Positions 1 to 64,000 of a stretch of DNA of 64,000 nucleotides are shown here, piece by piece. The DNA is from Rhodobiaceae bacterium (lineage in GTDB: Bacteria; Pseudomonadota; Alphaproteobacteria; Rhizobiales; Aestuariivirgaceae). The stretch's first letter is position 1; every line of letters starts with the position of its first letter. The translations under genes were made by a program, and so were the position numbers. Location of the stretch: NCBI GenBank assembly GCA_009885825.1, contig VFJY01000003.1:1-64000 (forward strand), written 5' to 3'. The notes under the pieces are model-generated. The model did not search any database, was not told the origin of the DNA, and saw only the letters and a program-made list of their open reading frames with translations.

Positions 1-91
1 CCCAGCTACTTTGGCCCGAGGCCTCCAGAAATATCACGCCGTCAAATATGGGACTCAAATGGCCGGTGGAATTGTGTGAATCAGATAGTAG

Positions 92-415
92 TCTAGGGGG
101 GGATTACCCCAAGGCCACAAGGAAACTGAACTGGAAGATCTCTATAATGAAGCTTTTGTTAAAGATATTATCGATGAAGAGGGAATAGACATTACATTGG
201 CGCGAGATAAAAATAAAAAGTGGTCAGATAGGTTGTTAGCTGCTACTGCGGTTGGTGGAAAAAAACTTAGTGACCCCACTCTTATGAAAATCAAGCGCAC
301 AATTGCTGACAAAGCTGCAACCTTAGGTCTAGAAGCAGTTCACAAAGCCAAAAAAGGTCCAATCGAAAATTTGATCAAGATTCTAGTGCGGAAGTTGAGT
401 TCGGCGGCGATCTAA
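92..415 (+). pseudogene. C-terminal remnant of an unidentified protein, possibly an AAA/OLD-type nuclease
   Basis: This reading frame is open from 92 to the TAA at 415 and has no ATG; the only usable start is a TTG at 197. The frame is closed upstream by TGA and two TAGs at 77-91, next to a run of seven G at 95-101. The residues beginning ETELEDLYNEAF, followed by a basic helical tail, resemble the far C-terminus of AAA/TOPRIM (OLD-like) ATP-dependent nucleases. That is a weak, remembered similarity. The same frame before the stops (2-79) is also open and may be the end of another protein. I read this as a truncated or frameshifted gene end; it could instead be a short unknown gene starting at 197. 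Confidence 0.35.
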
Positions 416-440
416 AAACCTGAGCATGTAGCTTCGCTCT

Positions 441-653
441 TCAGGGATTGATTGGCAACAGCTCAAACACCTTCGCCTCTTTCGCCGCAGCTTTGATATC
501 GCCGCGCCGCAGTGCGAGGCGGACCCGGTCAGTCTTGAAGATATCCTCCTTGGCGACGATTGGCGCCCACGGAGTCTTATCGTCAATCAAGGTGATTTCC
601 ACTTCCGCAGCATAGCGGCCTTCGTGGATGAAATGAGATTTAAGCTGTTTCAT
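441..653 (-). CDS. conserved hypothetical small protein, 70 aa
   Basis: The product starts MKQLKSHFIHEGRYAAEVE and has a mixed beta/alpha pattern with an alternating charged C-terminal helix. It has no signal peptide or membrane segment. I recognise the style of a widespread family of about 70-residue proteins (start MK.L, then HEG.YAAEVE) of unknown function, but I cannot name a domain. A TTG at 689 would add 12 residues; I chose the ATG at 653 because the family pattern begins there. The gene is divergent from the orphan higA-like gene at 746, with about 90 bp between them, so the two could share a control region. No role is assigned. Confidence 0.55.
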   Translation of the reverse strand: MKQLKSHFIHEGRYAAEVEITLIDDKTPWAPIVAKEDIFKTDRVRLALRRGDIKAAAKEAKVFELLPINP

Positions 654-745
654 GTCAGGATTGTTTGTCCCAATTAGTGGTAATGTCAATGTTGTATTAG
701 GTACGTTTGACGTTGAAATAGTAGATTACCATTGAGGATTAAACC

Positions 746-1030
746 ATGCCCCGCCAACCCATCCATCCCGGTGAAATTCTGAGCGATGAGCTTGCTGAAC
801 TCGGCTTGACCGCCAGCGCTCTTGCGCGGCAGATCAGGGTTCCGCCGAACCGGATTAGCCAAATCATGCAAGATAAGCGTGCCATTACGGGTGACACGGC
901 TTTGCGGCTGGGCCATTGGTTTGGCATGAGCCCGCAGTTCTGGCCGAACCTGCAAAGCCAATATGATTTGCGTCTTGCCGAAGCGGAAGCCGGAAAAGAA
1001 GTGCGCAAGCTGCCGACACGGGCGGCTTGA
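746..1030 (+). CDS. higA: HigA/VapI-family antitoxin (XRE helix-turn-helix), no partner toxin adjacent
   Basis: This 94-aa protein opens PRQPIHPGEILSDEL, the signature of the HigA addiction-module antidote family, followed by an XRE-type helix-turn-helix (residues about 18-60) and the typical tail in which the substrate-like stretch reads WFGMSPQFWPNLQ. HigA proteins bind and inhibit the ribosome-dependent mRNase HigB and repress their own promoter. The usual higB-higA order would put a toxin of about 90 aa directly upstream on the same strand. Nothing of that kind is present: the upstream gene is divergent and unrelated. A GAGG ribosome-binding site sits 8 nt before the ATG. It is either an orphan regulator or what is left of a decayed module. 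Confidence 0.85.
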   Translation: MPRQPIHPGEILSDELAELGLTASALARQIRVPPNRISQIMQDKRAITGDTALRLGHWFGMSPQFWPNLQSQYDLRLAEAEAGKEVRKLPTRAA

Positions 1031-1075
1031 ATTAATTTCTCCATCACCACCCTTCGGGCGGTCAACCAGTCTGGG

Positions 1076-1097
1076 TCATCGGCTCGGGGGCCGATGA
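1076..1097. terminator. 8-bp hairpin after higA, no T-run
   Basis: The arms TCATCGGC (1076-1083) and GCCGATGA (1090-1097) are perfectly complementary around a 6-nt loop. The hairpin lies 45 bp after the higA stop and before the relBE promoter region. There is no U-tract, so it could be a weak or factor-assisted terminator or an RNA-stabilising stem. Confidence 0.3.
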
Positions 1098-1137
1098 TGG
1101 AGAGCGGGGGAGGGGCATAATTTAGCTTTTAAAAATG

Positions 1138-1153
1138 TGTAACATATGTTACA
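1138..1153. promoter_or_regulatory. perfect 16-bp palindrome, likely RelB operator
   Basis: The sequence TGTAACATATGTTACA is its own reverse complement and ends 8 bp before the relB ATG. Ribbon-helix-helix antitoxins such as RelB repress their own operon by binding short palindromes at the start of the transcript. The position and symmetry fit an autoregulatory operator. That it binds RelB is inferred, not shown. Confidence 0.55.
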
Positions 1154-1161
1154 TTTAACCC

Positions 1162-1434
1162 ATGACAACAGCCACCCGCAAAACCGAACCAGCCTCATCC
1201 CACGGCATCGTCCGCATTCCTAAGCGGCTGGACGATCAGCTTACGCGCATTGCGGCGCGCACGGGGAGGGCTAAGGCCTATTACGCGACGAAGGCCCTTG
1301 AACGTTATCTTGAAGACATGGAAGATCATCTTCTTGCCGCCGCAGCGCTTGAAGAAATGGCCGCGAAGGGAAAGAAGAAGGGGAAAAGTCTTGGGGCAGT
1401 CGCCAAGCGGCTCGGTCTGGAAGGTAAGCTTTAG
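1162..1434 (+). CDS. relB: RelB-like ribbon-helix-helix antitoxin
   Basis: This 90-aa antitoxin has an N-terminal ribbon-helix-helix (IVRIPKRLDDQLTRIAARTG, residues about 17-36, then a helix with ALERYLED) of the RelB/CopG type, and a basic C-terminal part (KGKKKGKSLG.V..RLGLEGKL) that would wrap the toxin. It neutralises the RelE-type mRNase encoded next and, as a dimer, should repress the operon through the palindrome at 1138-1153. The ATG at 1162 has no strong Shine-Dalgarno sequence, consistent with a short leader. The end of the gene overlaps the start of relE by about 40 bp, the tight coupling usual for such modules. Confidence 0.85.
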   Translation: MTTATRKTEPASSHGIVRIPKRLDDQLTRIAARTGRAKAYYATKALERYLEDMEDHLLAAAALEEMAAKGKKKGKSLGAVAKRLGLEGKL

Positions 1435-1678
1435 TCCGGCCGCCGAGCGAGCCTTGGGCAAGCTCGATAAAACGGCCCAGGGCGAAATCATCCAATACCT
1501 CAGCAAACGAATTGCAACGTCAGAAAACCCGCGCCGCTTTGGCAAGGCGCTAACCCACGGACTAGCGGGCCTCTGGCGCTACCGCGTCCGGGACTATCGC
1601 ATCATTTGCCGTATAGAAGACGATAAAATCAGAGTTTTGGTGCTTGGCATTGGCCATCGCAAAGGCATTTATCGTTGA
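1391..1678 (+). CDS. relE: RelE/ParE-superfamily toxin (mRNA interferase type)
   Basis: The product has the RelE fold pattern: VSFSPAAERALGKLD at the start, then GLWRYRVRDYRIICRI and a final IGHRKGIYR. The Arg/Tyr/His positions match the RNase surface of RelE proteins that cut mRNA in the ribosomal A site. No ATG or GTG lies in a suitable place. The TTG at 1391, preceded by an AAGAAGGGG-type ribosome-binding stretch, gives 95 residues, close to the family size, and overlaps relB. The second gene of the relBE pair is therefore probably translated by coupling to relB. The toxin looks intact. Confidence 0.8.
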   Translation: MGQSPSGSVWKVSFSPAAERALGKLDKTAQGEIIQYLSKRIATSENPRRFGKALTHGLAGLWRYRVRDYRIICRIEDDKIRVLVLGIGHRKGIYR

Positions 1679-1757
1679 ATAGAATTATAATCCTTGACAA
1701 ATTATTCCTATCAGTTTATGTTCTAGTTTTGTTCTTTGTGGTTGATAGGGAAACACC

Positions 1758-2441
1758 ATGGACTGGGCCAGGGCCATCGAACGCAACAGCGAAGCGCTCG
1801 TTGGGATAGTTGAAGCGCTTTTCGCCATGCTGGGGCTGGCGGGATCAGACATGGTGGCGCGGATTCCGCAGCCTCTCCATCGCGCCGTGCTGCGCGTCCT
1901 CCGGCCCGCCGAATCCGCCGTGCGCCGTCTCATTGTCATCGCGGCGCGCGGCCTTGTGGTGAAGCTGGCGCCTTCGCGTCCGATGCCGGCGGGGCCAATC
2001 GGCAAGGGCGTCGGGCACTCACGTCCTTCCTTCCAGCTCTTCGATCCGCGGAAACGTTTGAAACCCGTGCGGGCCATGAAATTCACCCGGATTGCCCCAC
2101 GCATCCACTTCTTTGGAAGCGATCCAAGGGTGGCGGCCCTGTGGCCAGCGCCAAGGCCTGTGGTTGATCCCCCTCCGCCACCCGATGGCCTGGTCAATGC
2201 CGAGCGCCTCACCAGGAGGCTCCAGGCCCTCAAGCTGGCTCTCGATGATCTGCCCCGCCAGGCCAAACGTCTGGCCCGCTGGAGGCTCAGGCGCGCGAAG
2301 GCGCCTAGCCACAAGTTCCTGTCGCCGCTCCGGCCCGGCCATCCGCCCGGCTACCGCCGGAAGCCAGTTCATGAAGTCGATGAGGTGCTCATCGAATGCG
2401 ACGGCCTCGCCTGGGACGCGCTCAAGCCAGACACCTCCTGA
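1758..2441 (+). CDS. conserved hypothetical protein of alphaproteobacteria, 227 aa
   Basis: The protein starts MDWARAIERNSEALVGIVEALFAMLGL, a beginning I associate with a family of uncharacterised proteins common in Rhizobiales. Residues 10-35 form a hydrophobic helix, probably an amphipathic or membrane-associated segment. The rest is rich in Arg, Pro and Leu, with a five-proline run near residue 138 and a basic region before an acidic C-terminus (HEVDEVLIECDGLAWDAL). No enzyme motif is visible. The gene stands alone, with upstream and downstream gaps of 80 and 220 bp. Opposite-strand open frames across this gene are treated as shadows because they have no recognisable family pattern. Confidence 0.6.
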   Translation: MDWARAIERNSEALVGIVEALFAMLGLAGSDMVARIPQPLHRAVLRVLRPAESAVRRLIVIAARGLVVKLAPSRPMPAGPIGKGVGHSRPSFQLFDPRKRLKPVRAMKFTRIAPRIHFFGSDPRVAALWPAPRPVVDPPPPPDGLVNAERLTRRLQALKLALDDLPRQAKRLARWRLRRAKAPSHKFLSPLRPGHPPGYRRKPVHEVDEVLIECDGLAWDALKPDTS

Positions 2442-2662
2442 GGCGGCCTTCGCTTCTCACCTGCCTTCGGAAACGGCAAAACCGTTTTCACCCCCGGCGG
2501 AGCCATGCCCGATGCTGATTGAAACGTGAATATGGACTGGCCGGGCTCGAGCGTTAGGCAGAGATCGCAATCGATGAGGAGTTCGGAGCCCAGCTTGTGC
2601 GCTTCCGTGCCCCAGAGCGCATGTCAGGGGACGTGCAACTGATCTGAACTGAGTCGGGAAAC

Positions 2663-3169
2663 CTACAGCGGCTTCACGGTCTTAGGCGGCGGGCCTGGCT
2701 CGGTTTTATCCGCAGCGCCCATGTCCTTGCCGAATGTCAGGCCCGCTGAAGGAAAAAGTTTCTTCTCTTCATCGGGCGTCGGCTCCGCCAGGAAGTCCGC
2801 CATCGGGCTTTCCATCCGGCTCACCATGCCATAGATATTGGCGCCGTTCTCGATGGAAATGGTTTCGTTGAGAATGTCGCCCTCGACCTGGGCGCCGGCA
2901 TAGATGTTCACATTGGTGCCGCGAATGGGCCCGATCACGCGGCCGCGCACGAAAAGATCGTCAGCCATGATGTCGCCCTGCACGAAGCCATTGAGGTCAA
3001 TCACGCAGGAATGGGCCCGGACGGAGCCATAAACCGTGCCGTCAATATGCAATTCGCCATTGGTGGTGATATTGCCTTCAATCGTCACGTCCTGGCTGAT
3101 GATCGAAGGGCCCGAATTATGGGCGCTGTCGCTGCCGTTTGCCGTAGGTTTGCTGCGCTTAAAAATCAT
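2663..3169 (-). CDS. bactofilin family protein
   Basis: This 168-aa protein has the bactofilin (DUF583) core, a right-handed beta-helix made of repeated short strands (SIISQDVTIEGNITTNGELH, then repeats through about residue 125), flanked by a charged N-terminal tail (MIFKRSKPTANGSDSAHN) and a proline-rich C-terminal tail (EPGPPPKTVKPL). Bactofilins polymerise without nucleotide into cytoskeletal filaments that position cell-wall enzymes. The start at 3169 was chosen because the family begins with a short MxFKR-type tail; a start at 3232 would add 21 residues that do not look like the family. No M23 peptidase partner lies beside it here. Confidence 0.85.
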   Translation of the reverse strand: MIFKRSKPTANGSDSAHNSGPSIISQDVTIEGNITTNGELHIDGTVYGSVRAHSCVIDLNGFVQGDIMADDLFVRGRVIGPIRGTNVNIYAGAQVEGDILNETISIENGANIYGMVSRMESPMADFLAEPTPDEEKKLFPSAGLTFGKDMGAADKTEPGPPPKTVKPL

Positions 3170-3455
3170 TCTGTGTTTGCCAATTACTTCAGGGCCGGTC
3201 ACCTGATTGCACTCAAGCGAATATAACTGCAAGAATTGCTCTTGTCATGGAGGATTTGGGTTAAAATAGACCGTTGGCGACGCTTTGCAACAGGTTAATG
3301 CGCGGCCACCGCTGCCTTGGTTTAGCCCATGTTTGCTGGCCAAAGACGCGAAGAACTGATTTTATGTTTTAAAAAGCGGATAGGATTTGCTTTCATCAAG
3401 GCTGATTCCGGCCTGTTCTTCGAATGAGTGGGCGGCAAGTTAGGGCGACGGACCA

Positions 3456-6400
3456 TTGCGGCAGCAGATAGTCAGAATAGGTTTGATTGCGGCGCTCTCG
3501 ATCACCGGATTTCTGGTTGTTGTCGCGGCAGCCTTTTTTTGGCGCCTGTCGAACGGGCCGGTGTCCATAGACTTTCTGACAAGGCGAATAGAAACTGAAA
3601 TAAATCAAACTCTTACCGGCATGTCCGTCAAGGTGAGCGGGGCCCTGTTTGAACTTGATGAGAAGTCAGGCGTTCCGCAATTCCGCCTCCGCGACATGGT
3701 CCTGCTTGACCAGAATGGCAACCAGATCGCGCGGTCTTCCAAGGCAGCGATTAGCTTCGAAATAGGCTCCTTGCTGATTGGCGCATTTGTGCCCAAGAGT
3801 TTGGAATTCATCGGTTCACGGATATTTGTCAAACGCCAGTTGAGTGGCGAGTTGACGTTGGGGTTTGGCAGCCCGCCGGCGCCCGTGGACGAAACCGTGA
3901 CCATGGATGCAACAGCTGAAGAAGATGGCAGCGAAGCCGGGCAGGTTCCGGTGCTGCCGCAAGCCGCCGCGAAATCGGTCATCGATATGTTGGCCGGAAC
4001 CGCGCCGGGCGCTGGCGCGAACACGCTTGAAGACATTCGAATTTCGGGAGCCTCAATCCAGTTTTTTGATGAAGCCAACCAATCCAACTGGACAGCGCCC
4101 GAAGCCGATTTGACGTTTAGACGAATGCCCTACGGCTTTGTCATCTTTGCCAAGGCAACTGTCGCCAGCGGGCCGACATTCTGGAAAACCGAATTTTCGG
4201 CCAATTACAAGGTGCAATCCAGATCATTTGCCATCAGCGCTCGCATTGATGATCTGGTTCCCGCCAATGTTTCAGACAAGATTTTCGCGCTCGCGCAGTT
4301 TGCAAAAGTGGCTGTGCCCCTTTCGGGTCACGCCGAGTTGGAAATCAGCGATAAGGGCGTTGTAACCAGCGGCTCGGCGGAATTTGCCGCCGCCGCAGGT
4401 GTGCTAGGCCTGCCGGATTTTCTGGCTCAGCCCATTGTCATTGATGAAGGAGCGCTGCGCGTTGACTATGATCCGGAGACCGGCGGCATAAACATCATTG
4501 ACTCAGTTATTCTTGTCGGCGGATCGAAAGCGGAGCTTACGGGTCGTGTCGATCCGGTGAGGGCCGCTGACGGGAGGTTGAGCGATCTCAAAATAGAACT
4601 CAAGGCAACCAATGTCAGCGTTGATACGCAGGGCACGGTCAAAGACCCGGTGCTTGTTGACAAGGTGGAGTTTGCGGGTAGCGCTTCAATCGAAGGCGCG
4701 ACGCTGGACATCAGCGATCTCGTCGTCATGTCCGGCAATGCCGGGGTTCGCATGCGCGGCAAGCTGACGGGCGGAGAAGAATCCACAGGAATTAGTCTGC
4801 AAGGCCGTGTGCGGGATGTTTCGGCGGATTTCCTGAAGAAACTTTGGCCACCGATAGTGGCACCCAAATCGCGCGCATGGGTGAACGAAAACATCAAGGC
4901 CGGGCGCATGACCGACGGCGTATTCATTATCAATATTCCGCCCGATGGCCTGGCGAAGGCCCAGCGTGAAAAACTTCTTCCCGATGACAATATCGAATTC
5001 AAGTTCTCGCTGGCGGAGGTGAACGCGAATTATTTCAAAACCTTGCCAATTCTCAGGGACGGATCAGGATCCGCCAAATTGCGTGGTGATAGTTTTGAAT
5101 TGAGTATCGAGTCTGGACATATTGACCTGCCATCCCTCGGCGTCGTTCAGGTCAGGCGGTCCATGTTCAAGGCGAACAGTCTTCTGGCGGCCGAAGTGCC
5201 GGGCCTGTTGGCCCTGAACCTGACAGCAGGCGCTGCCGAGCTTATGGAACTCGCATCCCAACCCAGCCTCGGTTTCCTCAACACCGGTAAAATGGCGTCG
5301 TTGAACTTGAGCGGCGAGGCAACCGCTAAAATCGACATCCGCCTGCCGCTTATCAAGGATGTGCCGCGCGACCGGGTGGAGACCAACGCCCTCATAAAAA
5401 TTACCAACGCCGGCATTCAGAAAGTTGTGCCCAACATTGATTTGACTGAAGGCGCAATCACGGTCATCTCCGATCAACAGGGAACCAAACTTGAAGGCCC
5501 CATAAAAATCAACGGGTTCCCCGCAAAAATATCATGGCAACGGGCGCGCGGCCCAAACGCCCAGCCGGTCACCGCCTTGGTTGCTGAACTCGATGACGAA
5601 GCTCGCGGCAAGTTGGGGCTAAAACTCGGGACTGTCCTCCAGGGCACTGCGAAGGTCTCCGCCGAGATTACTGGCATTGGCGAGGGTACCACCACCATGC
5701 AAGTGAAGGCGGATTTATCGAAGGCGGAGATTCAGGTTGACGCAATAAAGTGGACTAGGCCGCCGACTGACAATACAACGGCGACCTTCACTTATCGTTC
5801 AAGTCCTGAGACCGGCCGCAAAGTTGAGAACCTGATCGTCAAGGGACAGGGCTTGAGCATTAAGGGTGACGTTGTCTTGGCGCCGGACGGCGCATTGAAA
5901 TCCGCCAAATTCAGCCAGGTCGTGCTGGGCGAAGAAAGCGATTTTACGATGACGCTGGAGCCAATTGAAGGTGGCGAGGCCATTGCCATTGTTGGAAAGT
6001 CCTTCGATGCGAAAGATCTAATCAAATCAATGTTCTCAAGCGGCCCAAAGGGAAACGGAAAGACCGATAGCAAACAGAATCTGAATATCACCGCAAAACT
6101 TGACCGCGTTTATGCGCACCGGGGTGAAGTCCTGACCGGCGTTTCCGCGAGCTTGGCTATCAGCAACGGTTTGATGGCTGCCGTTGAAATTGACGGCAAG
6201 TTTGTTTCCGGCTCACCATTGGCCGTGAATGTTCGCCCCACTGACAAGGGCCGATTGCTGCAAGTAAGCTCTGGCGATGCTGGCGCAGCCTTGCGCGCGG
6301 CCAATCTTTATTCAAAAGTTTCAGGTGGCCAGCTTGAGCTTTCTGCAACGTTAACCAGCAAACTCAATTCCACCATCCAAAATGGCCAATTGATCATCCG

Positions 6401-6872
6401 CAAATTCGATGTCCAGAATGAATCGGCAATCGCCGAGATTGATAATCGCAGCAAGGCCAAGAAATCAGGCCAAAGGCGCGACGGCCTTTCCTTCAAGCGA
6501 CTGACGGTGCCCTTTACGGCAGACAGCGAATTTGTCCGGATTGGTGACTCACTCATAAGAGGAAATGATTTGGGAGCAACCGCCGAAGGCGTAATCCGCA
6601 AGTCAGACGGTGCCATAGATATCACCGGGACCATTATTCCGGCCTATGGTCTGAATTCGTTTGTTGGCAATATCCCCCTGCTTGGCACAATCCTCACAGG
6701 CGGAAAAGGCGAGGGCATATTTGGGCTGGCCTACGCGATGGGCGGCACGATGGCCAAGCCGAAATTTCAGGTCAACCCCGTCTCAGCCCTGGCGCCGGGC
6801 ATTCTTCGCAAATTCTTTGAGTTTGACGCGTCTGGCAAACCGACAAGGGTAAAGCGGGACAATGACAATTGA
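3456..6872 (+). CDS. large AsmA/YhdP-like (DUF3971) inner-membrane-anchored envelope protein
   Basis: This protein of 1138 residues has one N-terminal membrane anchor (about residues 7-29, IGLIAALSITGFLVVVAAAFF) and a long, almost entirely beta-strand periplasmic region, ending in an AsmA-like C-terminal domain (IDITGTIIPAYGLNSFVGNIPLLG). It belongs to the AsmA/TamB/YhdP superfamily of bridge-like proteins thought to carry phospholipids from inner to outer membrane. The start is a TTG at 3456: an in-frame TAG at 3441 rules out anything upstream, and an AGGG lies about 10 nt before it. It ends 8 bp from the convergent tyrS gene. The exact subfamily (YhdP versus a plain DUF3971 protein) is uncertain. 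Confidence 0.85.
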   Translation: MRQQIVRIGLIAALSITGFLVVVAAAFFWRLSNGPVSIDFLTRRIETEINQTLTGMSVKVSGALFELDEKSGVPQFRLRDMVLLDQNGNQIARSSKAAISFEIGSLLIGAFVPKSLEFIGSRIFVKRQLSGELTLGFGSPPAPVDETVTMDATAEEDGSEAGQVPVLPQAAAKSVIDMLAGTAPGAGANTLEDIRISGASIQFFDEANQSNWTAPEADLTFRRMPYGFVIFAKATVASGPTFWKTEFSANYKVQSRSFAISARIDDLVPANVSDKIFALAQFAKVAVPLSGHAELEISDKGVVTSGSAEFAAAAGVLGLPDFLAQPIVIDEGALRVDYDPETGGINIIDSVILVGGSKAELTGRVDPVRAADGRLSDLKIELKATNVSVDTQGTVKDPVLVDKVEFAGSASIEGATLDISDLVVMSGNAGVRMRGKLTGGEESTGISLQGRVRDVSADFLKKLWPPIVAPKSRAWVNENIKAGRMTDGVFIINIPPDGLAKAQREKLLPDDNIEFKFSLAEVNANYFKTLPILRDGSGSAKLRGDSFELSIESGHIDLPSLGVVQVRRSMFKANSLLAAEVPGLLALNLTAGAAELMELASQPSLGFLNTGKMASLNLSGEATAKIDIRLPLIKDVPRDRVETNALIKITNAGIQKVVPNIDLTEGAITVISDQQGTKLEGPIKINGFPAKISWQRARGPNAQPVTALVAELDDEARGKLGLKLGTVLQGTAKVSAEITGIGEGTTTMQVKADLSKAEIQVDAIKWTRPPTDNTTATFTYRSSPETGRKVENLIVKGQGLSIKGDVVLAPDGALKSAKFSQVVLGEESDFTMTLEPIEGGEAIAIVGKSFDAKDLIKSMFSSGPKGNGKTDSKQNLNITAKLDRVYAHRGEVLTGVSASLAISNGLMAAVEIDGKFVSGSPLAVNVRPTDKGRLLQVSSGDAGAALRAANLYSKVSGGQLELSATLTSKLNSTIQNGQLIIRKFDVQNESAIAEIDNRSKAKKSGQRRDGLSFKRLTVPFTADSEFVRIGDSLIRGNDLGATAEGVIRKSDGAIDITGTIIPAYGLNSFVGNIPLLGTILTGGKGEGIFGLAYAMGGTMAKPKFQVNPVSALAPGILRKFFEFDASGKPTRVKRDNDN

Positions 6873-6879
6873 TCAGGCC

Positions 6880-8124
6880 TCACGAAGGCCTAATCAAAAC
6901 ATGCTTCTTCTTGCCCATTGAAATCTTGATCACGCCATCCCTGCCGAGGTTTTCAGCGGTGAGCTGCATCTTGTCATCGCTTACAACAACATCGTTGACG
7001 CGAATTCCGCCTCCTTGAATGGATCGGCGCGCCTCGCCGTTTGACGTTGCAAAACCAGCCAGAACTGCTGCTTGAAGAATCCCAATACCCACGGTCAGAT
7101 CGAGATCAAGTGTTGGCAGTCCTGCGGCGCTCGCACCTTCTTCAAAAGTCTTGCGCGCGGTTTCTGCGGCTTCCTCGGCAGCCTTGCGGCCATGCAACAT
7201 TGCGGTTGCTTCATTGGCCAATGCCTTCTTCGCGTCGTTAATTTCAGAACCGCCAAGGGCCTCGAGCCTGGAAATTTCCGCCATCGGGAGCGTTGTGAAG
7301 AGTTTTAGAAAACGCCCCATATCGGCATCTTCCGTATTGCGCCAGAATTGCCAGTAATCATAGGGCGAGCGCATGTCAGAGTTCAGCCAAACAGCTCCGC
7401 TGGTAGTTTTCCCCATCTTGGCGCCAGAGGCCAGTGTAATGAGCGGCGTTGTCAACGCATAGAGCTGATGCGTTCCCATGCGGCGGCCAAGGTCAATGCC
7501 ATTGACGATATTGCCCCACTGATCGGAGCCGCCCATTTGCAAATTGCAACCATAACGCTTCGCCAACTCCGCAAAATCATAGGCTTGCAAAACCATATAG
7601 TTGAATTCGATGAATGACAGTTCGTGCTCGCGTTCCAGCCGCAGTTTCACAGCGTCCATCGCCAGCATGCGGTTAACCGAAAAATGCCGTCCGACTTCGC
7701 GCAACATTTCAAGATAGTTGAGCTTGACCAGCCACTCCGCATTGTCAACCATGATGGTGTCTTTTGGTCCGTCGCCAAACCGCAGGAACTTCTTGAACAC
7801 CTCCTGAATGCCGCCCTTGTTGTCTTCAATATCTTCAAGCGTCAGAAGCTTCCGGCTCTCGTCCCGGCCTGAAGGATCGCCCACGCGGGTGGTGCCGCCG
7901 CCCATGAGGGCGATGGTTTTCTGTCCATGAGCTTGCGCCCAATGCAGTAGCATGATTTGCACGAGCGAACCCACATGCAGGGATTTTGCGGTGCAATCGA
8001 AGCCGATATAGGCTGTGACGTCGCCCTTGACGGCCAAGGCATCAAGGCCTGCCGCGTCCGAGCATTGGTGGATGTAGCCACGATTTGCAAGCATATTGAG
8101 AAATTCTGATTTATATGTGCTCAT
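6880..8124 (-). CDS. tyrS: tyrosyl-tRNA synthetase
   Basis: This is a class I aminoacyl-tRNA synthetase of 414 residues, bacterial TyrRS type. It has [16 protein letters not shown] (residues about 39-54, HIGH-like element HVGS), the tyrosine-site region [31 protein letters not shown], the KMSKS loop as KMGKT near residue 240, and a C-terminal S4 RNA-binding domain ([15 protein letters not shown]). It charges tRNA-Tyr. The ATG at 8124 matches the family N-terminus ([12 protein letters not shown]); open sequence further upstream would run into the divergent anmK promoter region. It is divergent from anmK with only 31 bp between starts, a pairing often seen in Rhizobiales. Confidence 0.97.
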
Positions 8125-8155
8125 AGTAGCCAAGCTCATAGCATGGGACAATGCG

Positions 8156-9259
8156 GTGTCAAAACTCACGACTGCAATCGGCCTGATGTCGGGCACCTCG
8201 CTGGACGGCATTGATGTGGCCCTGATCCACACCGATGGTGAAAATATCGTCCAGCGCGGGCCATCGCAAACCTATGCCTATTCTGACGAGCAGCGCAATA
8301 TTTTGCAGGCAGCTTTGGTGGAGGCGAAAAACCTTGAGCTTCGCGAAGAAAGACCGTTTGGACTGGCCAAGACTGAAGCGGTACTCACAGATTGGCACGT
8401 GCAGGCGGTCACAAGTTTTTTGAAAGCCAATCCCGCGACTATTGATGTTATCGGCTTCCATGGCCAAACAGTCATTCATCGACCGGAAATCAAGCTCACT
8501 ATGCAATTGGGAGATGGTCCGGCGCTGGCGAAGCGGATGGGCGTTCCAGTCGTTTACGATTTGCGCGCCGCCGATGTGGCTGCTGGCGGGCAGGGGGCAC
8601 CTCTTGTACCTGTCTATCATCAGGCTTTGGCTTCCATATTCAATGAGCGGCCGGTGGCTTTCGTCAATATCGGGGGTGTCGCCAACATGACCTGGATGGG
8701 CGTGGATGATGCCATTACTGCCTTCGACACCGGACCAGGAAACGCCCTGCTGAATGACTGGTGCGACAGGCACATCGGCAAACCGATGGATGAGAATGGC
8801 GCGCTGGCAGCGCGTGGCGTTCTGGACACCAACGCCTTCATGGTCCTTGCGCTGAATACTTACTTCGAGAAACCCATTCCCAAATCCCTTGACCGGAATG
8901 CTTTTGATGTTTCCTGCCTCAATGGTCTGAGTCCCGAAGATGGCGCCTTCATCCTCACCCATTTCACGGCGACATCAATTGCAAGGGGGGTCGGCCACCT
9001 GTCCGAGCGGCCCAAGCTATACGTCATCTGTGGCGGCGGGCGCCTGAACCCAACGCTCATGCGCGAAATTCGCGGCCTGTTCGAACCACTTGGCGAAAAA
9101 GTCATTGTGGCCGAAGACGCGGGCTTGAACGGCGATTCCATGGAAGCTGAGGCTTGGGCCTACCTCGCTGTGAGATCGCTCAAAGGCCTGCCAATCACAT
9201 TTCCGCAAACAACCAGGGCTCCGCACCCCATGACCGGTGGCATACTGGCCAAACCCTAG
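8156..9259 (+). CDS. anmK: anhydro-N-acetylmuramic acid kinase
   Basis: AnmK phosphorylates and opens 1,6-anhydro-MurNAc released from peptidoglycan, feeding cell-wall recycling. The 367-aa product starts with the family signature [16 protein letters not shown] (residues about 8-23), has the catalytic and substrate region [13 protein letters not shown] and a second phosphate-binding stretch [11 protein letters not shown], then [13 protein letters not shown] and [12 protein letters not shown] chose the GTG at 8156 because it puts the signature right at the N-terminus as in the family and has GGGA about 9 nt upstream; earlier starts would overlap the divergent tyrS coding region. The stop overlaps the convergent hydrolase gene by 4 bp. 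Confidence 0.95.
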
Positions 9260-9903
9260 CCCTCTTGCGTCAAGCGCTTGTCCAGATACGTGGAGCAAAT
9301 CTTCGTCAGTTCGTCGGTCTTGTCCTGGAAGAAGTGATTCGCCCCATTCACCACCTTATGCTCAATCGCGATGCCTTTCTGGGTCTTCAGTTTTGAAACA
9401 AGGCTGTGAACCGACTCAGGCGGCGCCACCACATCTTTCTCGCCATTCACGAACAAACCTGAAGCCGGGCAGGGTGCCAGGAATGAAAAGTCATAATGCT
9501 TGGCCAGCGGCGCAATCGAAATGAACCCGCCGATTTCCGGCCTTCGCATCAAGAGCTGCATCGAAATCCACGCGCCAAACGAAACACCGGCAATCCAGCA
9601 GGTCTTGGTTTCGCGATTGAAAGATTGCAACCAATCCAGCGCCGACGCCGCATCAGACAATTCGCCAGCGCCATTTTCAAAAAGCCCCTGACTGCGTCCA
9701 ACACCGCGAAAATTGAACCGCAGCACCGAAAACCCCCGGCTGACGAAAGTCTGGTACAGCGAATGAACGATCGGATTGTTCATGGTGCCGCCAAAGGCCG
9801 GGTGCGGATGCAGAATGATGGCGATAGGTGAACCCGCAGGTTTTGCGTGGTGATAACGCGCCTCAATACGACCGGCTGGGCCGTTAAATATGACTTCTGG
9901 CAT
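9256..9903 (-). CDS. alpha/beta hydrolase (COG2945-like)
   Basis: This is a small cytosolic alpha/beta hydrolase of 215 residues. Visible elements are the HPHPAFGGTMNN oxyanion region (about 32-43), RFNFRGVGRSQG, the nucleophile elbow GVSFG (Ser about 107), an acid candidate in NGEKDVV, and a late His in GANHFF. These fit the COG2945 family of predicted esterases found in most alphaproteobacteria. The substrate is unknown. It is not a dienelactone hydrolase by its nucleophile (Ser, not Cys). The gene is convergent with anmK and lies about 210 bp upstream of, and divergent from, the iscR-suf operon. Confidence 0.85.
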   Translation of the reverse strand: MPEVIFNGPAGRIEARYHHAKPAGSPIAIILHPHPAFGGTMNNPIVHSLYQTFVSRGFSVLRFNFRGVGRSQGLFENGAGELSDAASALDWLQSFNRETKTCWIAGVSFGAWISMQLLMRRPEIGGFISIAPLAKHYDFSFLAPCPASGLFVNGEKDVVAPPESVHSLVSKLKTQKGIAIEHKVVNGANHFFQDKTDELTKICSTYLDKRLTQEG

Positions 9904-9965
9904 CCTGTGGAATCCGTCCCGTTATTTTGGCCCGTTTTTAATTTCTGGAGAGTCTCACCGAATAG

Positions 9966-9994
9966 TTGACTCCAGCAGTCGGGTTTAATATATG
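9966..9994 (+). promoter_or_regulatory. promoter of the iscR-suf operon
   Basis: TTGACT (9966-9971), a 17-bp spacer and TATATG (9989-9994) form a sigma-70-type promoter with start of transcription expected near 10001, about 115 nt before iscR. It is the best -35/-10 pair in the divergent gap and is directly followed by the Irr-like box. Confidence 0.5.
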
Positions 9995-9999
9995 TCTTC

Positions 10000-10016
10000 T
10001 TTAGAATGGTTCAAGA
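10000..10016. promoter_or_regulatory. Irr (ICE) box-like operator over the suf promoter start site
   Basis: TTTAGAATGGTTCAAGA fits the rhizobial iron-control element bound by Irr (TTTAGAA, three bases, TTCTAAA) at all positions except two in the second half-site. It overlaps the expected transcription start of the iscR-suf promoter, the position expected for a repressor. Irr control of suf operons is established in Rhizobiales; binding here is inferred. Confidence 0.55.
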
Positions 10017-10115
10017 AAGCAATCGCCCGCCCAACCTGAGAGTGTTGGAAGGGCTTTAGCACAGCACGGGGGGCAAAAAGCAAGCTTTTCGTGGGTCGCA
10101 CAAGGGAAAAAGCCG

Positions 10116-10583
10116 ATGAAAATGAGCACAAAGGGTCGCTACGCCGTCATGGCCATGATTGACATTGGCCAGAATTCCGCAGGCCAACCGGTTTCCCTCG
10201 CCGAAATCGCTGATCGGCAGGACATCAGCCAGGAATACCTGGAGCAGCTTTTCAGCAAACTCCGCCGCGCCAAAATCGTCGAAAGCTCAAGAGGACCAGG
10301 CGGCGGCTACAGGCTGGCGAGGGATGCAAGTGAAATCGCCGTGTCTGATATAATCCTGGCCGTCGACGAAGCCCTGCGTGTCACCCGCTGTTCTGGCGAT
10401 GCTGTAGATGGTTGCGTCAAGGGCGAGCAGTGCTCAGCCCATGATCTGTGGTCGTCACTCGGTCGGCAAATGATGCATTTTCTAGGTTCCATCACGCTTG
10501 AGGATGTTTGCGAAAAGCGCAACCTGGCACTCGCTGCAACAATCAAGCAGGCCAAGGAACGTCATGTGAGGCCAATAGCTTGA
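10116..10583 (+). CDS. iscR: Rrf2-family Fe-S regulator, IscR-like
   Basis: This 155-aa Rrf2 regulator carries an N-terminal winged helix-turn-helix (MSTKGRYAVMAMIDIG, then DISQEYLEQLFSKLRRA) and GPGGGYRLA wing motif. Three cysteines at about 92, 100 and 106 can hold a [2Fe-2S] or [4Fe-4S] cluster. E. coli IscR has them at 92, 98 and 104, so the first gap is two residues wider here. It heads the Fe-S assembly operon and probably senses cluster status to adjust it. RirA, a related rhizobial iron regulator, is the main alternative name; the location at the head of suf genes favours IscR. AAGGGA lies 10 nt upstream of the ATG. Its TGA overlaps the next start. Confidence 0.85.
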   Translation: MKMSTKGRYAVMAMIDIGQNSAGQPVSLAEIADRQDISQEYLEQLFSKLRRAKIVESSRGPGGGYRLARDASEIAVSDIILAVDEALRVTRCSGDAVDGCVKGEQCSAHDLWSSLGRQMMHFLGSITLEDVCEKRNLALAATIKQAKERHVRPIA

Positions 10584-11665
10584 GAACCTACCTCGACCAT
10601 AACGCCACCAGCCCGTTGCGGCCAGCCGTGGCAGAAGCCATGTGCGCGGCCATGGAACTGAGCGGCAATGCGTCCTCGGTCCACCGAGAAGGCCGCGTGG
10701 CGCGCAAGCTGCTGGATGATTCCCGCGAGGCTATTGCGCGGGAAATCGGTGCTATCGCGCCGATGATATCATTTACCTCCGGCGGCTCCGAAGCGAACAA
10801 TCTCGCCATCAAGGGTGCGCCTGTTGAGCGCCTGCTGGTTTCGGCAATTGAGCATCCTGCAGTGATCGAAGCTGCAAAGGCCAGTGGCAAACCGATGGCG
10901 TTCATTCCCGCCACGGCGCAGGGCGTCGTTGATCTGGAGGCTCTGAGGGCTTTGCTTGAAGGCCCGAAAGCGCTGATAAGCGTGATGCTTGCCAACAATG
11001 AAACCGGCGTCATTCAGCCCATCCGCGAAATTGTGAAGTTGGCCCAAAAAAACAAGGCGCTGGTGCATACGGATGCCGTGCAGGCCTTCGGCAAGATTCC
11101 GGTGAACTTTGGACTGCTGGGCGTCGATATGATGACCATCGCCGCCCACAAGGTTGGCGGTCCCGCAGGCGTGGGCGCATTGGTGGTTCGCGATGGACTG
11201 GCACTGGAACCAGTGGTCCACGGTGGCGGCCAGGAATTGCGCCGCCGGGCTGGCACCGAAAACCTCATTGGTATCGCCGGCTTTGCCGCAGTCGCCCGGG
11301 AAAAACACATTGATACCAATTCCTTACGCGATGAACTTGAGACGCAGCTTTCAGAGGCCGTTATCTTTGGCAAGGATGCAGCAAGGCTTTCCAATACCAC
11401 CTGCTTTGCCTGCGCCGGCATGTCAGCGGAAACCCTGTTGATGAATTTTGATCTTGAAGGAGTCGCCGTTTCTTCAGGCTCAGCTTGTTCATCGGGCAAG
11501 GTTGCGCGCTCGCATGTGCTCGAAGCAATGCAGGCGCCACACGAACTTTCTCGCGGAGCGATCCGTGTCAGCCTTGGCTGGAACACCACATACGAAAACA
11601 TCAATCACTTCATCGTGGTTTGGCAGCGCCTGCTGGCTCGCCACAAAGCCAAAGCAGCGGCATAG
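10580..11665 (+). CDS. cysteine desulfurase, class I (IscS/NifS-type)
   Basis: This PLP enzyme of 361 residues takes sulfur from cysteine for cluster assembly. It has [12 protein letters not shown] at the start, the PLP lysine in AHKVGGPAG, the RRRAGTEN segment, and the mobile-loop cysteine in SSGSACSSG (near residue 310) that marks class I (IscS/NifS) enzymes, unlike SufS later in the same operon. The start is TTG at 10580: it overlaps the iscR stop as TTGA, has GAGG 9 nt upstream, and gives the family N-terminus. It is followed by sufB after 8 bp. Having both desulfurase classes in one operon is common in Rhizobiales. Confidence 0.9.
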
Positions 11666-11673
11666 GGATAACC

Positions 11674-13188
11674 ATGGCTGACCTTGACACCATCGAACTC
11701 GTCAAAGAAATCGAAGTCGAAAAATACAAATACGGCTTCACCACCGATATTGAATCCGACTACGCGCCCAAGGGCCTGAACGAGAATATCATCAGGTTCA
11801 TTTCCGACAAGAAGGGCGAGCCCCAATGGATGCTGGAATGGCGTTTGGAGGCCTACGCCCGTTGGCTCCAAATGGACGAGCCAAGCTGGGCGCGCGTATC
11901 ATTTCCCAAGATTGATTTTCAAGACCTCTATTATTACGCAGCCCCCAAGAGCATGGTGAACCCGAAGAGCCTTGATGAGATTGATCCCAAGCTTCTGGAA
12001 ACCTATGCCAAGCTGGGCATTCCGCTGAAGGAGCAGGAAATTCTCGCGGGCGTGAGAAAGCAGGGCGAGAAGAGCACGCTTGACGAGGAAGGCAATGAAA
12101 TCGTCGCGGGCCGCGTGGCCATTGATGCGGTTTTTGACAGCGTGTCAGTTGTCACCACTTTCAAGGCAGAGCTGGCAAAGGCCGGCGTCATCTTCTGCTC
12201 CATCTCGGAAGCCCTGCGCGAGCATCCCGAACTGGTGCGAAAATATCTCGGTTCAGTCGTGCCCCAGGGCGACAACTTTTATGCAGCCCTGAATTCCGCC
12301 GTGTTTTCCGATGGCTCATTTGTGTATGTGCCGCCCAACACGCGCTGCCCCATGGAGCTTTCCACCTATTTCCGCATGAACGCCAAGAACACCGGGCAAT
12401 TCGAACGCACGTTGATCATCGCCGACAAGGGTTCCTATGTGTCCTATCTCGAAGGCTGCACCGCGCCCATGCGTGAGGACAACCAGCTCCATGCCGCAGT
12501 TGTGGAATTGATCGCCCTTGACGATGCCGAAATCAAATATTCGACCGTGCAGAACTGGTATCCCGGCGACGCCGAAGGCAAGGGCGGTGTTTACAACTTC
12601 GTGACCAAGCGCGGCGATTGCCGGGGCAGAGGCGCGAAGATCAGTTGGACGCAGGTTGAAACCGGTTCCGCCATCACCTGGAAATATCCGAGCTGCATCC
12701 TGCGCGGCGACAATTCACGCGGCGAATTCTATTCCATCGCCATTTCCAACGGCCGCCAGCAGGTCGATTCCGGCACCAAGATGATCCATTTGGGCAAGAA
12801 CACCTCAAGCCGCATTATTTCAAAAGGCATCGCCGCTGGCCGCAGCGACAACACCTATCGCGGTCTTGTGTCAGCCCATCGCAAGGCATTGAACGCCCGC
12901 AACTTCACCCAGTGTGACTCGCTGCTCATCGGTGATAAGTGCGGTGCCCACACGGTTCCCTATATTGAGGCCAAAACCTCCACCGCGCAATTCGAACACG
13001 AAGCCACCACATCGAAAATCTCCGATGACCAGATGTTCTACTGCATGTCGCGTGGCCTGACGCAGGAGGAGGCCGTAGCTCTAATTGTCAACGGTTTCGT
13101 CCGCGACGTGCTTCAGCAATTGCCTATGGAATTCATGGCTGAAACGCAGAAGCTGATCGGCATCAGTCTCGAGGGGAGTGTCGGATGA
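11674..13188 (+). CDS. sufB: Fe-S cluster scaffold subunit SufB
   Basis: SufB forms the SufBC2D scaffold on which clusters are built in the cytosol. The 504-aa product has the family N-terminus ([19 protein letters not shown]), the conserved middle [17 protein letters not shown], and the C-terminal beta-helix/core segment [17 protein letters not shown] with the conserved cysteine (near residue 425) used in cluster assembly, then [17 protein letters not shown]. The ATG at 11674 lies 5-10 nt after TAGGGA and gives the normal family start; longer versions run into iscS. Its TGA overlaps the start of the cupin gene as ATGA, so the unusual next gene is translationally coupled to sufB. Confidence 0.97.
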
Positions 13189-13676
13189 CAAAACCGGTTA
13201 TCAATCTGGCCGACGTCCCGCTGCGCGACACCGGAAACGGCGAGGGTTTCGCCGCCAAGGTAGGCTCATTCGGAGGCATGATTGGATCCAAGGGCATCGG
13301 CGTCATGCTGCACGTGGTGGAACCCGGCAAGAAGGCCTTTCCCTTCCATGTGCACCATCAGATTCATGAACTGTTTTTGGCTTTGGAAGGCGAAGGCGAA
13401 TACCGCTTCGGCAAGGAGCGCTATCCCGTGAAAGCCGGCGATGTGCTGGCCGCCCCCACCGGCGGGCCGGAGAATGCCCATCAGATCATCAATAACGGCA
13501 AGTCGCCCATGAAATATCTCGGCATCTCGACCACGGTCGACACCGAAGTCGTGGAATATCCGGATTCGGGGAAATTCGCCGTGACCTCGCGTTTTGACTG
13601 GCAAGCCATGTCGGGCGGCGTCCGCCACATCGCGCGGCCGGCCGGAAGTCTCGATTATTACGATGGCGAAGAATAA
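13185..13676 (+). CDS. cupin-domain protein embedded in the suf operon
   Basis: This 163-aa protein is a single-domain cupin. Motif 1 is [16 protein letters not shown] (residues about 48-63; H-x-H, four residues, E), and motif 2 is [21 protein letters not shown] (His near 103), so all four expected metal ligands are present. Cupins of this type bind Fe, Mn or Zn and may be dioxygenases, isomerases or sensors. The family alone gives no reaction. The gene overlaps sufB (ATGA) and precedes sufC by 17 bp, so it is certainly co-transcribed with the scaffold genes. A role in iron supply, cluster repair or metabolite sensing is inference from position only. Confidence 0.85.
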
Positions 13677-13693
13677 GGGAAAAATTGAAGCCA

Positions 13694-14449
13694 ATGCTCG
13701 AAATCAAAAATCTCCACGTCAAGCTCGCCGATGAGGACCGCGTCATCATCAACGGCCTCAACCTCTCTGTGAAAGTCGGCGAAGTGCATGCCATCATGGG
13801 GCCGAATGGCTCGGGCAAATCAACGCTCTCCTATGTGCTGTCGGGCCGTGAAGGCTATGAAGTGACCGAGGGTTCTGTTACCTACAGGGGCGAAGACCTG
13901 CTGGCCATGGCACCCGATGTGCGTGCCTCCAAGGGCGTGTTCCTCGCCTTTCAATATCCCATCGAGATTCCAGGCGTGGCCACAATGCAGTTCCTCAAAG
14001 TGGCGCTGAACGCACAGCGGAAAGCCCGTGGCGAAAAGGAAATGACCACGCCGGACTTCATGCGCTACGTGAAGGAACGCGCGGCCAGATTGAACATCAG
14101 TCCAGACATGTTGAAGCGCCCGGTGAATGTGGGCTTCTCCGGCGGCGAAAAGAAGCGCGCTGAAATTCTCCAGATGGCCGTGCTGGAGCCCGCTCTGTGC
14201 GTGCTTGATGAAACCGACTCCGGCCTTGACATCGACGCAATGCGTGTGGTGGCCGATGGTGTGAACGGCCTGCGTTCGCCCGACCGCGCCATGATCGTGA
14301 TCACCCACTATCAGCGCCTGTTGGATTATATTGTGCCGGATTTTGTGCACGTGCTTTCGCAAGGCCGCATTGTGAAATCTGGCGACAAAGCGCTGGCGCT
14401 TGAACTTGAAGCCAATGGCTATGCCGAGTTTGCGGGGGAAGCGGCGTGA
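13694..14449 (+). CDS. sufC: Fe-S assembly ATPase SufC
   Basis: SufC is the ABC-type ATPase of the SufBCD scaffold. The 251-aa protein has Walker A GPNGSGKST (about 36-44), the SufC-typical FLAFQYPIEIPGV Q-loop region, signature NVGFSGGEKKRAEILQM, Walker B CVLDETDSGLD and the switch histidine in ITHYQRLL. The ATG at 13694 gives the usual MLEIKNLHV start. A TTG at 13685 is closer to the AAGGGA ribosome site (6 nt) and would add three residues, so the start is not fully settled. The stop overlaps the sufD start (GTGA). Confidence 0.97.
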   Translation: MLEIKNLHVKLADEDRVIINGLNLSVKVGEVHAIMGPNGSGKSTLSYVLSGREGYEVTEGSVTYRGEDLLAMAPDVRASKGVFLAFQYPIEIPGVATMQFLKVALNAQRKARGEKEMTTPDFMRYVKERAARLNISPDMLKRPVNVGFSGGEKKRAEILQMAVLEPALCVLDETDSGLDIDAMRVVADGVNGLRSPDRAMIVITHYQRLLDYIVPDFVHVLSQGRIVKSGDKALALELEANGYAEFAGEAA

Positions 14450-15612
14450 ACGTCATCGTCCCAAAAACTGCCGCCGAATTGAACTACGGCCTGTCGCTGC
14501 CCCATCGCAAGATGGAGGATTGGCGCTGGACTGATCTGCGCCAGCTCATTGACCGCCCCTATCCGCCCCGCCAGACTGTTGTTGCAAAGGGCGTTGAAAA
14601 ACTCATCAAGTCCTCGCCTTTCGCCAAGGTGGCAAGCGCTCGCATGGTTTTCGTGAATGGCCACTTCGCCGCTGAACACTCTCAACTCAAGAATGATGAG
14701 TTGGCCTCGAAGGTGAAAATCGAAGAGCCTGTCATCGCCATGAACGCCGCTTTCGCCACAGACGGCGCGCGACTGAGGATTTCCGGCAATGCCGATACGC
14801 CGATTGAGTTGCTGTTCGTTTCCACCGATGCTGCGCCTCGCACCATTGCCACGCGCAATGTGATCGAAATTGAAAAGGAGGCATCCGTCACCGTCATCGA
14901 GACCCACATGGGCGAGGGAGCCTATCTCGCAAACTGCGTCACTGAAATTTCCCTCGGTGAAAGCGCCAAGCTGGACCGGATTAAGGTGGAGCTGGAATCC
15001 GGGGAAGCCATCCACCTCAGCCACACCCATGTGACACTTGCAAGGAATTCAGTTCTCAATGATTTCACGCTGACGTCAGGTGCTGGCGTCAACCGCCAGA
15101 ACGGAACAGTCGAATTTCAAGGGCAGGGGATCGACGCGAAAGTCTCCGGGGCCTTCATGCTGGGTGGCGAGCAGCACGCTGACACGCGTCTTGTGATCGA
15201 TCACCAGCAGCCCCATTGCACCAGCCGCGAGCTCTTCAAATGCGTAATGGATGACCATGCGCGCGGAATTTTCCAGGGCAAGGTGATGGTGCGGAAGGAT
15301 GCCCAGAAAACCGATGGCAAGCAGTCCAGCCACGCTCTCCTGCTCTCTGAAACCGCAGAATTCGACGCAAAGCCCGAACTGGAAATCTTCGCTGATGACG
15401 TTGTCTGTGGCCACGGCGCCACATCGGGCGATCTGAATCATGATCATCTCTTTTACCTGATGTCGCGCGGCATCCCGGAGGCAGAAGCCAAATCACTTCT
15501 CATAGCCGCCTTCGTCGGTGAAGCCTTCGACGTGGTCGCCCACGAAGGCATCAAGGAAGCCCTGGTAAAGTTTTCCCGCAAATGGCTGACCCAGCATCGG
15601 AGGGCGGGATGA
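14446..15612 (+). CDS. sufD: Fe-S cluster scaffold subunit SufD
   Basis: SufD pairs with SufB in the SufBC2D complex and helps bring in iron. The 388-aa product has the N-terminal KMEDWRWTDLRQLI segment, a long beta-helix region, and the SufB/SufD shared C-terminal core with GHGATSGDLNHDHLFYLMSR and the conserved His in CGHGA. The start is GTG at 14446, overlapping the sufC stop, with GGGGGAA about 6 nt upstream. It lacks the SufB cysteine, as expected. The stop overlaps an ATGA at 15609, but the better start of sufS lies about 60 bp downstream. Confidence 0.95.
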   Translation: MNVIVPKTAAELNYGLSLPHRKMEDWRWTDLRQLIDRPYPPRQTVVAKGVEKLIKSSPFAKVASARMVFVNGHFAAEHSQLKNDELASKVKIEEPVIAMNAAFATDGARLRISGNADTPIELLFVSTDAAPRTIATRNVIEIEKEASVTVIETHMGEGAYLANCVTEISLGESAKLDRIKVELESGEAIHLSHTHVTLARNSVLNDFTLTSGAGVNRQNGTVEFQGQGIDAKVSGAFMLGGEQHADTRLVIDHQQPHCTSRELFKCVMDDHARGIFQGKVMVRKDAQKTDGKQSSHALLLSETAEFDAKPELEIFADDVVCGHGATSGDLNHDHLFYLMSRGIPEAEAKSLLIAAFVGEAFDVVAHEGIKEALVKFSRKWLTQHRRAG

Positions 15613-15628
15613 ACCCCAAAGAATCGTC

Positions 15629-15648
15629 ATTCCGGCTTCCACCGGAAT
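15629..15648. repeat. short palindromic hairpin between sufD and sufS
   Basis: ATTCCGG (15629-15635) and CCGGAAT (15642-15648) flank a 6-nt loop, preceded by CGTC. This resembles half of the dispersed CGTCATTCCGG-type palindromic repeats found between genes in many alphaproteobacteria. It lies in the only real gap between core suf genes and could tune the mRNA at this point. Confidence 0.4.
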
Positions 15649-15674
15649 TACGGACTAATTTGGAGAGGGCAGCG

Positions 15675-16892
15675 ATGTTAGACGTCGCCTCAATCCGCCA
15701 GGACTTTCCCATCCTCTCGCGCCAGGTTTATGACAAGCCGTTGGTCTATCTCGACAACGCCGCTTCCGCGCAGAAGCCGAAAGCTGTCCTTGACGCGATG
15801 ATGAAGAGCTATTCGCTTGAATATGCCAATGTGCATCGCGGGCTGCATTTCCTCTCGAATACCGCAACACAGGCTTTCGAAGACGCGCGGGAATCGGTCC
15901 GCCGGTTCCTGAATGCTCCGTCCAAGGATCAAATAATTTTCACCCGTAATGCTACTGAAGCCATAAATCTGGTGGCTCAGAGTTTTGGCAATCTTGTCAT
16001 CAATGAAGGTGATGAGATCGTTCTTTCCATTCTGGAGCATCATTCAAATATCGTGCCCTGGCATTTCCACCGGGAGCGGTGGGGAGCCGTCATCAAATGG
16101 GCGCCCATTGATGATGACGGCAACTTCCTCATTGAAGAGTTTGAGAAGCTCCTCACATCCCGCACAAAAATTGTTGCCATAACCCAAATGTCGAATGCGC
16201 TCGGCACCATCGTTCCCGTCAGGGAAGTGATCAAGCTTGCCCACGCGCGCGGCATCCCTGTGTTGATCGATGGCAGCCAGGCCGCTGTTCACATGAAGGT
16301 CGATGTCCAAGCGCTCGATGCGGATTTCTTCGTGTTCACCGGCCACAAAACCTATGGTCCCACGGGAATAGGCGTTCTCTATGCCAAAATGGAACATTTG
16401 AACCGCATGCCACCCTATCAAGGGGGCGGCGAGATGATTAACGAAGTCACCATGGAAGGCATTACCTACAACAATCCGCCGCATCGTTTCGAAGCGGGAA
16501 CACCTGCCATTGCTGAGGCCATAGGCCTTGGAGCCGCCCTCGATTATATGACGACAATCGGCCTCGACAGCATCGCCACCCATGAAAACAGCCTCCGCGA
16601 TTATGCCACCCAGCGCCTTTCGGAAATCAACTCCCTCCGCATCTTTGGCCGCGCCAAGAACAAGGGGGCCATCATCTCCTTCAATATGAACGGCGCCCAT
16701 GCCCATGATGTGGCAACGGTGATTGACCGGGCAGGGGTGGCGGTGCGCGCCGGCACCCATTGCACCCAGCCCCTGCTGCAGCGCTTTGGCGTCACCGCCA
16801 CCTGCCGCGCCTCATTTGCCATGTACAACACCCATGAAGAAGTTGATAAACTGGCGGAAGCCCTTATCTCTGCACAAAGGATATTCCTGTGA
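15675..16892 (+). CDS. sufS: cysteine desulfurase SufS (class II)
   Basis: SufS is the second cysteine desulfurase of the operon. The 405-aa protein has YLDNAASAQKP near the start, DGSQAAVHM, the PLP lysine in FTGHKTYGPTGIG, and the class II catalytic loop VRAGTHCTQPLL (Cys near residue 360), which clearly separates it from the IscS-type enzyme at 10580. The start at 15675 (MLDVASIRQDFP) matches the family and has GGAGAGG 7 nt upstream. In-frame ATGs at 15582 and 15609 would add 31 or 22 residues encoded partly by a palindromic repeat and are less likely. No SufE gene is present nearby. Confidence 0.95.
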   Translation: MLDVASIRQDFPILSRQVYDKPLVYLDNAASAQKPKAVLDAMMKSYSLEYANVHRGLHFLSNTATQAFEDARESVRRFLNAPSKDQIIFTRNATEAINLVAQSFGNLVINEGDEIVLSILEHHSNIVPWHFHRERWGAVIKWAPIDDDGNFLIEEFEKLLTSRTKIVAITQMSNALGTIVPVREVIKLAHARGIPVLIDGSQAAVHMKVDVQALDADFFVFTGHKTYGPTGIGVLYAKMEHLNRMPPYQGGGEMINEVTMEGITYNNPPHRFEAGTPAIAEAIGLGAALDYMTTIGLDSIATHENSLRDYATQRLSEINSLRIFGRAKNKGAIISFNMNGAHAHDVATVIDRAGVAVRAGTHCTQPLLQRFGVTATCRASFAMYNTHEEVDKLAEALISAQRIFL

Positions 16893-17251
16893 CAGACCTT
16901 GCAACTGACAACACCCCCAACCCCTCGGCCATCCCTGCCGGGGAATTAACCAGAATGACCGACGACATCGTCTTGGCCCTCAAAACCGTTTACGATCCGG
17001 AAATCCCGGTTGATATATATGAGCTGGGCCTCATCTATAAAGTTGATATTGATGATGATCGCAACGTGGCGATTGAAATGACACTAACGGCTCCAGGTTG
17101 CCCCGTGGCGGGTGACATGCCAGGTTGGGTTGAAAACGCTGTTTCAACCGTGGCGGGCGTGGCCTCAGCCAAGGCAAACCTGGTGTTCGATCCGCCTTGG
17201 GATCACAGCCGGATGTCAGACGAGGCCCGTGTCGCTATGAATATGTGGTAG
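16889..17251 (+). CDS. sufT: SufT, MIP18/DUF59-family Fe-S maturation factor
   Basis: This 120-aa protein contains the DUF59 domain: VYDPEIPVDIYELGLIYKV (about residues 33-51) and TLTAPGCPVAGDMPGWV with the hyper-reactive cysteine, then VFDPPWDHSRMSDEA. SufT proteins help mature or traffic Fe-S clusters to target proteins. The first 25 residues are a flexible Pro/Thr-rich tail. The GTG start at 16889 overlaps the sufS stop (GTGA). The related PaaD protein of phenylacetate breakdown has the same domain, but the suf context decides the name. Confidence 0.93.
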   Translation: MTDLATDNTPNPSAIPAGELTRMTDDIVLALKTVYDPEIPVDIYELGLIYKVDIDDDRNVAIEMTLTAPGCPVAGDMPGWVENAVSTVAGVASAKANLVFDPPWDHSRMSDEARVAMNMW

Positions 17252-17260
17252 GATAGGAAT

Positions 17261-17638
17261 ATGGCTCAAGCAACGCTACGTCCCCGGCCCAAAGCCATGT
17301 CGCTCACTGATGCGGCGGCTGAGCGCGTGCGACAGATAATTTCCAAGTCCGATCAACCGGTTTTGGGCCTCCGCGTTGGAGTTAAAAATGGCGGCTGCGC
17401 CGGCATGGAATACACCATGGAATGGGCCACCGAGCAGAAGCCATTCGATGAAGTGATTGAGGACAAGGGTGTCAAGGTTCTGATTGATCCCAAGGCCATT
17501 CTGTTCCTGCTCGGAACGGAGATGGACTACCAAATCTCGACCTTGAAATCCGGTTTCACCTTTAACAATCCCAACCAAACCTCGGCCTGCGGCTGCGGCG
17601 AAAGCGTCCAACTGAAACAGGCAGAGGCCGCAGTTTGA
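17261..17638 (+). CDS. sufA: A-type Fe-S carrier SufA/IscA-like
   Basis: A-type carriers take new clusters from the scaffold to target enzymes. The 125-aa product has the HesB/IscA fold with the three conserved cysteines: one in VKNGGCAGMEY and the C-terminal pair in SACGCGESV. The N-terminal 15 residues (AQATLRPRPKAMS) are an extra tail. It follows sufT by 9 bp. SufA, IscA and ErpA cannot be told apart by motif, and the operon position gives the name. Its TGA overlaps the TTG start of the next gene. Confidence 0.93.
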   Translation: MAQATLRPRPKAMSLTDAAAERVRQIISKSDQPVLGLRVGVKNGGCAGMEYTMEWATEQKPFDEVIEDKGVKVLIDPKAILFLLGTEMDYQISTLKSGFTFNNPNQTSACGCGESVQLKQAEAAV

Positions 17639-17988
17639 GCGTAAGTGCGGAATTCAAGGAATTCCTAATTGAGCAGATGGAAGGTTTTGGCCCGGTAACG
17701 ATCCGCGCCATGTTTGGCGGCGCGGGCGTTTATCACAACGGGCTGATGTTTGCCCTTGTCGATAATGAAACGCTCTATTTGAAGGTTGACGACAGCACAC
17801 GGCCAGCCTTTGAGGCCGAGAGCCTGCCGCCTTTCACCTATCAGGCGAAGGGCGGGAAGAAGATGGTCATGGCATATCACTGCATGCCGGAGCGGTGCCT
17901 GGACGACATTGATGAAATGACGCGGTGGTGCCGTATGGCCTTCGGCGTGGCGCTGAAAGCCGCGGCGAAAAGGAAGCCCAAGAAATAG
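17635..17988 (+). CDS. TfoX N-terminal-domain protein
   Basis: This 117-aa protein matches the TfoX N-terminal domain family: FKEFLIEQMEGFGPVTIRAMFGGAGVYHNGLMFALV..ETLYLKVD, with the family's RAMFGG and YLKVD elements, ending in a basic tail (KAAAKRKPKK). TfoX proper is a competence regulator, but short single-domain versions in alphaproteobacteria have no proven role. The TTG start at 17635 overlaps the sufA stop as TTGA, so it is the last gene translated with the suf operon, which may be incidental. Confidence 0.85.
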   Translation: MSVSAEFKEFLIEQMEGFGPVTIRAMFGGAGVYHNGLMFALVDNETLYLKVDDSTRPAFEAESLPPFTYQAKGGKKMVMAYHCMPERCLDDIDEMTRWCRMAFGVALKAAAKRKPKK

Positions 17989-18045
17989 GCTGGAAATTTT
18001 TTCCAGTTGTGGCATTCCGGGGGCTTCGGAACCGGGGATTTTCGC

Positions 18046-19902
18046 ATGGCCTTGTCTCGGGCAGATAGACGTTCCTTCGACCTTCGCTGGCAGCGCAGCC
18101 ATGCTGATCTGTTTCAGCCTTTGGAACGCCTCTATGGCGCAAACCCGGAATTTGAAAGCAGGCTTAGGAAACTGCTTCTGGCCCGCTGGAGCGAGCGCCC
18201 GGCCGAGTTGAAAGACCTTGATTTGCAACGGGACTTGCAGCCCAGCTGGTTCCTGTCTGAAAACATGGTTGGCTATGTTTTCTATGTCGACCGCTTCGCT
18301 GGAACCTTCAACGGTGTGCTTGACCACGTCGATTATCTTGATGATCTCGGCATCACCTACGTTCACTTCATGCCCTGCCTGAAACCAAGGCCTGGCGACA
18401 GTGACGGCGGCTACTCTGTGATGGACTACCGCGCGATCAATCCACAGCTTGGCGCCATGGCCGATTTCGAAAAGGTGGCCAAAACGCTGCGCCACAGGGG
18501 GATGAGCGTGTGTGTGGATCTGGTTTTGAACCATACCGCCAAGGAGCATGAATGGGCCGTAAAGGCCCAAGCCGGTGAAGCGGGATATCAGGCCTATTAT
18601 CACATGTTCGAGGATGAGCGGGAGACGCTGGACTACGAGAAAACACTCGTTGAAGTTTTCCCCAATGACGCGCCGGGGAATTTCACTTTATACCCCGGCT
18701 TCGGCAAATATGTCTGGACGACATTCAATGAACACCAGTGGGATTTGAACTGGGCGAACCCGGAAGTGTTTCTTGAAATCATCGACATCATGCTCAACCT
18801 CGCCAACCGGGGTGTTGACAGCCTTCGGCTGGACGCCGTGGCCTTCATGTGGAAGCAGCTGGGCACCAATTGCCAGAACCTGCCGCAGGTCCATGACCTT
18901 CTGCAGGCCCTGCGGGCCGCCACACGCATCGCGGCGCCCGCACTTATTCACAAGGCTGAAGCCATCGTGGCACCGCGTGACCTGGTGCCCTATTTGGGCA
19001 TCGGGCGGCATCGGGGCAGGGAGGCCAATCTCGCCTATCACAACAACCTCATGGTGCATTTCTGGTCGTCGCTGGCCAGCCGCAAGTCCGCGCTGATGAC
19101 CCACACGCTGAAAACCCATTTCCCGGAGTGTTGCCGCAATGGCTGCTGGACGACATACATTCGCTGCCATGATGATATCGGTTGGGCCATCACCGAGGAG
19201 GATGGCGCCGCCATTCCCCATGTGTCCGGCCCCGGGCACCGCAAATTCCTGGCCGATTTCTACGCTGGCAAGCATCCCGGTTCATTTGCCCGAGGCGGCA
19301 TATTTCAGGAGAATGCCGAGACGGGCGACCGGCGCAACAGCGGCACCTTCGCCAGCCTTGCCGGGTTGGAGGCGGCGATTGAAAGTGGCGACGGGCAAGC
19401 CATCGCCACGGCGATTGACCGCATGCTCATGGGGCTGGCGCTGATTGCTTCCTTTGGCGGCCTGCCCTTGCTGTACATGGGCGATGAAATCGGCCTGACC
19501 AACGATTACGCCTCCGCTGACGAACCAGCGCATGCCCATGACAATCGCTGGATGCACCGTCCAAGGATGAACTGGGCAAGACAAGGCTCTCCCCAGTTGA
19601 AAATATTCGAGGGTACGAAACACATTGTCAGGCGCCGGAAGTCCCTGGGCCACCTCGCAGCCAGCAATCCAACACAGATTCTTGAACCTCAAAATCAGTC
19701 GATCTTTGCGTTTCTGCGCATGGGTGACGAGGGGCCTTTGCTTGGCATCTTCAATTTCAGCGAACTGTGGCAAAACCTGCCAGCAGCGTTTGCCCGGGGT
19801 CACGGAATAGAAAGATTTCACGATGCCTTGAGTGATGCAAGTGTGATGACCCCGAACGAACAGCTTCAGATCCCGCCCTATGGCAGGATATGGCTGGTTT
19901 GA
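18046..19902 (+). CDS. amylosucrase-like glucosyltransferase (GH13 subfamily 4)
   Basis: The 618-aa protein has the amylosucrase architecture: an N-terminal helical domain (RSFDLRWQRSHADLFQPLE), a GH13 barrel with DRFAGTFNGVLDHVDYLDDLG, the nucleophile Asp in DSLRLDAVAF (about 265), the acid/base Glu in HKAEAIV (about 307), and transition-state Asp in IRCHDDIGW, then a C-terminal beta domain. Amylosucrase turns sucrose into alpha-1,4-glucan plus fructose; sucrose hydrolase is the close alternative and cannot be excluded. No signal peptide is seen, so it should act in the cytosol. The ATG at 18046 follows GGGGA; a TTG at 18007 is less likely. It stands alone, with no sucrose or glycogen genes beside it. 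Confidence 0.85.
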   Translation: MALSRADRRSFDLRWQRSHADLFQPLERLYGANPEFESRLRKLLLARWSERPAELKDLDLQRDLQPSWFLSENMVGYVFYVDRFAGTFNGVLDHVDYLDDLGITYVHFMPCLKPRPGDSDGGYSVMDYRAINPQLGAMADFEKVAKTLRHRGMSVCVDLVLNHTAKEHEWAVKAQAGEAGYQAYYHMFEDERETLDYEKTLVEVFPNDAPGNFTLYPGFGKYVWTTFNEHQWDLNWANPEVFLEIIDIMLNLANRGVDSLRLDAVAFMWKQLGTNCQNLPQVHDLLQALRAATRIAAPALIHKAEAIVAPRDLVPYLGIGRHRGREANLAYHNNLMVHFWSSLASRKSALMTHTLKTHFPECCRNGCWTTYIRCHDDIGWAITEEDGAAIPHVSGPGHRKFLADFYAGKHPGSFARGGIFQENAETGDRRNSGTFASLAGLEAAIESGDGQAIATAIDRMLMGLALIASFGGLPLLYMGDEIGLTNDYASADEPAHAHDNRWMHRPRMNWARQGSPQLKIFEGTKHIVRRRKSLGHLAASNPTQILEPQNQSIFAFLRMGDEGPLLGIFNFSELWQNLPAAFARGHGIERFHDALSDASVMTPNEQLQIPPYGRIWLV

Positions 19903-19906
19903 TCGG

Positions 19907-21259
19907 TTACTTCCGCATCAGGAACGCGGGCATGTTGCCTTGATGGAAGCCGCCCACGTCTGGAGCGTCTTCAAGCTGGCGGGCGGGCCGTGGATGCCGC
20001 GGCGCTGGCGCCCGGGATGGCCTTTCCGCATGGGGCTTCGGAACTTCAACAGGGTTGGCCGCTTCGGGCTTCTCCCTGTGGCGGGTCCGTGGCGCACGCT
20101 TTTCACGTGCCGGTGCTTCGCCAACATCTTCAACCGCAACAATGTCGAAGTACTCTATTTCCTGTTTGATCAGCGCTTCAATGGCGCGCACATGCTTGGC
20201 TTCCTCGCGGGTGACCATCGTGAAGGCGTGGCCCTCACGTCCCGCACGTCCCGTGCGGCCAACCCGGTGCACATAGTCTTCCGCGTGGATTGGCACATCG
20301 TAATTGAACACATGGCTCACTTCCGGAATATCCAGCCCGCGCGCCGCCACATCTGAGGCAATGAGATAAGTCACCTCATTGTTGCGAAACGCCGCCAGCA
20401 TCTTGAGGCGCGCCGATTGGTCCATGTCACCGTGCAGGGCGCCGGCGCTGAAGCCGTGCCTCTTCAATGACTTTTCAAGGAGCGCCACGGTGGTCTTGCG
20501 GTTGGCGAACACGATGCCGTTCTTCACATTGGTTTGCGTGCGCAGCAGAACGCGCAACGCATCGCGCTTCGGCGCGGCTTCATGAGGAACCTTTACCAGG
20601 CGCTGTTCTATGGTTGCGGCGGTTGAACTTGGGGCACTCGCTTCAATGCGAACCGGATTATGCAGGAACTGCGTCGTCAAGCGATGAATTTCGGGCGGCA
20701 TGGTGGCCGAGAAAAACAGGGTCTGCCGGGTAAAAGGCAAAAGTTTGCAGATTTTTTCAATGTCCGGAATGAAGCCCATGTCCAGCATGCGGTCAGCCTC
20801 GTCAATGACCAGCATCTCAATGCCGGTAAGCAAAAGACCGCCGCGCTCCATGTGATCAAGCAAACGCCCAGGCGTTGCGATGACCACGTCTGCCCCGCGA
20901 TTGATTTTGACAGCCTGCGGTTCAAACGCCACGCCACCGATGAGCAGGGCAACGGTCAATTTGTGCTGGGCACCCAAGGTCTCAAATGCTTCATGCACCT
21001 GGGCAGCCAGTTCCCGTGTAGGCTCCAAAATCAGGGTGCGCGGCATCCGGGCCTTGGCGCGTCCCTTCTCCAGCATGGTTAACATGGGCAGCACGAAGGC
21101 AGCAGTCTTGCCGGATCCGGTTTGCGCAAGGCCCAGCACGTCTTTGCGCTGCAGGGCATGGGGGATGGCCTGCGCCTGAATGGCGGTCGGCGTGGTGTAA
21201 CCAGCAGCCGTAATGGCTTCGAGTACTTTGGGGCTAAGCCCGAGTTCAGTAAAATTCAT
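19907..21259 (-). CDS. rhlE: DEAD-box RNA helicase, RhlE-like
   Basis: This 450-aa helicase has the full motif set: Q motif (TTPTAIQAQAIP), Walker A AQTGSGKT, PTRELA, ATPGRLLD, DEAD in LVIDEADRML, SAT (FFSATMP), ARGLDIP and HRVGRTGRAGR. The C-terminal tail from about residue 370 is rich in Arg, Pro and His with no fold, as in RhlE-type enzymes, and likely binds RNA. It unwinds RNA during ribosome assembly or decay. It is convergent with the amylosucrase gene, with only 4 bp between stops. Confidence 0.93.
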   Translation of the reverse strand: MNFTELGLSPKVLEAITAAGYTTPTAIQAQAIPHALQRKDVLGLAQTGSGKTAAFVLPMLTMLEKGRAKARMPRTLILEPTRELAAQVHEAFETLGAQHKLTVALLIGGVAFEPQAVKINRGADVVIATPGRLLDHMERGGLLLTGIEMLVIDEADRMLDMGFIPDIEKICKLLPFTRQTLFFSATMPPEIHRLTTQFLHNPVRIEASAPSSTAATIEQRLVKVPHEAAPKRDALRVLLRTQTNVKNGIVFANRKTTVALLEKSLKRHGFSAGALHGDMDQSARLKMLAAFRNNEVTYLIASDVAARGLDIPEVSHVFNYDVPIHAEDYVHRVGRTGRAGREGHAFTMVTREEAKHVRAIEALIKQEIEYFDIVAVEDVGEAPAREKRAPRTRHREKPEAANPVEVPKPHAERPSRAPAPRHPRPARQLEDAPDVGGFHQGNMPAFLMRK

Positions 21260-21401
21260 CTAGTGTTGAAAGACCGTTCTGGCGATTGGGAGTTCGTGGA
21301 GCGCCCTGGGCCGTATCGCCACATCCGGGGGCGCGCTATCTGATCCGCCCATTAGGAGCTTTCGGCCCAAAAGTCAATTATTTAGCATATTAACATTATG
21401 A

Positions 21402-21430
21402 AAGAAAAAGGCGGACATTGCTGCCCGCCC
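21402..21430 (-). terminator. rho-independent terminator of aqpZ
   Basis: Read on the minus strand, GGCGG, a loop and CCGCC are followed by TTTTTCTTT. It lies 20 bp after the aqpZ stop. Confidence 0.65.
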
Positions 21431-21451
21431 CAGTTTGCTACGCATGGGAGG

Positions 21452-22126
21452 TTAATTGCTTTCACCCAGGAATTTATCAAGCGCGCCGCCAATAGCGCCA
21501 CCCACAACGGGGGCGAAAATGAACAACCATAGCTGTTGCAATGCCCAACCACCCTCAACGACCGCCGTAGCTATTGATCTGGCCGGATTGAGCGAAGTGT
21601 TCGCTACAGGAATGCTCATGATATGCATCATGCACAGCGTTAGGCCAATCGCAACAGGGGCCATGTTTCCAGCGCCATTTACCCGCGTAACGCGGCAAAT
21701 GAGGAACACAAAGAGCCCCGTCTGGACAATCTCCATCAGCAAGGCGGCAATCAGGGGATATCCCCCGCCTGAATGCTCGCCATAGCCGTTCGACGCAAAT
21801 CCTGCGGGAAGCGCACCCTTGCTGGCGAGAATGAGGGCAAAAAACAACGCCGAAGCGACACCGCCTACCACCTGCGCGATGATGTAGCCCACAACTTGGG
21901 ATTTTTCGAACCGTCCAGCCACAACCAACCCCAGAGTGACTGCGGGATTGAAGTGCCCTCCTGAGATGGGCCCCATCGCATAGGCCATGCCCATCACCGC
22001 GATGCCAACTGCGATCGCCACACCAAGTCCAGCGGCGTTGCCGGATATCAGGGCGGCGCCAAGCACTGCGGAAACCAGTGTGAATGTTCCAATTGCTTCG
22101 GCAACTAATTTTTTTGTCGTCGTCAT
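21452..22126 (-). CDS. aqpZ: aquaporin Z, water channel
   Basis: This 224-aa aquaporin has six predicted membrane helices and the two NPA boxes HFNPAVTLG (about 63-71) and SLNPARSIAT (about 180-189). The histidine in CMMHIMSIPVANTS and the arginine after the second NPA give the narrow AqpZ-type selectivity filter, so it should pass water rather than glycerol. The ATG at 22126 has GGGGAG 5-6 nt upstream, which outweighs the longer open start at 22183. It is divergent from the acetyltransferase gene. Confidence 0.95.
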   Translation of the reverse strand: MTTTKKLVAEAIGTFTLVSAVLGAALISGNAAGLGVAIAVGIAVMGMAYAMGPISGGHFNPAVTLGLVVAGRFEKSQVVGYIIAQVVGGVASALFFALILASKGALPAGFASNGYGEHSGGGYPLIAALLMEIVQTGLFVFLICRVTRVNGAGNMAPVAIGLTLCMMHIMSIPVANTSLNPARSIATAVVEGGWALQQLWLFIFAPVVGGAIGGALDKFLGESN

Positions 22127-22246
22127 CAAACTCCCCATTTTTAGTATGGCGCTGACCATGACCGATTCGGATAGGCTTGTCACACCGTGTGATATTCATT
22201 GAAAAGAGGGCTTTCAAGACTGGCAATTTGCGGTTAGCTTCAGGCC

Positions 22247-22807
22247 ATGAAGACGATCACGCGAATACCCTCCGTCGACACACCCAATCTTGTGGTGTGT
22301 GAAATGATTCCGCACCACGCTAAGGGTTTTGCCGGCTTCATGACGCAGCCCCGTTACCAACGCTACACCTCGGTCCGGCTGCGCACAGAAGCCGACGTAA
22401 AAGTTTTCGTTGCGCGTTCCATCTCGAGACAGGGCGATGAACGCCGCAACGTTTTTCACCTGGCCGCCGAGGAGCGTTCATCCGGCGAGGCCATCGGCGA
22501 TGGTTTCATTATTGCCCAGCAGGGTCAGGTCTATGAACTGGGCTGGGGCGTGCATCCCGCCATGTGGTCAATGGGTTTTGGCAGAGAAATAGGCCAGGCC
22601 CTTCTGGGTCTTAGCTTTGAACGCCTTAAGGCAAAGCGGGTTTGGTGCAAGATCATGTGCGCCAATGTCGCTTCCTCAGAGTTGGCTAAGCGCATCGGCA
22701 TGCGCCACGAAAAACCCTTCGCCGATTATCCCATTGGCGACGGCCGCATTGAGGCCGTTGACATATATGCGATGACATCAGAAGAGTATTTTGAACGCGC
22801 CTATTGA
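22247..22807 (+). CDS. GNAT-family N-acetyltransferase (RimJ/RimL-like)
   Basis: This 186-aa protein has the GNAT fold of the RimJ/RimL group: LRTEADVKVFV, FHLAAEE..SGEAIGDG, YELGWGVHPAMWSMGFGREIGQAL (the acetyl-CoA pyrophosphate loop, around residues 97-120) and CANVASSELAKRIGMRHEK. Such enzymes acetylate protein N-termini, small amines or antibiotics; the substrate is not evident. It is followed after 8 bp by the amidinotransferase-fold gene and probably shares a transcript with it. Confidence 0.85.
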   Translation: MKTITRIPSVDTPNLVVCEMIPHHAKGFAGFMTQPRYQRYTSVRLRTEADVKVFVARSISRQGDERRNVFHLAAEERSSGEAIGDGFIIAQQGQVYELGWGVHPAMWSMGFGREIGQALLGLSFERLKAKRVWCKIMCANVASSELAKRIGMRHEKPFADYPIGDGRIEAVDIYAMTSEEYFERAY

Positions 22808-22815
22808 GGTTTCTT

Positions 22816-23748
22816 ATGACTAAGCCTGCTCTTCCTCTCCGCGCCCGTCTTGAAGGCGGTGACACTCCGCTTATGAAAAACTGGTATCTCAAATCGGAAA
22901 CCGGACCGCTGAAGGATGTATTGCTGGGGCCATCGGAAAGCTTCCGCTGGATGGGGCTGGAAAACGCCCAATGGTCGTCACTGGTGCGCGACACGCTTCG
23001 CAAAGGCTATAAATTCGACAAGCAGCTCGCCATGCGCCAGCACCGCGAGATGGTGGATGCTTATACTGAGGCGGGCGTCACCACGCATTTTTTGCCCATA
23101 GACATGAACAATCCTTACCAGGTCTACGCCCGTGATAGCTCCTTCATGACGCCCTACGGTGCCGTGATCTGCCAATTGGCAAACCCTCGCCGGCGCGGCG
23201 AATATGCGCCAGTCTTGCGCTTCTATCTGGAAAACGAAATTCCGGTCTATGACATGATCTCGGCTGGGAATTTCGAGGGCGGCGACTTCAACATCATCAG
23301 GCCCGGCGTGGCGCTGGTGGGCTACACTGATCATCGCACAGAAGAAGTGGCGGCCCGCCAGGTCGCTGACTGGTTCGTCAAGGAGGGCTGGGAAATCAAA
23401 TTCGCTCCCATTGACCAGTTCTATGTTCACATCGACCTGATGGTCTGCATGCTGAATGAACATTGCGCCGCCGTGTGCCTGGAAACCACGGAAGATGATA
23501 TTGTGCAATGGCTGAAATCCAAGAAGATAGAAATCATTCCGGCATCATTCAAGGAAACCATGGCGCTGGGTTGCAATGTTGTGGCCCTCGGCAATGATGC
23601 TGTCCTGTCCACCGCGGGCGCCAAAGGGCTGAATGCCGATATGCGGGCTGCGGGCTTCAGGGTCTACGATCCTGACATTAGCATGTTTGTGCAGGCCGGC
23701 GGGGGTGTTCATTGCATGTGCCAGCCGCTGCGCCGGGAAACAGCATAG
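22816..23748 (+). CDS. amidinotransferase/arginine-deiminase-fold hydrolase
   Basis: This 310-aa protein belongs to the guanidine-modifying superfamily (arginine deiminase, DDAH, amidinotransferases). Visible are YARDSSFMTPYGAVI, the GNFEGGDFNI segment with catalytic acid, the catalytic His in FYVHIDLMVCML, and the C-terminal nucleophile Cys in GGGVHCMCQPLRRE. It lacks obvious features of catabolic ArcA and has no arcB or arcC neighbours, so the substrate (arginine, methylarginine or another guanidino compound) is open. The ATG at 22816 has TGAGG 6 nt upstream; the TTG at 22804 is the start only if that site is ignored. Confidence 0.85.
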   Translation: MTKPALPLRARLEGGDTPLMKNWYLKSETGPLKDVLLGPSESFRWMGLENAQWSSLVRDTLRKGYKFDKQLAMRQHREMVDAYTEAGVTTHFLPIDMNNPYQVYARDSSFMTPYGAVICQLANPRRRGEYAPVLRFYLENEIPVYDMISAGNFEGGDFNIIRPGVALVGYTDHRTEEVAARQVADWFVKEGWEIKFAPIDQFYVHIDLMVCMLNEHCAAVCLETTEDDIVQWLKSKKIEIIPASFKETMALGCNVVALGNDAVLSTAGAKGLNADMRAAGFRVYDPDISMFVQAGGGVHCMCQPLRRETA

Positions 23749-23778
23749 TTTCCCGAAAGTTCACATTGGCAAGCTATT

Positions 23779-24954
23779 CTATCGGCATGATGTTGGCGCA
23801 ATTTCTCCGGCGAAACGGCCTTTGATCCAAGCCACCGCTGCTGCGGCACTTGCATCTGCCGATCTTGCGTGATCTGCGCCCGGCATTTGCACAAACTTGA
23901 TCCGGCTTCCCGCACTGCACGACAGCCGCACAAATCTTGCAGTGACCGCCGGCAGAACAATTTGATCGGCGCCGCCCTGTGCAACAAATCCGGCCAGGCC
24001 ACCTGGCAGTTGCAAGATGCTGTTAGATTTCAGGAGATCAGCCCACGGCTGGATGGTTCCAGGATCGCGGGTCAGAAACTTGGATTTTAATGGTTTCTGG
24101 GCCATCAGTGCTTCGATCGCTCCGCTTGTGTTGTCCACGCAGTTCGAAACGACATGAGCAACGATGGCCGCTGTTTGCTTGTCCACCAGATCTGAAAGAC
24201 TGGCGTTGTACTTTACGCTCCACGATTGCAGCGTAAACGATCCCAGAATGTGGCCGGCAACCGAGTTCATGTCTGCAATGAGAAGAGACCGGAGATTTGT
24301 TGGCGGTGCAGTTGCGGCAACTCCCACCAACTCAAGTTCTGGCGCATAGGCAGCAGCCACCTTTGCGCCAAAGAGTGCGGCATGAGCGCCCTGTGAATAG
24401 CCCTATAGGGCATAACGCCCGCTGCCAAGCACTTCGGGAATCTGCTTGGCTGCCCGAATGGAATCTATGGCCGCTTGCCCTTGTCCTGCGCCAACAAGAT
24501 AGCCAATCGGGTCCCGCGTTCCGAGGCCCGGATAGTCCGTGGCGGCAATAGTGTACCCCGCATGGATCAGTTCGTTGAAACCGGGTATTGATTCAGTCGG
24601 ACTCTGGCGCAGAGACGGCGCGCATTTACGGGCAATGCCTGGTGTGGGATGCGCCCACGCCACGGTATCGCGCAGCTCCGGGCTCTTGTTGGCGTAGCCC
24701 GAAAGCACGACCATGCCTGATGAAACAATGGGCCTTGCCGCATAGTCGCGTGTCATGTAGAGAATCCGCCAAGCCTTGGCGCGGTAGAACATTAGCAGCG
24801 GCATGGGCCTGTAGCGCAACAGGGTGCCCGGTTGTATTGCCGGATCGAGTTTTTTCCATTTATAGAAATCTATGTCCGATGGCTTTGCGGCAGCAGGCGC
24901 AAAGTTGACATTCAGCATCAACAACGGCAACAGAGCAGCAACGACAGCCTTCAT
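23779..24954 (-). pseudogene. secretory lipase-like gene broken by one amber codon
   Basis: One continuous frame runs from a signal-peptide start (MKAVVAALLPLLML..FAPAAA) to 23779 but is cut by a single TAG at 24403-24405. The break falls inside the nucleophile elbow: GSGRYAL, stop, GYSQGAHAALFG. A tryptophan is typical at this position, so one TGG-to-TAG change explains the stop. Both halves match the LIP-type secretory lipase family (alpha/beta hydrolase, TDYPGLGTRDPIGYLVG before, GGADQIVLP and GADHARS after). Without readthrough the first piece has no serine nucleophile and must be inactive. The exact start (24954, 24981 or 24990) is uncertain. Confidence 0.8.
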
Positions 24955-25052
24955 CCTGCCAAACCCCAATACCGCCTCCATGGAACGCATTCTCTTATGC
25001 TAAACCACACGCGTAATAGATTCGCAATTCGCTTGCGTGTCGGAGCCCATTG

Positions 25053-26183
25053 ATGAGTGCCGCGAGAGTAACCGTTGTGGGAACTGGTCCGGCAGGGTTG
25101 ATGGCCGCTGAGATTTTGGCGCAAGGTGGCGCCGAAGTCACGATCCTCGACCATATGCCAGCGCCAGCGCGCAAATTTCTGCTAGCGGGCAGGGGTGGCC
25201 TCAATCTCACCCACTCCGAGCCACTCGAAACCCTTCTCACCCGCTATGGCGAAGCGAAGGAGTTTTTGGAACCGGCGATCCGCGCTTTCCCGCCGGAAGC
25301 CCTCATCGCCTGGTGCAATGAGCTTGGCATAGAAACCTTTGTGGGCAGCTCCGGTCGTTTATTCCCAAAACAAATGAAGGCCTCTCCGCTGTTGCGCGCC
25401 TGGCTGCGGCGCTTGCAGGGCCTTGGTGTGACGTTCAAAACTCGAACGCGATGGGTGAGCTTTGACGGCACGCCGACGATCCTTGCCATGGGCGGCGCCA
25501 GTTGGCCCCATTTGGGTTCAGACGCTGCCTGGGTGCCCGTGCTGCGAGCCGCTGGCATCAGGGTCAACGGCTTCAAGCCCGCCAACAGCCGGTTCCTCGT
25601 CAATTGGACGCCGCTGTTTCGCGACCGTTTCGCCGGAACGCCCGTCAAGAATGTCGGCCTCAGCTATGCCAACAACAAGGTGCGTGGCGAGTTGATGATC
25701 AGCCAGGAGGGCATTGAGGGTGGCGCCATTTATGCACTTTCAAAATTTATGCGCGAGTCTCCCGGCGAACCGCTGCAAATCGACCTGCGGCCCGACATGA
25801 CGATCGCTGCCCTTGCCGAAAAGCTAGCGCGGCCCCGTGGCAAGGAGAGCCTGTCCACCTACCTTCGAAAGACCGTTGGTCTGCCGCCCGTTGCCATTTC
25901 GCTGTTGCACGAAACAAATACGCCAGCCACCGCCGAGGGGATCAAGGACGTTGCCATCACTATTCTGCGTCCCGCAGGAATTGCCAGGGCCATTTCATCC
26001 GCAGGCGGAATAGCCCGCACTGAAGTTGACGACAACTTCCAATTGCTCAAATTCAAACACTGCTATGCCGTGGGTGAAATGCTGGATTGGGAAGCGCCCA
26101 CCGGCGGATATCTGCTCCAGGCCTGTTTCTCAACGGCTGCGGCGGCAGCTCGAAATTGTCTGGAAAACCTTAAAGAAACGTGA
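25053..26183 (+). CDS. BaiN/HI0933-like FAD flavoprotein (TIGR03862 type)
   Basis: This 376-aa flavoprotein has the N-terminal FAD dinucleotide fold VTVVGTGPAGLMAAE (about residues 6-20), RKFLLAGRGGLNLTHSEP, the SSGRLFPKQMKASPLL segment typical of the HI0933/BaiN family, LAMGGASWPHLGSDA, and the C-terminal FAD contact GEMLDWEAPTGGYLLQ. It is probably a cytosolic oxidoreductase; the substrate is unknown, though BaiN itself was proposed in bile acid work. The ATG at 25053 is preferred to the TTG one codon upstream. It is divergent from the broken lipase gene. Confidence 0.85.
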   Translation: MSAARVTVVGTGPAGLMAAEILAQGGAEVTILDHMPAPARKFLLAGRGGLNLTHSEPLETLLTRYGEAKEFLEPAIRAFPPEALIAWCNELGIETFVGSSGRLFPKQMKASPLLRAWLRRLQGLGVTFKTRTRWVSFDGTPTILAMGGASWPHLGSDAAWVPVLRAAGIRVNGFKPANSRFLVNWTPLFRDRFAGTPVKNVGLSYANNKVRGELMISQEGIEGGAIYALSKFMRESPGEPLQIDLRPDMTIAALAEKLARPRGKESLSTYLRKTVGLPPVAISLLHETNTPATAEGIKDVAITILRPAGIARAISSAGGIARTEVDDNFQLLKFKHCYAVGEMLDWEAPTGGYLLQACFSTAAAAARNCLENLKET

Positions 26184-26249
26184 TTTACTACGCCCCGGGG
26201 CTGCCATAATTTGGAGTAATGATGCGGTAGTAAAACAGGAATTGCCCGT

Positions 26250-26708
26250 ATGCGTACATTAATCATTTTTGCGGCACTTTCATGTGCAGTTTTCACAACC
26301 CAGTCTTGGGCTGACAGCAAGTCCCACTGCGAGCTTTTCGCCAAAGATGTGGCGGATGGCAGGACCACCGATGTGGATCAATGGCAAAAACTCTATCGCA
26401 ATTCCTACGCGGATTGCATTGATCAGTACACGGCGGTTGAACCCGCAGTTGAGCCGGAAAAGAAATCCGAAACTGTCAAGGTGGCCAAGAAGCCTGCGGG
26501 AAGAAAGACTATAAAGGCGCCAGGATCGAATTCCGCCCCCGAAACAGTGATCGTAGCCGCAAAGGCCCCGTCCAAAAATATTGAGCCAGGGTCTGACGCA
26601 TGGAATGAATATTGCGCCGCTAAATACGTTTCATTCAACAAGGCGACAGGAACCTATCGCTCGCACACAGGCAAGGAGCGCCGCTGTCTTGTAACGGGAA
26701 AGTCCTAG
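26250..26708 (+). CDS. secreted BA14K-like protein
   Basis: The 152-aa product has a cleavable signal peptide (MRTLIIFAALSCAVFTTQSWA, about 1-21), a cysteine-containing N-terminal part, a Lys/Ala/Pro-rich linker (residues about 67-110) and a C-terminal block DAWNEYCAAKYVSFNKATGTY followed by CLV. This block matches the BA14K pattern (W..YC..RY.SF...TGTY), a family of small secreted proteins known from Brucella and other Rhizobiales. It should be periplasmic. Its stop overlaps the end of the convergent oxidoreductase gene by 4 bp. Confidence 0.75.
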   Translation: MRTLIIFAALSCAVFTTQSWADSKSHCELFAKDVADGRTTDVDQWQKLYRNSYADCIDQYTAVEPAVEPEKKSETVKVAKKPAGRKTIKAPGSNSAPETVIVAAKAPSKNIEPGSDAWNEYCAAKYVSFNKATGTYRSHTGKERRCLVTGKS

Positions 26709-28315
26709 CGCGCCCCCAAAATTATCTCGGCGCCTTTCCAGCCAACCATCATGCTGGCGGCATTGGTGTTGCCTGAGATCAGATTTGGGAAAATAGAGGC
26801 GTCGCACACGCGCAGGTTTTCAATGCCATGCACACGCAACGTGGAATCAACAACAGAAGTACTGGGCGAAGGCCCCATGCGGCATGTGCTGACAGGGTGA
26901 TAAATTGTTGAGCTGCGCTGGCGGAAATCATTGATCACGTCCTTGTCCGAAACACATGAAGGGCCCGGCATCATTTCTTCCACAATCAAGGAGGCGAGCG
27001 GCTCCTGGGCCGCGATCCGCCGAATGATCTTGGTGCCTTCCAGCATTTCCCTGACGTCGGCGGCGGTTGAATAGGCGTTGGCCATAATTTTCGGTTGTTC
27101 AAAGGGATTTGCCGACCGAATTTCAATCGTACCGCGGCTGGTCGGCCTGCATGAAGACAGGCCCAATGAAAAACCAGAGAAAGAGTCCGGCGTGAGCAAG
27201 GGCCGCTCCATCGGCTTGTGAACAACGGTGGTGATGGCCTGCATATAGAGCTGCAGATTTGCGCGCTTGTGCCTGGGAGAGGAACGAAAAAACCCACCGC
27301 CCTGATTGACACTCTGGCTCAAGGGTCCTGTGCGGGTGAGCAAATACTGCACACCCACCTTCAGCTTCCCCCACCAAGGCCGCAATTCGTCATTCAGAGT
27401 GGGAATCGTGGAACGGTATGTATAGTTGAGACCGAGATGATCCTGCAGGTGGGTCCCCACATTCAGGTTGTTTTGCACCACTGAAATGCCGTGCTGCTTC
27501 AGCAGCCTCGTAGGACCGATTCCTGAAAGCTGCAAGAGTTGAGGCGAATTGATCGCACCTCCGGAGACAATAATCTCGCGCGCGCCAAAAGCTGTCCTTG
27601 TTTGCCCGTTGACCATATATTCAATCCCGATTGCCTTTTTGCCCTCAAACAAAATGCGCGTGGCATGGGCACCCGTTTCCACCTTTACATTTTTCCGCTT
27701 CATTGCAGGACGTAAAAAAGCCCGCGCCGCTGAATTGCGACGGCCATTCTTCGTGGTGATCTGATAATTGCCAACGCCTTCCTGGGTTTCCCCATTGAAA
27801 TCCGGATTGAAAGGTATGCCAGCGGCAACCGATGCTTTGACAAAGGGATCATACAGAGGGTGCGTGGCCAGCGAATTGTCATTGACATAGAGCGGCCCGC
27901 CGACTGCCCGATATTCATTGGCTCCCGCGCTATTGTCCTCCATGGCGCGGAAGGCCCTGAGCACATCAGCCCAACCCCATCCCTTGTTTCCCTGCTCCTC
28001 CCACTCCTCGAAATCCTCACGGGCTCCCCGGATGTAAACCATGGCGTTGATGGAGCTTGATCCGCCAAGCACTTTTCCGCGCGGCCAGTGGCTGGCTTGC
28101 CCGTTGAGGCCTGGATCAGGCTCGGTTTTGTACATCCAGTTGACAGCAGGATCATAGAAGGTTTTGCCATAACCAAGCGGCATTTGAACGAAAAACCGAT
28201 AGTCAGACCCGCCGGCCTCGAGCACCAGAACCGAAGAACGGCCGTTGGCTGATAACCGCTCAGCCAGAACACACCCGGCGGAACCAGCACCCACAATGAC
28301 GTAATCGAAATTCAT
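26705..28315 (-). CDS. GMC-family FAD oxidoreductase (choline dehydrogenase-like)
   Basis: This 536-aa enzyme has the GMC signature parts: FDYVIVGAGSAGCVLAERLS at the N-terminus (FAD-binding), HWPRGKVLGGSSSINAMVYIRG (GMC signature 1, about 75-97), SGGAINSPQLLQLSGIG (signature 2, about 250-266) and the C-terminal catalytic area YHPVSTCRMG with the His, then NTNAASMMVGWKGAE. It oxidises an alcohol group to aldehyde or ketone; the substrate is not clear. Choline is unlikely, because no betaine aldehyde dehydrogenase is near. It is divergent from a sugar-acid-type dehydratase and a hydroxyacid dehydrogenase, which suggests a shared catabolic task. Confidence 0.88.
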   Translation of the reverse strand: MNFDYVIVGAGSAGCVLAERLSANGRSSVLVLEAGGSDYRFFVQMPLGYGKTFYDPAVNWMYKTEPDPGLNGQASHWPRGKVLGGSSSINAMVYIRGAREDFEEWEEQGNKGWGWADVLRAFRAMEDNSAGANEYRAVGGPLYVNDNSLATHPLYDPFVKASVAAGIPFNPDFNGETQEGVGNYQITTKNGRRNSAARAFLRPAMKRKNVKVETGAHATRILFEGKKAIGIEYMVNGQTRTAFGAREIIVSGGAINSPQLLQLSGIGPTRLLKQHGISVVQNNLNVGTHLQDHLGLNYTYRSTIPTLNDELRPWWGKLKVGVQYLLTRTGPLSQSVNQGGGFFRSSPRHKRANLQLYMQAITTVVHKPMERPLLTPDSFSGFSLGLSSCRPTSRGTIEIRSANPFEQPKIMANAYSTAADVREMLEGTKIIRRIAAQEPLASLIVEEMMPGPSCVSDKDVINDFRQRSSTIYHPVSTCRMGPSPSTSVVDSTLRVHGIENLRVCDASIFPNLISGNTNAASMMVGWKGAEIILGAR

Positions 28316-28363
28316 ATTTCCAGAATCCTCGTGTAAACACTATCAAACGGGAGACCTATACCC

Positions 28364-29560
28364 ATGAAGATTCGCGACCTCAAAGTCTTTATTGTCGGCA
28401 ACCCACCACCAAGTTGGGGCGGGCAGTATTTCATCTTTTTAAAGCTCACGACGGATGATGGCATTTCCGGCATCGGTGAATGCTATTGCGACACCTTCGG
28501 CCCCAAGGCCATGACAGCCATGATTGAAGATACTTTCGGGCGCTATGTTGCGGGCATGGATCCTTTCCACATCGAAAGCCTGTGGCGTAAAGTTTATGGG
28601 TCCGGATACACAGGCAGGCCTGACGTTTCGCTCATGGGTGTGCTTTCAGGCATCGAAATCGCCCTGTGGGACATTATCGGCAAGTCGGTTGGAAAACCCG
28701 TTTATGAGCTCCTTGGGGGACGTGTGCATGAGAAATTGCGCTCCTACACCTATATCTATCCCGATGCCGCCAAAGGCCAGGACAGCACAATTTTCTGGAA
28801 TGCCGAACAATCGGCTGAGCGCGCCGCTCACTACGTGAAGCAGGGCTTCACCGGCATAAAGTTCGATCCCGCTGCACCCTATTCCAGTTTCGATCCCAGG
28901 CAGCCCTCGCTTGAGTCCATGGAACTCTGCGCCAAATTCTGCAAACTTATCCGCGAAGCCGTGGGCACCAAGGCCGATCTTCTTTTTGGCACCCATGGCC
29001 AATTCACCACAGCTGGCGCCATCCGCTTTGCCAAGCATATTGAGCCCTATGATCCCCTGTGGTTTGAAGAGCCAACGCCACCTGAAAAGCCGGAGGAAAT
29101 GGCCTTGGTGGCGCGGGGAACCTCTATCCCGATTGCGACGGGCGAGCGCCTCACCACGAAATATGAATTTGCGCGGGTGCTGGAATGCCGGGCAGCCTCA
29201 ATCCTTCAAATGGCGCTTGGCCGGGTAGGGGGCATATGGGAGGCCAAGAAAATAGCAGGGATGGCCGAAACCCACTATGCGCAGATCGCTCCACATCTCT
29301 ATGCAGGGCCGGTTGAAGCCGCAGCCAACATTCACTACGCTGCGTCCCTTCCCAATTTTCTTATCCTCGAAAGTATCGAAACTTTTGGCGGCATGTATTC
29401 CAAGCTCCTGAAAAAGCCGATCCGTTGGGAGGAGGGCTATGTGATCCCGCCAACCGAACCGGGGCTCGGCATCGAGCTGAATGAGGACGTGGCCTTGGCG
29501 CATCCCTACACGGGCAACAGGCTGCACCTCGAAATGACAAACCACCCGGTGAATGTATGA
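28364..29560 (+). CDS. mandelate racemase/muconate lactonizing-family enzyme (enolase superfamily)
   Basis: This 398-aa enolase-superfamily protein has the N-terminal capping domain and a barrel with GFTGIKFDP (about 161-169), ADLLFGTHGQ (204-213), LWFEEP (232-237), ATGERL (259-264) and IAPHLYAGP (309-317). Glu235/236 and Glu261 fit the second and third metal ligands, and His211 and His311 fit the acid/base positions. The first metal ligand, normally Asp in a VD.H type stretch, appears to be Gly209. The most likely reaction is dehydration or isomerisation of a sugar acid. GGGAG lies upstream of the ATG. The stop overlaps the next start (ATGA). Confidence 0.85.
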   Translation: MKIRDLKVFIVGNPPPSWGGQYFIFLKLTTDDGISGIGECYCDTFGPKAMTAMIEDTFGRYVAGMDPFHIESLWRKVYGSGYTGRPDVSLMGVLSGIEIALWDIIGKSVGKPVYELLGGRVHEKLRSYTYIYPDAAKGQDSTIFWNAEQSAERAAHYVKQGFTGIKFDPAAPYSSFDPRQPSLESMELCAKFCKLIREAVGTKADLLFGTHGQFTTAGAIRFAKHIEPYDPLWFEEPTPPEKPEEMALVARGTSIPIATGERLTTKYEFARVLECRAASILQMALGRVGGIWEAKKIAGMAETHYAQIAPHLYAGPVEAAANIHYAASLPNFLILESIETFGGMYSKLLKKPIRWEEGYVIPPTEPGLGIELNEDVALAHPYTGNRLHLEMTNHPVNV

Positions 29561-30456
29561 GATACGGTTACATAGGACTGGGAAATCTTGGCGGGCATTT
29601 GGCGGCCAGCCTGTTGCGCGCGGGTTTCGATGTAACAGTTAACGACGTCGATCGATCGCTGGCTGAGCGCCACATCAATATGGGCGGTAAATGGGCCGAT
29701 AGGCCAAGGTCGCTGGCGGAGCAAGTCGATTGCGTCATCACGTGCCTGCCTTCGCCTGTCGTGTCCGAAAAGGTTTTACTGCAGCTTGTCGACGGTTTGA
29801 GGCCCGGCACGACCTGGATCGAAATGTCCACCCTTGGCCGAAACGAAATTCAAAGATTGGCCAAACTAGCTGAAGCCAAAGGCATTCGCGCCATGGAATG
29901 CCCCGTCACTGGCGGCGTTCATCTTGCGGCCCAAGGGAAAATCACCGTCTTGGCGGGTGGCGACAAAGACCTGTTCGATCTGCATAAACCAGCTCTTGAG
30001 GCGATGGGTGGTCAGCTCTTTCACATGGGTCAATTGGGCTCAGCCGCCATCATCAAAGTCATCACCAACATGCTGGCCTTTATCCATCTTGTGGCCGATG
30101 GCGAAGCTTTGATGCTGGCCAAGCGCGGCGGTCTTGATCTGGCGCAAAGCTGGGCAGCAATTAAGGCCAGCAGTGGCAACAGCTTCGTCCACGAAACTGA
30201 AGGCCAACTTATCCTCAACGGCAGTTACGACATCGCCTTCACTATGGACTTGGCACTCAAGGACTTGGGCTTTGCCATGAACTTCGGCACGGAATTCGGC
30301 GTGCCACTTGATCTAGCCAGCCTGACAAATGAAACCTTTGTCAAAGGCCGTCAAGCCTATGGGGGTGCGGCGCAATCCACCCAGATCGTGAAACTGTTGG
30401 AGGACGCCCTGAATACAGACCTTCGCGCGCCCGGTTTTCCCGCGCGGTTGGAATAG
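29557..30456 (+). CDS. 3-hydroxyisobutyrate/beta-hydroxyacid dehydrogenase family protein
   Basis: The 299-aa NAD(P)-dependent enzyme has the Rossmann start YGYIGLGNLGGHLAASLLRAG (GxGxxG, about 5-12), TCLPSP, the substrate signature CPVTGGVHLAAQGKITVLAGG (about 114-134), and the catalytic lysine region GSAAIIKVITNML (Lys about 168). The family oxidises 3-hydroxy acids such as 3-hydroxyisobutyrate, tartronate semialdehyde or L-threonate. It is coupled by ATGA to the enolase-family gene, so the two probably act in successive steps. The substrate is not fixed by sequence. Confidence 0.88.
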   Translation: MRYGYIGLGNLGGHLAASLLRAGFDVTVNDVDRSLAERHINMGGKWADRPRSLAEQVDCVITCLPSPVVSEKVLLQLVDGLRPGTTWIEMSTLGRNEIQRLAKLAEAKGIRAMECPVTGGVHLAAQGKITVLAGGDKDLFDLHKPALEAMGGQLFHMGQLGSAAIIKVITNMLAFIHLVADGEALMLAKRGGLDLAQSWAAIKASSGNSFVHETEGQLILNGSYDIAFTMDLALKDLGFAMNFGTEFGVPLDLASLTNETFVKGRQAYGGAAQSTQIVKLLEDALNTDLRAPGFPARLE

Positions 30457-30458
30457 CT

Positions 30459-31264
30459 TTGTCAGAAACTGAGCTCATCGTCATAAACGCCGACATCGCG
30501 ACGATGGACCCACTGACACCACGTGTAACTGCGCTTGCAGTTGTTGGCGGTCGAATTTCTGCCTTGGGCACCGATGCAGAAATTCGCAAACTTGCAGCAA
30601 GCAACACTGCGCACAATTTGCACCGCGCGGTTCTTGATGTGGCCGTTCCTGATCACCCATGTTTCATTCTGGCCTCTGATTGCCACAATGCCACGATTAA
30701 TTCGAAGGCTTGCGAAATCCTCGGCGTTGATCGCAATATCCAAGACCCGCCCAATGGCCATTTTGTAAAGGACTCGGTGTTGTGGCAAACATCCAGCCCC
30801 TGTGGGCAAGGCTGGAACCCTCCATCAGCGAGTTCACTTTGCCGCTGACAGGCGAGGAGCGCGGAAAATGGATATATGCCTTCCGCTCGCTGATCGACGC
30901 AGGGGCGCCCTATGCGATTTCAAGTGACTGGGGCGTTTCCACCCTGAATCCCTTTCCGATCATGCAAACCGCCATCACCCGCCAACCGCCAGGCAGGGGC
31001 AGGCAGTATCCAGTTTTCCTGCCCGAACAGCGCATGACAATCAACGAATGTGTGAAAGGCTACACGGTTCTTGCTGCGGAAGCGGCTTGGCGCTCAAGGG
31101 ATGCGGGCTCTCTAAGCCCCGGAAAATTCGCAGATATCATCATTCTGAACCGGGACGTCTTTGCATGCGACCCTTACGAAATCGCGGAAACCAAGGTTTT
31201 GTTGACTCTTTTGGGAGAAAAATCGGTGCATTCCGACGATATTTTTGCCACAAATAAACAATAG
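30459..31264 (+). pseudogene. decayed YtcJ-type amidohydrolase with internal deletions
   Basis: Pieces of a metal-dependent amidohydrolase (COG1574, PF07969, normally about 550-600 residues) are strung together in about 268 codons. The N-terminus (NADIATMDPLTPRVTALAVVGG) is joined directly to a mid-protein segment (LHRAVLDVAVPDHPCFILASD), losing the metal-binding HxH region. Near 30770 the frame shifts as PNGHFVKDS runs into VVANIQPLWARLEP, losing a further large block. The C-terminal part (SSDWGVSTLNPFP, RDAGSLSPGKFADIIIL) is recognisable. Two deletions, one with a frame change, make it inactive. It starts with TTG 2 bp after the dehydrogenase gene and was probably the third gene of that operon. 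Confidence 0.85.
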
Positions 31265-31318
31265 TTATGATACACTTTGTGGGTTAACCCTCTGAGGCTC
31301 AACAAGGAAAACAGGATC

Positions 31319-31651
31319 ATGATCAAAAGCAAATTAGCCGCCACGGCTTTAGTCGCGCTCATGGCGTTAGGCTCTGTTGCCACACCGTCGGAAGCACGCA
31401 GCAAGCGCTATTGCCGAGCCTACGCCGAGGATGTGGCCAACCATAGGGCCGGTGCCCAACAGGTTGTCGGCGGTGCCGTCGGGGGTGCCATTGCTGGTGG
31501 CGTAATTGGTGCCATCGTCGGCGGTCGCCATTCAGTCAGGGACGGAGCCATCATCGGTGGCATCGGAGGAACCGTGCTCGGTGGTGTAAGCGCCAACAAG
31601 AAATGGCGCAAACACTACGATAGGGCCTACGCCAACTGCCGCGCATCCTAG
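31319..31651 (+). CDS. small secreted glycine-zipper protein
   Basis: The 110-aa product has a signal peptide (MIKSKLAATALVALMALGSV..PSEA, about 1-25) and a central glycine-zipper region (about 48-88: VVGGAVGGAIAGGVIGAIVGG, then GAIIGGIGGTVLGGV) that can form a membrane hairpin, flanked by two cysteines (CRAYAEDV and YANCRAS). Similar proteins lie in the envelope of many alphaproteobacteria and have no proven function. The ATG at 31319 gives the complete signal peptide, with AGGA just upstream. It is monocistronic and closed by its own terminator at 31674. Confidence 0.75.
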   Translation: MIKSKLAATALVALMALGSVATPSEARSKRYCRAYAEDVANHRAGAQQVVGGAVGGAIAGGVIGAIVGGRHSVRDGAIIGGIGGTVLGGVSANKKWRKHYDRAYANCRAS

Positions 31652-31673
31652 GATTGGCGCCATCTTGAGTCCG

Positions 31674-31705
31674 AAAAAGCCGGCGCTTGGTCCGGCTTCT
31701 TTGTT
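31674..31705 (+). terminator. rho-independent terminator after the glycine-zipper gene
   Basis: AAGCCGG (31677-31683) and CCGGCTT (31692-31698) form a 7-bp stem with an 8-nt loop, followed by CTTTGTTT. The A-run on the other side lets it also serve the convergent GGDEF-EAL gene. Confidence 0.7.
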
Positions 31706-31731
31706 TGGAGCAAGATCAACCTGCTCATGCT

Positions 31732-34359
31732 CTAAATGACGGAGTCTTGCTGCTGTTTTCGCGCGCCTTGCAGGGCTTTCGCAGGCATTGGCCGACCAAA
31801 ATAATAGCCTTGTCCCTCGTGGCAGCCGAGTTCCCGCAGGGCCAGCAGTTCTGGCTCCATCTCAATTCCCTCGGCCAGCACACGCATGTTTAGGCTTTTG
31901 CCAATCGCCAGAATGGCGCGGACAATTTCAACGTTGCGCGGACTGGTGCCCAGGTCGGTGATAAGCGATCGATCAATCTTGATTTTGTCAAAATGGAATT
32001 TCTGCAAATAGCTGATGCTGGAATAGCCAGTCCCAAAGTCATCCATTGCAATGAGGGTGCCCAACTCCCTGAGCTGGAGAAGTGTCAGAAGCGTTTCATC
32101 GGAATTTTCGAGGAGTGCTGTTTCGGTGATCTCAAGTTCGACCCGTGAAGCGGCCAACCCTGAGTGGTTCAAGGCAAGTCGGAGCGAATCGATGATATTG
32201 GTGTCTTTGAACTGTTTGGCGGACAAGTTTATTGCGGCAATCAGGTGGGGTTGCCATGTTGCTGCTTCACTGCAGGCCTCTTTAAGAATCCAGTTTCCAA
32301 TCGGGACGATCAGCCCGGTTTCTTCCGCAACTGTCATGAATTCTTCAGCGGAGATGATTCCACGCGTCGGATGGTTCCAACGCAAAAGAGCCTCATAACC
32401 AGTTACTGCTTCGGTTTGCAGATCCACCAGCGGCTGGTAGTACAGGGAGAGCTCGCCCCTTCTGACGGCGCTCCGCAACTCCAGTTCCAGGGCGCGCTTG
32501 GCCAGTACATGGAGCTGCATCTGTGGTTCAAAGCTCTGATACCTGCCGCGCCCAACTGATTTCGCGCGATAGAGCGCCAGATCAACATTCTGCAAGAGTA
32601 TCGCACTGTTCGCGCCGTCCCTTGGGGCAAATGTCATGCCGACGCTTACCCCGATATTGATCCGATGTCCCTCAATATCGAAAGTCTCCGCCATTTCCGT
32701 GACGATTATATCCGCCAGAAATTCTATATCCTGCGTGATGTTGTCAACCATTGGCAGGATCAGCGCGAACTCGTCGCCACCCAGCCTTGCCACAAAATCG
32801 GTTTCGCGGACACAACTGCGAAGCCGTTTGGCAACTGCGACGATTAACTCATCGCCAACCGGATGCCCAAGCGTATCATTCACATTCTTGAAGTCATCCA
32901 GATCGACCAGCAACAAGGCGAACGTAGCGCTATCTGAAACTGGAACATCCAGAAGTGACTTCAGGTGCTTGTCAAAGCTGAACCGGTTTGGAAGGCCGGT
33001 CAACGAGTCGTGATGGGCAAGGTGATGAATATGCTCCTCCTGCCGCCGTTTCTCAGTCACGTCAGTGATAGCAGCAAGGCAAGCCTTTTTACCCATGTAG
33101 TCAATTCGTTTGGACTGTATAATGGCGGTAAAATGACTGCCATCAGCTCTCCAGAGTATGGCGTCGTGTTGTTCGGAATCGATCTCATTTGTTGAACTGA
33201 TGAGTTCAACATTTCTTTCACGATGTTCAGGTGGAGAAAATTCTACGGCAGTCATGCCCAATATCTGCTCTTTACTAAACCCAAAATGGGCCAGTGCGGC
33301 ATCGTTGATGTCAAGCATCCTGTGGTCCTCCAGGTCATAGACACCCATAGGCTGAGGATTGGCAAAGAAAAGCGATCGAAACGACTCTTCGCGCCTTTTC
33401 GCGTCCGTAACGTCGACACGTGTGCAAATGGCTCCACCGTCCGAAGTCCGATGCTGTTCATAACGGATGACACGGTTGCCGGCCAGAAAATGCTCAGTGG
33501 CATCACATTTCAACTTGTACTCGGCCAGGCGCTGGGCGAACCAAGCTTCGGGGCCATCAGGACCTATCACGTCCAAATACTTGCCGCTGTTGAGGCTGGC
33601 CTTGAGCAATTCCTCGTATGTCAGTCCAGGCGCAATCAGTTCAATGATTTCTGGAAACATGTCTTCATAGCGTTTGTTCCATAAGACGATCCGGTCTTCG
33701 GCATCCATCATGATGATTGCTTCGGGAAGGAATTCTATGGCATTGCGCAGTCTTGCGTTGGCTTCCGCAGCGTTGGCAGCCGCAGAACATGCTGCGGCCT
33801 CTGCGGATGATAACTTGTCTACCATGCGAAGACGATCAAGCCGCTCAATCACAATTTGCGCCAGGCCCTTGAGAAGCGCATTTTCGCGCGCCGTTAGTGC
33901 ATTGCGCGTTTTTGTATCTTTTATGGAAAGCACGCCAATCCTAAATCCATCTGAATCGGTCAGCGGAACGCCAGCATAAAACCGTATCCCTTTTCCGCTC
34001 GTATAGAGAGGGTTTTTCGAAAAACGTTCGTCGAGAAAAACATCGGGCACACAAAAAACATCGTCGCATTCCAACGCATGGTTGCACAGACTGCCGACGC
34101 GCGACACGCTTTGCGACTTGAAACCACAACGCCCGATGAACAACAGGACGGCTTCTTCTGCAATGCAGATCCCCGAAATGGGGGCGTCGAAGATATTGGC
34201 CGCCAGAGCCGTGATCCCGTCGAAGACTTGGTCGGTCGATCCGTCAATGAAGTTAACGTAGTCCGAAATGCGCTGCAATCGCGCCTGCTCCGAAGGGGGC
34301 AAGGAGCTCCTCTCTTGCCTTGCCAAAAGCTGAAGCGATGAATCCATGGCTAAAAGCAT
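31732..34359 (-). CDS. GAF-PAS-PAS-GGDEF-EAL cyclic-di-GMP signalling protein
   Basis: The 875-aa protein has a GAF sensor (about 45-180), a PAS domain of the PAS_7 type (about 200-325), a second PAS (about 335-450), a GGDEF domain (about 455-620) with the intact active-site loop LGGDEFALILP, and an EAL domain (about 635-870) with YEALLRW, ELEITETALL, DDFGTGYSSISYL and AEGIE. Both the diguanylate cyclase and phosphodiesterase centres look functional, so it may make or degrade c-di-GMP depending on signal. No membrane segment is seen, so it is cytosolic. Starts at 34359 and 34347 are both possible; neither has a strong ribosome site. Confidence 0.92.
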   Translation of the reverse strand: MLLAMDSSLQLLARQERSSLPPSEQARLQRISDYVNFIDGSTDQVFDGITALAANIFDAPISGICIAEEAVLLFIGRCGFKSQSVSRVGSLCNHALECDDVFCVPDVFLDERFSKNPLYTSGKGIRFYAGVPLTDSDGFRIGVLSIKDTKTRNALTARENALLKGLAQIVIERLDRLRMVDKLSSAEAAACSAAANAAEANARLRNAIEFLPEAIIMMDAEDRIVLWNKRYEDMFPEIIELIAPGLTYEELLKASLNSGKYLDVIGPDGPEAWFAQRLAEYKLKCDATEHFLAGNRVIRYEQHRTSDGGAICTRVDVTDAKRREESFRSLFFANPQPMGVYDLEDHRMLDINDAALAHFGFSKEQILGMTAVEFSPPEHRERNVELISSTNEIDSEQHDAILWRADGSHFTAIIQSKRIDYMGKKACLAAITDVTEKRRQEEHIHHLAHHDSLTGLPNRFSFDKHLKSLLDVPVSDSATFALLLVDLDDFKNVNDTLGHPVGDELIVAVAKRLRSCVRETDFVARLGGDEFALILPMVDNITQDIEFLADIIVTEMAETFDIEGHRINIGVSVGMTFAPRDGANSAILLQNVDLALYRAKSVGRGRYQSFEPQMQLHVLAKRALELELRSAVRRGELSLYYQPLVDLQTEAVTGYEALLRWNHPTRGIISAEEFMTVAEETGLIVPIGNWILKEACSEAATWQPHLIAAINLSAKQFKDTNIIDSLRLALNHSGLAASRVELEITETALLENSDETLLTLLQLRELGTLIAMDDFGTGYSSISYLQKFHFDKIKIDRSLITDLGTSPRNVEIVRAILAIGKSLNMRVLAEGIEMEPELLALRELGCHEGQGYYFGRPMPAKALQGARKQQQDSVI

Positions 34360-34474
34360 TAGGGCTGCAACCGTTAATTCAGGCTAATCCGCCCTGAATT
34401 CGATAGGCAAATCAGGCTAATGGTGAACAACAAGTATCTGGAAATGCTCCAATTATCAGGTAGTTGGAGGAAAT

Positions 34475-34501
34475 ATGACCCTGGTTGACCACAAAGCTTA
34501 A
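34475..34501 (+). other. nine-codon mini-ORF behind a strong ribosome-binding site
   Basis: GGAGGA stands 4-5 nt before an ATG that opens only eight sense codons (MTLVDHKA) before TAA, directly ahead of the terminator hairpin at 34508. It may be a truncated gene start left by the rearrangement here, or chance. There is no evidence that it is expressed. Confidence 0.2.
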
Positions 34502-34531
34502 CAAGAAGGCCGGAGTTTCCCCCGGCCTTTA
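34501..34531. terminator. terminator next to the duplicated glnA end (bidirectional)
   Basis: GGCCGG (34508-34513) and CCGGCC (34522-34527) enclose an 8-nt loop, with CTTT after it on the plus strand and TTCTTGTTAAG on the minus strand. Its surroundings (AGCTTAACAA, then GGCCG...GGCCT) parallel the terminator after the real glnA at 37722, so it looks like a second glnA terminator. Confidence 0.65.
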
Positions 34532-34557
34532 CCATTATTCTATCTGAACCAAACTTC

Positions 34558-34617
34558 AGCAGCTGTAATACATGTCGAACTCCACCGGATGCGGGGTCAT
34601 TTCGGTGCGCATGTTTT
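34558..34617 (-). repeat. 60-bp copy of the glnA 3' end (copy A)
   Basis: This stretch matches 37780-37839 at 59 of 60 bases. Read on the minus strand it encodes the last residues of glutamine synthetase ([18 protein letters not shown]) followed by TGA. The single base difference is synonymous (TAT for TAC), and the stop is TGA rather than TAG. It lies just after the ATPase gene of the ABC exporter, so that exporter is flanked by two glnA ends. Confidence 0.9.
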
Positions 34618-34626
34618 TCGTCAAGT

Positions 34627-35349
34627 TCAAGTGCTGCCGCCGTTTTCCTGCACTCGCTCCAGATATCCATCCCTGAGATAGAAAATTCGGTTAAATCGGT
34701 TGAAGATTTTTTCGTCGTGACTAACGACCACGATGGCAGCCCGTTGCTCGACTGCAACCTGGCTCATCAGATCCATCACAACGCCGGCACGCTGGGAATC
34801 GAGGGCAGCAGTGGGTTCATCGGCCAGTATTATGCGGGGCCGGTTGGCCATGGCACGCGCAATGGCAACGCGCTGGGCTTCCCCTCCTGAAACTGTGGCG
34901 GGCATGGCATTTTTGCGATTGCCTACACCCAGATACTCCAGCAGTTCGACGGCGCGCCGCTGCGCCTCCGCAGGTGTGCGGCCAGCAAGTTCGAGGACCA
35001 TCGCGACATTTTCAGTCGCGTTTAGGAAGGGCAGAAGATTATGGAACTGGAAGATAAACCCGATCTTGTCGAGCCGTAACTTGCGCTGATCCCTTTTCAG
35101 CCAGCGGGCATCATAAATCAGTTCATCATCCAGCAGCATCCGGCCACTTGAGGGCTCAAGGATGCAAGCGATGACATTGAGAAGCGTTGACTTGCCAGAC
35201 CCGCTTGGCCCTACCAGTCCCACAATCTCGCCGGGGTAGACGCAGATTGATACCTGGCGCTGGGCATCGACGCGTGTATCGCCCTCGCCGAAATGCTTGG
35301 AAATGTTGGTGAGGGCCACGAGCGGCGTTGTTGCAGACGTGACTGGCAT
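34627..35349 (-). CDS. ABC exporter ATPase (DevA/LolD/MacB-type)
   Basis: This 240-aa ABC ATPase has Walker A GLVGPSGSGKST (about 49-60), a Q-loop in IGFIFQFHNLLPFLNATEN, the signature VSGGEAQRVAIARAMANRP, Walker B ILADEPTAALD and the H-loop VVVSHDEKIF. It belongs to the LolD/MacB/DevA class that works with FtsX-like permeases and, as here, with a HlyD-type periplasmic adaptor. The ATG at 35349 lies one base after the permease stop; upstream in-frame codons overlap the permease and are rejected. The C-terminus ends 10 bp from the duplicated glnA end. Its permease partner has a premature stop, so the system may be dead. Confidence 0.88.
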   Translation of the reverse strand: MPVTSATTPLVALTNISKHFGEGDTRVDAQRQVSICVYPGEIVGLVGPSGSGKSTLLNVIACILEPSSGRMLLDDELIYDARWLKRDQRKLRLDKIGFIFQFHNLLPFLNATENVAMVLELAGRTPAEAQRRAVELLEYLGVGNRKNAMPATVSGGEAQRVAIARAMANRPRIILADEPTAALDSQRAGVVMDLMSQVAVEQRAAIVVVSHDEKIFNRFNRIFYLRDGYLERVQENGGST

Positions 35350-35350
35350 G

Positions 35351-36484
35351 TCAGCCGCCGAGGGCTTTGGCCGGATCAACCCTGAGGGCAAGCCGGACGC
35401 CCAGCCCACTTGCAACAAGACAGACAACCAATGTGATCGCCGCCAATGCCAATCCGTCTTGCAGTTGGAGAACAACCCGCCGGGGGAAGTAGGTTCTGAA
35501 ACTGGAAATCAGCGCCGCACCGAGCAGGAAACCGGTCAAGCCCAAGGCAATGGCCTGTTGGACGATCATGCCGACGATGGTGCGGTCGGGCGCGCCGATC
35601 AGCTTTAAAGTGGCAATCTCGCGGATTTTATCCATGGTCATCGTATAGATGATGAGGGCGATAATTACAGCCGAGACGGTCATGAGGATCGTGGTGAACA
35701 ACCCGATCTGCTATCTGGCGCGTTGAACCACCGAGCCTGTCAGGATCGTTACCTGTTCATCTTGCGTCAGTGCAGTGAGGTGCTTCCATCGCCTTACGGT
35801 CTGGGCAATGTCTTCAGCCCGCACATTGTTGTTGAGGCGGGCGACAACAGCATTAACCGTATCTTTGCCAGCGCCCGAGACGCCGCGCGCAATTTCGATG
35901 CGGGCAGCAGGCGGAGCGAGATCGAACTGCAGCTTCTGGCTGTCGAGCAGGCTGACATAGGCTACGGGGTCACCGGCTGATGTGACCTGTCCTGCCGTAA
36001 GCCCGCTAACCGTAAAGCGGTTGCGCCCCAGCATCAGAGTATCACCTGGTGCAAGTCCGGTGGACCTGTCAGCCACGATCTCATAATGGTTTTTTGCGAG
36101 CGGTCGGCCCGATACCAGTGTCTCAGGTCCTCCCGGTCTTCCAGGTTCGTAGCCAATGACTTGAAATCGCAGCCTGCCACCCGCCTTCGGCACATCCACT
36201 GACTGGTAATTGACCGAACCGGCCACCACGACACCATGGATGCGCTCAATTGCTTCGCGGGTATCGCCTGGAATGCGCGAGGATTCAGCGAAGGGACCAC
36301 GTCTGTCGGCCTCCACAATCCATAAGTCGGCGGACGGCGCGCACACCAGTGTAAGCGCATCCGCCACAAGGCCGCGATAGATGCCGATCATCGCCAGCAC
36401 AACGCCCAGCAGCATTCCGAGGCCAACGCACGTCAATACGAAACGCCCGGTATTATGGCGTATGTCGCGATAGGCGAGGTTCAT
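35351..36484 (-). pseudogene. FtsX/DevC-like ABC exporter permease interrupted by an amber codon
   Basis: One frame from 36484 to 35351 (377 codons) encodes a MacB/DevC-type permease: an N-terminal helix (RFVLTCVGLGMLLGVVLAMIG, about 14-34), a periplasmic domain, and three C-terminal helices (MFTTILMTVSAVIIALIIYT onward). A TAG at 35711-35713 splits it just before the second membrane helix: VVQRAR, stop, QIGLFTTIL. A glutamine (CAG) at this position would restore the frame. Without readthrough the product lacks the three C-terminal helices and cannot form the transporter. The start overlaps the adaptor gene (ATGA). Confidence 0.82.
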
Positions 36485-37644
36485 GGCGAGGCCTCCTTGG
36501 CGACTTGCACCGCGCGCCCCTCGCGAACTCCGGTGGAGGGGCCAATGATTACGCTTGCGCCTTGCGGCACGCCGCCCGTCATTTCAATTCTGCCATCAAG
36601 CGTGCGATTGCCAAAGGTTACAGCCGTTCGCCGGGCAACGCCGTTTTCCACAACGAACACAATGCCGCTTCGACCATCATACTGTGATATCATGAGTTCG
36701 GGTGCGAGCAGAGCCGAAGGCAGGATCGTTGTCGTGATTTTGACCTCGGCTTGCTCGCCCAGGTGGAAGTCAGCCGGGCATCCGTCGCATTTCACCCAGA
36801 CGCGGCGCTCCTCACTGACGCGGTCGCTCTCGATTCCAATGCTGGTGACGTGGCCCTCAAACATCTTGCCGGGCAATGATCGCAACCGTATTTCGGCTTT
36901 CTGACCAACAGCTATCCCGCCAGCGCGTGTTTCTTCGACATGAGCTAGTACCCGTAAGCTGCGCGGGTCGATAATGGTGTAGACCGTGTCGCCCGCTTTG
37001 ACAACATCGCCTAGTTCGCGGGTCCGTTCCACCACGATACCATCAAAAGGTGATTTCAGTGTGTGGTGCTCAAGAAGAACGGCCTCATGTTTGAGATCAT
37101 CGCGGGCCGCTTCCAATGCAGCGCGCGCGACCGCCGCATCAGCTGTGGCCAGCGCCAGATCGGCTTCAGCAATCTTGAGGTCTGTGGCTGATTCCTCGGC
37201 TTTTTCAACAGATATTACTTTGTTTTTGACAAGCTCCTGCTGCCTGAAATTAACGACCAGTTTTTGCGCCAAGACCGCCGCCTGCCGATCAACAGCGGAC
37301 GAAGTTCGGCCCAGCACAGCTTCTGCCGAACGGACTCCGGCGCTGGCCCGCGTCACGCGCGCTTCCTGCTCGGATGTATGCAGTCGGGCCAGAACATCGC
37401 CACTCTTCACTTGGCTGCCATCGTCCGCAGTCACCTCAACCAATGCTGCGCCAACTTCGAAGCCAATATTGGAGATAACCTGTGCTTCGAAAGTGCCAAG
37501 CCCAAAAACCTGAACAGGCACCGACGTCTCAGTTCTTGCGACCTGAATCGGCAGCGGACGATTGTTCATGACGAATATGGCAGCCGCCACCAACAGTGCC
37601 GAGGCAACGATGAAAAGGGCAATACTGAGGGCGCGCCGGACCAT
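36481..37644 (-). CDS. HlyD/DevB-type periplasmic adaptor (membrane fusion protein)
   Basis: The 387-aa protein has one N-terminal membrane helix (about 5-25), a first biotinyl-lipoyl half (VEVTADDGSQVKSGDVLARL), a long coiled coil (about 95-190, EQEARVTRASAGVRSAEAVL to AALEAARDDLKHE), the second lipoyl half (SPFDGIVVERTRELGDVVKAG) and beta-barrel domains. It links the inner-membrane ABC exporter to an outer-membrane channel. It is the first gene of a three-gene operon with the broken permease and the ATPase. The ATG at 37644 was chosen because the 24 codons before it run toward glnA and add no family sequence. Export substrate unknown. Confidence 0.88.
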   Translation of the reverse strand: MVRRALSIALFIVASALLVAAAIFVMNNRPLPIQVARTETSVPVQVFGLGTFEAQVISNIGFEVGAALVEVTADDGSQVKSGDVLARLHTSEQEARVTRASAGVRSAEAVLGRTSSAVDRQAAVLAQKLVVNFRQQELVKNKVISVEKAEESATDLKIAEADLALATADAAVARAALEAARDDLKHEAVLLEHHTLKSPFDGIVVERTRELGDVVKAGDTVYTIIDPRSLRVLAHVEETRAGGIAVGQKAEIRLRSLPGKMFEGHVTSIGIESDRVSEERRVWVKCDGCPADFHLGEQAEVKITTTILPSALLAPELMISQYDGRSGIVFVVENGVARRTAVTFGNRTLDGRIEMTGGVPQGASVIIGPSTGVREGRAVQVAKEASP

Positions 37645-37721
37645 GGTGAAAGCCAGTCCATAGTGATTGGGCCAGCGTCCGCATTGACATAAGTCAAGCC
37701 CATGAACATTCAGCACAGCTT

Positions 37722-37753
37722 AACAATAAAGGCCGAAAATTTTGCTTCCGGCC
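37722..37753 (-). terminator. terminator of glnA
   Basis: On the minus strand GGCCG, a 13-nt loop and CGGCC are followed by TTTATTGTT. It lies about 25 bp after the glnA stop and just upstream of the HlyD-like gene. Confidence 0.65.
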
Positions 37754-37777
37754 TCATTCACTCCTTGGGTGTCAAGC

Positions 37778-39199
37778 CTAGCAGCTGTAGTACATGTCGA
37801 ACTCCACCGGATGCGGGGTCATTTCGGTGCGCATGTTTTCTTCCATTTTGAGGTCGATGTAGCTGTCGATCTGGTCGTCAGAGAAAACGCCGCCTTTCTT
37901 GAGGAAGTCGCGGTCCTTGTCCAGCGCTGCGAGGGCCTCGCGGAGCGAGCCGCACACGGTTGGAACCTGCTTCAGCTCCGCTGGCGGCAGATCGTAAAGG
38001 TTCTTGTCCATGGCCTCGCCAGGGTGGATCTTGTTGGCGATGCCGTCGAGGCCCGCCATCAACAGGGCCGAGAAGCAGAGGTATGGGTTCGCCGCCGGAT
38101 CGGGGAAACGAACCTCAACGCGCTTGGCTTTGGGATTGCTCGTATGGGGAATGCGGCAGGACGCCGAGCGGTTGCGCGAGGAGTAAGCCAGCAGCACCGG
38201 CGCTTCATAGCCCGGCACCAGGCGCTTGTAGGAGTTGGTGGAAGGGTTGGTGAAGGCGTTGCAGGCCTTGGCATGCCTGATCACGCCGCCAATGAAGAAC
38301 AGGCAGAGTTCCGATAAATCGGCATATTGATTGCCTGCCATCATCGGCTTTCCCTCTTTCCAGATGGAGAAGTGGCAATGCATGCCCGAACCATTGTCGC
38401 CGAAGATGGGCTTGGGCATGAAGGTCGCCGTCTTGCCATAGGCGTGGGCCACATTGTGGATCACGTATTTGTAGATCTGCATCTGGTCGGCCATGGTGGT
38501 GAGCGTGTCATACTTCATGCCAAGCTCGTGCTGGGCGGCGGCCACTTCATGGTGGTGCTTTTCAACCGTCACACCCATCTCGCCCATGACGGACAGCATT
38601 TCCGAGCGCATGTCCTGGGCTGAATCCATCGGGTTCATCGGGAAGTAGCCACCCTTGGTGCGCATCCGGTGGCCCATGTTGCCGGTTTCGTATGCGGTGT
38701 CTGTGTTGGTTGGCAACTCAATGGAGTCCAACTTGTAGCCCGTGTTGTAGGGCGAAGAGGCAAAGCGCACATCGTCGAAAATAAAGAATTCGGCTTCGGG
38801 GCCGACATAGATCGTGTCGCCAACCTTGGTCTGCTTCATGTAGGCCTCGGCGCGCTTGGCAATCATGCGCGGGTCGCGGGAATAGCCTTCGCCGGTTGAC
38901 GGCTCGAGAATATCGCAGAACACGGCCATGGTGGTTTGCGCGTAGAATGGATCCATGTGCGCGGTCGCCGGGTCAGGCATCAGCACCATGTCGGACTCGT
39001 TGATGGCTTTCCAGCCCGCAATTGAAGAGCCGTCAAACATCAGGCCTTCGGCCCAGGCATCCTCGCCCATCTGGGAAACATCCATGGTGAGATGCTGCAT
39101 CTTGCCGCGTGGATCGGTGAAACGGAGATCGACGTATTTGACGTCCTTGTCCTTGATCATTTTCAAGACCGACGCGACGTTCATAGGTTCCTTGGCCAT
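37778..39199 (-). CDS. glnA: glutamine synthetase type I
   Basis: GlnA makes glutamine from glutamate, ammonia and ATP in the cytosol. The 473-aa product is a full-length GSI: the Asp latch region [31 protein letters not shown] (metal ligands), [19 protein letters not shown], the [18 protein letters not shown] loop, ASCRIPHTS, and the adenylylation site NLYDLPP (Tyr near residue 398), so GlnE control is expected. It follows glnB by 30 bp and should be transcribed with it from the sigma-54 promoter at 39603. Its last 60 bp are duplicated at 34558. Confidence 0.98.
37780..37839 (-). repeat. 60-bp glnA 3' end (copy B, in the intact gene)
   Basis: This is the matching copy of 34558-34617 inside the real glnA. 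Both are in the same orientation, 3.2 kb apart, and enclose the ABC exporter genes. Confidence 0.9.
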
Positions 39200-39229
39200 T
39201 GTCTTTTCCTCTTTGATTTTTGGCTTGAA

Positions 39230-39618
<389 letters not shown>

Positions 39619-39691
39619 AGTATTGAATGCTGCAATATCAGTGGTTTAGCTGGAACTCATTGGCCGGGGGCAAAAGCAATTGATGTAAAAA

Positions 39692-39761
39692 TAGGCAGAT
39701 TGCCTAAAAATACGACATGGCATAAATAGACGAACTTACCATAAAATGCAAATTATGCCAT
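39692..39761. promoter_or_regulatory. inverted repeats in front of vapBC
   Basis: Two symmetric elements lie between the glnB promoter and vapB. One is TAGGCA, three bases, TGCCTA (39692-39706). The other is the pair ATGGCAT (39717-39723) and ATGCCAT (39755-39761), inverted and 31 bp apart. AbrB-type antitoxins bind such repeats to repress their operon. The first could instead belong to the nitrogen-controlled glnB promoter. Confidence 0.35.
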
Positions 39762-39791
39762 AACTGATAAATCCGCCATAGGAGAGCAGCA

Positions 39792-40142
39792 ATGGCAAAA
39801 TCAACCCCACCGACAAATTCCTCCTCAGGGACGCAAGGATTCTCCGAGGGCCAAGCTAAGTACCAAGCCGCACCTGAATTGCCTCAACGCTGGATATTGA
39901 AAGTTGCACCCGATGGCCGGTTTGTAATCCCGGCTGCCGCACGTGCCGCAATGGAACTAGGCGAAGAAGGAAAGGTTACCGCCTATCTGGAAGACGGCGT
40001 CCTTAAGCTTGTCTCGCCTCGTGTTGCAATCAGGCATATCCAGGAAATGTTGAAACCATATCGCAGTGAAACTGATTCAATCGTTGATGAATTCATAGCG
40101 GAAAGACGAGCGGAAGCTGCGCGCGAAGAGCAGGAAAATTGA
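39792..40142 (+). CDS. vapB: AbrB/SpoVT-domain antitoxin, VapB-like
   Basis: The 116-aa antitoxin has a disordered N-terminus (about 1-30) and a swapped-hairpin AbrB domain: WILKVAPDGRFVIPAAARAAMELGEEGKVTAYLEDGVLKLVS (about 34-75), followed by a charged helical tail (RSETDSIVDEFIAERRAEAAREEQ) that would occupy the toxin active site. It should neutralise the VapC-type RNase encoded next and repress the pair. The gap before the ATG has GGAGAG. Its stop overlaps the vapC start. Confidence 0.8.
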   Translation: MAKSTPPTNSSSGTQGFSEGQAKYQAAPELPQRWILKVAPDGRFVIPAAARAAMELGEEGKVTAYLEDGVLKLVSPRVAIRHIQEMLKPYRSETDSIVDEFIAERRAEAAREEQEN

Positions 40143-40519
40143 CTTGGGTTCTGGATAGTTCGGCAATACTGGCTGAATTCCTGAAGGAATCGGGCGGTGA
40201 TCTCGTCCGTGCCTGTCAGGGAACTCACTATGTAAGTGCCGTCAACGTTGCAGAGGTCTATTCTAAACTGGCGGATTTGGGGGTTACGGTTGAAAATTTT
40301 GAAAGAGTACGAGCGATTGAACCTTTCGTTGTCGTTGAATTTGATCGCTCGCAAGCGATATTGAGTGCTCAACTTCGTCCAAGCACCAAGCACCTCGGCC
40401 TATCGCTTGGTGACCGGGCCTGCCTTGCCCTTGCCATCAGGGAAAAAGCAATTATCCTCACGGCGGATAAGAAATGGAGCGGGCTTGCCCTCGGAATTGA
40501 AATCAAGGTCATCCGCTAG
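40139..40519 (+). CDS. vapC: PIN-domain ribonuclease toxin, VapC-like
   Basis: The 126-aa PIN protein has the acidic active site: Asp6 in WVLDSSAIL, Glu in SAVNVAEVYSKL (about 40), Asp in LSLGDRACLALA (about 92), and Asp in LTADKKW (about 110). VapC toxins cut tRNA or rRNA and are blocked by VapB. The start is TTG at 40139, overlapping the antitoxin stop as TTGA. All catalytic residues are present, so the module looks functional. It lies between nitrogen control genes and a glycolytic gene, a typical insertion spot for such a mobile pair. Confidence 0.85.
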   Translation: MTWVLDSSAILAEFLKESGGDLVRACQGTHYVSAVNVAEVYSKLADLGVTVENFERVRAIEPFVVVEFDRSQAILSAQLRPSTKHLGLSLGDRACLALAIREKAIILTADKKWSGLALGIEIKVIR

Positions 40520-40580
40520 AACGCACTGGCAAAGATCGCCGGAGTTGGGTTAGATGCCGCCGGTTCCAAAGGATTCCATC

Positions 40581-41819
40581 ATGCTCAAACAGAAAATCGC
40601 CATGCTCACTGCGGGTGGCCTCGCCCCCTGTCTCTCCGCCGCCGTCGGCGGGTTGATTGGTGAATATACCAGACTGGCACCCAAGGCCGAGATCATCGGT
40701 TATCGCTCCGGCTACGCGGGCCTGCTCAGGGGCGAGTCAATCAAGGTTACGCCAAAGGCCCGCACAAGGGCTAAGGTATTGCTAGCCCACGGCGGCTCGC
40801 CCCTTGGCAACAGCCGGGTGAAACTCACCAACGTGAAGGATTGCGTCAAGCGCGGCCTGGTGCAGGAAGGCCAAGACCCGCTGAAAGTGGCAGCCGACCA
40901 ATTGGTGAAAGATCGCATCACGATTCTCCACACCATCGGCGGCGATGACACTAACACAACAGCCGCCGATCTTGCCGCCTACCTCGCCAAGTATGATTAC
41001 GAGCTGACCGTCGTGGGGCTCCCCAAGACAATCGACAATGATGTGATCCCAATCAAACAAACACTTGGCGCCTGGACGGCAGCCGAGCAGGGCGCGATAT
41101 TTTTCGAGAATGTTGTGAACGAGCAAAGCACGGCTCCCCGCATGTTACTCATCCATGAAGTCATGGGGCGCAACTGTGGCTGGCTCACAGCGGCAACGGC
41201 CGATGTCTATCGCCAGCGCCTGAAGCACAAGAAATTCATCCCTGAATTCAATTTAGGCGTGGAGCACAAAGACATTGACGCCGTTTACGTGCCAGAGCTG
41301 GCCATTGACATTGAAGCCGAAGCCAGGCGATTGAAAAAAGCCATGGATAAGAAAGATTGCGTCAGCATCTTTCTGTCTGAAGGCGCCGGCATCGCCGATA
41401 TCGTGGCCGAGATGCGAGCGCGCGGCGAAGAGCCCGAGCGCGATGCTTTTGGCCATGTGAAAATTGACAAGGTCAATGTGGGCGATTGGTTCGCCAAGCG
41501 CTTTGCCAAAATGGTGGGCGCTGAAAAAGTGCTGGTGCAGAAGTCAGGCTATTTCGCGAGGTCGGCTGCCGCCAACAAAGAAGACCTGTCCCTTATCAAG
41601 TCCATGGTCAACCACGCTGTAAAGAGCGGCCTCAAGGGCGAAAGCGGTGTTGTGGGGCATGATGAGGGCAAAAAGAACACGCTGCGCACCATCGAATTCC
41701 CGCGCATCAAGGGCGGCAAGGTTTTTGACACTGATGTGAAGTGGTTCACCAGGTTGCTGAAAGACATTGGCCAACCCATGGGCAAGCAGATTGTGGTCAG
41801 CCACGGCGGCGATGATTGA
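40581..41819 (+). CDS. pfp: PPi-dependent 6-phosphofructokinase
   Basis: The 412-aa protein is a phosphofructokinase of the pyrophosphate-dependent type, which interconverts fructose 6-phosphate and fructose 1,6-bisphosphate with PPi. The key position in the GGDDTNT motif is Asp (ATP enzymes have Gly), and the PKTIDND motif has the matching Lys, both marks of PPi use. HEVMGRNCGWL and LSEGAG follow. I chose the ATG at 40581 because AAAGGA lies 7 nt upstream; the ATG at 40554 would add 9 residues. The reversible enzyme can serve glycolysis and gluconeogenesis. It overlaps the next gene by 8 bp. Confidence 0.9.
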   Translation: MLKQKIAMLTAGGLAPCLSAAVGGLIGEYTRLAPKAEIIGYRSGYAGLLRGESIKVTPKARTRAKVLLAHGGSPLGNSRVKLTNVKDCVKRGLVQEGQDPLKVAADQLVKDRITILHTIGGDDTNTTAADLAAYLAKYDYELTVVGLPKTIDNDVIPIKQTLGAWTAAEQGAIFFENVVNEQSTAPRMLLIHEVMGRNCGWLTAATADVYRQRLKHKKFIPEFNLGVEHKDIDAVYVPELAIDIEAEARRLKKAMDKKDCVSIFLSEGAGIADIVAEMRARGEEPERDAFGHVKIDKVNVGDWFAKRFAKMVGAEKVLVQKSGYFARSAAANKEDLSLIKSMVNHAVKSGLKGESGVVGHDEGKKNTLRTIEFPRIKGGKVFDTDVKWFTRLLKDIGQPMGKQIVVSHGGDD

Positions 41820-43164
41820 ACTGCTAACCCCGCAACAGATGTATCGCGCCGATGAGTTGGCGTTGCAATCAGGCATTTCCATTGATGCCCTGATTGACAA
41901 CGCGGGCCGCGCCGTGGCCGAAGAAATCGCAAGACGTTATGGTTCGCGTCGCACCGTGGTTCTCTGCGGTCCTGGCAACAATGGCAAGGATGGCGAAGTT
42001 GCCGCCCGGTATCTTAAATCATGGGGTTGGCCCGTTGAGATTTCAGAAGATATCAGCAACGCCGAACTCATCATTGATGCGCTGTATGGGGCAGGGCTTT
42101 CGCGCGATTTTCCGATCGAACTCGCAAATATGATAAACAGCGCAGGCGTTCCCATCATTTCGATTGATGTGCCTTCCGGTCTTGATGGCTTGACTGACTG
42201 TCCTCGTGGCGCATCCGTCAAGGCTGATCTCACCATCACATTTTTCCGCAAGAAACCGGCCCACGTCCTGATGCCGGGGCGCGAACTCTGCGGTGAAATT
42301 GTCGTCGCCGATATTGGAATCCCTGACAGTGTTCTCACTGCGATCAATCCGCGGCTTTGGGAAAACACGAAACCAATTCTTCCCAGCCTTGGCCCGGCAT
42401 CCCACAAATACAACAAGGGCCACGCGGTTATGGTGTCCGGCCCAAAGCTCAACACGGGCGCAGCGCGCCTTGCCGCCGAGGCCGCGCTAAGGGTCGGCGC
42501 CGGCCTCGTTACCCTAACTGGCGACGAGGCGACGCTCCTCATTCACGCCCGCCACACCACCGCAATCATGCTGGCCCAGGCCGACAGCGCCAAGGAGCTT
42601 GGAAATTTCCTCCATGACAAACGCAAGAATGCTGTTTGCATCGGCCCGGCCGCAGGCATGGGCTCAGAGACGCGCGCCAAGGTCCGAGCAGTCCTCGCCA
42701 GCGGCGCAGCTGCGGTGCTCGACGCCGATGCGCTCACATCATTTGCCCAGGATCCAAACCAGCTGTTCGTTGCGATAGCGGAACTACCAACGAGACCCGT
42801 CATTTTGACGCCCCACATTGGTGAATTCGCACGTCTTTTCAATGACCTGGTGCCTCTCTCCCAACCAAAGCATGAACTTGCTGTTTCGGCTGCGAAACAA
42901 TCTGGCGCGATTGTCATTCTCAAAGGGGCCGACACGGTCATCGCCAACCCCGATGGCCGCGCGGTCATCAACGCCAACGCGCCACCATCGCTCGCCACCG
43001 CCGGTTCGGGCGATGTCCTGGCAGGTCTGGCAATCGGTTTGCTGGCTCAGCACATGCCCCCCTTCGAAGCTGCTTGCGCGGCAGTTTGGTTGCATGGCGA
43101 TGCCGCAAACAGGCACGGTCTAAAAAGCCTCACGGCAGAGTCTTTGCTGGAGCATCTGGTTTGA
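41812..43164 (+). CDS. nnrDE: bifunctional NAD(P)H-hydrate epimerase/dehydratase
   Basis: This 450-aa fusion repairs damaged NAD(P)HX. The N-terminal YjeF/NnrE epimerase domain (about 1-200) shows VVLCGPGNNGKDGEVAARYL and DALYGAGLSRDF, and SIDVPSGLDGLTD. The C-terminal NnrD ADP/ATP-dependent dehydratase (about 215-450) has KGHAVMVSGP, ILTPHIGEFARLF, VILKGADTVIA and ATAGSGDVLAGLA. The ATG at 41812 overlaps the pfp stop region. Its own stop overlaps the start of the transporter gene. Confidence 0.93.
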   Translation: MIELLTPQQMYRADELALQSGISIDALIDNAGRAVAEEIARRYGSRRTVVLCGPGNNGKDGEVAARYLKSWGWPVEISEDISNAELIIDALYGAGLSRDFPIELANMINSAGVPIISIDVPSGLDGLTDCPRGASVKADLTITFFRKKPAHVLMPGRELCGEIVVADIGIPDSVLTAINPRLWENTKPILPSLGPASHKYNKGHAVMVSGPKLNTGAARLAAEAALRVGAGLVTLTGDEATLLIHARHTTAIMLAQADSAKELGNFLHDKRKNAVCIGPAAGMGSETRAKVRAVLASGAAAVLDADALTSFAQDPNQLFVAIAELPTRPVILTPHIGEFARLFNDLVPLSQPKHELAVSAAKQSGAIVILKGADTVIANPDGRAVINANAPPSLATAGSGDVLAGLAIGLLAQHMPPFEAACAAVWLHGDAANRHGLKSLTAESLLEHLV

Positions 43165-44036
43165 ACCGCCCCTTGCTTCTCCTCCTCGGCACCGGCGCCA
43201 CCCTCGGCCTCAATTTTCCCATCGGAAAACTGGCGATGGCCGCGAATGTGAATCCAGCACTTTGGGCCGCGATGATTTCAATCGGCGCAGGGCTTGCACT
43301 GCTGATCATCGTGAAGCTTGCCGAACAAGAATCCGCAGTCGCTGCCACAACTCAATTCGCATTCATCTCCGGCTTCCTCTCCTACGTGGTGCCAAACTTC
43401 CTCACATTTCTGGTCATCCCCAATATCGGCAGCGGGCTCACGGCCATCATGTTCGCCCTGTCGCCCGTCGTCACAGCGCTGCTATCGCTCACTCTCCGCG
43501 TTCGCCCGCCGAGTATTCTAGGAGTTTTGGGGATTGCGGTGGGACTGGCAGGCGCCCTGATCATCATCCTGTCGCGCAACACAGATTTCAGAACGAACAG
43601 CGATGTGTGGATTCTCGCCGCCCTCCTGATCCCCATTTTTCTGGGCATTGGAAACGTTTACCGCACCATGGCATGGCCCCGGGGAGCGTCACCGCGCAAA
43701 CTCGCGAGCCTCACCAACCTCGCCGCCGTGCCACTTCTGCTGCTGACAGCTCTAGCCCAAACAGGAACAATCAACCTCGCACCCCTGGCAAGCATCCCCG
43801 GCCTCGCCGCGCTGCAAATCATCGTCTCAACCATAATGTTCCTCATGTTCTTCCGCCTCCAGCAAATCGGCGGCCCCACCTACCTCAGCCAAATCGGCTA
43901 TGTGGCGGCAGCGGTGGGCGTGGTGATTGGTGTCGTGTATTTGGGTGAGACTTATCCGGTGAGTGTATGGATTGGAGCAGGGGTGGTTGCAGCAGGGATC
44001 GCGTTGTCGACATTGGGACAGCTCCAAAGGGCGTAG
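43161..44036 (+). CDS. DMT-superfamily (EamA) transporter
   Basis: The 291-aa product has ten predicted membrane helices in two EamA halves (for example ATLGLNFPIGKLAMAANVNP and VIPNIGSGLTAIMFALSPVVTALLS in the first, LQQIGGPTYLSQIGYVAAAVGVVIG in the second). The drug/metabolite transporter family exports amino acids, nucleotides or other small molecules; the substrate is unknown. The start is TTG at 43161, overlapping the upstream stop as TTGA, with GGAG about 9 nt before it; it places helix 1 right at the N-terminus. Confidence 0.85.
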   Translation: MNRPLLLLLGTGATLGLNFPIGKLAMAANVNPALWAAMISIGAGLALLIIVKLAEQESAVAATTQFAFISGFLSYVVPNFLTFLVIPNIGSGLTAIMFALSPVVTALLSLTLRVRPPSILGVLGIAVGLAGALIIILSRNTDFRTNSDVWILAALLIPIFLGIGNVYRTMAWPRGASPRKLASLTNLAAVPLLLLTALAQTGTINLAPLASIPGLAALQIIVSTIMFLMFFRLQQIGGPTYLSQIGYVAAAVGVVIGVVYLGETYPVSVWIGAGVVAAGIALSTLGQLQRA

Positions 44037-44561
44037 GACAGATTCGAGGCCAAATTGATTTCAATTGCGCCGGAAGCTGCTCATGCATGGTCTTGGCATT
44101 GATCGGTTCTAGTTTTTCTGCCAGCACACCGAATACATCAGACACAATTGTGATTGGGGGATCACGTGAGGGGACAAGTCAGCAATCACTTCTTGCGGAA
44201 AGCTGCCGGCCGAAGAAAGAGGCCTTGGGTTAACTGGTCGCCATCCCTTGATGAAAATGCCCGGCGGCAGGGGCGGCAAGGCGTCAGCAAAACTGAGGAC
44301 TTGTGAAGATGAAAGGTGATCACGCAGGCAGTGAAACCCCGAGCGAAAAATAGCCTGGGCGTGATGTATGGGTCTGAAGCATTGCCCGATCCTTCAGACT
44401 CGCGAGCCACTCCGGATAGAGCTTTGATGCATGAACAACGTCGCAGGGTTGGGTCATTTGAAGCCCTTTCGAGGTCCGTCCAAAGCAGTTTATCCCCCCA
44501 TTTTCTTTTCTAGCATCCCCCAAACCCCTCTGCTATAGACCGCGCCGAACAAGCGCATTGC
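44037..44561. other. 525-bp stretch without a convincing gene
   Basis: Open frames here are short, lack family patterns and have no ribosome sites. No tRNA, SRP RNA, RNase P or tmRNA signature was seen on either strand. The last 60 bp hold a TATAGA (44534-44539) that may be the -10 of the tRNA-Leu promoter, but no matching -35 is clear. It may be a decayed gene. Confidence 0.5.
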
Positions 44562-44646
44562 GCGGACGTGGTGAAATTGGCAGACACGCAGGATTTAGGT
44601 TCCTGTGGGGAAACCCGTGGGGGTTCAAGTCCCTCCGCCCGCACCA
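44562..44646 (+). tRNA. tRNA-Leu (anticodon TAG)
   Basis: An 85-nt class II tRNA with encoded CCA: D-arm TGGTGAAATTGGCAGACACG, anticodon loop with TAG, a long variable arm, and T-arm GGGTTCAAGTCCC. The acceptor stem GCGGACG/CGCCCGC has one A-C mismatch at the fifth pair. Confidence 0.95.
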
Positions 44647-44680
44647 AATGCGCGATGGAAATTGAAGAAAGAGCGAGACA

Positions 44681-46156
44681 ATGCAGGTTACAGAAACACT
44701 GAGCTCCGGGCTCAAGCGCGAATTCAAGGTTGTGGTCCAGGCGGACGAACTCGATGTGGAAGTGAACCGGAAGCTCCATGAGCTTTCGGGCCGTGCCAAC
44801 ATCAAGGGTTTCCGCCCCGGCAAAGTGCCGCTGCCCCATTTGAAGCGCCTGTATGGCAAATCGGTCATGGCCGAAGTGGTGCAGAAAACCATTGATGACC
44901 AGAGCAAAAAGGTGCTGTCAGATCGTGAGTTGAAGCCAGCCTACCAGCCCGAAGTGGTGCTGCCGCAGGAAGAAGCGGAAGTCGCCGCCATCATGGAAGG
45001 CAAGGGCGATCTATCTTTCTCGCTCGCCTTTGAAGTGATCCCGACATTTGAGCTGCAAGATGTTTCCAATGTTGAACTCGTTCGCCACGTTGTTGAAGTG
45101 TCGGACGCGCAAGTGGATGAAGCGTTGGGCCGCCTGACCGCCCAGTACAAGTCCTGGGAAGCCAAGCCCGGCAAGGCTGCCAAGGGCGACAAGGTCACTA
45201 TCGGATTTGTCGGCAAGGTCGATGGCAAGGTTTTTGATGGTGGCACGGCAGCGGAAGTTCCGCTCGAAATCGGTTCCGGCCAGTTCATTCCGGGCTTCGA
45301 AGATCAGTTGATCGGCGTCGGCGCAGGCGACGAGCTGGTTGTGAAAGTTTCGTTTCCGGAAAGCTATGGCGTCAAGGAACTCGCTGGCAAGCCTGCCGAG
45401 TTCGAAGTCAAGGTTGCTGGGGTGGAATCGCCCAAGGAAGACACTGTTGACGACGAATTCGCCAAGAAGCTGGGCTTTGAAGATCTGTCCAAGCTGAAGG
45501 ACATGATTCGTTCGCGCATCTCGAATGAGTATGCCACGATGACCGGCATGAAACTGAAGCGTGATGTGCTGGATGCGCTCGATGGCCTTTACAGCTTCGA
45601 ATTGCCGGAACGTCTCGTGGAAGCCGAACTCGGCGGCATTTGGAACGCGCTCACCAATGAAATGAAAAAGGCCAACAAGAGCTTTGCCGACGAAGGCACG
45701 ACCGAAGAAGACGCCCGCAAGGAATATCACACTATCGCCGAGCGTCGCGTGCGGCTTGGTCTGGTGCTTGGAACCCTCGGTGAGAAAGAGGGCATTCAGG
45801 TCAACGAGCAGGAGCTTCAGCAATCACTGATGGCGCGCGCCCGTCAGTTCCCTGGCCAGGAAAAACAGGTGTTCGATCACTACCGCAAGAACCCCAATGC
45901 GCTGATTGAATTGCGCGGGCCCGTGTTCGAGCAAAAGGTTGTCGATTTCCTCGTATCCAAAGCCAAGGTCACTGAAAAGTCAGTCACCCGCGAAGCATTG
46001 CAGGCCATGGTGCAGGATGAGGACGAAGAAGATCATTCCGGCCACGATCACGCTGAGCATGATCACGATAATGTTGAAGCCAAGCCGAAGAAGCCCGCCG
46101 CAAAAAAGGTGGCGGCAAAAAAAACCGCCGCAAAGAAAGCCAAGAAGGCTGACTAA
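44681..46156 (+). CDS. tig: trigger factor with His/Asp and Lys/Ala-rich tail
   Basis: This ribosome-bound chaperone and peptidyl-prolyl isomerase has the ribosome-docking signature GFRPGKVP (about residues 43-50), a PPIase domain (about 155-250, GDKVTIGFVGKVDGKVFDGG) and the C-terminal chaperone arms. At 491 residues it is longer than E. coli Tig (432). The extra part from about 447 is an acidic His-rich stretch (DEEDHSGHDHAEHDHD) followed by a histone-H1-like Lys/Ala/Pro tail (KPKKPAAKKVAAKKTAAKK). It heads the tig-clpP-clpX-lon block and follows tRNA-Leu by 34 bp. Confidence 0.96.
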   Translation: MQVTETLSSGLKREFKVVVQADELDVEVNRKLHELSGRANIKGFRPGKVPLPHLKRLYGKSVMAEVVQKTIDDQSKKVLSDRELKPAYQPEVVLPQEEAEVAAIMEGKGDLSFSLAFEVIPTFELQDVSNVELVRHVVEVSDAQVDEALGRLTAQYKSWEAKPGKAAKGDKVTIGFVGKVDGKVFDGGTAAEVPLEIGSGQFIPGFEDQLIGVGAGDELVVKVSFPESYGVKELAGKPAEFEVKVAGVESPKEDTVDDEFAKKLGFEDLSKLKDMIRSRISNEYATMTGMKLKRDVLDALDGLYSFELPERLVEAELGGIWNALTNEMKKANKSFADEGTTEEDARKEYHTIAERRVRLGLVLGTLGEKEGIQVNEQELQQSLMARARQFPGQEKQVFDHYRKNPNALIELRGPVFEQKVVDFLVSKAKVTEKSVTREALQAMVQDEDEEDHSGHDHAEHDHDNVEAKPKKPAAKKVAAKKTAAKKAKKAD

Positions 46157-46180
46157 TCGCTTCATTCCAACAATAGTTCA

Positions 46181-46206
46181 GGGGTGGTTAATGCCCACCC
46201 CTTCTA
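46181..46206 (+). terminator. likely terminator after tig
   Basis: GGGGTGG (46181-46187) and CCACCCC (46195-46201) form a 7-bp stem with a 7-nt loop, then TTCTATTTG. The U-tract is imperfect, so some readthrough into clpP is possible. Confidence 0.5.
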
Positions 46207-46218
46207 TTTGTATTACAA

Positions 46219-46238
46219 TGGGTCTTCCAGAAGACCCA
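46219..46238. promoter_or_regulatory. inverted repeat upstream of clpP
   Basis: TGGGTCTTC, CA, GAAGACCCA form 9-bp arms with a 2-bp centre, 50 bp before the clpP start. It may be a DNA operator, since the loop is too small for a good RNA hairpin. No regulator is identified. Confidence 0.35.
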
Positions 46239-46287
46239 AGCGTCACCTATCTATAGGTCAACTGATTCACCGAATATGAGGACCAAT

Positions 46288-46920
46288 ATGCGCGATCCCG
46301 TTGACTATCTGACCACTGGCTCATTCTGGCCGTCGGTCATCCAGCAAGAAGCCCGCGGCGAGCGCGTCTATGATTTGCCGTCCCGATTGCTTCGTGAGCG
46401 CATTATTTTCATAACCGGGGCAATTGACGATAATGTTGCGGCCTCAGTCAACATGCAATTGCTGTTTCTCGAAGCTGACAACCCCAAAAAAGAAATCTCA
46501 ATGTACATCAACTCGCCAGGCGGCGTTGTGACATCGGGGCTTTCCATTTACGACACCATGCAGTTCATCCGCCCCAAGGTCTCTACAACCGTGATGGGGC
46601 AGGCGGCGTCCATGGGTTCGCTCCTCCTGACTGCTGGCGAAAAGGATATGCGCTTTGCTTTGCCGAATGCGCGCATCATGGTTCACCAGCCATCGGGCGG
46701 TTATCAAGGCCAGGTTACCGATATTTTGATTCACGCCAAGGAAGTTGAAAGTCTCAAAAAGCGACTCAACGAAATTTATGTTAAGCATACCGGGCGTGAT
46801 ATTAAAGCAATCGAGGAGGCCCTTGAGCGCGATAATTTCATGACGTCAGAAACGGCGAAGGATTTTGGGCTCATCGACAAAGTTCTTGATAAAAGGGCAG
46901 AACCGAGTGATTCCAAATAG
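46288..46920 (+). CDS. clpP: ATP-dependent Clp protease proteolytic subunit
   Basis: ClpP forms the tetradecameric serine protease chamber used by ClpX and ClpA. The 210-aa product has the catalytic Ser108 in GQAASMGS and His133 in MVHQPSGG, with the Asp in the C-terminal part. The ATG at 46288 (MRDPVDYL) has GAGGA 6 nt upstream, while the ATG at 46276 has no ribosome site, so I take the shorter form. Next in the block is clpX, separated by about 220 bp containing a strong hairpin. Confidence 0.97.
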
Positions 46921-46943
46921 TTAACTAGCTATCCTGATGCGGG

Positions 46944-46980
46944 TTTCCCGTTGGAGATGCGGATTTTTTCCAACGGGAAA
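46944..46980. other. perfect 12-bp stem-loop between clpP and clpX
   Basis: TTTCCCGTTGGA (46944-46955) and TCCAACGGGAAA (46969-46980) pair fully around a 13-nt loop containing a run of T. No U-tract follows the stem, so it is not a textbook terminator. It may stabilise the clpP mRNA end or attenuate transcription toward clpX. Confidence 0.5.
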
Positions 46981-47138
46981 TCAATTGTTGGTTAACTCTG
47001 CAAGCGCATGCTGGATTGAACCGGGTGATTTGCGTTAGTTTGCCTTGTTTGTGACATTAGAGTGAAGTCTCATTAAGTGCTTGGCATGCATATTGCTTTC
47101 GTTGAATATGCGGCCATTGATTTGTTCAAGGAGATACC

Positions 47139-48419
47139 ATGAGTAAGGCAGGCGCGGGCGACAACAAGAACACGCTGTACTGTTCTTTCTGTGGAAAGAG
47201 CCAGCATGAGGTCCGCAAGCTTATCGCTGGGCCGACCGTGTTTATCTGCGACGAATGCGTCGAACTTTGCATGGATATCATCCGTGAGGAGAACAAATCA
47301 TCGCTGGTCAAATCTAAGGATGGCGTTCCTTCGCCCCAGGAAATTCGCAAGGTTCTCGATGATTACGTCATCGACCAGGTCTATGCCAAAAAGGTTTTGG
47401 CAGTCGCTGTCCACAATCACTACAAGCGTCTTAACTATGCCTCCAAAAGCAATGATGTCGAGTTGGCAAAATCCAACATTCTGCTCGTAGGCCCAACCGG
47501 TTCCGGCAAGACACTGCTTGCCCAAACGCTTGCCCGCATCCTCGATGTGCCGTTCACCATGGCTGATGCCACCACCCTGACCGAAGCTGGTTACGTGGGT
47601 GAAGACGTTGAGAATATCATTTTGAAGCTGTTGCAGGCCGCCGATTACAATGTTGAGCGGGCCCAGCGCGGCATCGTTTATATCGACGAAGTGGACAAGA
47701 TTTCCCGCAAATCTGACAACCCCTCTATCACGCGCGACGTGTCCGGCGAAGGTGTGCAGCAGGCCCTTCTGAAAATCATGGAAGGCACTGTAGCTTCCGT
47801 GCCGCCCCAGGGAGGCCGCAAGCATCCGCAGCAGGAATTCCTGCAGGTTGACACCACCAACATCCTGTTCATCTGTGGTGGCGCATTTGCGGGTCTTGAG
47901 CGCATCATTAACCAGCGTGGGCGTGGCTCGGGCATCGGCTTTGGCGCCGAGGTCAAGTCCGCCGATGATCGCCGCACAGGTGAGTTGCTGCGTGAGCTGG
48001 AGCCGGAAGATCTCCTCCGCTTCGGCCTGATTCCTGAATTTGTCGGCCGCTTGCCGGTCATCGCAACGCTGGAAGACTTGGACGAGGCAGCCCTGATCCA
48101 GATTCTGACGGCGCCCAAGAACGCGCTTATCAAGCAATATCAGCGCCTTTTCGAAATGGAGGGCGTGAAGCTGACCTTCCCGGACGAAGCGCTCCGCTCC
48201 ATTGCCAAGCGCGCCATTGAGCGCAAGACGGGTGCCCGTGGATTGCGGTCCATTATGGAGCTCATCCTGCTGGAAACCATGTTTGATCTTCCCACAATGA
48301 CTGGCGTGGAAGAAGTGGTGATTTCCAAGGAAGTTGTCGATGGCGACGCCAAACCCTTGCTGATCTATGCCGACCGCGACAAGCAGGGCAACGTGAGACT
48401 GGCTCCAGCCTCCGCGTAA
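47139..48419 (+). CDS. clpX: ATP-dependent Clp protease ATP-binding subunit ClpX
   Basis: ClpX unfolds tagged proteins and feeds them to ClpP. The 426-aa AAA+ protein has the N-terminal zinc domain with Cys15, Cys18, Cys37 and Cys40 ([11 protein letters not shown] and CDEC), Walker A GPTGSGKT (about 117-124), the pore loop in GYVGEDVE, Walker [11 protein letters not shown], the IGF loop [10 protein letters not shown] used to dock ClpP, and the sensor [16 protein letters not shown] lies about 7 nt before the ATG. Confidence 0.98.
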
Positions 48420-48600
48420 GAATTTGAAAATAGACGTTTTTATTGACTATTGAAAAGTTAAGGCCGAACCTCCACTTCTGTCGGGATGGTTCAGGGTGTG
48501 TTGCGTAAGACGCTCCGGTACCAGATGGGCGCCAATTTGATCGATGCTCAGGCAAGGAGGCGATCAAAACAGGTGGCCTGACCCCGCGAAAGGAATCTAG

Positions 48601-51039
48601 ATGACGAACAAAGTTCCCAAGACCCCGGCATCAGAAGGTGTGGCTGAAACACTACCGGTTTTGCCGCTCCGCGATATCGTGGTTTTCCCTCATATGATCG
48701 TGCCACTGTTTGTCGGCCGCGAGAAGTCCATCAAGGCTCTCGAAGAAGTCATGCGCGATGACAAGCGCATTTTGCTGGTGGCCCAGAAAAACCCGGGCGA
48801 TGATGATCCGTCAATCGATGCGATCTATGAAGTGGGCACGCTGGCCCAGGTTCTCCAGCTTTTGAAGCTGCCCGACGGAACCGTGAAGGTCCTGGTCGAA
48901 GGCACCGAACGCGCCAAGGTTGAGCGCTTCACCGCCCACGCCGATTTTTTCCAGGCCGAAGTCAAATTGCTGCCCAATATCATTGCCAATGAGCAGGAAA
49001 CCGAGGCATTGGCGCGCACGGCCATTTCCCAGTTTGAGAGCTATGTGAAGCTCAACAAGAAAGTACCGCAGGAAATTCTGGCGACCCTTGGACAGATCAC
49101 CGACTATGCCAAGCTTTCCGACACCATTGCCGCCCACTTGGCCATCAAGATCGCCGAGAAGCAGGAAATACTCGAAATGCAGTCCGTGCAGGCCCGGCTT
49201 GAAAAGGCCTTTGCCCTCATGGAAGGCGAAATTTCCGTGCTTCAGGTCGAAAAGCGCATCCGCAGCCGCGTCAAGCGCCAGATGGAGAAGACCCAGCGCG
49301 AATATTATTTGAATGAGCAGATGAAAGCCATTCAGAAGGAATTGGGCGATGGCGAGGAGCGCGACGAAGTTGGCGAGCTTGAGCAAAGGATCAAGGACAC
49401 CAAGTTCTCCAAGGAAGCCCGCGAACGCGCCGACGCCGAAATAAAGAAGCTTCGGCAAATGAGCCCGATGTCGGCGGAAGCAACCGTTGTGCGCAATTAT
49501 CTCGATTGGCTGCTGAACATTCCCTGGAACCAGAAAAGCAAGGTCAAACGCGATTTGACTTACGCCCAGAGCATCCTCGATGCCGATCATTTTGGCCTGG
49601 ACAAGGTCAAGGAGCGCATCGTCGAATATCTCGCCGTACAGAGCCGCACCAACAAGATGAAGGGGCCGATCCTCTGCCTCGTCGGTCCTCCAGGTGTGGG
49701 CAAAACCTCGCTCGGAAAATCCATTGCTAAGGCAACGGGCCGGGAATTCATTCGCATGTCGCTGGGCGGCGTCAGGGATGAAGCCGAAATCCGTGGCCAC
49801 AGGCGAACCTATATTGGCTCCATGCCCGGCAAGATCATCCAGTCGATGAAGAAAGCCAAGAAATCCAATCCGCTGTTCCTGCTCGATGAAATCGACAAGA
49901 TGGGTATGGATTTCCGCGGCGATCCGTCCTCCGCGCTGCTGGAGGTCCTGGACCCCGAGCAGAACTCGACCTTCATGGATCATTACCTGGAAGTCGAATA
50001 TGACCTGTCCAACGTGATGTTCGTCACCACGTCCAACACGCTGAACATTCCGCCAGCCCTTCTCGACCGCATGGAAATCATCCGCATCGCCGGATACACC
50101 GAAGAAGAGAAGATGGAAATCGGCAAGCGCCATCTGGTTCCCAAGGTCATGGAAAACCATGCCCTGGACAAGAAGGAATTCGAAATCACCGACGAGGCGA
50201 TTTACGAGGCCATCCGCCGCTACACCCGCGAGGCCGGCGTCCGCAACCTTGAGCGCGAGATCAACACCATCGCCCGCAAGGCGGTGAAGGATTTGATGAT
50301 CAGCAAGAAGAAGAAGATCAGGGTCACCCCGGAAGTGGTGAACCAGTATCTCGGCGTGCAGAAATTCAAGCACGGCGAGGCCGAGCGCGAAGACCAGGTT
50401 GGCGTGGTCACAGGCCTGGCCTGGACCGAAGTTGGCGGCGAGTTGCTCACCATCGAAGCGCTGATGATGCCGGGCAAGGGCAAGATGACGGTGACGGGCA
50501 ACCTGAAGGACGTGATGAAGGAGTCGATCTCCGCAGCTTCTTCCTACGTGCGTTCACGCGCCCCTTCGATCGGAGTCAAGCCGCCGGTGTTCGACAAGAA
50601 GGACATCCACGTGCACGTGCCGGAAGGTGCCACGCCCAAGGACGGCCCATCCGCCGGCATCGCCATGGTGACGGCCATCGTGTCGGTCATGACCGGCATT
50701 CCGGTCAAGAAGGACGTGGCCATGACGGGCGAAATCACGCTCCGTGGCCGGGTGCTGCCAATCGGCGGCCTCAAGGAAAAGCTCCTCGCAGCGCTTCGCG
50801 GCGGCATCAAGAAAGTCATGATCCCTGAGGACAACGTCAAGGATTTGGCCGACATCCCGGGCTCGGTGACAGCCGGAATGGAAATCATTCCCGTGGCCAT
50901 GATGGATGACGTTCTCCAGCACGCGCTGACGCGATTGCCAGTTGCCATCGAATGGGACGAAGTTGCCGAGGAAGCCGCCGCCGCAGCCAGGGCCGCCGCC
51001 GAGCGGAAAGGCGACAACGAAGGCGCCAGGGCGCATTAA
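48601..51039 (+). CDS. lon: ATP-dependent protease Lon (LonA)
   Basis: Lon degrades misfolded and regulatory proteins. The 812-aa LonA has the substrate-binding N-domain ([23 protein letters not shown]), a coiled-coil linker, Walker [10 protein letters not shown] (about 361-369), [10 protein letters not shown] (Walker B), and the protease domain with the catalytic Ser in [10 protein letters not shown] (about 685) and Lys in [13 protein letters not shown] (about 728). It follows clpX by about 180 bp, which allows its own promoter, and ends before a strong terminator. A long open frame opposite this gene is a codon-bias shadow. Confidence 0.98.
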
Positions 51040-51063
51040 GCCCCGACCGGATCAAAAACAACG

Positions 51064-51088
51064 GGACCGCCTTTGGGCGGTCCTTTTT
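51064..51088 (+). terminator. rho-independent terminator of lon
   Basis: GGACCGCC, TTTG, GGCGGTCC form an 8-bp stem with a tetraloop, followed by TTTTT, 25 bp after the lon stop. Confidence 0.92.
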
Positions 51089-51125
51089 CATTTGCGGCAT
51101 CCCGAACCATAGAGGAATTTAGTCC

Positions 51126-51154
51126 TTGACACCGCGCGGTCAATCGCGTAGAAG
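51126..51154 (+). promoter_or_regulatory. strong sigma-70-type promoter between lon and hupB
   Basis: TTGACA, a 17-bp spacer and TAGAAG give a near-ideal promoter with start near 51161. It is about 270 bp before the hupB ATG, with an intrinsic terminator in between. Confidence 0.7.
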
Positions 51155-51160
51155 CAGGCA

Positions 51161-51278
51161 TACCCCAATATTGCAGGCATTGAAATGAAGCGGGCGGATT
51201 GCCGCTTGTTTTCCCGTTCCGAATCACTTTTTCAAAATCATCCGCAGGCGGAGCATCGGTTCTCCGCCTGTTCTTTTT
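51161..51278 (+). ncRNA. candidate small RNA or attenuated hupB leader, about 118 nt
   Basis: The transcript expected from the 51126 promoter would fold into a first hairpin (AAGCGG 51188-51193 with CCGCTT 51202-51207) and end in a terminator-type hairpin (CAGGCGGAG 51245-51253 with CTCCGCCTG 51262-51270) followed by TTCTTTTT. This is the layout of a free-standing regulatory RNA. It could equally be an attenuator controlling hupB. A 45-codon open frame crosses it without family likeness. It matches no RNA family I know. Confidence 0.45.
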
Positions 51279-51428
51279 GCGGCTTGCCGCAACTCTTTGA
51301 TCTGACTCTGAAATAAATATTTCCCGGCTACACCCTTGCGAATCCCATCCTTTCCATCGTTTCCTGTACAAAGGGCAATGTGCGTATGTGGTGTTTCTTC
51401 CCTCTTTGATCTCCGGGAGCCCGAAGAC

Positions 51429-51704
51429 ATGAACAAGAACGAGTTGATTGCCAAGGTCGCCAAGGACACGCGCCTGACGAAAGGCGAGGCTGGCGAGGCC
51501 ATTGAAGCCACCATCGAGAACATCATGAAGGCGCTGCGCCAGGGCGACGATGTGCGCCTGATAGGCTTTGGAACCTTTACGGTTACGCGCCGCAAGGCAG
51601 GCGAGGCGCGCAACCCGCAAACTGGCAAAACCATCAAGCTTCCCGCCTCCAAGCGGGCCAGATTCAGAGCGGGCAAACTATTGAAGGAGGCGGTCAACGG
51701 CTAA
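51429..51704 (+). CDS. hupB: DNA-binding protein HU
   Basis: HU is a histone-like nucleoid protein that bends DNA. The 91-aa product has the whole family pattern: MNKNELIAKVAKDTRLTKGE, the saddle, and the DNA-binding arm VRLIGFGTFTVTRRKAGEARNPQTGK with the proline at the arm tip. IHF is excluded by the HU-type N-terminus and genomic position after lon. The ATG at 51429 is preceded by GGGAG at about 13 nt. It is followed by its own terminator. Confidence 0.97.
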   Translation: MNKNELIAKVAKDTRLTKGEAGEAIEATIENIMKALRQGDDVRLIGFGTFTVTRRKAGEARNPQTGKTIKLPASKRARFRAGKLLKEAVNG

Positions 51705-51733
51705 AACCTAGGGCAACAATCAAGGCAAACCAA

Positions 51734-51767
51734 CCCCTGCGCCCCTCAGAAAAGCGCGGGGTTTTTT
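51734..51767 (+). terminator. rho-independent terminator of hupB
   Basis: CCCC-T-GCGC and GCGC-GGGG pair with one bulged T around a 10-nt loop, followed by TTTTTT. Confidence 0.85.
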
Positions 51768-51773
51768 ATGCCC

Positions 51774-51802
51774 TTGCAAAGCGGAAACCATCTGGCTAAG
51801 AA
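51774..51802 (+). promoter_or_regulatory. promoter of tRNA-Val
   Basis: TTGCAA, a 17-bp spacer and TAAGAA end 9 bp before the tRNA gene, the usual distance for a tRNA promoter. Confidence 0.5.
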
Positions 51803-51811
51803 GCGGCCAAC

Positions 51812-51887
<76 letters not shown>

Positions 51888-52035
51888 TGCCAAATCATTC
51901 CCATGGTATCAGGCAACGCCATTTGTTTGGCAAACAAGCAATTCCAATGCTGGAACAATACGACTTGCCATCGAGCTTCACCGAACACAGCTCGCAGCCG
52001 TGGTGGATTTCGGGGCAGGGGAGAATCGACCGATC

Positions 52036-52878
52036 CTACTTCGTCCTGCCTTTGACCTTCTTGATGCCTTGCAGCTGTCCGGCGATTTCGGACAGGCCGC
52101 CGGCGAAGACTTCGATCTGGCGGCGCTGGTCGTTGGCGGTCTGCCATTCGACTTTTTCGAGGCGCGTTTCAAACACCGAAAGAATGCCATCCAGGTTGGA
52201 CTTCGTCGACTCATTGTAGTCAATCATGCGCGCTGACAGGTCACTGACCAGCGCCTGGCCTTCCTGGGCGACTTTTCTGTCCAGCATGTCGATGCGCTGT
52301 TTCATGTCTGCTTCAAGCTTGTCCAACCTCGCTTCAAAGAACTGCCGCAGCTCGGACGCGATTTCCTGCCGGGCTTCCGTGTTGCGGTGAATTTCGGCGT
52401 TCAGGCGTTCGGTCTGGCGATCAACTCTCTGGCGCGTTTCTTCCGATGCTGCGAAAAGCTTGTCGCCTATTTCCGAAATTTCATTGCAGCGGTTGCTCAT
52501 CACTTCAACGGAGTGCTGCAACTTGCGGTCCATTTCCTCAAGGATGGAAACAAATTCATCAAACCTCGCATCCTGCAGGCGGCGTGTTGGGCCAGCCAGA
52601 ATGCGGCGGATGTCAGCCAGCGACTTTTCGGCATCGGGATCATCCGCCAAGGCATCCAAAACACCCTGGCTGATGGCAGACACATTGGTCTTGGTCATCA
52701 GCGCCGACATTTCGAGCGGCGGCAGTTTTGGAATATCGGAATTGTTCGTATCGATCGCCGGCAAATTCCTGTTGGCGCTTTGCGCCCGCAACATTGAAGG
52801 GATTGATTTCAGATGGGTTGCAAACTTGCCCCGACGCGCGAATGCCTTTTCGGTTTTATCTTCGCCCTTGACTTTCAC
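52036..52878 (-). CDS. coiled-coil protein of unknown function
   Basis: The 280-aa product is soluble and charged. Its N-terminal 75 residues are basic and likely unstructured (KVKGEDKTEKAFARRGKFATHL). Residues about 85-270 are a long coiled coil with regular heptads (EEMDRKLQHSVEVMSNRCNE, RQRVDRQTERLNAEIHRNTE, FFEARLDKLEADMKQRIDML). No enzyme motif is seen. The GTG at 52878 with GGGAGAG 4-5 nt upstream decides the start over TTG codons at 52896. The gene is convergent with tRNA-Val. Possible roles are structural or chemoreceptor-like scaffolding, but I cannot assign a family. Confidence 0.7.
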   Translation of the reverse strand: MKVKGEDKTEKAFARRGKFATHLKSIPSMLRAQSANRNLPAIDTNNSDIPKLPPLEMSALMTKTNVSAISQGVLDALADDPDAEKSLADIRRILAGPTRRLQDARFDEFVSILEEMDRKLQHSVEVMSNRCNEISEIGDKLFAASEETRQRVDRQTERLNAEIHRNTEARQEIASELRQFFEARLDKLEADMKQRIDMLDRKVAQEGQALVSDLSARMIDYNESTKSNLDGILSVFETRLEKVEWQTANDQRRQIEVFAGGLSEIAGQLQGIKKVKGRTK

Positions 52879-53026
52879 TTTACTCTCCCACAACAAACTT
52901 CGCGCCTCCGAAATTCGTGCTTCGACGCTTACACACTAACTTCAATTACCAATTGAGGAAATACTAGTCCGTCTAAAGATTAAAACTAGTTCTATCCAGC
53001 CTTTTAGTAAAGTCTTAACCTTAATC

Positions 53027-53977
53027 ATGGTTCCAATATTGCCCCCGGCGTTGAAGGCAGCCGTTCAAAAACTGGTGATGGGAACGGGTGGATTGGGCGC
53101 CCGAGCCAGCCAAATGTCCGGTCATTTCCGCAAAGGCGGGAATTCCAATGCCACCCTGGATTTCAACGCCTATTTGGTTGCGAGACTTCCGGCAACCTAT
53201 GCGAGCGTATCAGCCTGCATCAAGGAGCTTTTGCTGCGCAAGCCACATTTTGCGCCACAAACACTGGTTGACGCGGGTTCAGGCCCGGGAACCGGTGGCT
53301 GGGCGGCAGCCGAAGCCTTTCCGAACCTGTCAGGCCTCACTTTCATCGACATCAATCGGGAATTTCTGAGCCTGGCTATAACCTTAGCCAAACAAAGCGA
53401 CCATATCGCATTGCGGCAGGCAATGGCACAAACCGCTGATTTTGGCCAATCCCTGTCGACCACGACCGCCGATCTGGTCATTGCCGCCTACGCCCTGGCC
53501 GAGCTTCCCCTCGGCAAAACAAGGGTGGCAACCAAGAATTTGTGGGCAGCCAGCAAGGATATCCTCATGATCATCGAGCCGGGTACACCACAGGGTTACG
53601 CGCGCATCATTGAAGCAAGGTCCGCACTGATGGCGGACGGAGCCCACATTGTTGCCCCTTGCACCCACAGGAACGCTTGCCCCCTGAGCCCGCCCGACTG
53701 GTGCCATTTCAGCGTGCGATTGCCCCGCAACCGCGAACACATGCACGCCAAGAAGGCCACAGTGCCCTTTGAGGATGAAAAATTCAGCTATCTGATTGCC
53801 TCGCGCAGTCATACCCAAACGGCAAGGGCGCGCATCCTGGCGCCGCCTGTTGCAACCAAGGGTGAAACAAGATTTAAGCTGTGTTCTGAGAACGGCCTGT
53901 CGCATCGCAAGGTGGCAGCGCGCGACAAGGCCGAACACAAGCGCATCCGCAAGCGCGGCTGGGGCGATCTCTTTTGA
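53027..53977 (+). CDS. Rsm22/METTL17-like methyltransferase with Fe-S cysteines
   Basis: This 316-aa SAM-dependent methyltransferase belongs to the Rsm22 family linked to small ribosomal subunit assembly. The SAM site is LVDAGSGPGTGGWAAAEAFP (about 81-100), with AYALAELP further on. Three cysteines occur as C-x5-C-x7-C in APCTHRNACPLSPPDWCHF (around residues 205-223), and a fourth lies about 60 residues later (FKLCSENG), the spacing reported for the [4Fe-4S] site of human METTL17. The C-terminus is strongly basic (HKRIRKRGWGDLF). Its rRNA target in bacteria is not established. It precedes a RidA-like gene by 15 bp. Confidence 0.85.
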   Translation: MVPILPPALKAAVQKLVMGTGGLGARASQMSGHFRKGGNSNATLDFNAYLVARLPATYASVSACIKELLLRKPHFAPQTLVDAGSGPGTGGWAAAEAFPNLSGLTFIDINREFLSLAITLAKQSDHIALRQAMAQTADFGQSLSTTTADLVIAAYALAELPLGKTRVATKNLWAASKDILMIIEPGTPQGYARIIEARSALMADGAHIVAPCTHRNACPLSPPDWCHFSVRLPRNREHMHAKKATVPFEDEKFSYLIASRSHTQTARARILAPPVATKGETRFKLCSENGLSHRKVAARDKAEHKRIRKRGWGDLF

Positions 53978-53992
53978 AAAGGGAGGAACAAC

Positions 53993-54379
53993 ATGGCCAG
54001 ACAACTCATATCCTCCGGCTCGAAATTCGAAGCAGAAATGGCCTATTCCCGCGCTGTTGTGGAGGGTGATTGGATATTTGTCTCCGGCACCACGGGCTTC
54101 GACTACGCCACCATGGAAATCCCGGACGATGTCGCCAGGCAGGCAGAGCAAACCCTGATCAATATCAAGACGGCGATGGAGAAAGCCGGCTTCGGCTTGC
54201 AGCATGTCGTCCGGGTCCACTACATCCTGCCCAATGCCGATGATTTCCCCGCCTGCTGGCCCGTCTTGAAAAAATATTTCGGCGATATCCGCCCCGCCGC
54301 CACCATGTTTGTGGCAGGCCTTGCCGACCGCCGCATGAAGATCGAAATTGAGGTTACTGGCAAAAAGACCGGCGCTTAG
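53993..54379 (+). CDS. RidA (YjgF/UK114) family protein
   Basis: The 128-aa product has the RidA fold: ISSGSKFEAEMAYSRAVVEGDWIFVSGTTG at the start, QAEQTLINIKTAMEKAGFGLQHVVRVHYIL, and RPAATMFVAGLADRRMKIEIEV at the end. The archetypal RidA has an arginine (Arg105) in a R-x-x-VEV context near the end that binds 2-aminoacrylate; here that region reads differently, so it is probably one of the Rid4-7 subgroups whose activity is unknown. A GGGAGG ribosome site precedes the ATG. It lies in tandem with the methyltransferase gene. Confidence 0.85.
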   Translation: MARQLISSGSKFEAEMAYSRAVVEGDWIFVSGTTGFDYATMEIPDDVARQAEQTLINIKTAMEKAGFGLQHVVRVHYILPNADDFPACWPVLKKYFGDIRPAATMFVAGLADRRMKIEIEVTGKKTGA

Positions 54380-54380
54380 C

Positions 54381-54409
54381 TTGACATGAGGGGAGGGCTA
54401 CTTTATCCA
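54381..54409 (+). promoter_or_regulatory. promoter of tRNA-Asp
   Basis: TTGACA, a 17-bp spacer and TATCCA end 15 bp before the tRNA gene. The -35 is a perfect consensus. Confidence 0.65.
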
Positions 54410-54424
54410 CCGCCAAGTTGAATT

Positions 54425-54501
54425 GCGGGAGTAGCTCAGTTGGTTAGAGCGTCGCCCTGTCACGGCGAAGGTCGCGGGTTCGAGCCCCGTCTCTCGCGCC
54501 A
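54425..54501 (+). tRNA. tRNA-Asp (anticodon GTC)
   Basis: A 77-nt tRNA with acceptor stem GCGGGAG/CTCTCGC, D-arm TAGCTCAGTTGGTTAGAGC, anticodon loop CTGTCAC, T-arm GCGGGTTCGAGCCCCGT and an encoded CCA. Confidence 0.97.
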
Positions 54502-54513
54502 TTCAATGCAATA

Positions 54514-54545
54514 AAAAGGGTCGCGGAATGGCGGCCCTTTTGCTT
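54514..54545. terminator. bidirectional terminator between tRNA-Asp and the HdeA-like gene
   Basis: AAAAGGGTCGC (54514-54524) and GCGGCCCTTTT (54531-54541) form an 11-bp stem with one G-T pair and a 6-nt loop. It has T-rich ends on both strands and serves both convergent genes. Confidence 0.8.
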
Positions 54546-54551
54546 TTCAAC

Positions 54552-54842
54552 TTATTGACCGAACACCTGCGTCACTGCGGTCATGATGCCTACTTCAGGA
54601 TTTTCTCCACAATACTGGCCAATGGCTTCACCTGCGGGGGCCATGGCTTCAAGGTTCATGGTCGTGTCACCAACTTTGCCCCCATAATATCCGTGTATCC
54701 AGGCGAAAAGGAAACTGGCATCCTCTTGCGACATTGTGCCCAGCTCCGAACACTTTACGGTTGCAAGATCAATAACTTCGGCATTCGCCGACGTGCAGCC
54801 CGCCGCCAATAGCACGAATGCGGCGGCAATTTGTTTTTTCAT
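54552..54842 (-). CDS. HdeA-like small lipoprotein
   Basis: The 96-aa product has a lipoprotein signal (MKKQIAAAFVLLAAGCTSANA, lipobox LAAGC with the modified Cys at 16). The mature part has the HdeA/HdeB-family pattern: IDLATVKCSELGTMSQEDASFLFAWIHGYYGGK and a second cysteine in GQYCGENPE, which probably form the family's disulfide. HdeA proteins are acid-activated periplasmic chaperones, though many rhizobial relatives have unknown roles. A strong AGGAGG lies 7 nt before the ATG at 54842; longer upstream starts lack one and would mask the signal. Lipid attachment is a prediction. Confidence 0.8.
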   Translation of the reverse strand: MKKQIAAAFVLLAAGCTSANAEVIDLATVKCSELGTMSQEDASFLFAWIHGYYGGKVGDTTMNLEAMAPAGEAIGQYCGENPEVGIMTAVTQVFGQ

Positions 54843-54934
54843 GGGTTTCCTCCTGATGCTTGATATATGGTTTTCAACGCCGGGCAAACTCCATGATTTC
54901 AATAGATTCGCATAGAGCCCGTGCAAACCGCCGT

Positions 54935-54963
54935 TTGACCGCCTAAAATAGCCGTGAAACAAT
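54935..54963 (+). promoter_or_regulatory. probable promoter of the nuo operon
   Basis: TTGACC, a 17-bp spacer and AACAAT lie about 107 bp before nuoA, in the only gap upstream of the operon. The -10 is weak. Confidence 0.4.
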
Positions 54964-55069
54964 GCCGCAACGGCGGTTCCGGACCCTGAAATGCTTGCGA
55001 TTCAGCCCGTGCTGCGCTACCACACAATCAAATCTTGCTCGCTTTCACGCGAACTGGGAACGGGGAATA

Positions 55070-55435
55070 ATGCCTGAACTTTTGAGAGACTATTTGCCGA
55101 TCGCAATCTTCATGGCAGTGGCCGCCGGCATTGGCTTGGCATTGATGATTGCACCCATTCTGATCGCGGTGAGAAATCCCGATCCAGAAAAACTCTCGGC
55201 TTACGAATGCGGCTTCAACGCATTCGACGATGCGCGCATGAAATTCGATGTGCGCTTCTATCTCGTGTCGATTCTTTTCATCATTTTCGATCTCGAAGTC
55301 GCTTTCCTGTTTCCCTGGGCCGTGAGCCTCAAGGAAATCGGCGTGCTCGGCTTCTGGTCCATGATGGTGTTCCTCGCCGTGCTCACCATCGGCTTTGTAT
55401 ATGAATGGCGGAAAGGAGCGCTCGAATGGGATTGA
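55070..55435 (+). CDS. nuoA: NADH-quinone oxidoreductase subunit A
   Basis: NuoA is a small membrane subunit of complex I at the junction of the peripheral and membrane arms. The 121-aa protein has three membrane helices (about 9-31, 65-87 and 90-112) and the conserved cytosolic loop with [23 protein letters not shown], including the reactive Cys. The ATG at 55070 has GGGGAA upstream; earlier open codons are not part of the family. It is the first gene of nuoABCDEFGHI and overlaps nuoB by 10 bp. Confidence 0.96.
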
Positions 55436-55950
55436 TCGAGACAGCAACGCCCGAGCAGCGCGAGTATTTCACCGAGGTCAATGCTGAGCTTGCTGACAAG
55501 GGCTTCCTCGTCACATCCACCGATGACCTGATCAATTGGGCCCGCACGGGCTCTCTCATGTGGATGACGTTTGGTTTGGCCTGTTGCGCCGTTGAAATGA
55601 TGCACACTTCCATGCCACGCTATGATGTGGAACGGTTTGGCTTTGCGCCGCGCGCTTCGCCCCGCCAATCGGATGTGATGATCGTGGCCGGAACCCTCAC
55701 CAATAAAATGGCCCCGGCGCTGCGCAAGGTTTACGACCAGATGCCGGAACCACGTTACGTGATTTCCATGGGTTCCTGCGCCAATGGCGGCGGCTACTAC
55801 CACTATTCCTATTCAGTGGTGCGCGGCTGCGACCGCATCGTTCCCGTCGATATTTATGTTCCAGGCTGCCCCCCAACCGCTGAGGCGCTGCTCTACGGCA
55901 TTCTGCAATTGCAGAAGAAAATCCGCCGGGTGGGAACAATCGAGCGCTGA
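55426..55950 (+). CDS. nuoB: NADH-quinone oxidoreductase subunit B
   Basis: NuoB holds cluster N2, the last [4Fe-4S] cluster, which passes electrons to quinone. The 174-aa product has the double cysteine in [11 protein letters not shown] (53 and 54), plus Cys in [22 protein letters not shown] and in [13 protein letters not shown]. The ATG at 55426 matches the family start (MGLIETA). It is translated within the nuo operon with the start inside nuoA. Confidence 0.97.
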
Positions 55951-56555
55951 TGATGAGTGAAAACCTGTCGGAACTCGGCGAGCATATCGCGGCAAGTCTT
56001 GGGGCAGCCATAACGGGCCACGAAGTGGCCTTTGGCGAGCTGACGATCCATGCCGCCGCCACTGAAATCAACACGGTTCTGGAATTCCTGCGCGATGACG
56101 AGGAATGCCGCTTCGTTTGCTTCATTGACATTTGTGGCGCCGACTATCCCTCCCGCGAGAAGCGTTTCGATGTGGTCTACCATTTGTTGTCTCCCTACAA
56201 GAACCATCGCATCCGTGTGAAAATCCAGGCGGACGAAGACACGCAGGTTCCGAGCGCCATCCCCGTGTTTCCCGCCGCAAACTGGTATGAGCGCGAAACC
56301 TTCGATCTCTACGGCGTGCTGTTCTCCGACCACCCCGACCTCCGCCGCATTCTCACCGACTACGGTTTCTCGGGCCACCCGCTTCGCAAAGACTTCCCGC
56401 TCACCGGCCACGTCGAAGTGCGCTACGACGACGAAGCCAAACGCGTGGTTTATGAGCCTGTGAAACTCGTGCAGGAGTTCCGTTCGTTCGATTATTTGTC
56501 CCCTTGGGAAGGCACGACGTATGTTCTGCCCGGCGATGAGAAGGCGAAGTCATGA
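55950..56555 (+). CDS. nuoC: NADH-quinone oxidoreductase subunit C
   Basis: NuoC (30-kDa subunit) is part of the hydrophilic quinone-side arm. The 201-aa protein has [47 protein letters not shown] and the C-terminal [19 protein letters not shown] signature. It is a separate gene, not fused to nuoD as in E. coli. Two ATGs in a row (55950, 55953) overlap or touch the nuoB stop. Confidence 0.97.
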
Positions 56556-57742
56556 CCGAGGCTACCGTCAGAAATTTCTCGATCAACTTCGGCCCGCAGC
56601 ATCCCGCGGCGCATGGTGTTTTGCGTCTTGTGCTTGAGCTTGACGGTGAAGTGGTCACCCGCGTGGACCCCCACATTGGCCTTCTCCACCGTGGCACGGA
56701 AAAACTGATCGAGTACAAAACCTATTTGCAGGCCGTGCCCTACTTCGACCGCCTTGATTACGTGGCGCCGATGAATCAGGAGCATGCCTTTGCTCTGGCG
56801 GTTGAAAAGCTGCTCGGCATTAGCGTGCCAAAACGGGCGCAGCTCATCCGCGTCCTGTACTCAGAAATTGGCCGCCTGCTTTCGCATCTGCTCAACGTCA
56901 CCACGCAAGCCATGGACGTGGGCGCATTGACGCCGCCACTCTGGGGCTTTGAAGAGCGCGAAAAGCTCATGGTGTTTTATGAGCGCGCCTCCGGCAGCCG
57001 CATGCATGCGGCATACGTGCGCCCCGGTGGCGTGCATCAAGACTTGCCGCAAAAGCTCATCGACGATATCGGCCATTTCTGCGACACGCATCCCAAGGTG
57101 CTGGACGACATTGAAACGTTGCTGACCGGCAACCGCATTTTCAAGCAGCGCAACGTCGATATTGGCGTTGTCTCGCTGGAAGAATGCTTCAAATGGGGCT
57201 TCTCCGGCGTGATGGTGCGGGGCTCCGGTGCCGCCTGGGATTTGCGCAAAGCCCAGCCCTATGAATGCTATGCCGACATGGATTTCGACATCCCCATCGG
57301 CAAGAATGGCGACAACTATGATCGTTACCTCATCCGAGTGCAGGAAATGCGCGAGAGCGTGAAGATTATGAAGCAATGTATCGCCATGCTGAACACGCAA
57401 GCCGGGCAGGGCGCCATTTCTTCCAGTGATGGCAAGATTGTTCCGCCCAAGCGCGACGAAATGAAACGTTCTATGGAGGCGCTCATTCACCATTTCAAGC
57501 TTTACACTGAAGGCTACAAAGTGCCGGAGGGAGAAGTCTATGCCGCCGTGGAAGCGCCCAAGGGCGAGTTTGGCGTTTATCTTGTGAGCGACGGCACCAA
57601 TAGGCCCTACCGGTGCAAATTGAGAGCCCCAGGTTTCGCCCACCTGCAAGCCATGGACTTTATGTGCCGTGGCCACATGCTGGCCGATGTGTCTGCAGTC
57701 CTTGGCTCCCTCGATATTGTGTTCGGCGAGGTGGATAGATGA
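56552..57742 (+). CDS. nuoD: NADH-quinone oxidoreductase subunit D
   Basis: NuoD (49-kDa subunit) forms the quinone pocket with NuoB. The 396-aa product has [21 protein letters not shown] near the start, [15 protein letters not shown], the [21 protein letters not shown] segment, GGVHQDLP and the C-terminal [36 protein letters not shown], close to NiFe hydrogenase large subunits but lacking their metal cysteines. It overlaps nuoC and the following small gene, each by 4 bp (ATGA). Confidence 0.97.
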
Positions 57743-58077
57743 GCAATGAACTCTTTCTGCTTCTTGCTTCAGCCAGCATCGCATTGAGCCTGGGGGCAGC
57801 GACTTATCACGCCTACGCCAAGCGGACAGGTGCTGCCGCTGGCCCGGCTTTTGCTACAGCGACATCACCGATGAGCCTCATGGGAACGTTGCTTGTGATT
57901 ATTACATTGGTGTTCACGGGCTTTGGCCGGGGTCTGATGGCGCTGGTGTTTACGATTGTCTTGGGAATGATCATCAACATTGTGATGCATAATATGATAG
58001 GCACAAAAGTCCAAACTATAGCCTCCGCAGCGCCGATCCTGACCATTGCCACTATCTGGTATTCGGGGGTTGTCTGA
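57739..58077 (+). CDS. uncharacterised membrane protein inside the nuo operon (between nuoD and nuoE)
   Basis: The 112-aa product has three or four hydrophobic helices (about 5-25, 48-65, 68-88 and 95-110) with short loops, one containing YHAYAKRTG. It has no cysteines and no recognised domain. It is not any of the 14 standard complex I subunits: NuoA, J, K and others differ in size and motifs. Start and stop overlap nuoD (ATGA) and nuoE (TGATG), so it is translated with them. It may be an assembly or accessory membrane subunit; nothing in the sequence gives the function. Confidence 0.8.
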
Positions 58078-58883
58078 TGTCAGTGCGCCGCCTAGATGCA
58101 AACCAACCTGCAAGCTTTGCATTCACTGCAGAGAATCTGGCGTGGGCGAAGAAGACGATTGGTCAGTATCCCGCTGGCAAGCAGGCGTCGGCGATCATCG
58201 CACTACTGTGGCGCGCCCAGGAGCAGAATGCCGGATGGCTCACCAAGCCCGCGATGGAATATGTGGGGCGGATGCTCGATATGGCTTTCATCCGGGTTTA
58301 TGAAGTGGCCACTTTCTACACCATGTTCCAGCTTTCGCCCGTTGGCAAAAAGGCCCACGTGCAGGTCTGTGGAACAACACCATGCATGCTCCGTGGCGCT
58401 GAAGATTTGAAGAAAGTCTGCCAAAGCAAAATCCATCACGACGCTCATAACCTTTCCGCCGATGGAAATTTCTCATGGGAAGAGGTGGAATGCCTGGGGG
58501 CCTGCGTGAACGCGCCTATGGTACAGATTTTCAAGGACACCTACGAGGATTTGACACCTGTAACATTTGAAAAACTGCTGGATGATATTGCGGCTGGAAA
58601 GGCTGTGAAATCTGGCCCGCAAAATAGTCGCCATCTCTCGGCCCCTGAAGGTGGGTTGACATCGCTGATAGACAAATCACTCTACGCCAAGGAACGGGCG
58701 TACAAGCGCGTTGAAGCACCCCCGCCAGCGCCACCGGCTGCTCCAGCACCTGTTGCATCGGCGCCAGCGCCTGTAACGAAGGTTGTTCCTGTCGAGAGGG
58801 CAGTTGCGAAGACGCCAGCCAAAAAGGTATCTGCCAAAAAGCCTGCCGCCAAGAAACCCGCTCCGGCCAAAAAGAAAAAGTGA
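58077..58883 (+). CDS. nuoE: NADH-quinone oxidoreductase subunit E with extended C-terminus
   Basis: NuoE (24-kDa subunit) holds the [2Fe-2S] cluster N1a. The domain covers about residues 1-165, with the cluster cysteines in QVCGTTPCMLRG and VECLGACVNAPM. After it come about 100 extra residues. The end of these is rich in Pro and Ala (APPPAPPAAPAPVASAPAP), then Lys and Ala (AKTPAKKVSAKKPAAKKPAPAKKKK). The length of 268 exceeds the E. coli protein (166). Such tails occur in other Rhizobiales and have no proven role. It overlaps the upstream small gene and precedes nuoF by 9 bp. Confidence 0.95.
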   Translation: MSVRRLDANQPASFAFTAENLAWAKKTIGQYPAGKQASAIIALLWRAQEQNAGWLTKPAMEYVGRMLDMAFIRVYEVATFYTMFQLSPVGKKAHVQVCGTTPCMLRGAEDLKKVCQSKIHHDAHNLSADGNFSWEEVECLGACVNAPMVQIFKDTYEDLTPVTFEKLLDDIAAGKAVKSGPQNSRHLSAPEGGLTSLIDKSLYAKERAYKRVEAPPPAPPAAPAPVASAPAPVTKVVPVERAVAKTPAKKVSAKKPAAKKPAPAKKKK

Positions 58884-58892
58884 GAATGAACC

Positions 58893-60197
58893 ATGCTTGC
58901 TGACAAGGACCGCATATTCACAAATCTCTACGGCCTCCATGACTGGGGCCTTGATGGCGCGAAGAAGCGCGGCTGCTGGGTTGATACCAAGTCATTTATC
59001 GACAAGGGCCGTGACTGGCTGGTGAATGAAATCAAGGCGAGCAATCTGCGGGGCCGTGGCGGCGCAGGATTTCCAACGGGCCTCAAGTGGTCGTTCATGC
59101 CAAAGGTCGTGGGCGAGCGCCCGCATTACTTGGTGGTGAACGCTGATGAGTCCGAGCCCGGCACCTGCAAGGATCGCGAAATTCTCAGGCACGATCCGCA
59201 ATTACTTGTCGAAGGTTGCCTGATCGCTGGCGCGGCCATGGCCTGCAACGTGGGCTATATCTATGTGCGCGGCGAATTCATCCGCGAGCGCGAGCACCTG
59301 CAAGCCGCCATCGACCAGGCCTATGAAGCCCGGCTCATCGGCAAGAACAACATCCATGGCTGGGATTTCGATCTCTACATCGCCCATGGCGCTGGCGCTT
59401 ACATCTGCGGCGAGGAAACCGCACTTCTCGAAAGTCTGGAAGGCAAAAAAGGCCAACCCCGCATGAAGCCGCCATTCCCGGCCAACGTCGGCCTCTATGG
59501 CGCGCCAACCACCATCAACAATGTTGAATCGATCGCTGTCTGCGGAACTATTCTCCGGCGTGGTGCGACCTGGTTCAATTCGCTGGGCCGGCCCAACAAT
59601 GTTGGCACCAAGCTCTTCTGCGTTTCCGGCCATGTGAACAAGCCCTGCAACGTCGAAGAGGAAATGGGTATCACCTTCCGCGAACTGATTGACAAGCACT
59701 GCGGCGGCATTCGCGGCGGTTGGGACAACCTGCTGGCTGTAATTCCCGGCGGCTCATCGGTGCCATGTGTGCCCGCCCACCAGATCATCGGCAGCCCGAT
59801 GGATTTTGACTCACTCAAAAATCTTAAATCCGGATTGGGTACAGCGGCCGTCATTGTCATGGATAAATCCACCGACATGATCCGCGCCATTGCGAGGCTC
59901 GCACAATTCTACAAGCATGAATCCTGCGGCCAGTGCACGCCATGCCGCGAAGGCACCGGCTGGATGTGGCGTGTTTTGACCCGCATGGCCGATGGCCGCG
60001 CTGAAAAGCGTGAAATCGACATGCTGCTGGAAGTGTCCTACCAGATCGAAGGCCACACCATCTGTGCGCTGGGCGACGCCGCCGCCTGGCCCGTGCAAGG
60101 CCTCATCCGCCATTTCCGCCATGTCATAGAAGAACGCATCGACCAATATTCCCACAACGCAGACAAAGATGGCGCAGTGCGCCACGCGGCGGAGTAG
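58893..60197 (+). CDS. nuoF: NADH-quinone oxidoreductase subunit F
   Basis: NuoF (51-kDa subunit) binds NADH and FMN and holds [4Fe-4S] cluster N3. The 434-aa product has the NADH site [13 protein letters not shown] (about 54-66), the FMN site [19 protein letters not shown], and the cluster cysteines in [15 protein letters not shown] with a fourth in [14 protein letters not shown]. The ATG at 58893 matches the family. Confidence 0.98.
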
Positions 60198-60202
60198 GCC
60201 AA

Positions 60203-62278
60203 ATGCCAAAGATCAGCATAGACGGCGTGGTACATGAGATCGAAAACGGCACCACGCTGCTTCAGGCCTGTGAACGAGCGGGCGCGGAAGTGCCGCGCTT
60301 CTGTTTTCATGAACGCCTGTCAATCGCTGGCAATTGCCGCATGTGCCTTGTTGAAGTGAAGGGGACTCCGAAGCCGCAAGCCTCTTGCGCCATGTCAGTG
60401 AATGATCTCCGCCCCGGCCCGAATGGCGAGCCGCCGGAGGTTTTCACCCGCACACCGCAGGTCAAAAAGGCCCGCGAAGGTGTTATGGAATTCCTGCTCA
60501 TCAACCATCCCCTGGACTGCCCGATCTGCGATCAGGGTGGCGAGTGTGACCTGCAGGATCAGGCCATGGCTTATGGCAAATCCGCCAATCGCTTCGTTGA
60601 AAACAAGCGCGCGGTGGAAGACAAATACATCGGACCGCTGGTCAAGACCGAGATGACCCGCTGCATTCAGTGCACCCGCTGTGTGCGTTTTTCCACAGAA
60701 GTTGGCGGCGTCGAAGAGCTTGGCCTTGCGGGCCGTGGCGAGGATGTGGAAATCACCACGTACCTCCAGCAGGCGATGACCAGCGAATTGCAGGGCAACG
60801 TGATTGACCTGTGCCCGGTGGGTGCTCTCACATCCGCCCCTTATGAATTCAAGGCCAGGCCCTGGGAGCTTCGCAAGACGGACACCATTGATGCCATGGA
60901 TGCCCTGGGTTCCAACATACGCGTCGACGCCCGTGGCTCCGAAGTCATGCGCATCCTGCCGCGCACCCACGAAGACGTGAACGAGGAATGGATTTCAGAC
61001 AAAACCCGTTTCGTGTGGGACGGCCTGAAAACCCAGCGCCTTGACCAGCCCTATATCCGTGAATTTGGAAAGTTGCGCCCCGCATCCTGGAATGAAGCCT
61101 TCACGCGGATTGCCCAACGCGTGAAAGCCTCGAAACCGGATCGCATGGCAATTATCCTGGGCGATCTCATAGGCGCGGAGGAAGCTTTCGCCTGGAAGCA
61201 ATTGGCGCTCTCGCTTGGCATTCAGAACATTGATTGCCGCCAGGACGGAACGCCACTGGGCGAGCATGGCGGCCGCGCTGGCTACATTTTCAATTCCACC
61301 ATTGCCGGCATCGAAGAAGCCGACGCCATCATGCTGATTGGCGCCAACCCGCGCCTCGAGGCGCCTGTCCTCAACGCCCGCATCAGGAAGCGCTCATTGA
61401 AAGGCGGCTGCGCCATCGGCGTGATTGGGGAAAAGGCTGACCTGACCTACGGCTATCACTATATGGGAGCAGGTTTTGAATCCTTGAAGAAGCTGGCGGA
61501 GCACCCGCAGGCAAAAGCCCAGAAGCCAATGTTCATCATTGGCCAAGGCGCGCTTGCAAGGCCCGATGGCGCCGCCATTCTGGCCCTCGCGGCCAAGGCT
61601 GCCGCGGCGATTGGCGTGGTGCGTGGCGAGTGGAATGGCTTTAACATTCTCCACACCGCCGCAGGTCGTGTTGGCGCGCTGGATGTTTGCGCGTTGCCCG
61701 GCACGGATGGAAAGAACACCGCTGGAATTCTCGCAACCGCGCGCAGCAAGTCGCTCGATGTGCTCTTCCTTGGCGGGGCCGATGAAATCAACACTGAGGG
61801 TTGGGGCGACACCTTCGTCGTTTACATGGGAACCCATGGCGACGCTGGCGCGCACCGCGCCGATGTCATATTGCCGTCCGCCGCCTACACTGAAAAATCC
61901 GTGACTTATGTGAACACCGAAGGCCGCGCCCAGGTGACAACCCGCGCCACATTCCCGCCAGGCGATGCGAAAGAAGACTGGGCCATCCTCCGGGCACTTT
62001 CAGAAGCGCTGGGTGTCACGCAAAAGTGGAACAATATGAATGAACTCCGCCGCGCCATGTATGGGATTGCGCCCCATCTTGCGGCTCTCGACCAGATTTT
62101 CCGTGCGGATGCCGCAGCGCTATCCGAGTTGGGGAATGGCGAGGGCAAAGTCACAAATGAATCCTTCGCTTCACCCGTCAAGGATTTCTACATGACGAAC
62201 CCCATCGCGCGCGCTTCCAAAATCATGGCGGAATGTTCAGCGTTGAAGAATGGCCGCAAGCTGCAGGCGGCGGAGTAG
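60203..62278 (+). CDS. nuoG: NADH-quinone oxidoreductase subunit G
   Basis: NuoG (75-kDa subunit) carries clusters N1b, N4 and N5. The 691-aa protein has the N-terminal ferredoxin domain ([22 protein letters not shown]), the His-cys motif [18 protein letters not shown], and [17 protein letters not shown] region, followed by [20 protein letters not shown] and a molybdopterin-oxidoreductase-like domain without cofactor ligands. The size and order are normal for alphaproteobacteria. Confidence 0.98.
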
Positions 62279-62282
62279 TGGC

Positions 62283-63317
62283 ATGAATGAAATGATGCTC
62301 CTCGTTGGCCTTATAGTTCTGCAAAGCGTGGCGCTGCTCACGGCCCTTTTGATCGTTGTGGCGTTCCTGATCTACGCTGACCGGAAAGTCTGGGCAGCCG
62401 TCCAAATGCGGCGCGGTCCAAACGTGGTTGGTCCCTGGGGCTTGCTGCAATCCTTCGCCGACTTGTTGAAGTTCGTGTTCAAGGAAGTCATCATTCCCGA
62501 TGGCGCCAACAAGGGCGTATTCGTTCTCGCACCGATTGTGACTGCCGCCTTGGCGCTCGCGGCCTGGGCCGTGGTGCCGGTGGCGGAAGGCTGGCAGGTG
62601 GCCAATATCAATGTGGGCATTCTCTATCTTTTCGCGCTCTCATCGCTTGGTGTTTACGGCATCATCATGGGCGGCTGGGCGTCAAATTCGAAATATCCAT
62701 TCCTCTCGGCGCTTCGCTCCGCCGCGCAAATGGTATCCTACGAAGTGTCAATCGGTTTCGTCATTATTACTGTTCTGCTCTGCGCCGGTTCGCTGAATCT
62801 CACAGAAATCGTGCTCACCCAGAAAACCGGCCTCGGCACCATGCTGGGCCTGCCGAATTCGATCCTCGATTGGTATTTCATCCCTCTATTCCCGATGTTC
62901 ATTGTGTTCTTCATTTCAGCGCTCGCTGAAACCAACCGCCCGCCCTTCGATCTCGTCGAGGCAGAGTCAGAGCTGGTCGCAGGCTTCATGGTGGAATATT
63001 CCTCCACGCCATACCTCCTCTTCATGCTCGGGGAATATGTCGCTATCACCCTGATGTGCGCCATGACGACTATTCTCTTCCTCGGTGGCTGGCTGCCCAT
63101 CATTGATGTTGCCCCCCTGAACTGGATCCCTGGCGTTTTCTGGTTCATGGGTAAATTGTTCTTTGTGTTCTTCATGTTCGCCATGGTGAAGGCCATCGTG
63201 CCACGTTACCGCTATGACCAGCTCATGCGCCTGGGTTGGAAAGTGTTTCTGCCGTTGTCATTGGGTTGGGTAGTCATTACTTCGGCAGCGCTTGTAACTT
63301 TCGGGTGGCTGCCATGA
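62283..63317 (+). CDS. nuoH: NADH-quinone oxidoreductase subunit H
   Basis: NuoH is the eight-helix membrane subunit that lines the quinone channel. The 344-aa protein has [26 protein letters not shown] (about 30-55), the ELLKF-like DLLKFVFKE segment, [38 protein letters not shown] and a final [13 protein letters not shown]. The ATG at 62283 (MNEMMLL) is taken; upstream open codons belong to the end of nuoG. Its stop overlaps the next small gene (ATGA). Confidence 0.97.
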
Positions 63318-63544
63318 GCCTGCTCGCCGCGTTGATTTTCCTCATCATTGGTTTTGTGGAATATATCGCCGTTCAGCGCGTGATCTATCCAGCGCTCAGT
63401 TGGCGCCATGAAGAAGCCAAAGTTACTGGCCAGCAGGGCATTGCGCCCAAGCGCATCATGAACATCATCAAACTGCAAAGCTTGATACTGATGCCAATCA
63501 TCGGATTCTTCTACGGCGAGCGTATCTGGAACATGTTTGGGTGA
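63314..63544 (+). CDS. uncharacterised small membrane protein inside the nuo operon (between nuoH and nuoI)
   Basis: The 76-aa product has two membrane helices (about 2-22 and 54-70) connected by a charged loop ([18 protein letters not shown] and KRIMNIIKL). It is not a standard Nuo subunit. The ATGA overlap with nuoH and 7-bp distance to nuoI show it is translated as part of the operon, at the membrane-to-peripheral transition. It may be an accessory or assembly factor; function unknown. Confidence 0.8.
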
Positions 63545-63551
63545 ATGACAG

Positions 63552-64000
63552 ATGAAACTTGAACAAGCAGCCCGCGCCCTTTTCCTGAAAGAGTTCATCT
63601 CAGCCACATGGCTGGCGCTGAAGTATTTTGTCGCTCCCAAGGCAACGCTGAATTATCCCCATGAGAAAGGCCCGCTCAGCCCGCGCTTCCGGGGCGAGCA
63701 TGCGCTCCGCCGCTATCCCAATGGCGAGGAACGCTGCATCGCCTGCAAGCTATGCGAAGCGATCTGCCCGGCGCAGGCCATCACCATTGAAGCGGGCCCC
63801 CGTCGCAATGACGGAACACGGCGCACCACGCGTTATGACATCGACATGGTCAAATGCATCTATTGCGGCTTCTGCCAGGAGGCCTGCCCGGTTGACGCCA
63901 TCGTGGAAGGACCAAATTTCGAATACGCCACGGAAACCCGCGAGGAGCTGCTCTTCAACAAGGAAAAGCTTCTCGCCAATGGCGACCGCTGGGAACGTGA
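63552..64000 (+). CDS. nuoI: NADH-quinone oxidoreductase subunit I (cut by window end)
   Basis: NuoI (23-kDa subunit, TYKY) carries clusters N6a and N6b. The visible 149 codons include the amphipathic N-terminus ([15 protein letters not shown]), then two ferredoxin motifs [12 protein letters not shown] and [12 protein letters not shown], and [19 protein letters not shown]. The final residues lie beyond 64000. The ATG at 63552 is the family start. Confidence 0.96.

Follow-up and report, generated by a model that had tools for sequence, protein, structure and literature searches.

For a locus in which an ABC exporter operon is enclosed by two copies of the glnA 3′ end, the best reading that we can offer is homology-anchored recombination that included a single illegitimate join and took place next to the conserved gene glnA, where gene content varies; we hold it with modest confidence. 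It draws on a comparison of the two ends with their flanks, on relatives with a single glnA end, and on the recurrence of the same layout with other cargo.

An exporter operon between two glnA ends

The draft genome G000 is 98% complete and comprises 222 contigs, and one of these, 90 kb long, contains the window, by which we mean the whole 64-kb stretch of DNA that was analysed. On the minus strand of the window, glnK is followed by glnA, an adaptor-permease-ATPase operon, a copied 60-bp glnA end, a terminator-like hairpin, and a GGDEF-EAL gene, with the following features around glnA:

37778–39199, minus strand: intact glnA, 473 aa (open reading frame and relatives)
37780–37839, minus strand: functional glnA 3′ end, stop codon TAG at 37778–37780
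37723–37754, minus strand: terminator-like hairpin and T-run 3′ of glnA (sequence reading and flank alignment)
36481–37644, minus strand: periplasmic adaptor (HlyD/MFP) gene, exporter part (open reading frame extendable to 37716)
35351–36484, minus strand: FtsX/MacB-type (DevC-like) permease gene, single in-frame stop at 35711–35713
34627–35349, minus strand: ABC ATPase (LolD/DevA-like) gene (open reading frame and profile matches)
34618–34626, minus strand: 9-nt junction from the ATPase stop codon to the copied glnA end
34558–34617, minus strand: copied glnA 3′ end, stop codon TGA at 34556–34558
34502–34530, minus strand: terminator-like hairpin and T-run 3′ of the copied end (sequence reading and flank alignment)
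31732–34359, minus strand: GAF-PAS-GGDEF-EAL gene after the copied end
31277–31651, plus strand: gene for a small glycine-zipper-like protein (homologues downstream of glnA in several relatives)

An earlier note on this DNA had described the copied end, its different stop codon, a similar terminator after each end, and the position of the exporter exactly between them, and all of this is borne out. The two ends have the same orientation and are identical at 59 of 60 positions, with a single synonymous mismatch (TAC in glnA, TAT in the copy), and a search of the window for direct repeats at least 35 nt long turned up no other pair. A GC-rich hairpin and a T-run follow each end. Gapped alignment of the 75-nt flanks, with indels, shows identical bases at 49 of the 65 positions aligned and scores 17.0, above all 500 shuffles (shuffle maximum 11.5). 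On the other side, the ATPase stop codon stands 9 nt ahead of the copied end; the alignment of the copy to glnA stops at this junction, and the 9 nt show no match to the glnA sequence upstream of the copied part, which marks a non-homologous join.

The coding ends are nearly identical and the flanks are diverged yet related, which suggests that two alleles met here and that the flank differences are probably older than the event. A recent simple duplication would have yielded equal flanks, while an old one would have let the unused coding end decay as well, and both expectations point to an origin from two alleles. Read in this way, the two glnA ends of the window have separate histories. Since the ENMRTEM...C tail that both ends encode was otherwise found in G026 only, among 30 other genus loci compared, both alleles would have come from close relatives within that subclade.

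Features and distribution of the exporter

According to Pfam, the three genes between the ends are all exporter parts, with no integrase gene among them (as the earlier note had stated), and their order of adaptor, permease, and ATPase is that of a DevBCA-type operon. The exporter resembles DevBCA-, MacAB-, and LolCDE-type systems in joining an adaptor, an FtsX-type permease with MacB_PCD domain, and an ATPase in one operon, but differs from DevBCA and LolCDE in that its parts fall under the NCBIfam cut-offs for DevA (201.6 vs 295.8), DevB (36.1 vs 129), DevC (38.5 vs 290.35, C-terminal permease piece only), and LolD, and in its interrupted permease. The exporter had been called broken, which applies to the permease with its one in-frame stop and not to the adaptor and the ATPase, whose frames are open.

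To judge from sequence comparison, this exporter is a widespread adaptor-permease-ATPase operon. Scanning named genomes with an alignment of the permeases of six relatives gave 473 confirmed places, and among the 80 loci kept, permease and ATPase were found in 80/80, the adaptor in 79/80, and a permease frame open past the stop point of the window in 80/80. Two of the 80 have glnA adjoining the exporter, both from members of the genus (G034, CAUJIO010000103.1; G029, JALHQC010000001.1); the examined DNA of the other 78 holds no glnA, some of these loci being so short that a distant glnA would be missed. Within the genus, an adaptor match at 1e-20 is present in 9 of 37 genomes and lies beside glnA in three (G000, G029, and G034). 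The exporters of these three, all adjoining glnA, are mutually closest (permease pieces 76–84%, ATPase 79%, adaptor 56–57% identity), and no second glnA end was detected at the exporter loci of G029 and G034.

The earlier note had proposed codon use and phylogeny of the exporter genes as a check. GC content and sequence divergence gave no sign of a foreign source. A recent foreign origin is not favoured, given a genus-like GC content (0.57–0.59 vs 0.556 for the window) and an identity to G029 and G034 near that of other shared genes (glnK 86–88%, glnA 81–85%, nnrD 61–64%). On the glnA tree, the window stands apart from G029 and G034, so that several losses, or else a transfer, are needed to account for the exporter beside glnA in all three.

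Gene turnover beside glnA in relatives

The first genes 3′ of glnA vary widely among the genus loci. The glycine-zipper-like gene follows glnA directly in G023, while in G026, the sister of the window on the glnA tree (support 100/99), a phytochelatin-synthase gene (Pfam) lies between the two, and the genes at this place in G005 and G012 encode proteins of the same cluster. By these comparisons, the genus shows gene turnover on the 3′ side of glnA. Its homologues downstream of glnA in relatives would make the glycine-zipper-like gene of the window resident flank (the Pfam matches of the G023 homologue fall under the cut-off). The top genus relatives of the GAF-PAS-GGDEF-EAL gene (42–44%) are on contigs other than the known glnA places.

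An empty site with a single glnA end, which the earlier note had expected in relatives lacking the exporter, was found in part: G026, G023, and G005 have no insert and a single glnA end, as do G022 and G003 for the G036 case described below. Among relatives lacking the exporter, none was found to carry the displaced end with its flank, and the flanks of G026, G023, and G005 gave no close match. The stop codon of sister G026 is TAG, as at the functional end, and likewise in G023 and G005; that of G002, second nearest on the glnA tree, is TGA, as at the displaced end. Among 7 loci with flanks scored against the functional and the displaced end, the functional end is ahead in G023 (13.5/9.5), G005 (21.5/13.5), and G002 (6.5/4.0), G026 gives a near tie (5.5/5.0), and the displaced end is ahead in G015 (5.5/7.0), G034 (5.0/8.5), and G029 (4.0/13.5). 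The product of recombination is identical whichever end is resident.

The same layout with other cargo

G036 has a second copy of the final 99 bp of its glnA, 95% identical and 1.6 kb downstream, beyond a single 488-aa gene with 40% GC (vs 49.5% for the locus) and no Pfam match at 0.1. Its lone weak PADLOC match, Cas11a at E 0.032, was taken as chance, and a defence role for this cargo was rejected. The gene following the second copy of G036 sits directly after the single glnA end of G022. In G204, from another family, the repeat of about 235 bp (90–92% identity) takes in flank and terminator and encloses a DUF992 gene; its second copy carries a nonsense codon and a frameshift. G009 holds a decayed remnant of about 200 bp at 75% some 0.6 kb downstream, which corresponds to the part of glnA from about 250 to 52 bp ahead of its end and has a hairpin-like stretch after it; no comparable cargo gene ends at this remnant. 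The distance from cargo stop codon to copied end is 9 nt in the window, 3 nt in G036, and 9 nt in G204, and the left edge lies 60 bp before the glnA end in the window, 99 in G036, about 155 in G204, and about 250 in G009.

Scans for glnA ends, whose per-genome counts cover genomes with a match and whose places are those among the matches listed, gave more than one glnA-end match in 8 of 297 genomes of the order, including G000 and G036. On recheck, the other 6 comprised short end copies in G204 and G044 and only long frames (474–565 aa) in G129, G182, G226, and G302. Across the class, 13 of 387 genomes had more than one glnA match, G000 included, and a recheck of the other 12 left 10 with two frames of 474–764 aa and G740 with a short end at a contig edge; G726 was dropped as a case because its match is a diverged partial gene (73% over 318 bp). 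Decayed ends such as that of G009 probably lie below the reach of the glnA-end profile.

One of these drafts, G044, breaks or forks at glnA, and G740 possibly does so too. Contigs C92 and C1 of G044 have a stretch of exactly 121 bp, glnA end plus terminator, in common, with which C1 starts; C92 continues from it directly with a Rep3 initiator gene, and C1 leads to a Clp ATPase gene. Such an exact overlap is typical of an assembly-graph fork and would mean that G044 holds two alleles or two copies. In G740, from another family of the class, a contig starts with a glnA end that is identical to the genome's own glnA at 82 of 83 positions and differs from it in stop codon and flank, making it either a second copy or the allele of another strain. 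This contig runs into a 3.5-kb AT-rich gene pair with no Pfam match that corresponds to the PADLOC candidate models PDC-M65A/B (E 8e-7 and 4e-15).

As a control, direct repeats of at least 45 bp and at least 85% identity lying 250–8000 bp apart were sought in 618.5 kb of DNA from G027, G000, and G036, which gave 2 repeats, neither of them a gene end (one is a motif common to two adjacent permease genes, the other a pair of adjacent paralogues). The pair in G036 was the only repeat found in 38 loci around glnA (506.8 kb), and of five further loci, G007 alone had repeats, which resemble intergenic repeat elements. Counting 2/30 glnA loci against 0/1100 genes gives p about 7e-4, or about 0.025 (1/28) without the window, which had been chosen for the trait; the denominators 30 and 1100 were estimated in round numbers, the latter by counting one gene for each kb of control and flanking DNA, and this enrichment at glnA is only suggestive.

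Proposed recombination between glnA alleles

For the favoured recombination, we picture an ancestor with one allele that would have read glnA-terminator-exporter and a close relative's allele that would have read glnA-terminator with no exporter. Homologous recombination on one side would have been anchored in a conserved stretch such as glnA, while on the other side an illegitimate join would have linked the sequence immediately 3′ of the exporter stop codon to some position in the final 20 codons of the glnA on the other allele. Such an event would leave the exporter between a complete glnA and an orphan glnA end followed by its terminator, and it would not need an integrase. The orphan terminator may now serve the exporter; this use, like the route and direction of recombination, is what we infer from the footprint. 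Being conserved, glnA would offer the homology for the first of these sides.

The same layout with other cargo and other breakpoints in G036, G204, and, decayed, in G009 supports this recombination between alleles, as do the lack of repeated gene ends in the control DNA and the position beside glnA of the three mutually closest exporters. Its components have precedents in the available parts of several studies, which document homology-facilitated illegitimate recombination (HFIR; PMC3240628), HFIR or core-gene recombination beside integrase-free hotspots (PMC5361080, PMC2884548, PMC5635113), and unequal crossing-over in transformation (PMC3784515). The earlier note had offered recombination with a foreign glnA end as an alternative to an integrase-type element, and it fits better than the latter. 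Of the insertion into the glnA 3′ end that the note proposed, the insertion as such finds partial support in single-end relatives, the variable spot, and the separate histories of the ends, and the element with an integrase is not supported.

Several observations count against recombination between alleles. All three of the three joints lie 3–9 nt from a stop codon, tighter than random joins and selection would easily give. The AT-rich cargo of G036 looks foreign, so that a donor need not have had it beside glnA, and in G204 the flank is copied too, as in a plain duplication. The missing exporter-less relative with the displaced end, together with the low score of the G026 flank with either end, also speaks against it, as do the several losses or the transfer that the placement of the exporters of G029 and G034 needs. 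Finally, HFIR in E. coli conjugation is rare, at 3e-10 per recipient cell in the available part of PMC3240628. The placement of joins just after stop codons and the foreign AT-rich cargo beside a glnA end are left unexplained by this reading.

Alternative explanations

The window could instead hold a decayed integrative element or plasmid, a circle with a glnA end that integrated into glnA by site-specific recombination or a single crossover and later lost its recombinase; we judge this possible and, on balance, unlikely. Integrating elements classically leave their cargo between direct repeats of a gene 3′ end, and the layout of the window matches this. The G740 end leading into the AT-rich PDC-M65A/B pair also fits, and the Rep3 initiator gene after the glnA terminator of G044 suggests that a plasmid-like element can reach the glnA site, which leaves a mobile origin open. 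Unlike elements in gene 3′ ends, however, the insert has no integrase among its three genes and shows no common core with the other cases, and its cargo, a widespread exporter without foreign composition, is the kind of operon that chromosomes ordinarily carry. No two cases agree in repeat length (60, 99, about 235, and about 200 bp), and the differing left edges argue against a fixed crossover core, which rules out one common core only, since integrases may differ.

Nor did the integrases of relatives lead to glnA. Matches to PF00589 (tyrosine integrase) occur in 37/37 genus genomes (189 in the per-genome table), with places known for the matches listed, down to near E 2e-15. In 31 of the 37 genomes glnA has been placed, and in these no listed match stands on the glnA contig at 100 kb or less from the gene; many of the contigs are short, so that this result is weaker than one from closed genomes. 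A listed match on the glnA contig exists only in G014, at a distance of about 110 kb, and in G027, at about 540 kb. The 46 PF00589 matches of G044, G740, and G204, all covered, include none on contigs with glnA or a glnA end. The integrase-type element of the earlier note, which had suggested this search downstream of glnA, is not supported in view of the varying repeat lengths, the lack of PF00589 near glnA among the matches listed, the genus-like composition and divergence of the exporter, the closest exporters, at which no second end was detected, and the empty site with displaced end and flank, which was not found.

A phage or plasmid as carrier of a glnA end was set aside on the database results. 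A degenerate glnA-end pattern had 0 exact matches in viral_contigs, and phage records gave 3 weak matches, two under annotated glutamine synthetase genes of Salmonella records and the third in an unannotated 1.5-kb record. Of 8 matches in plasmid records, 3 fall under annotated glnA and 5 lie without annotation in replicons of 3.5 to 5.4 Mb. No report of glnA as an integration or att site surfaced in a literature search that stopped short of full texts.

We consider it distinctly unlikely that the glnA end and the exporter were duplicated in tandem in one lineage and the second exporter copy was then lost. The repeat of G204, with its flank and terminator, looks like such a duplication, and an exporter beside glnA may be old in the genus. 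In the window, however, divergence is far greater in the flanks than in the coding ends, a GGDEF gene comes after the second end, and no exporter repeat of at least 35 nt was found.

More doubtful still is the idea that small cassettes lacking an integrase might land at the glnA 3′ end, mobilized in trans or through some unknown kind of recombination. Their one to three genes would end 3–9 nt before a glnA end and terminator, and across Alphaproteobacteria such cassettes would bring in exporters, uncharacterized AT-rich genes, and candidate defence pairs. An assembly chimera of two metagenome strains is very improbable, even though the genome is a 222-contig draft and other drafts break or fork here (G044, G034, and possibly G740), because the junction has no shared sequence to make an assembler jump and lies well inside a 90-kb contig, and because the layout recurs in G036 and G204, each time on one contig; a simple repeat-driven misassembly likewise appears unlikely.

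Relation to known systems and significance

Recombination between alleles at glnA would share with HFIR the homology on one side, the non-homologous join on the other, and the gain of genes without a dedicated recombinase, and it differs in being inferred from a footprint, in joins 3–9 nt after a stop codon, and in the orphan gene end left behind. In the available part of Kirchberger et al. 2017 (PMC5361080), T6SS effector displacement arrays and the Rhs orphan 3′ regions mentioned there similarly combine an upstream homology anchor, a new module, and an old 3′ part left downstream, whereas the anchor in the window is a housekeeping gene that was kept whole and the remnant is a short gene end with a terminator. 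Many gene-gain hotspots of bacterial chromosomes are without integrases, as the accessible portion of PMC5635113 describes, and such hotspots, flanked by recombining core genes, resemble the window in their turnover beside a core gene without mobility genes. The model given there is double homologous recombination, while in the window one side looks illegitimate.

The tight setting of the joins after stop codons is a detail without explanation so far. Where a conserved gene has left orphan ends next to intact cargo, each would be a legible scar of one recombination event, and such scars would allow these events to be counted and dated at a defined place.

Genes next to glnA in the window and its relatives

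Close relatives within the genus differ both in the stop codon of glnA (TAG, TGA or TAA) and in the sequence that flanks its 3' end; those glnA 3' flanks of the genus that were read contain a terminator-like stem rich in GC. Genes recorded near glnA include the following:

L033 (stretch of G026, the sister on the glnA tree): phytochelatin-synthase gene between glnA and the glycine-zipper-like gene
L048 (G036, contig C117), 156-1622 nt after the glnA stop: AT-rich gene of 488 aa between two glnA ends
L066 (G044, contig C92; draft genome), 1516-2925: gene for a Rep3 replication initiator, immediately downstream of the glnA terminator
Window, 39792-40519: putative antitoxin-like and PIN-toxin-like genes between glnK and a phosphofructokinase-like gene

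A phytochelatin-synthase gene lies downstream of glnA in some relatives (G026, G005 and G012), and that of G026 is flanked on both sides by similar terminator-like hairpins. The 488-aa gene had no Pfam match. At the fork in G044, the other branch leads to a Clp ATPase gene. In G740, from another family of the class, the final ~3.9 kb of contig C52 (L241) hold two AT-rich genes that match the PADLOC candidate models PDC-M65A/B; the pair stands immediately after a glnA end, and GC content shifts from ~0.43 to ~0.69 at its far border.

Homologues of the window's putative antitoxin-like and PIN-toxin-like genes were found by tblastn near the corresponding place in G026 and G009.
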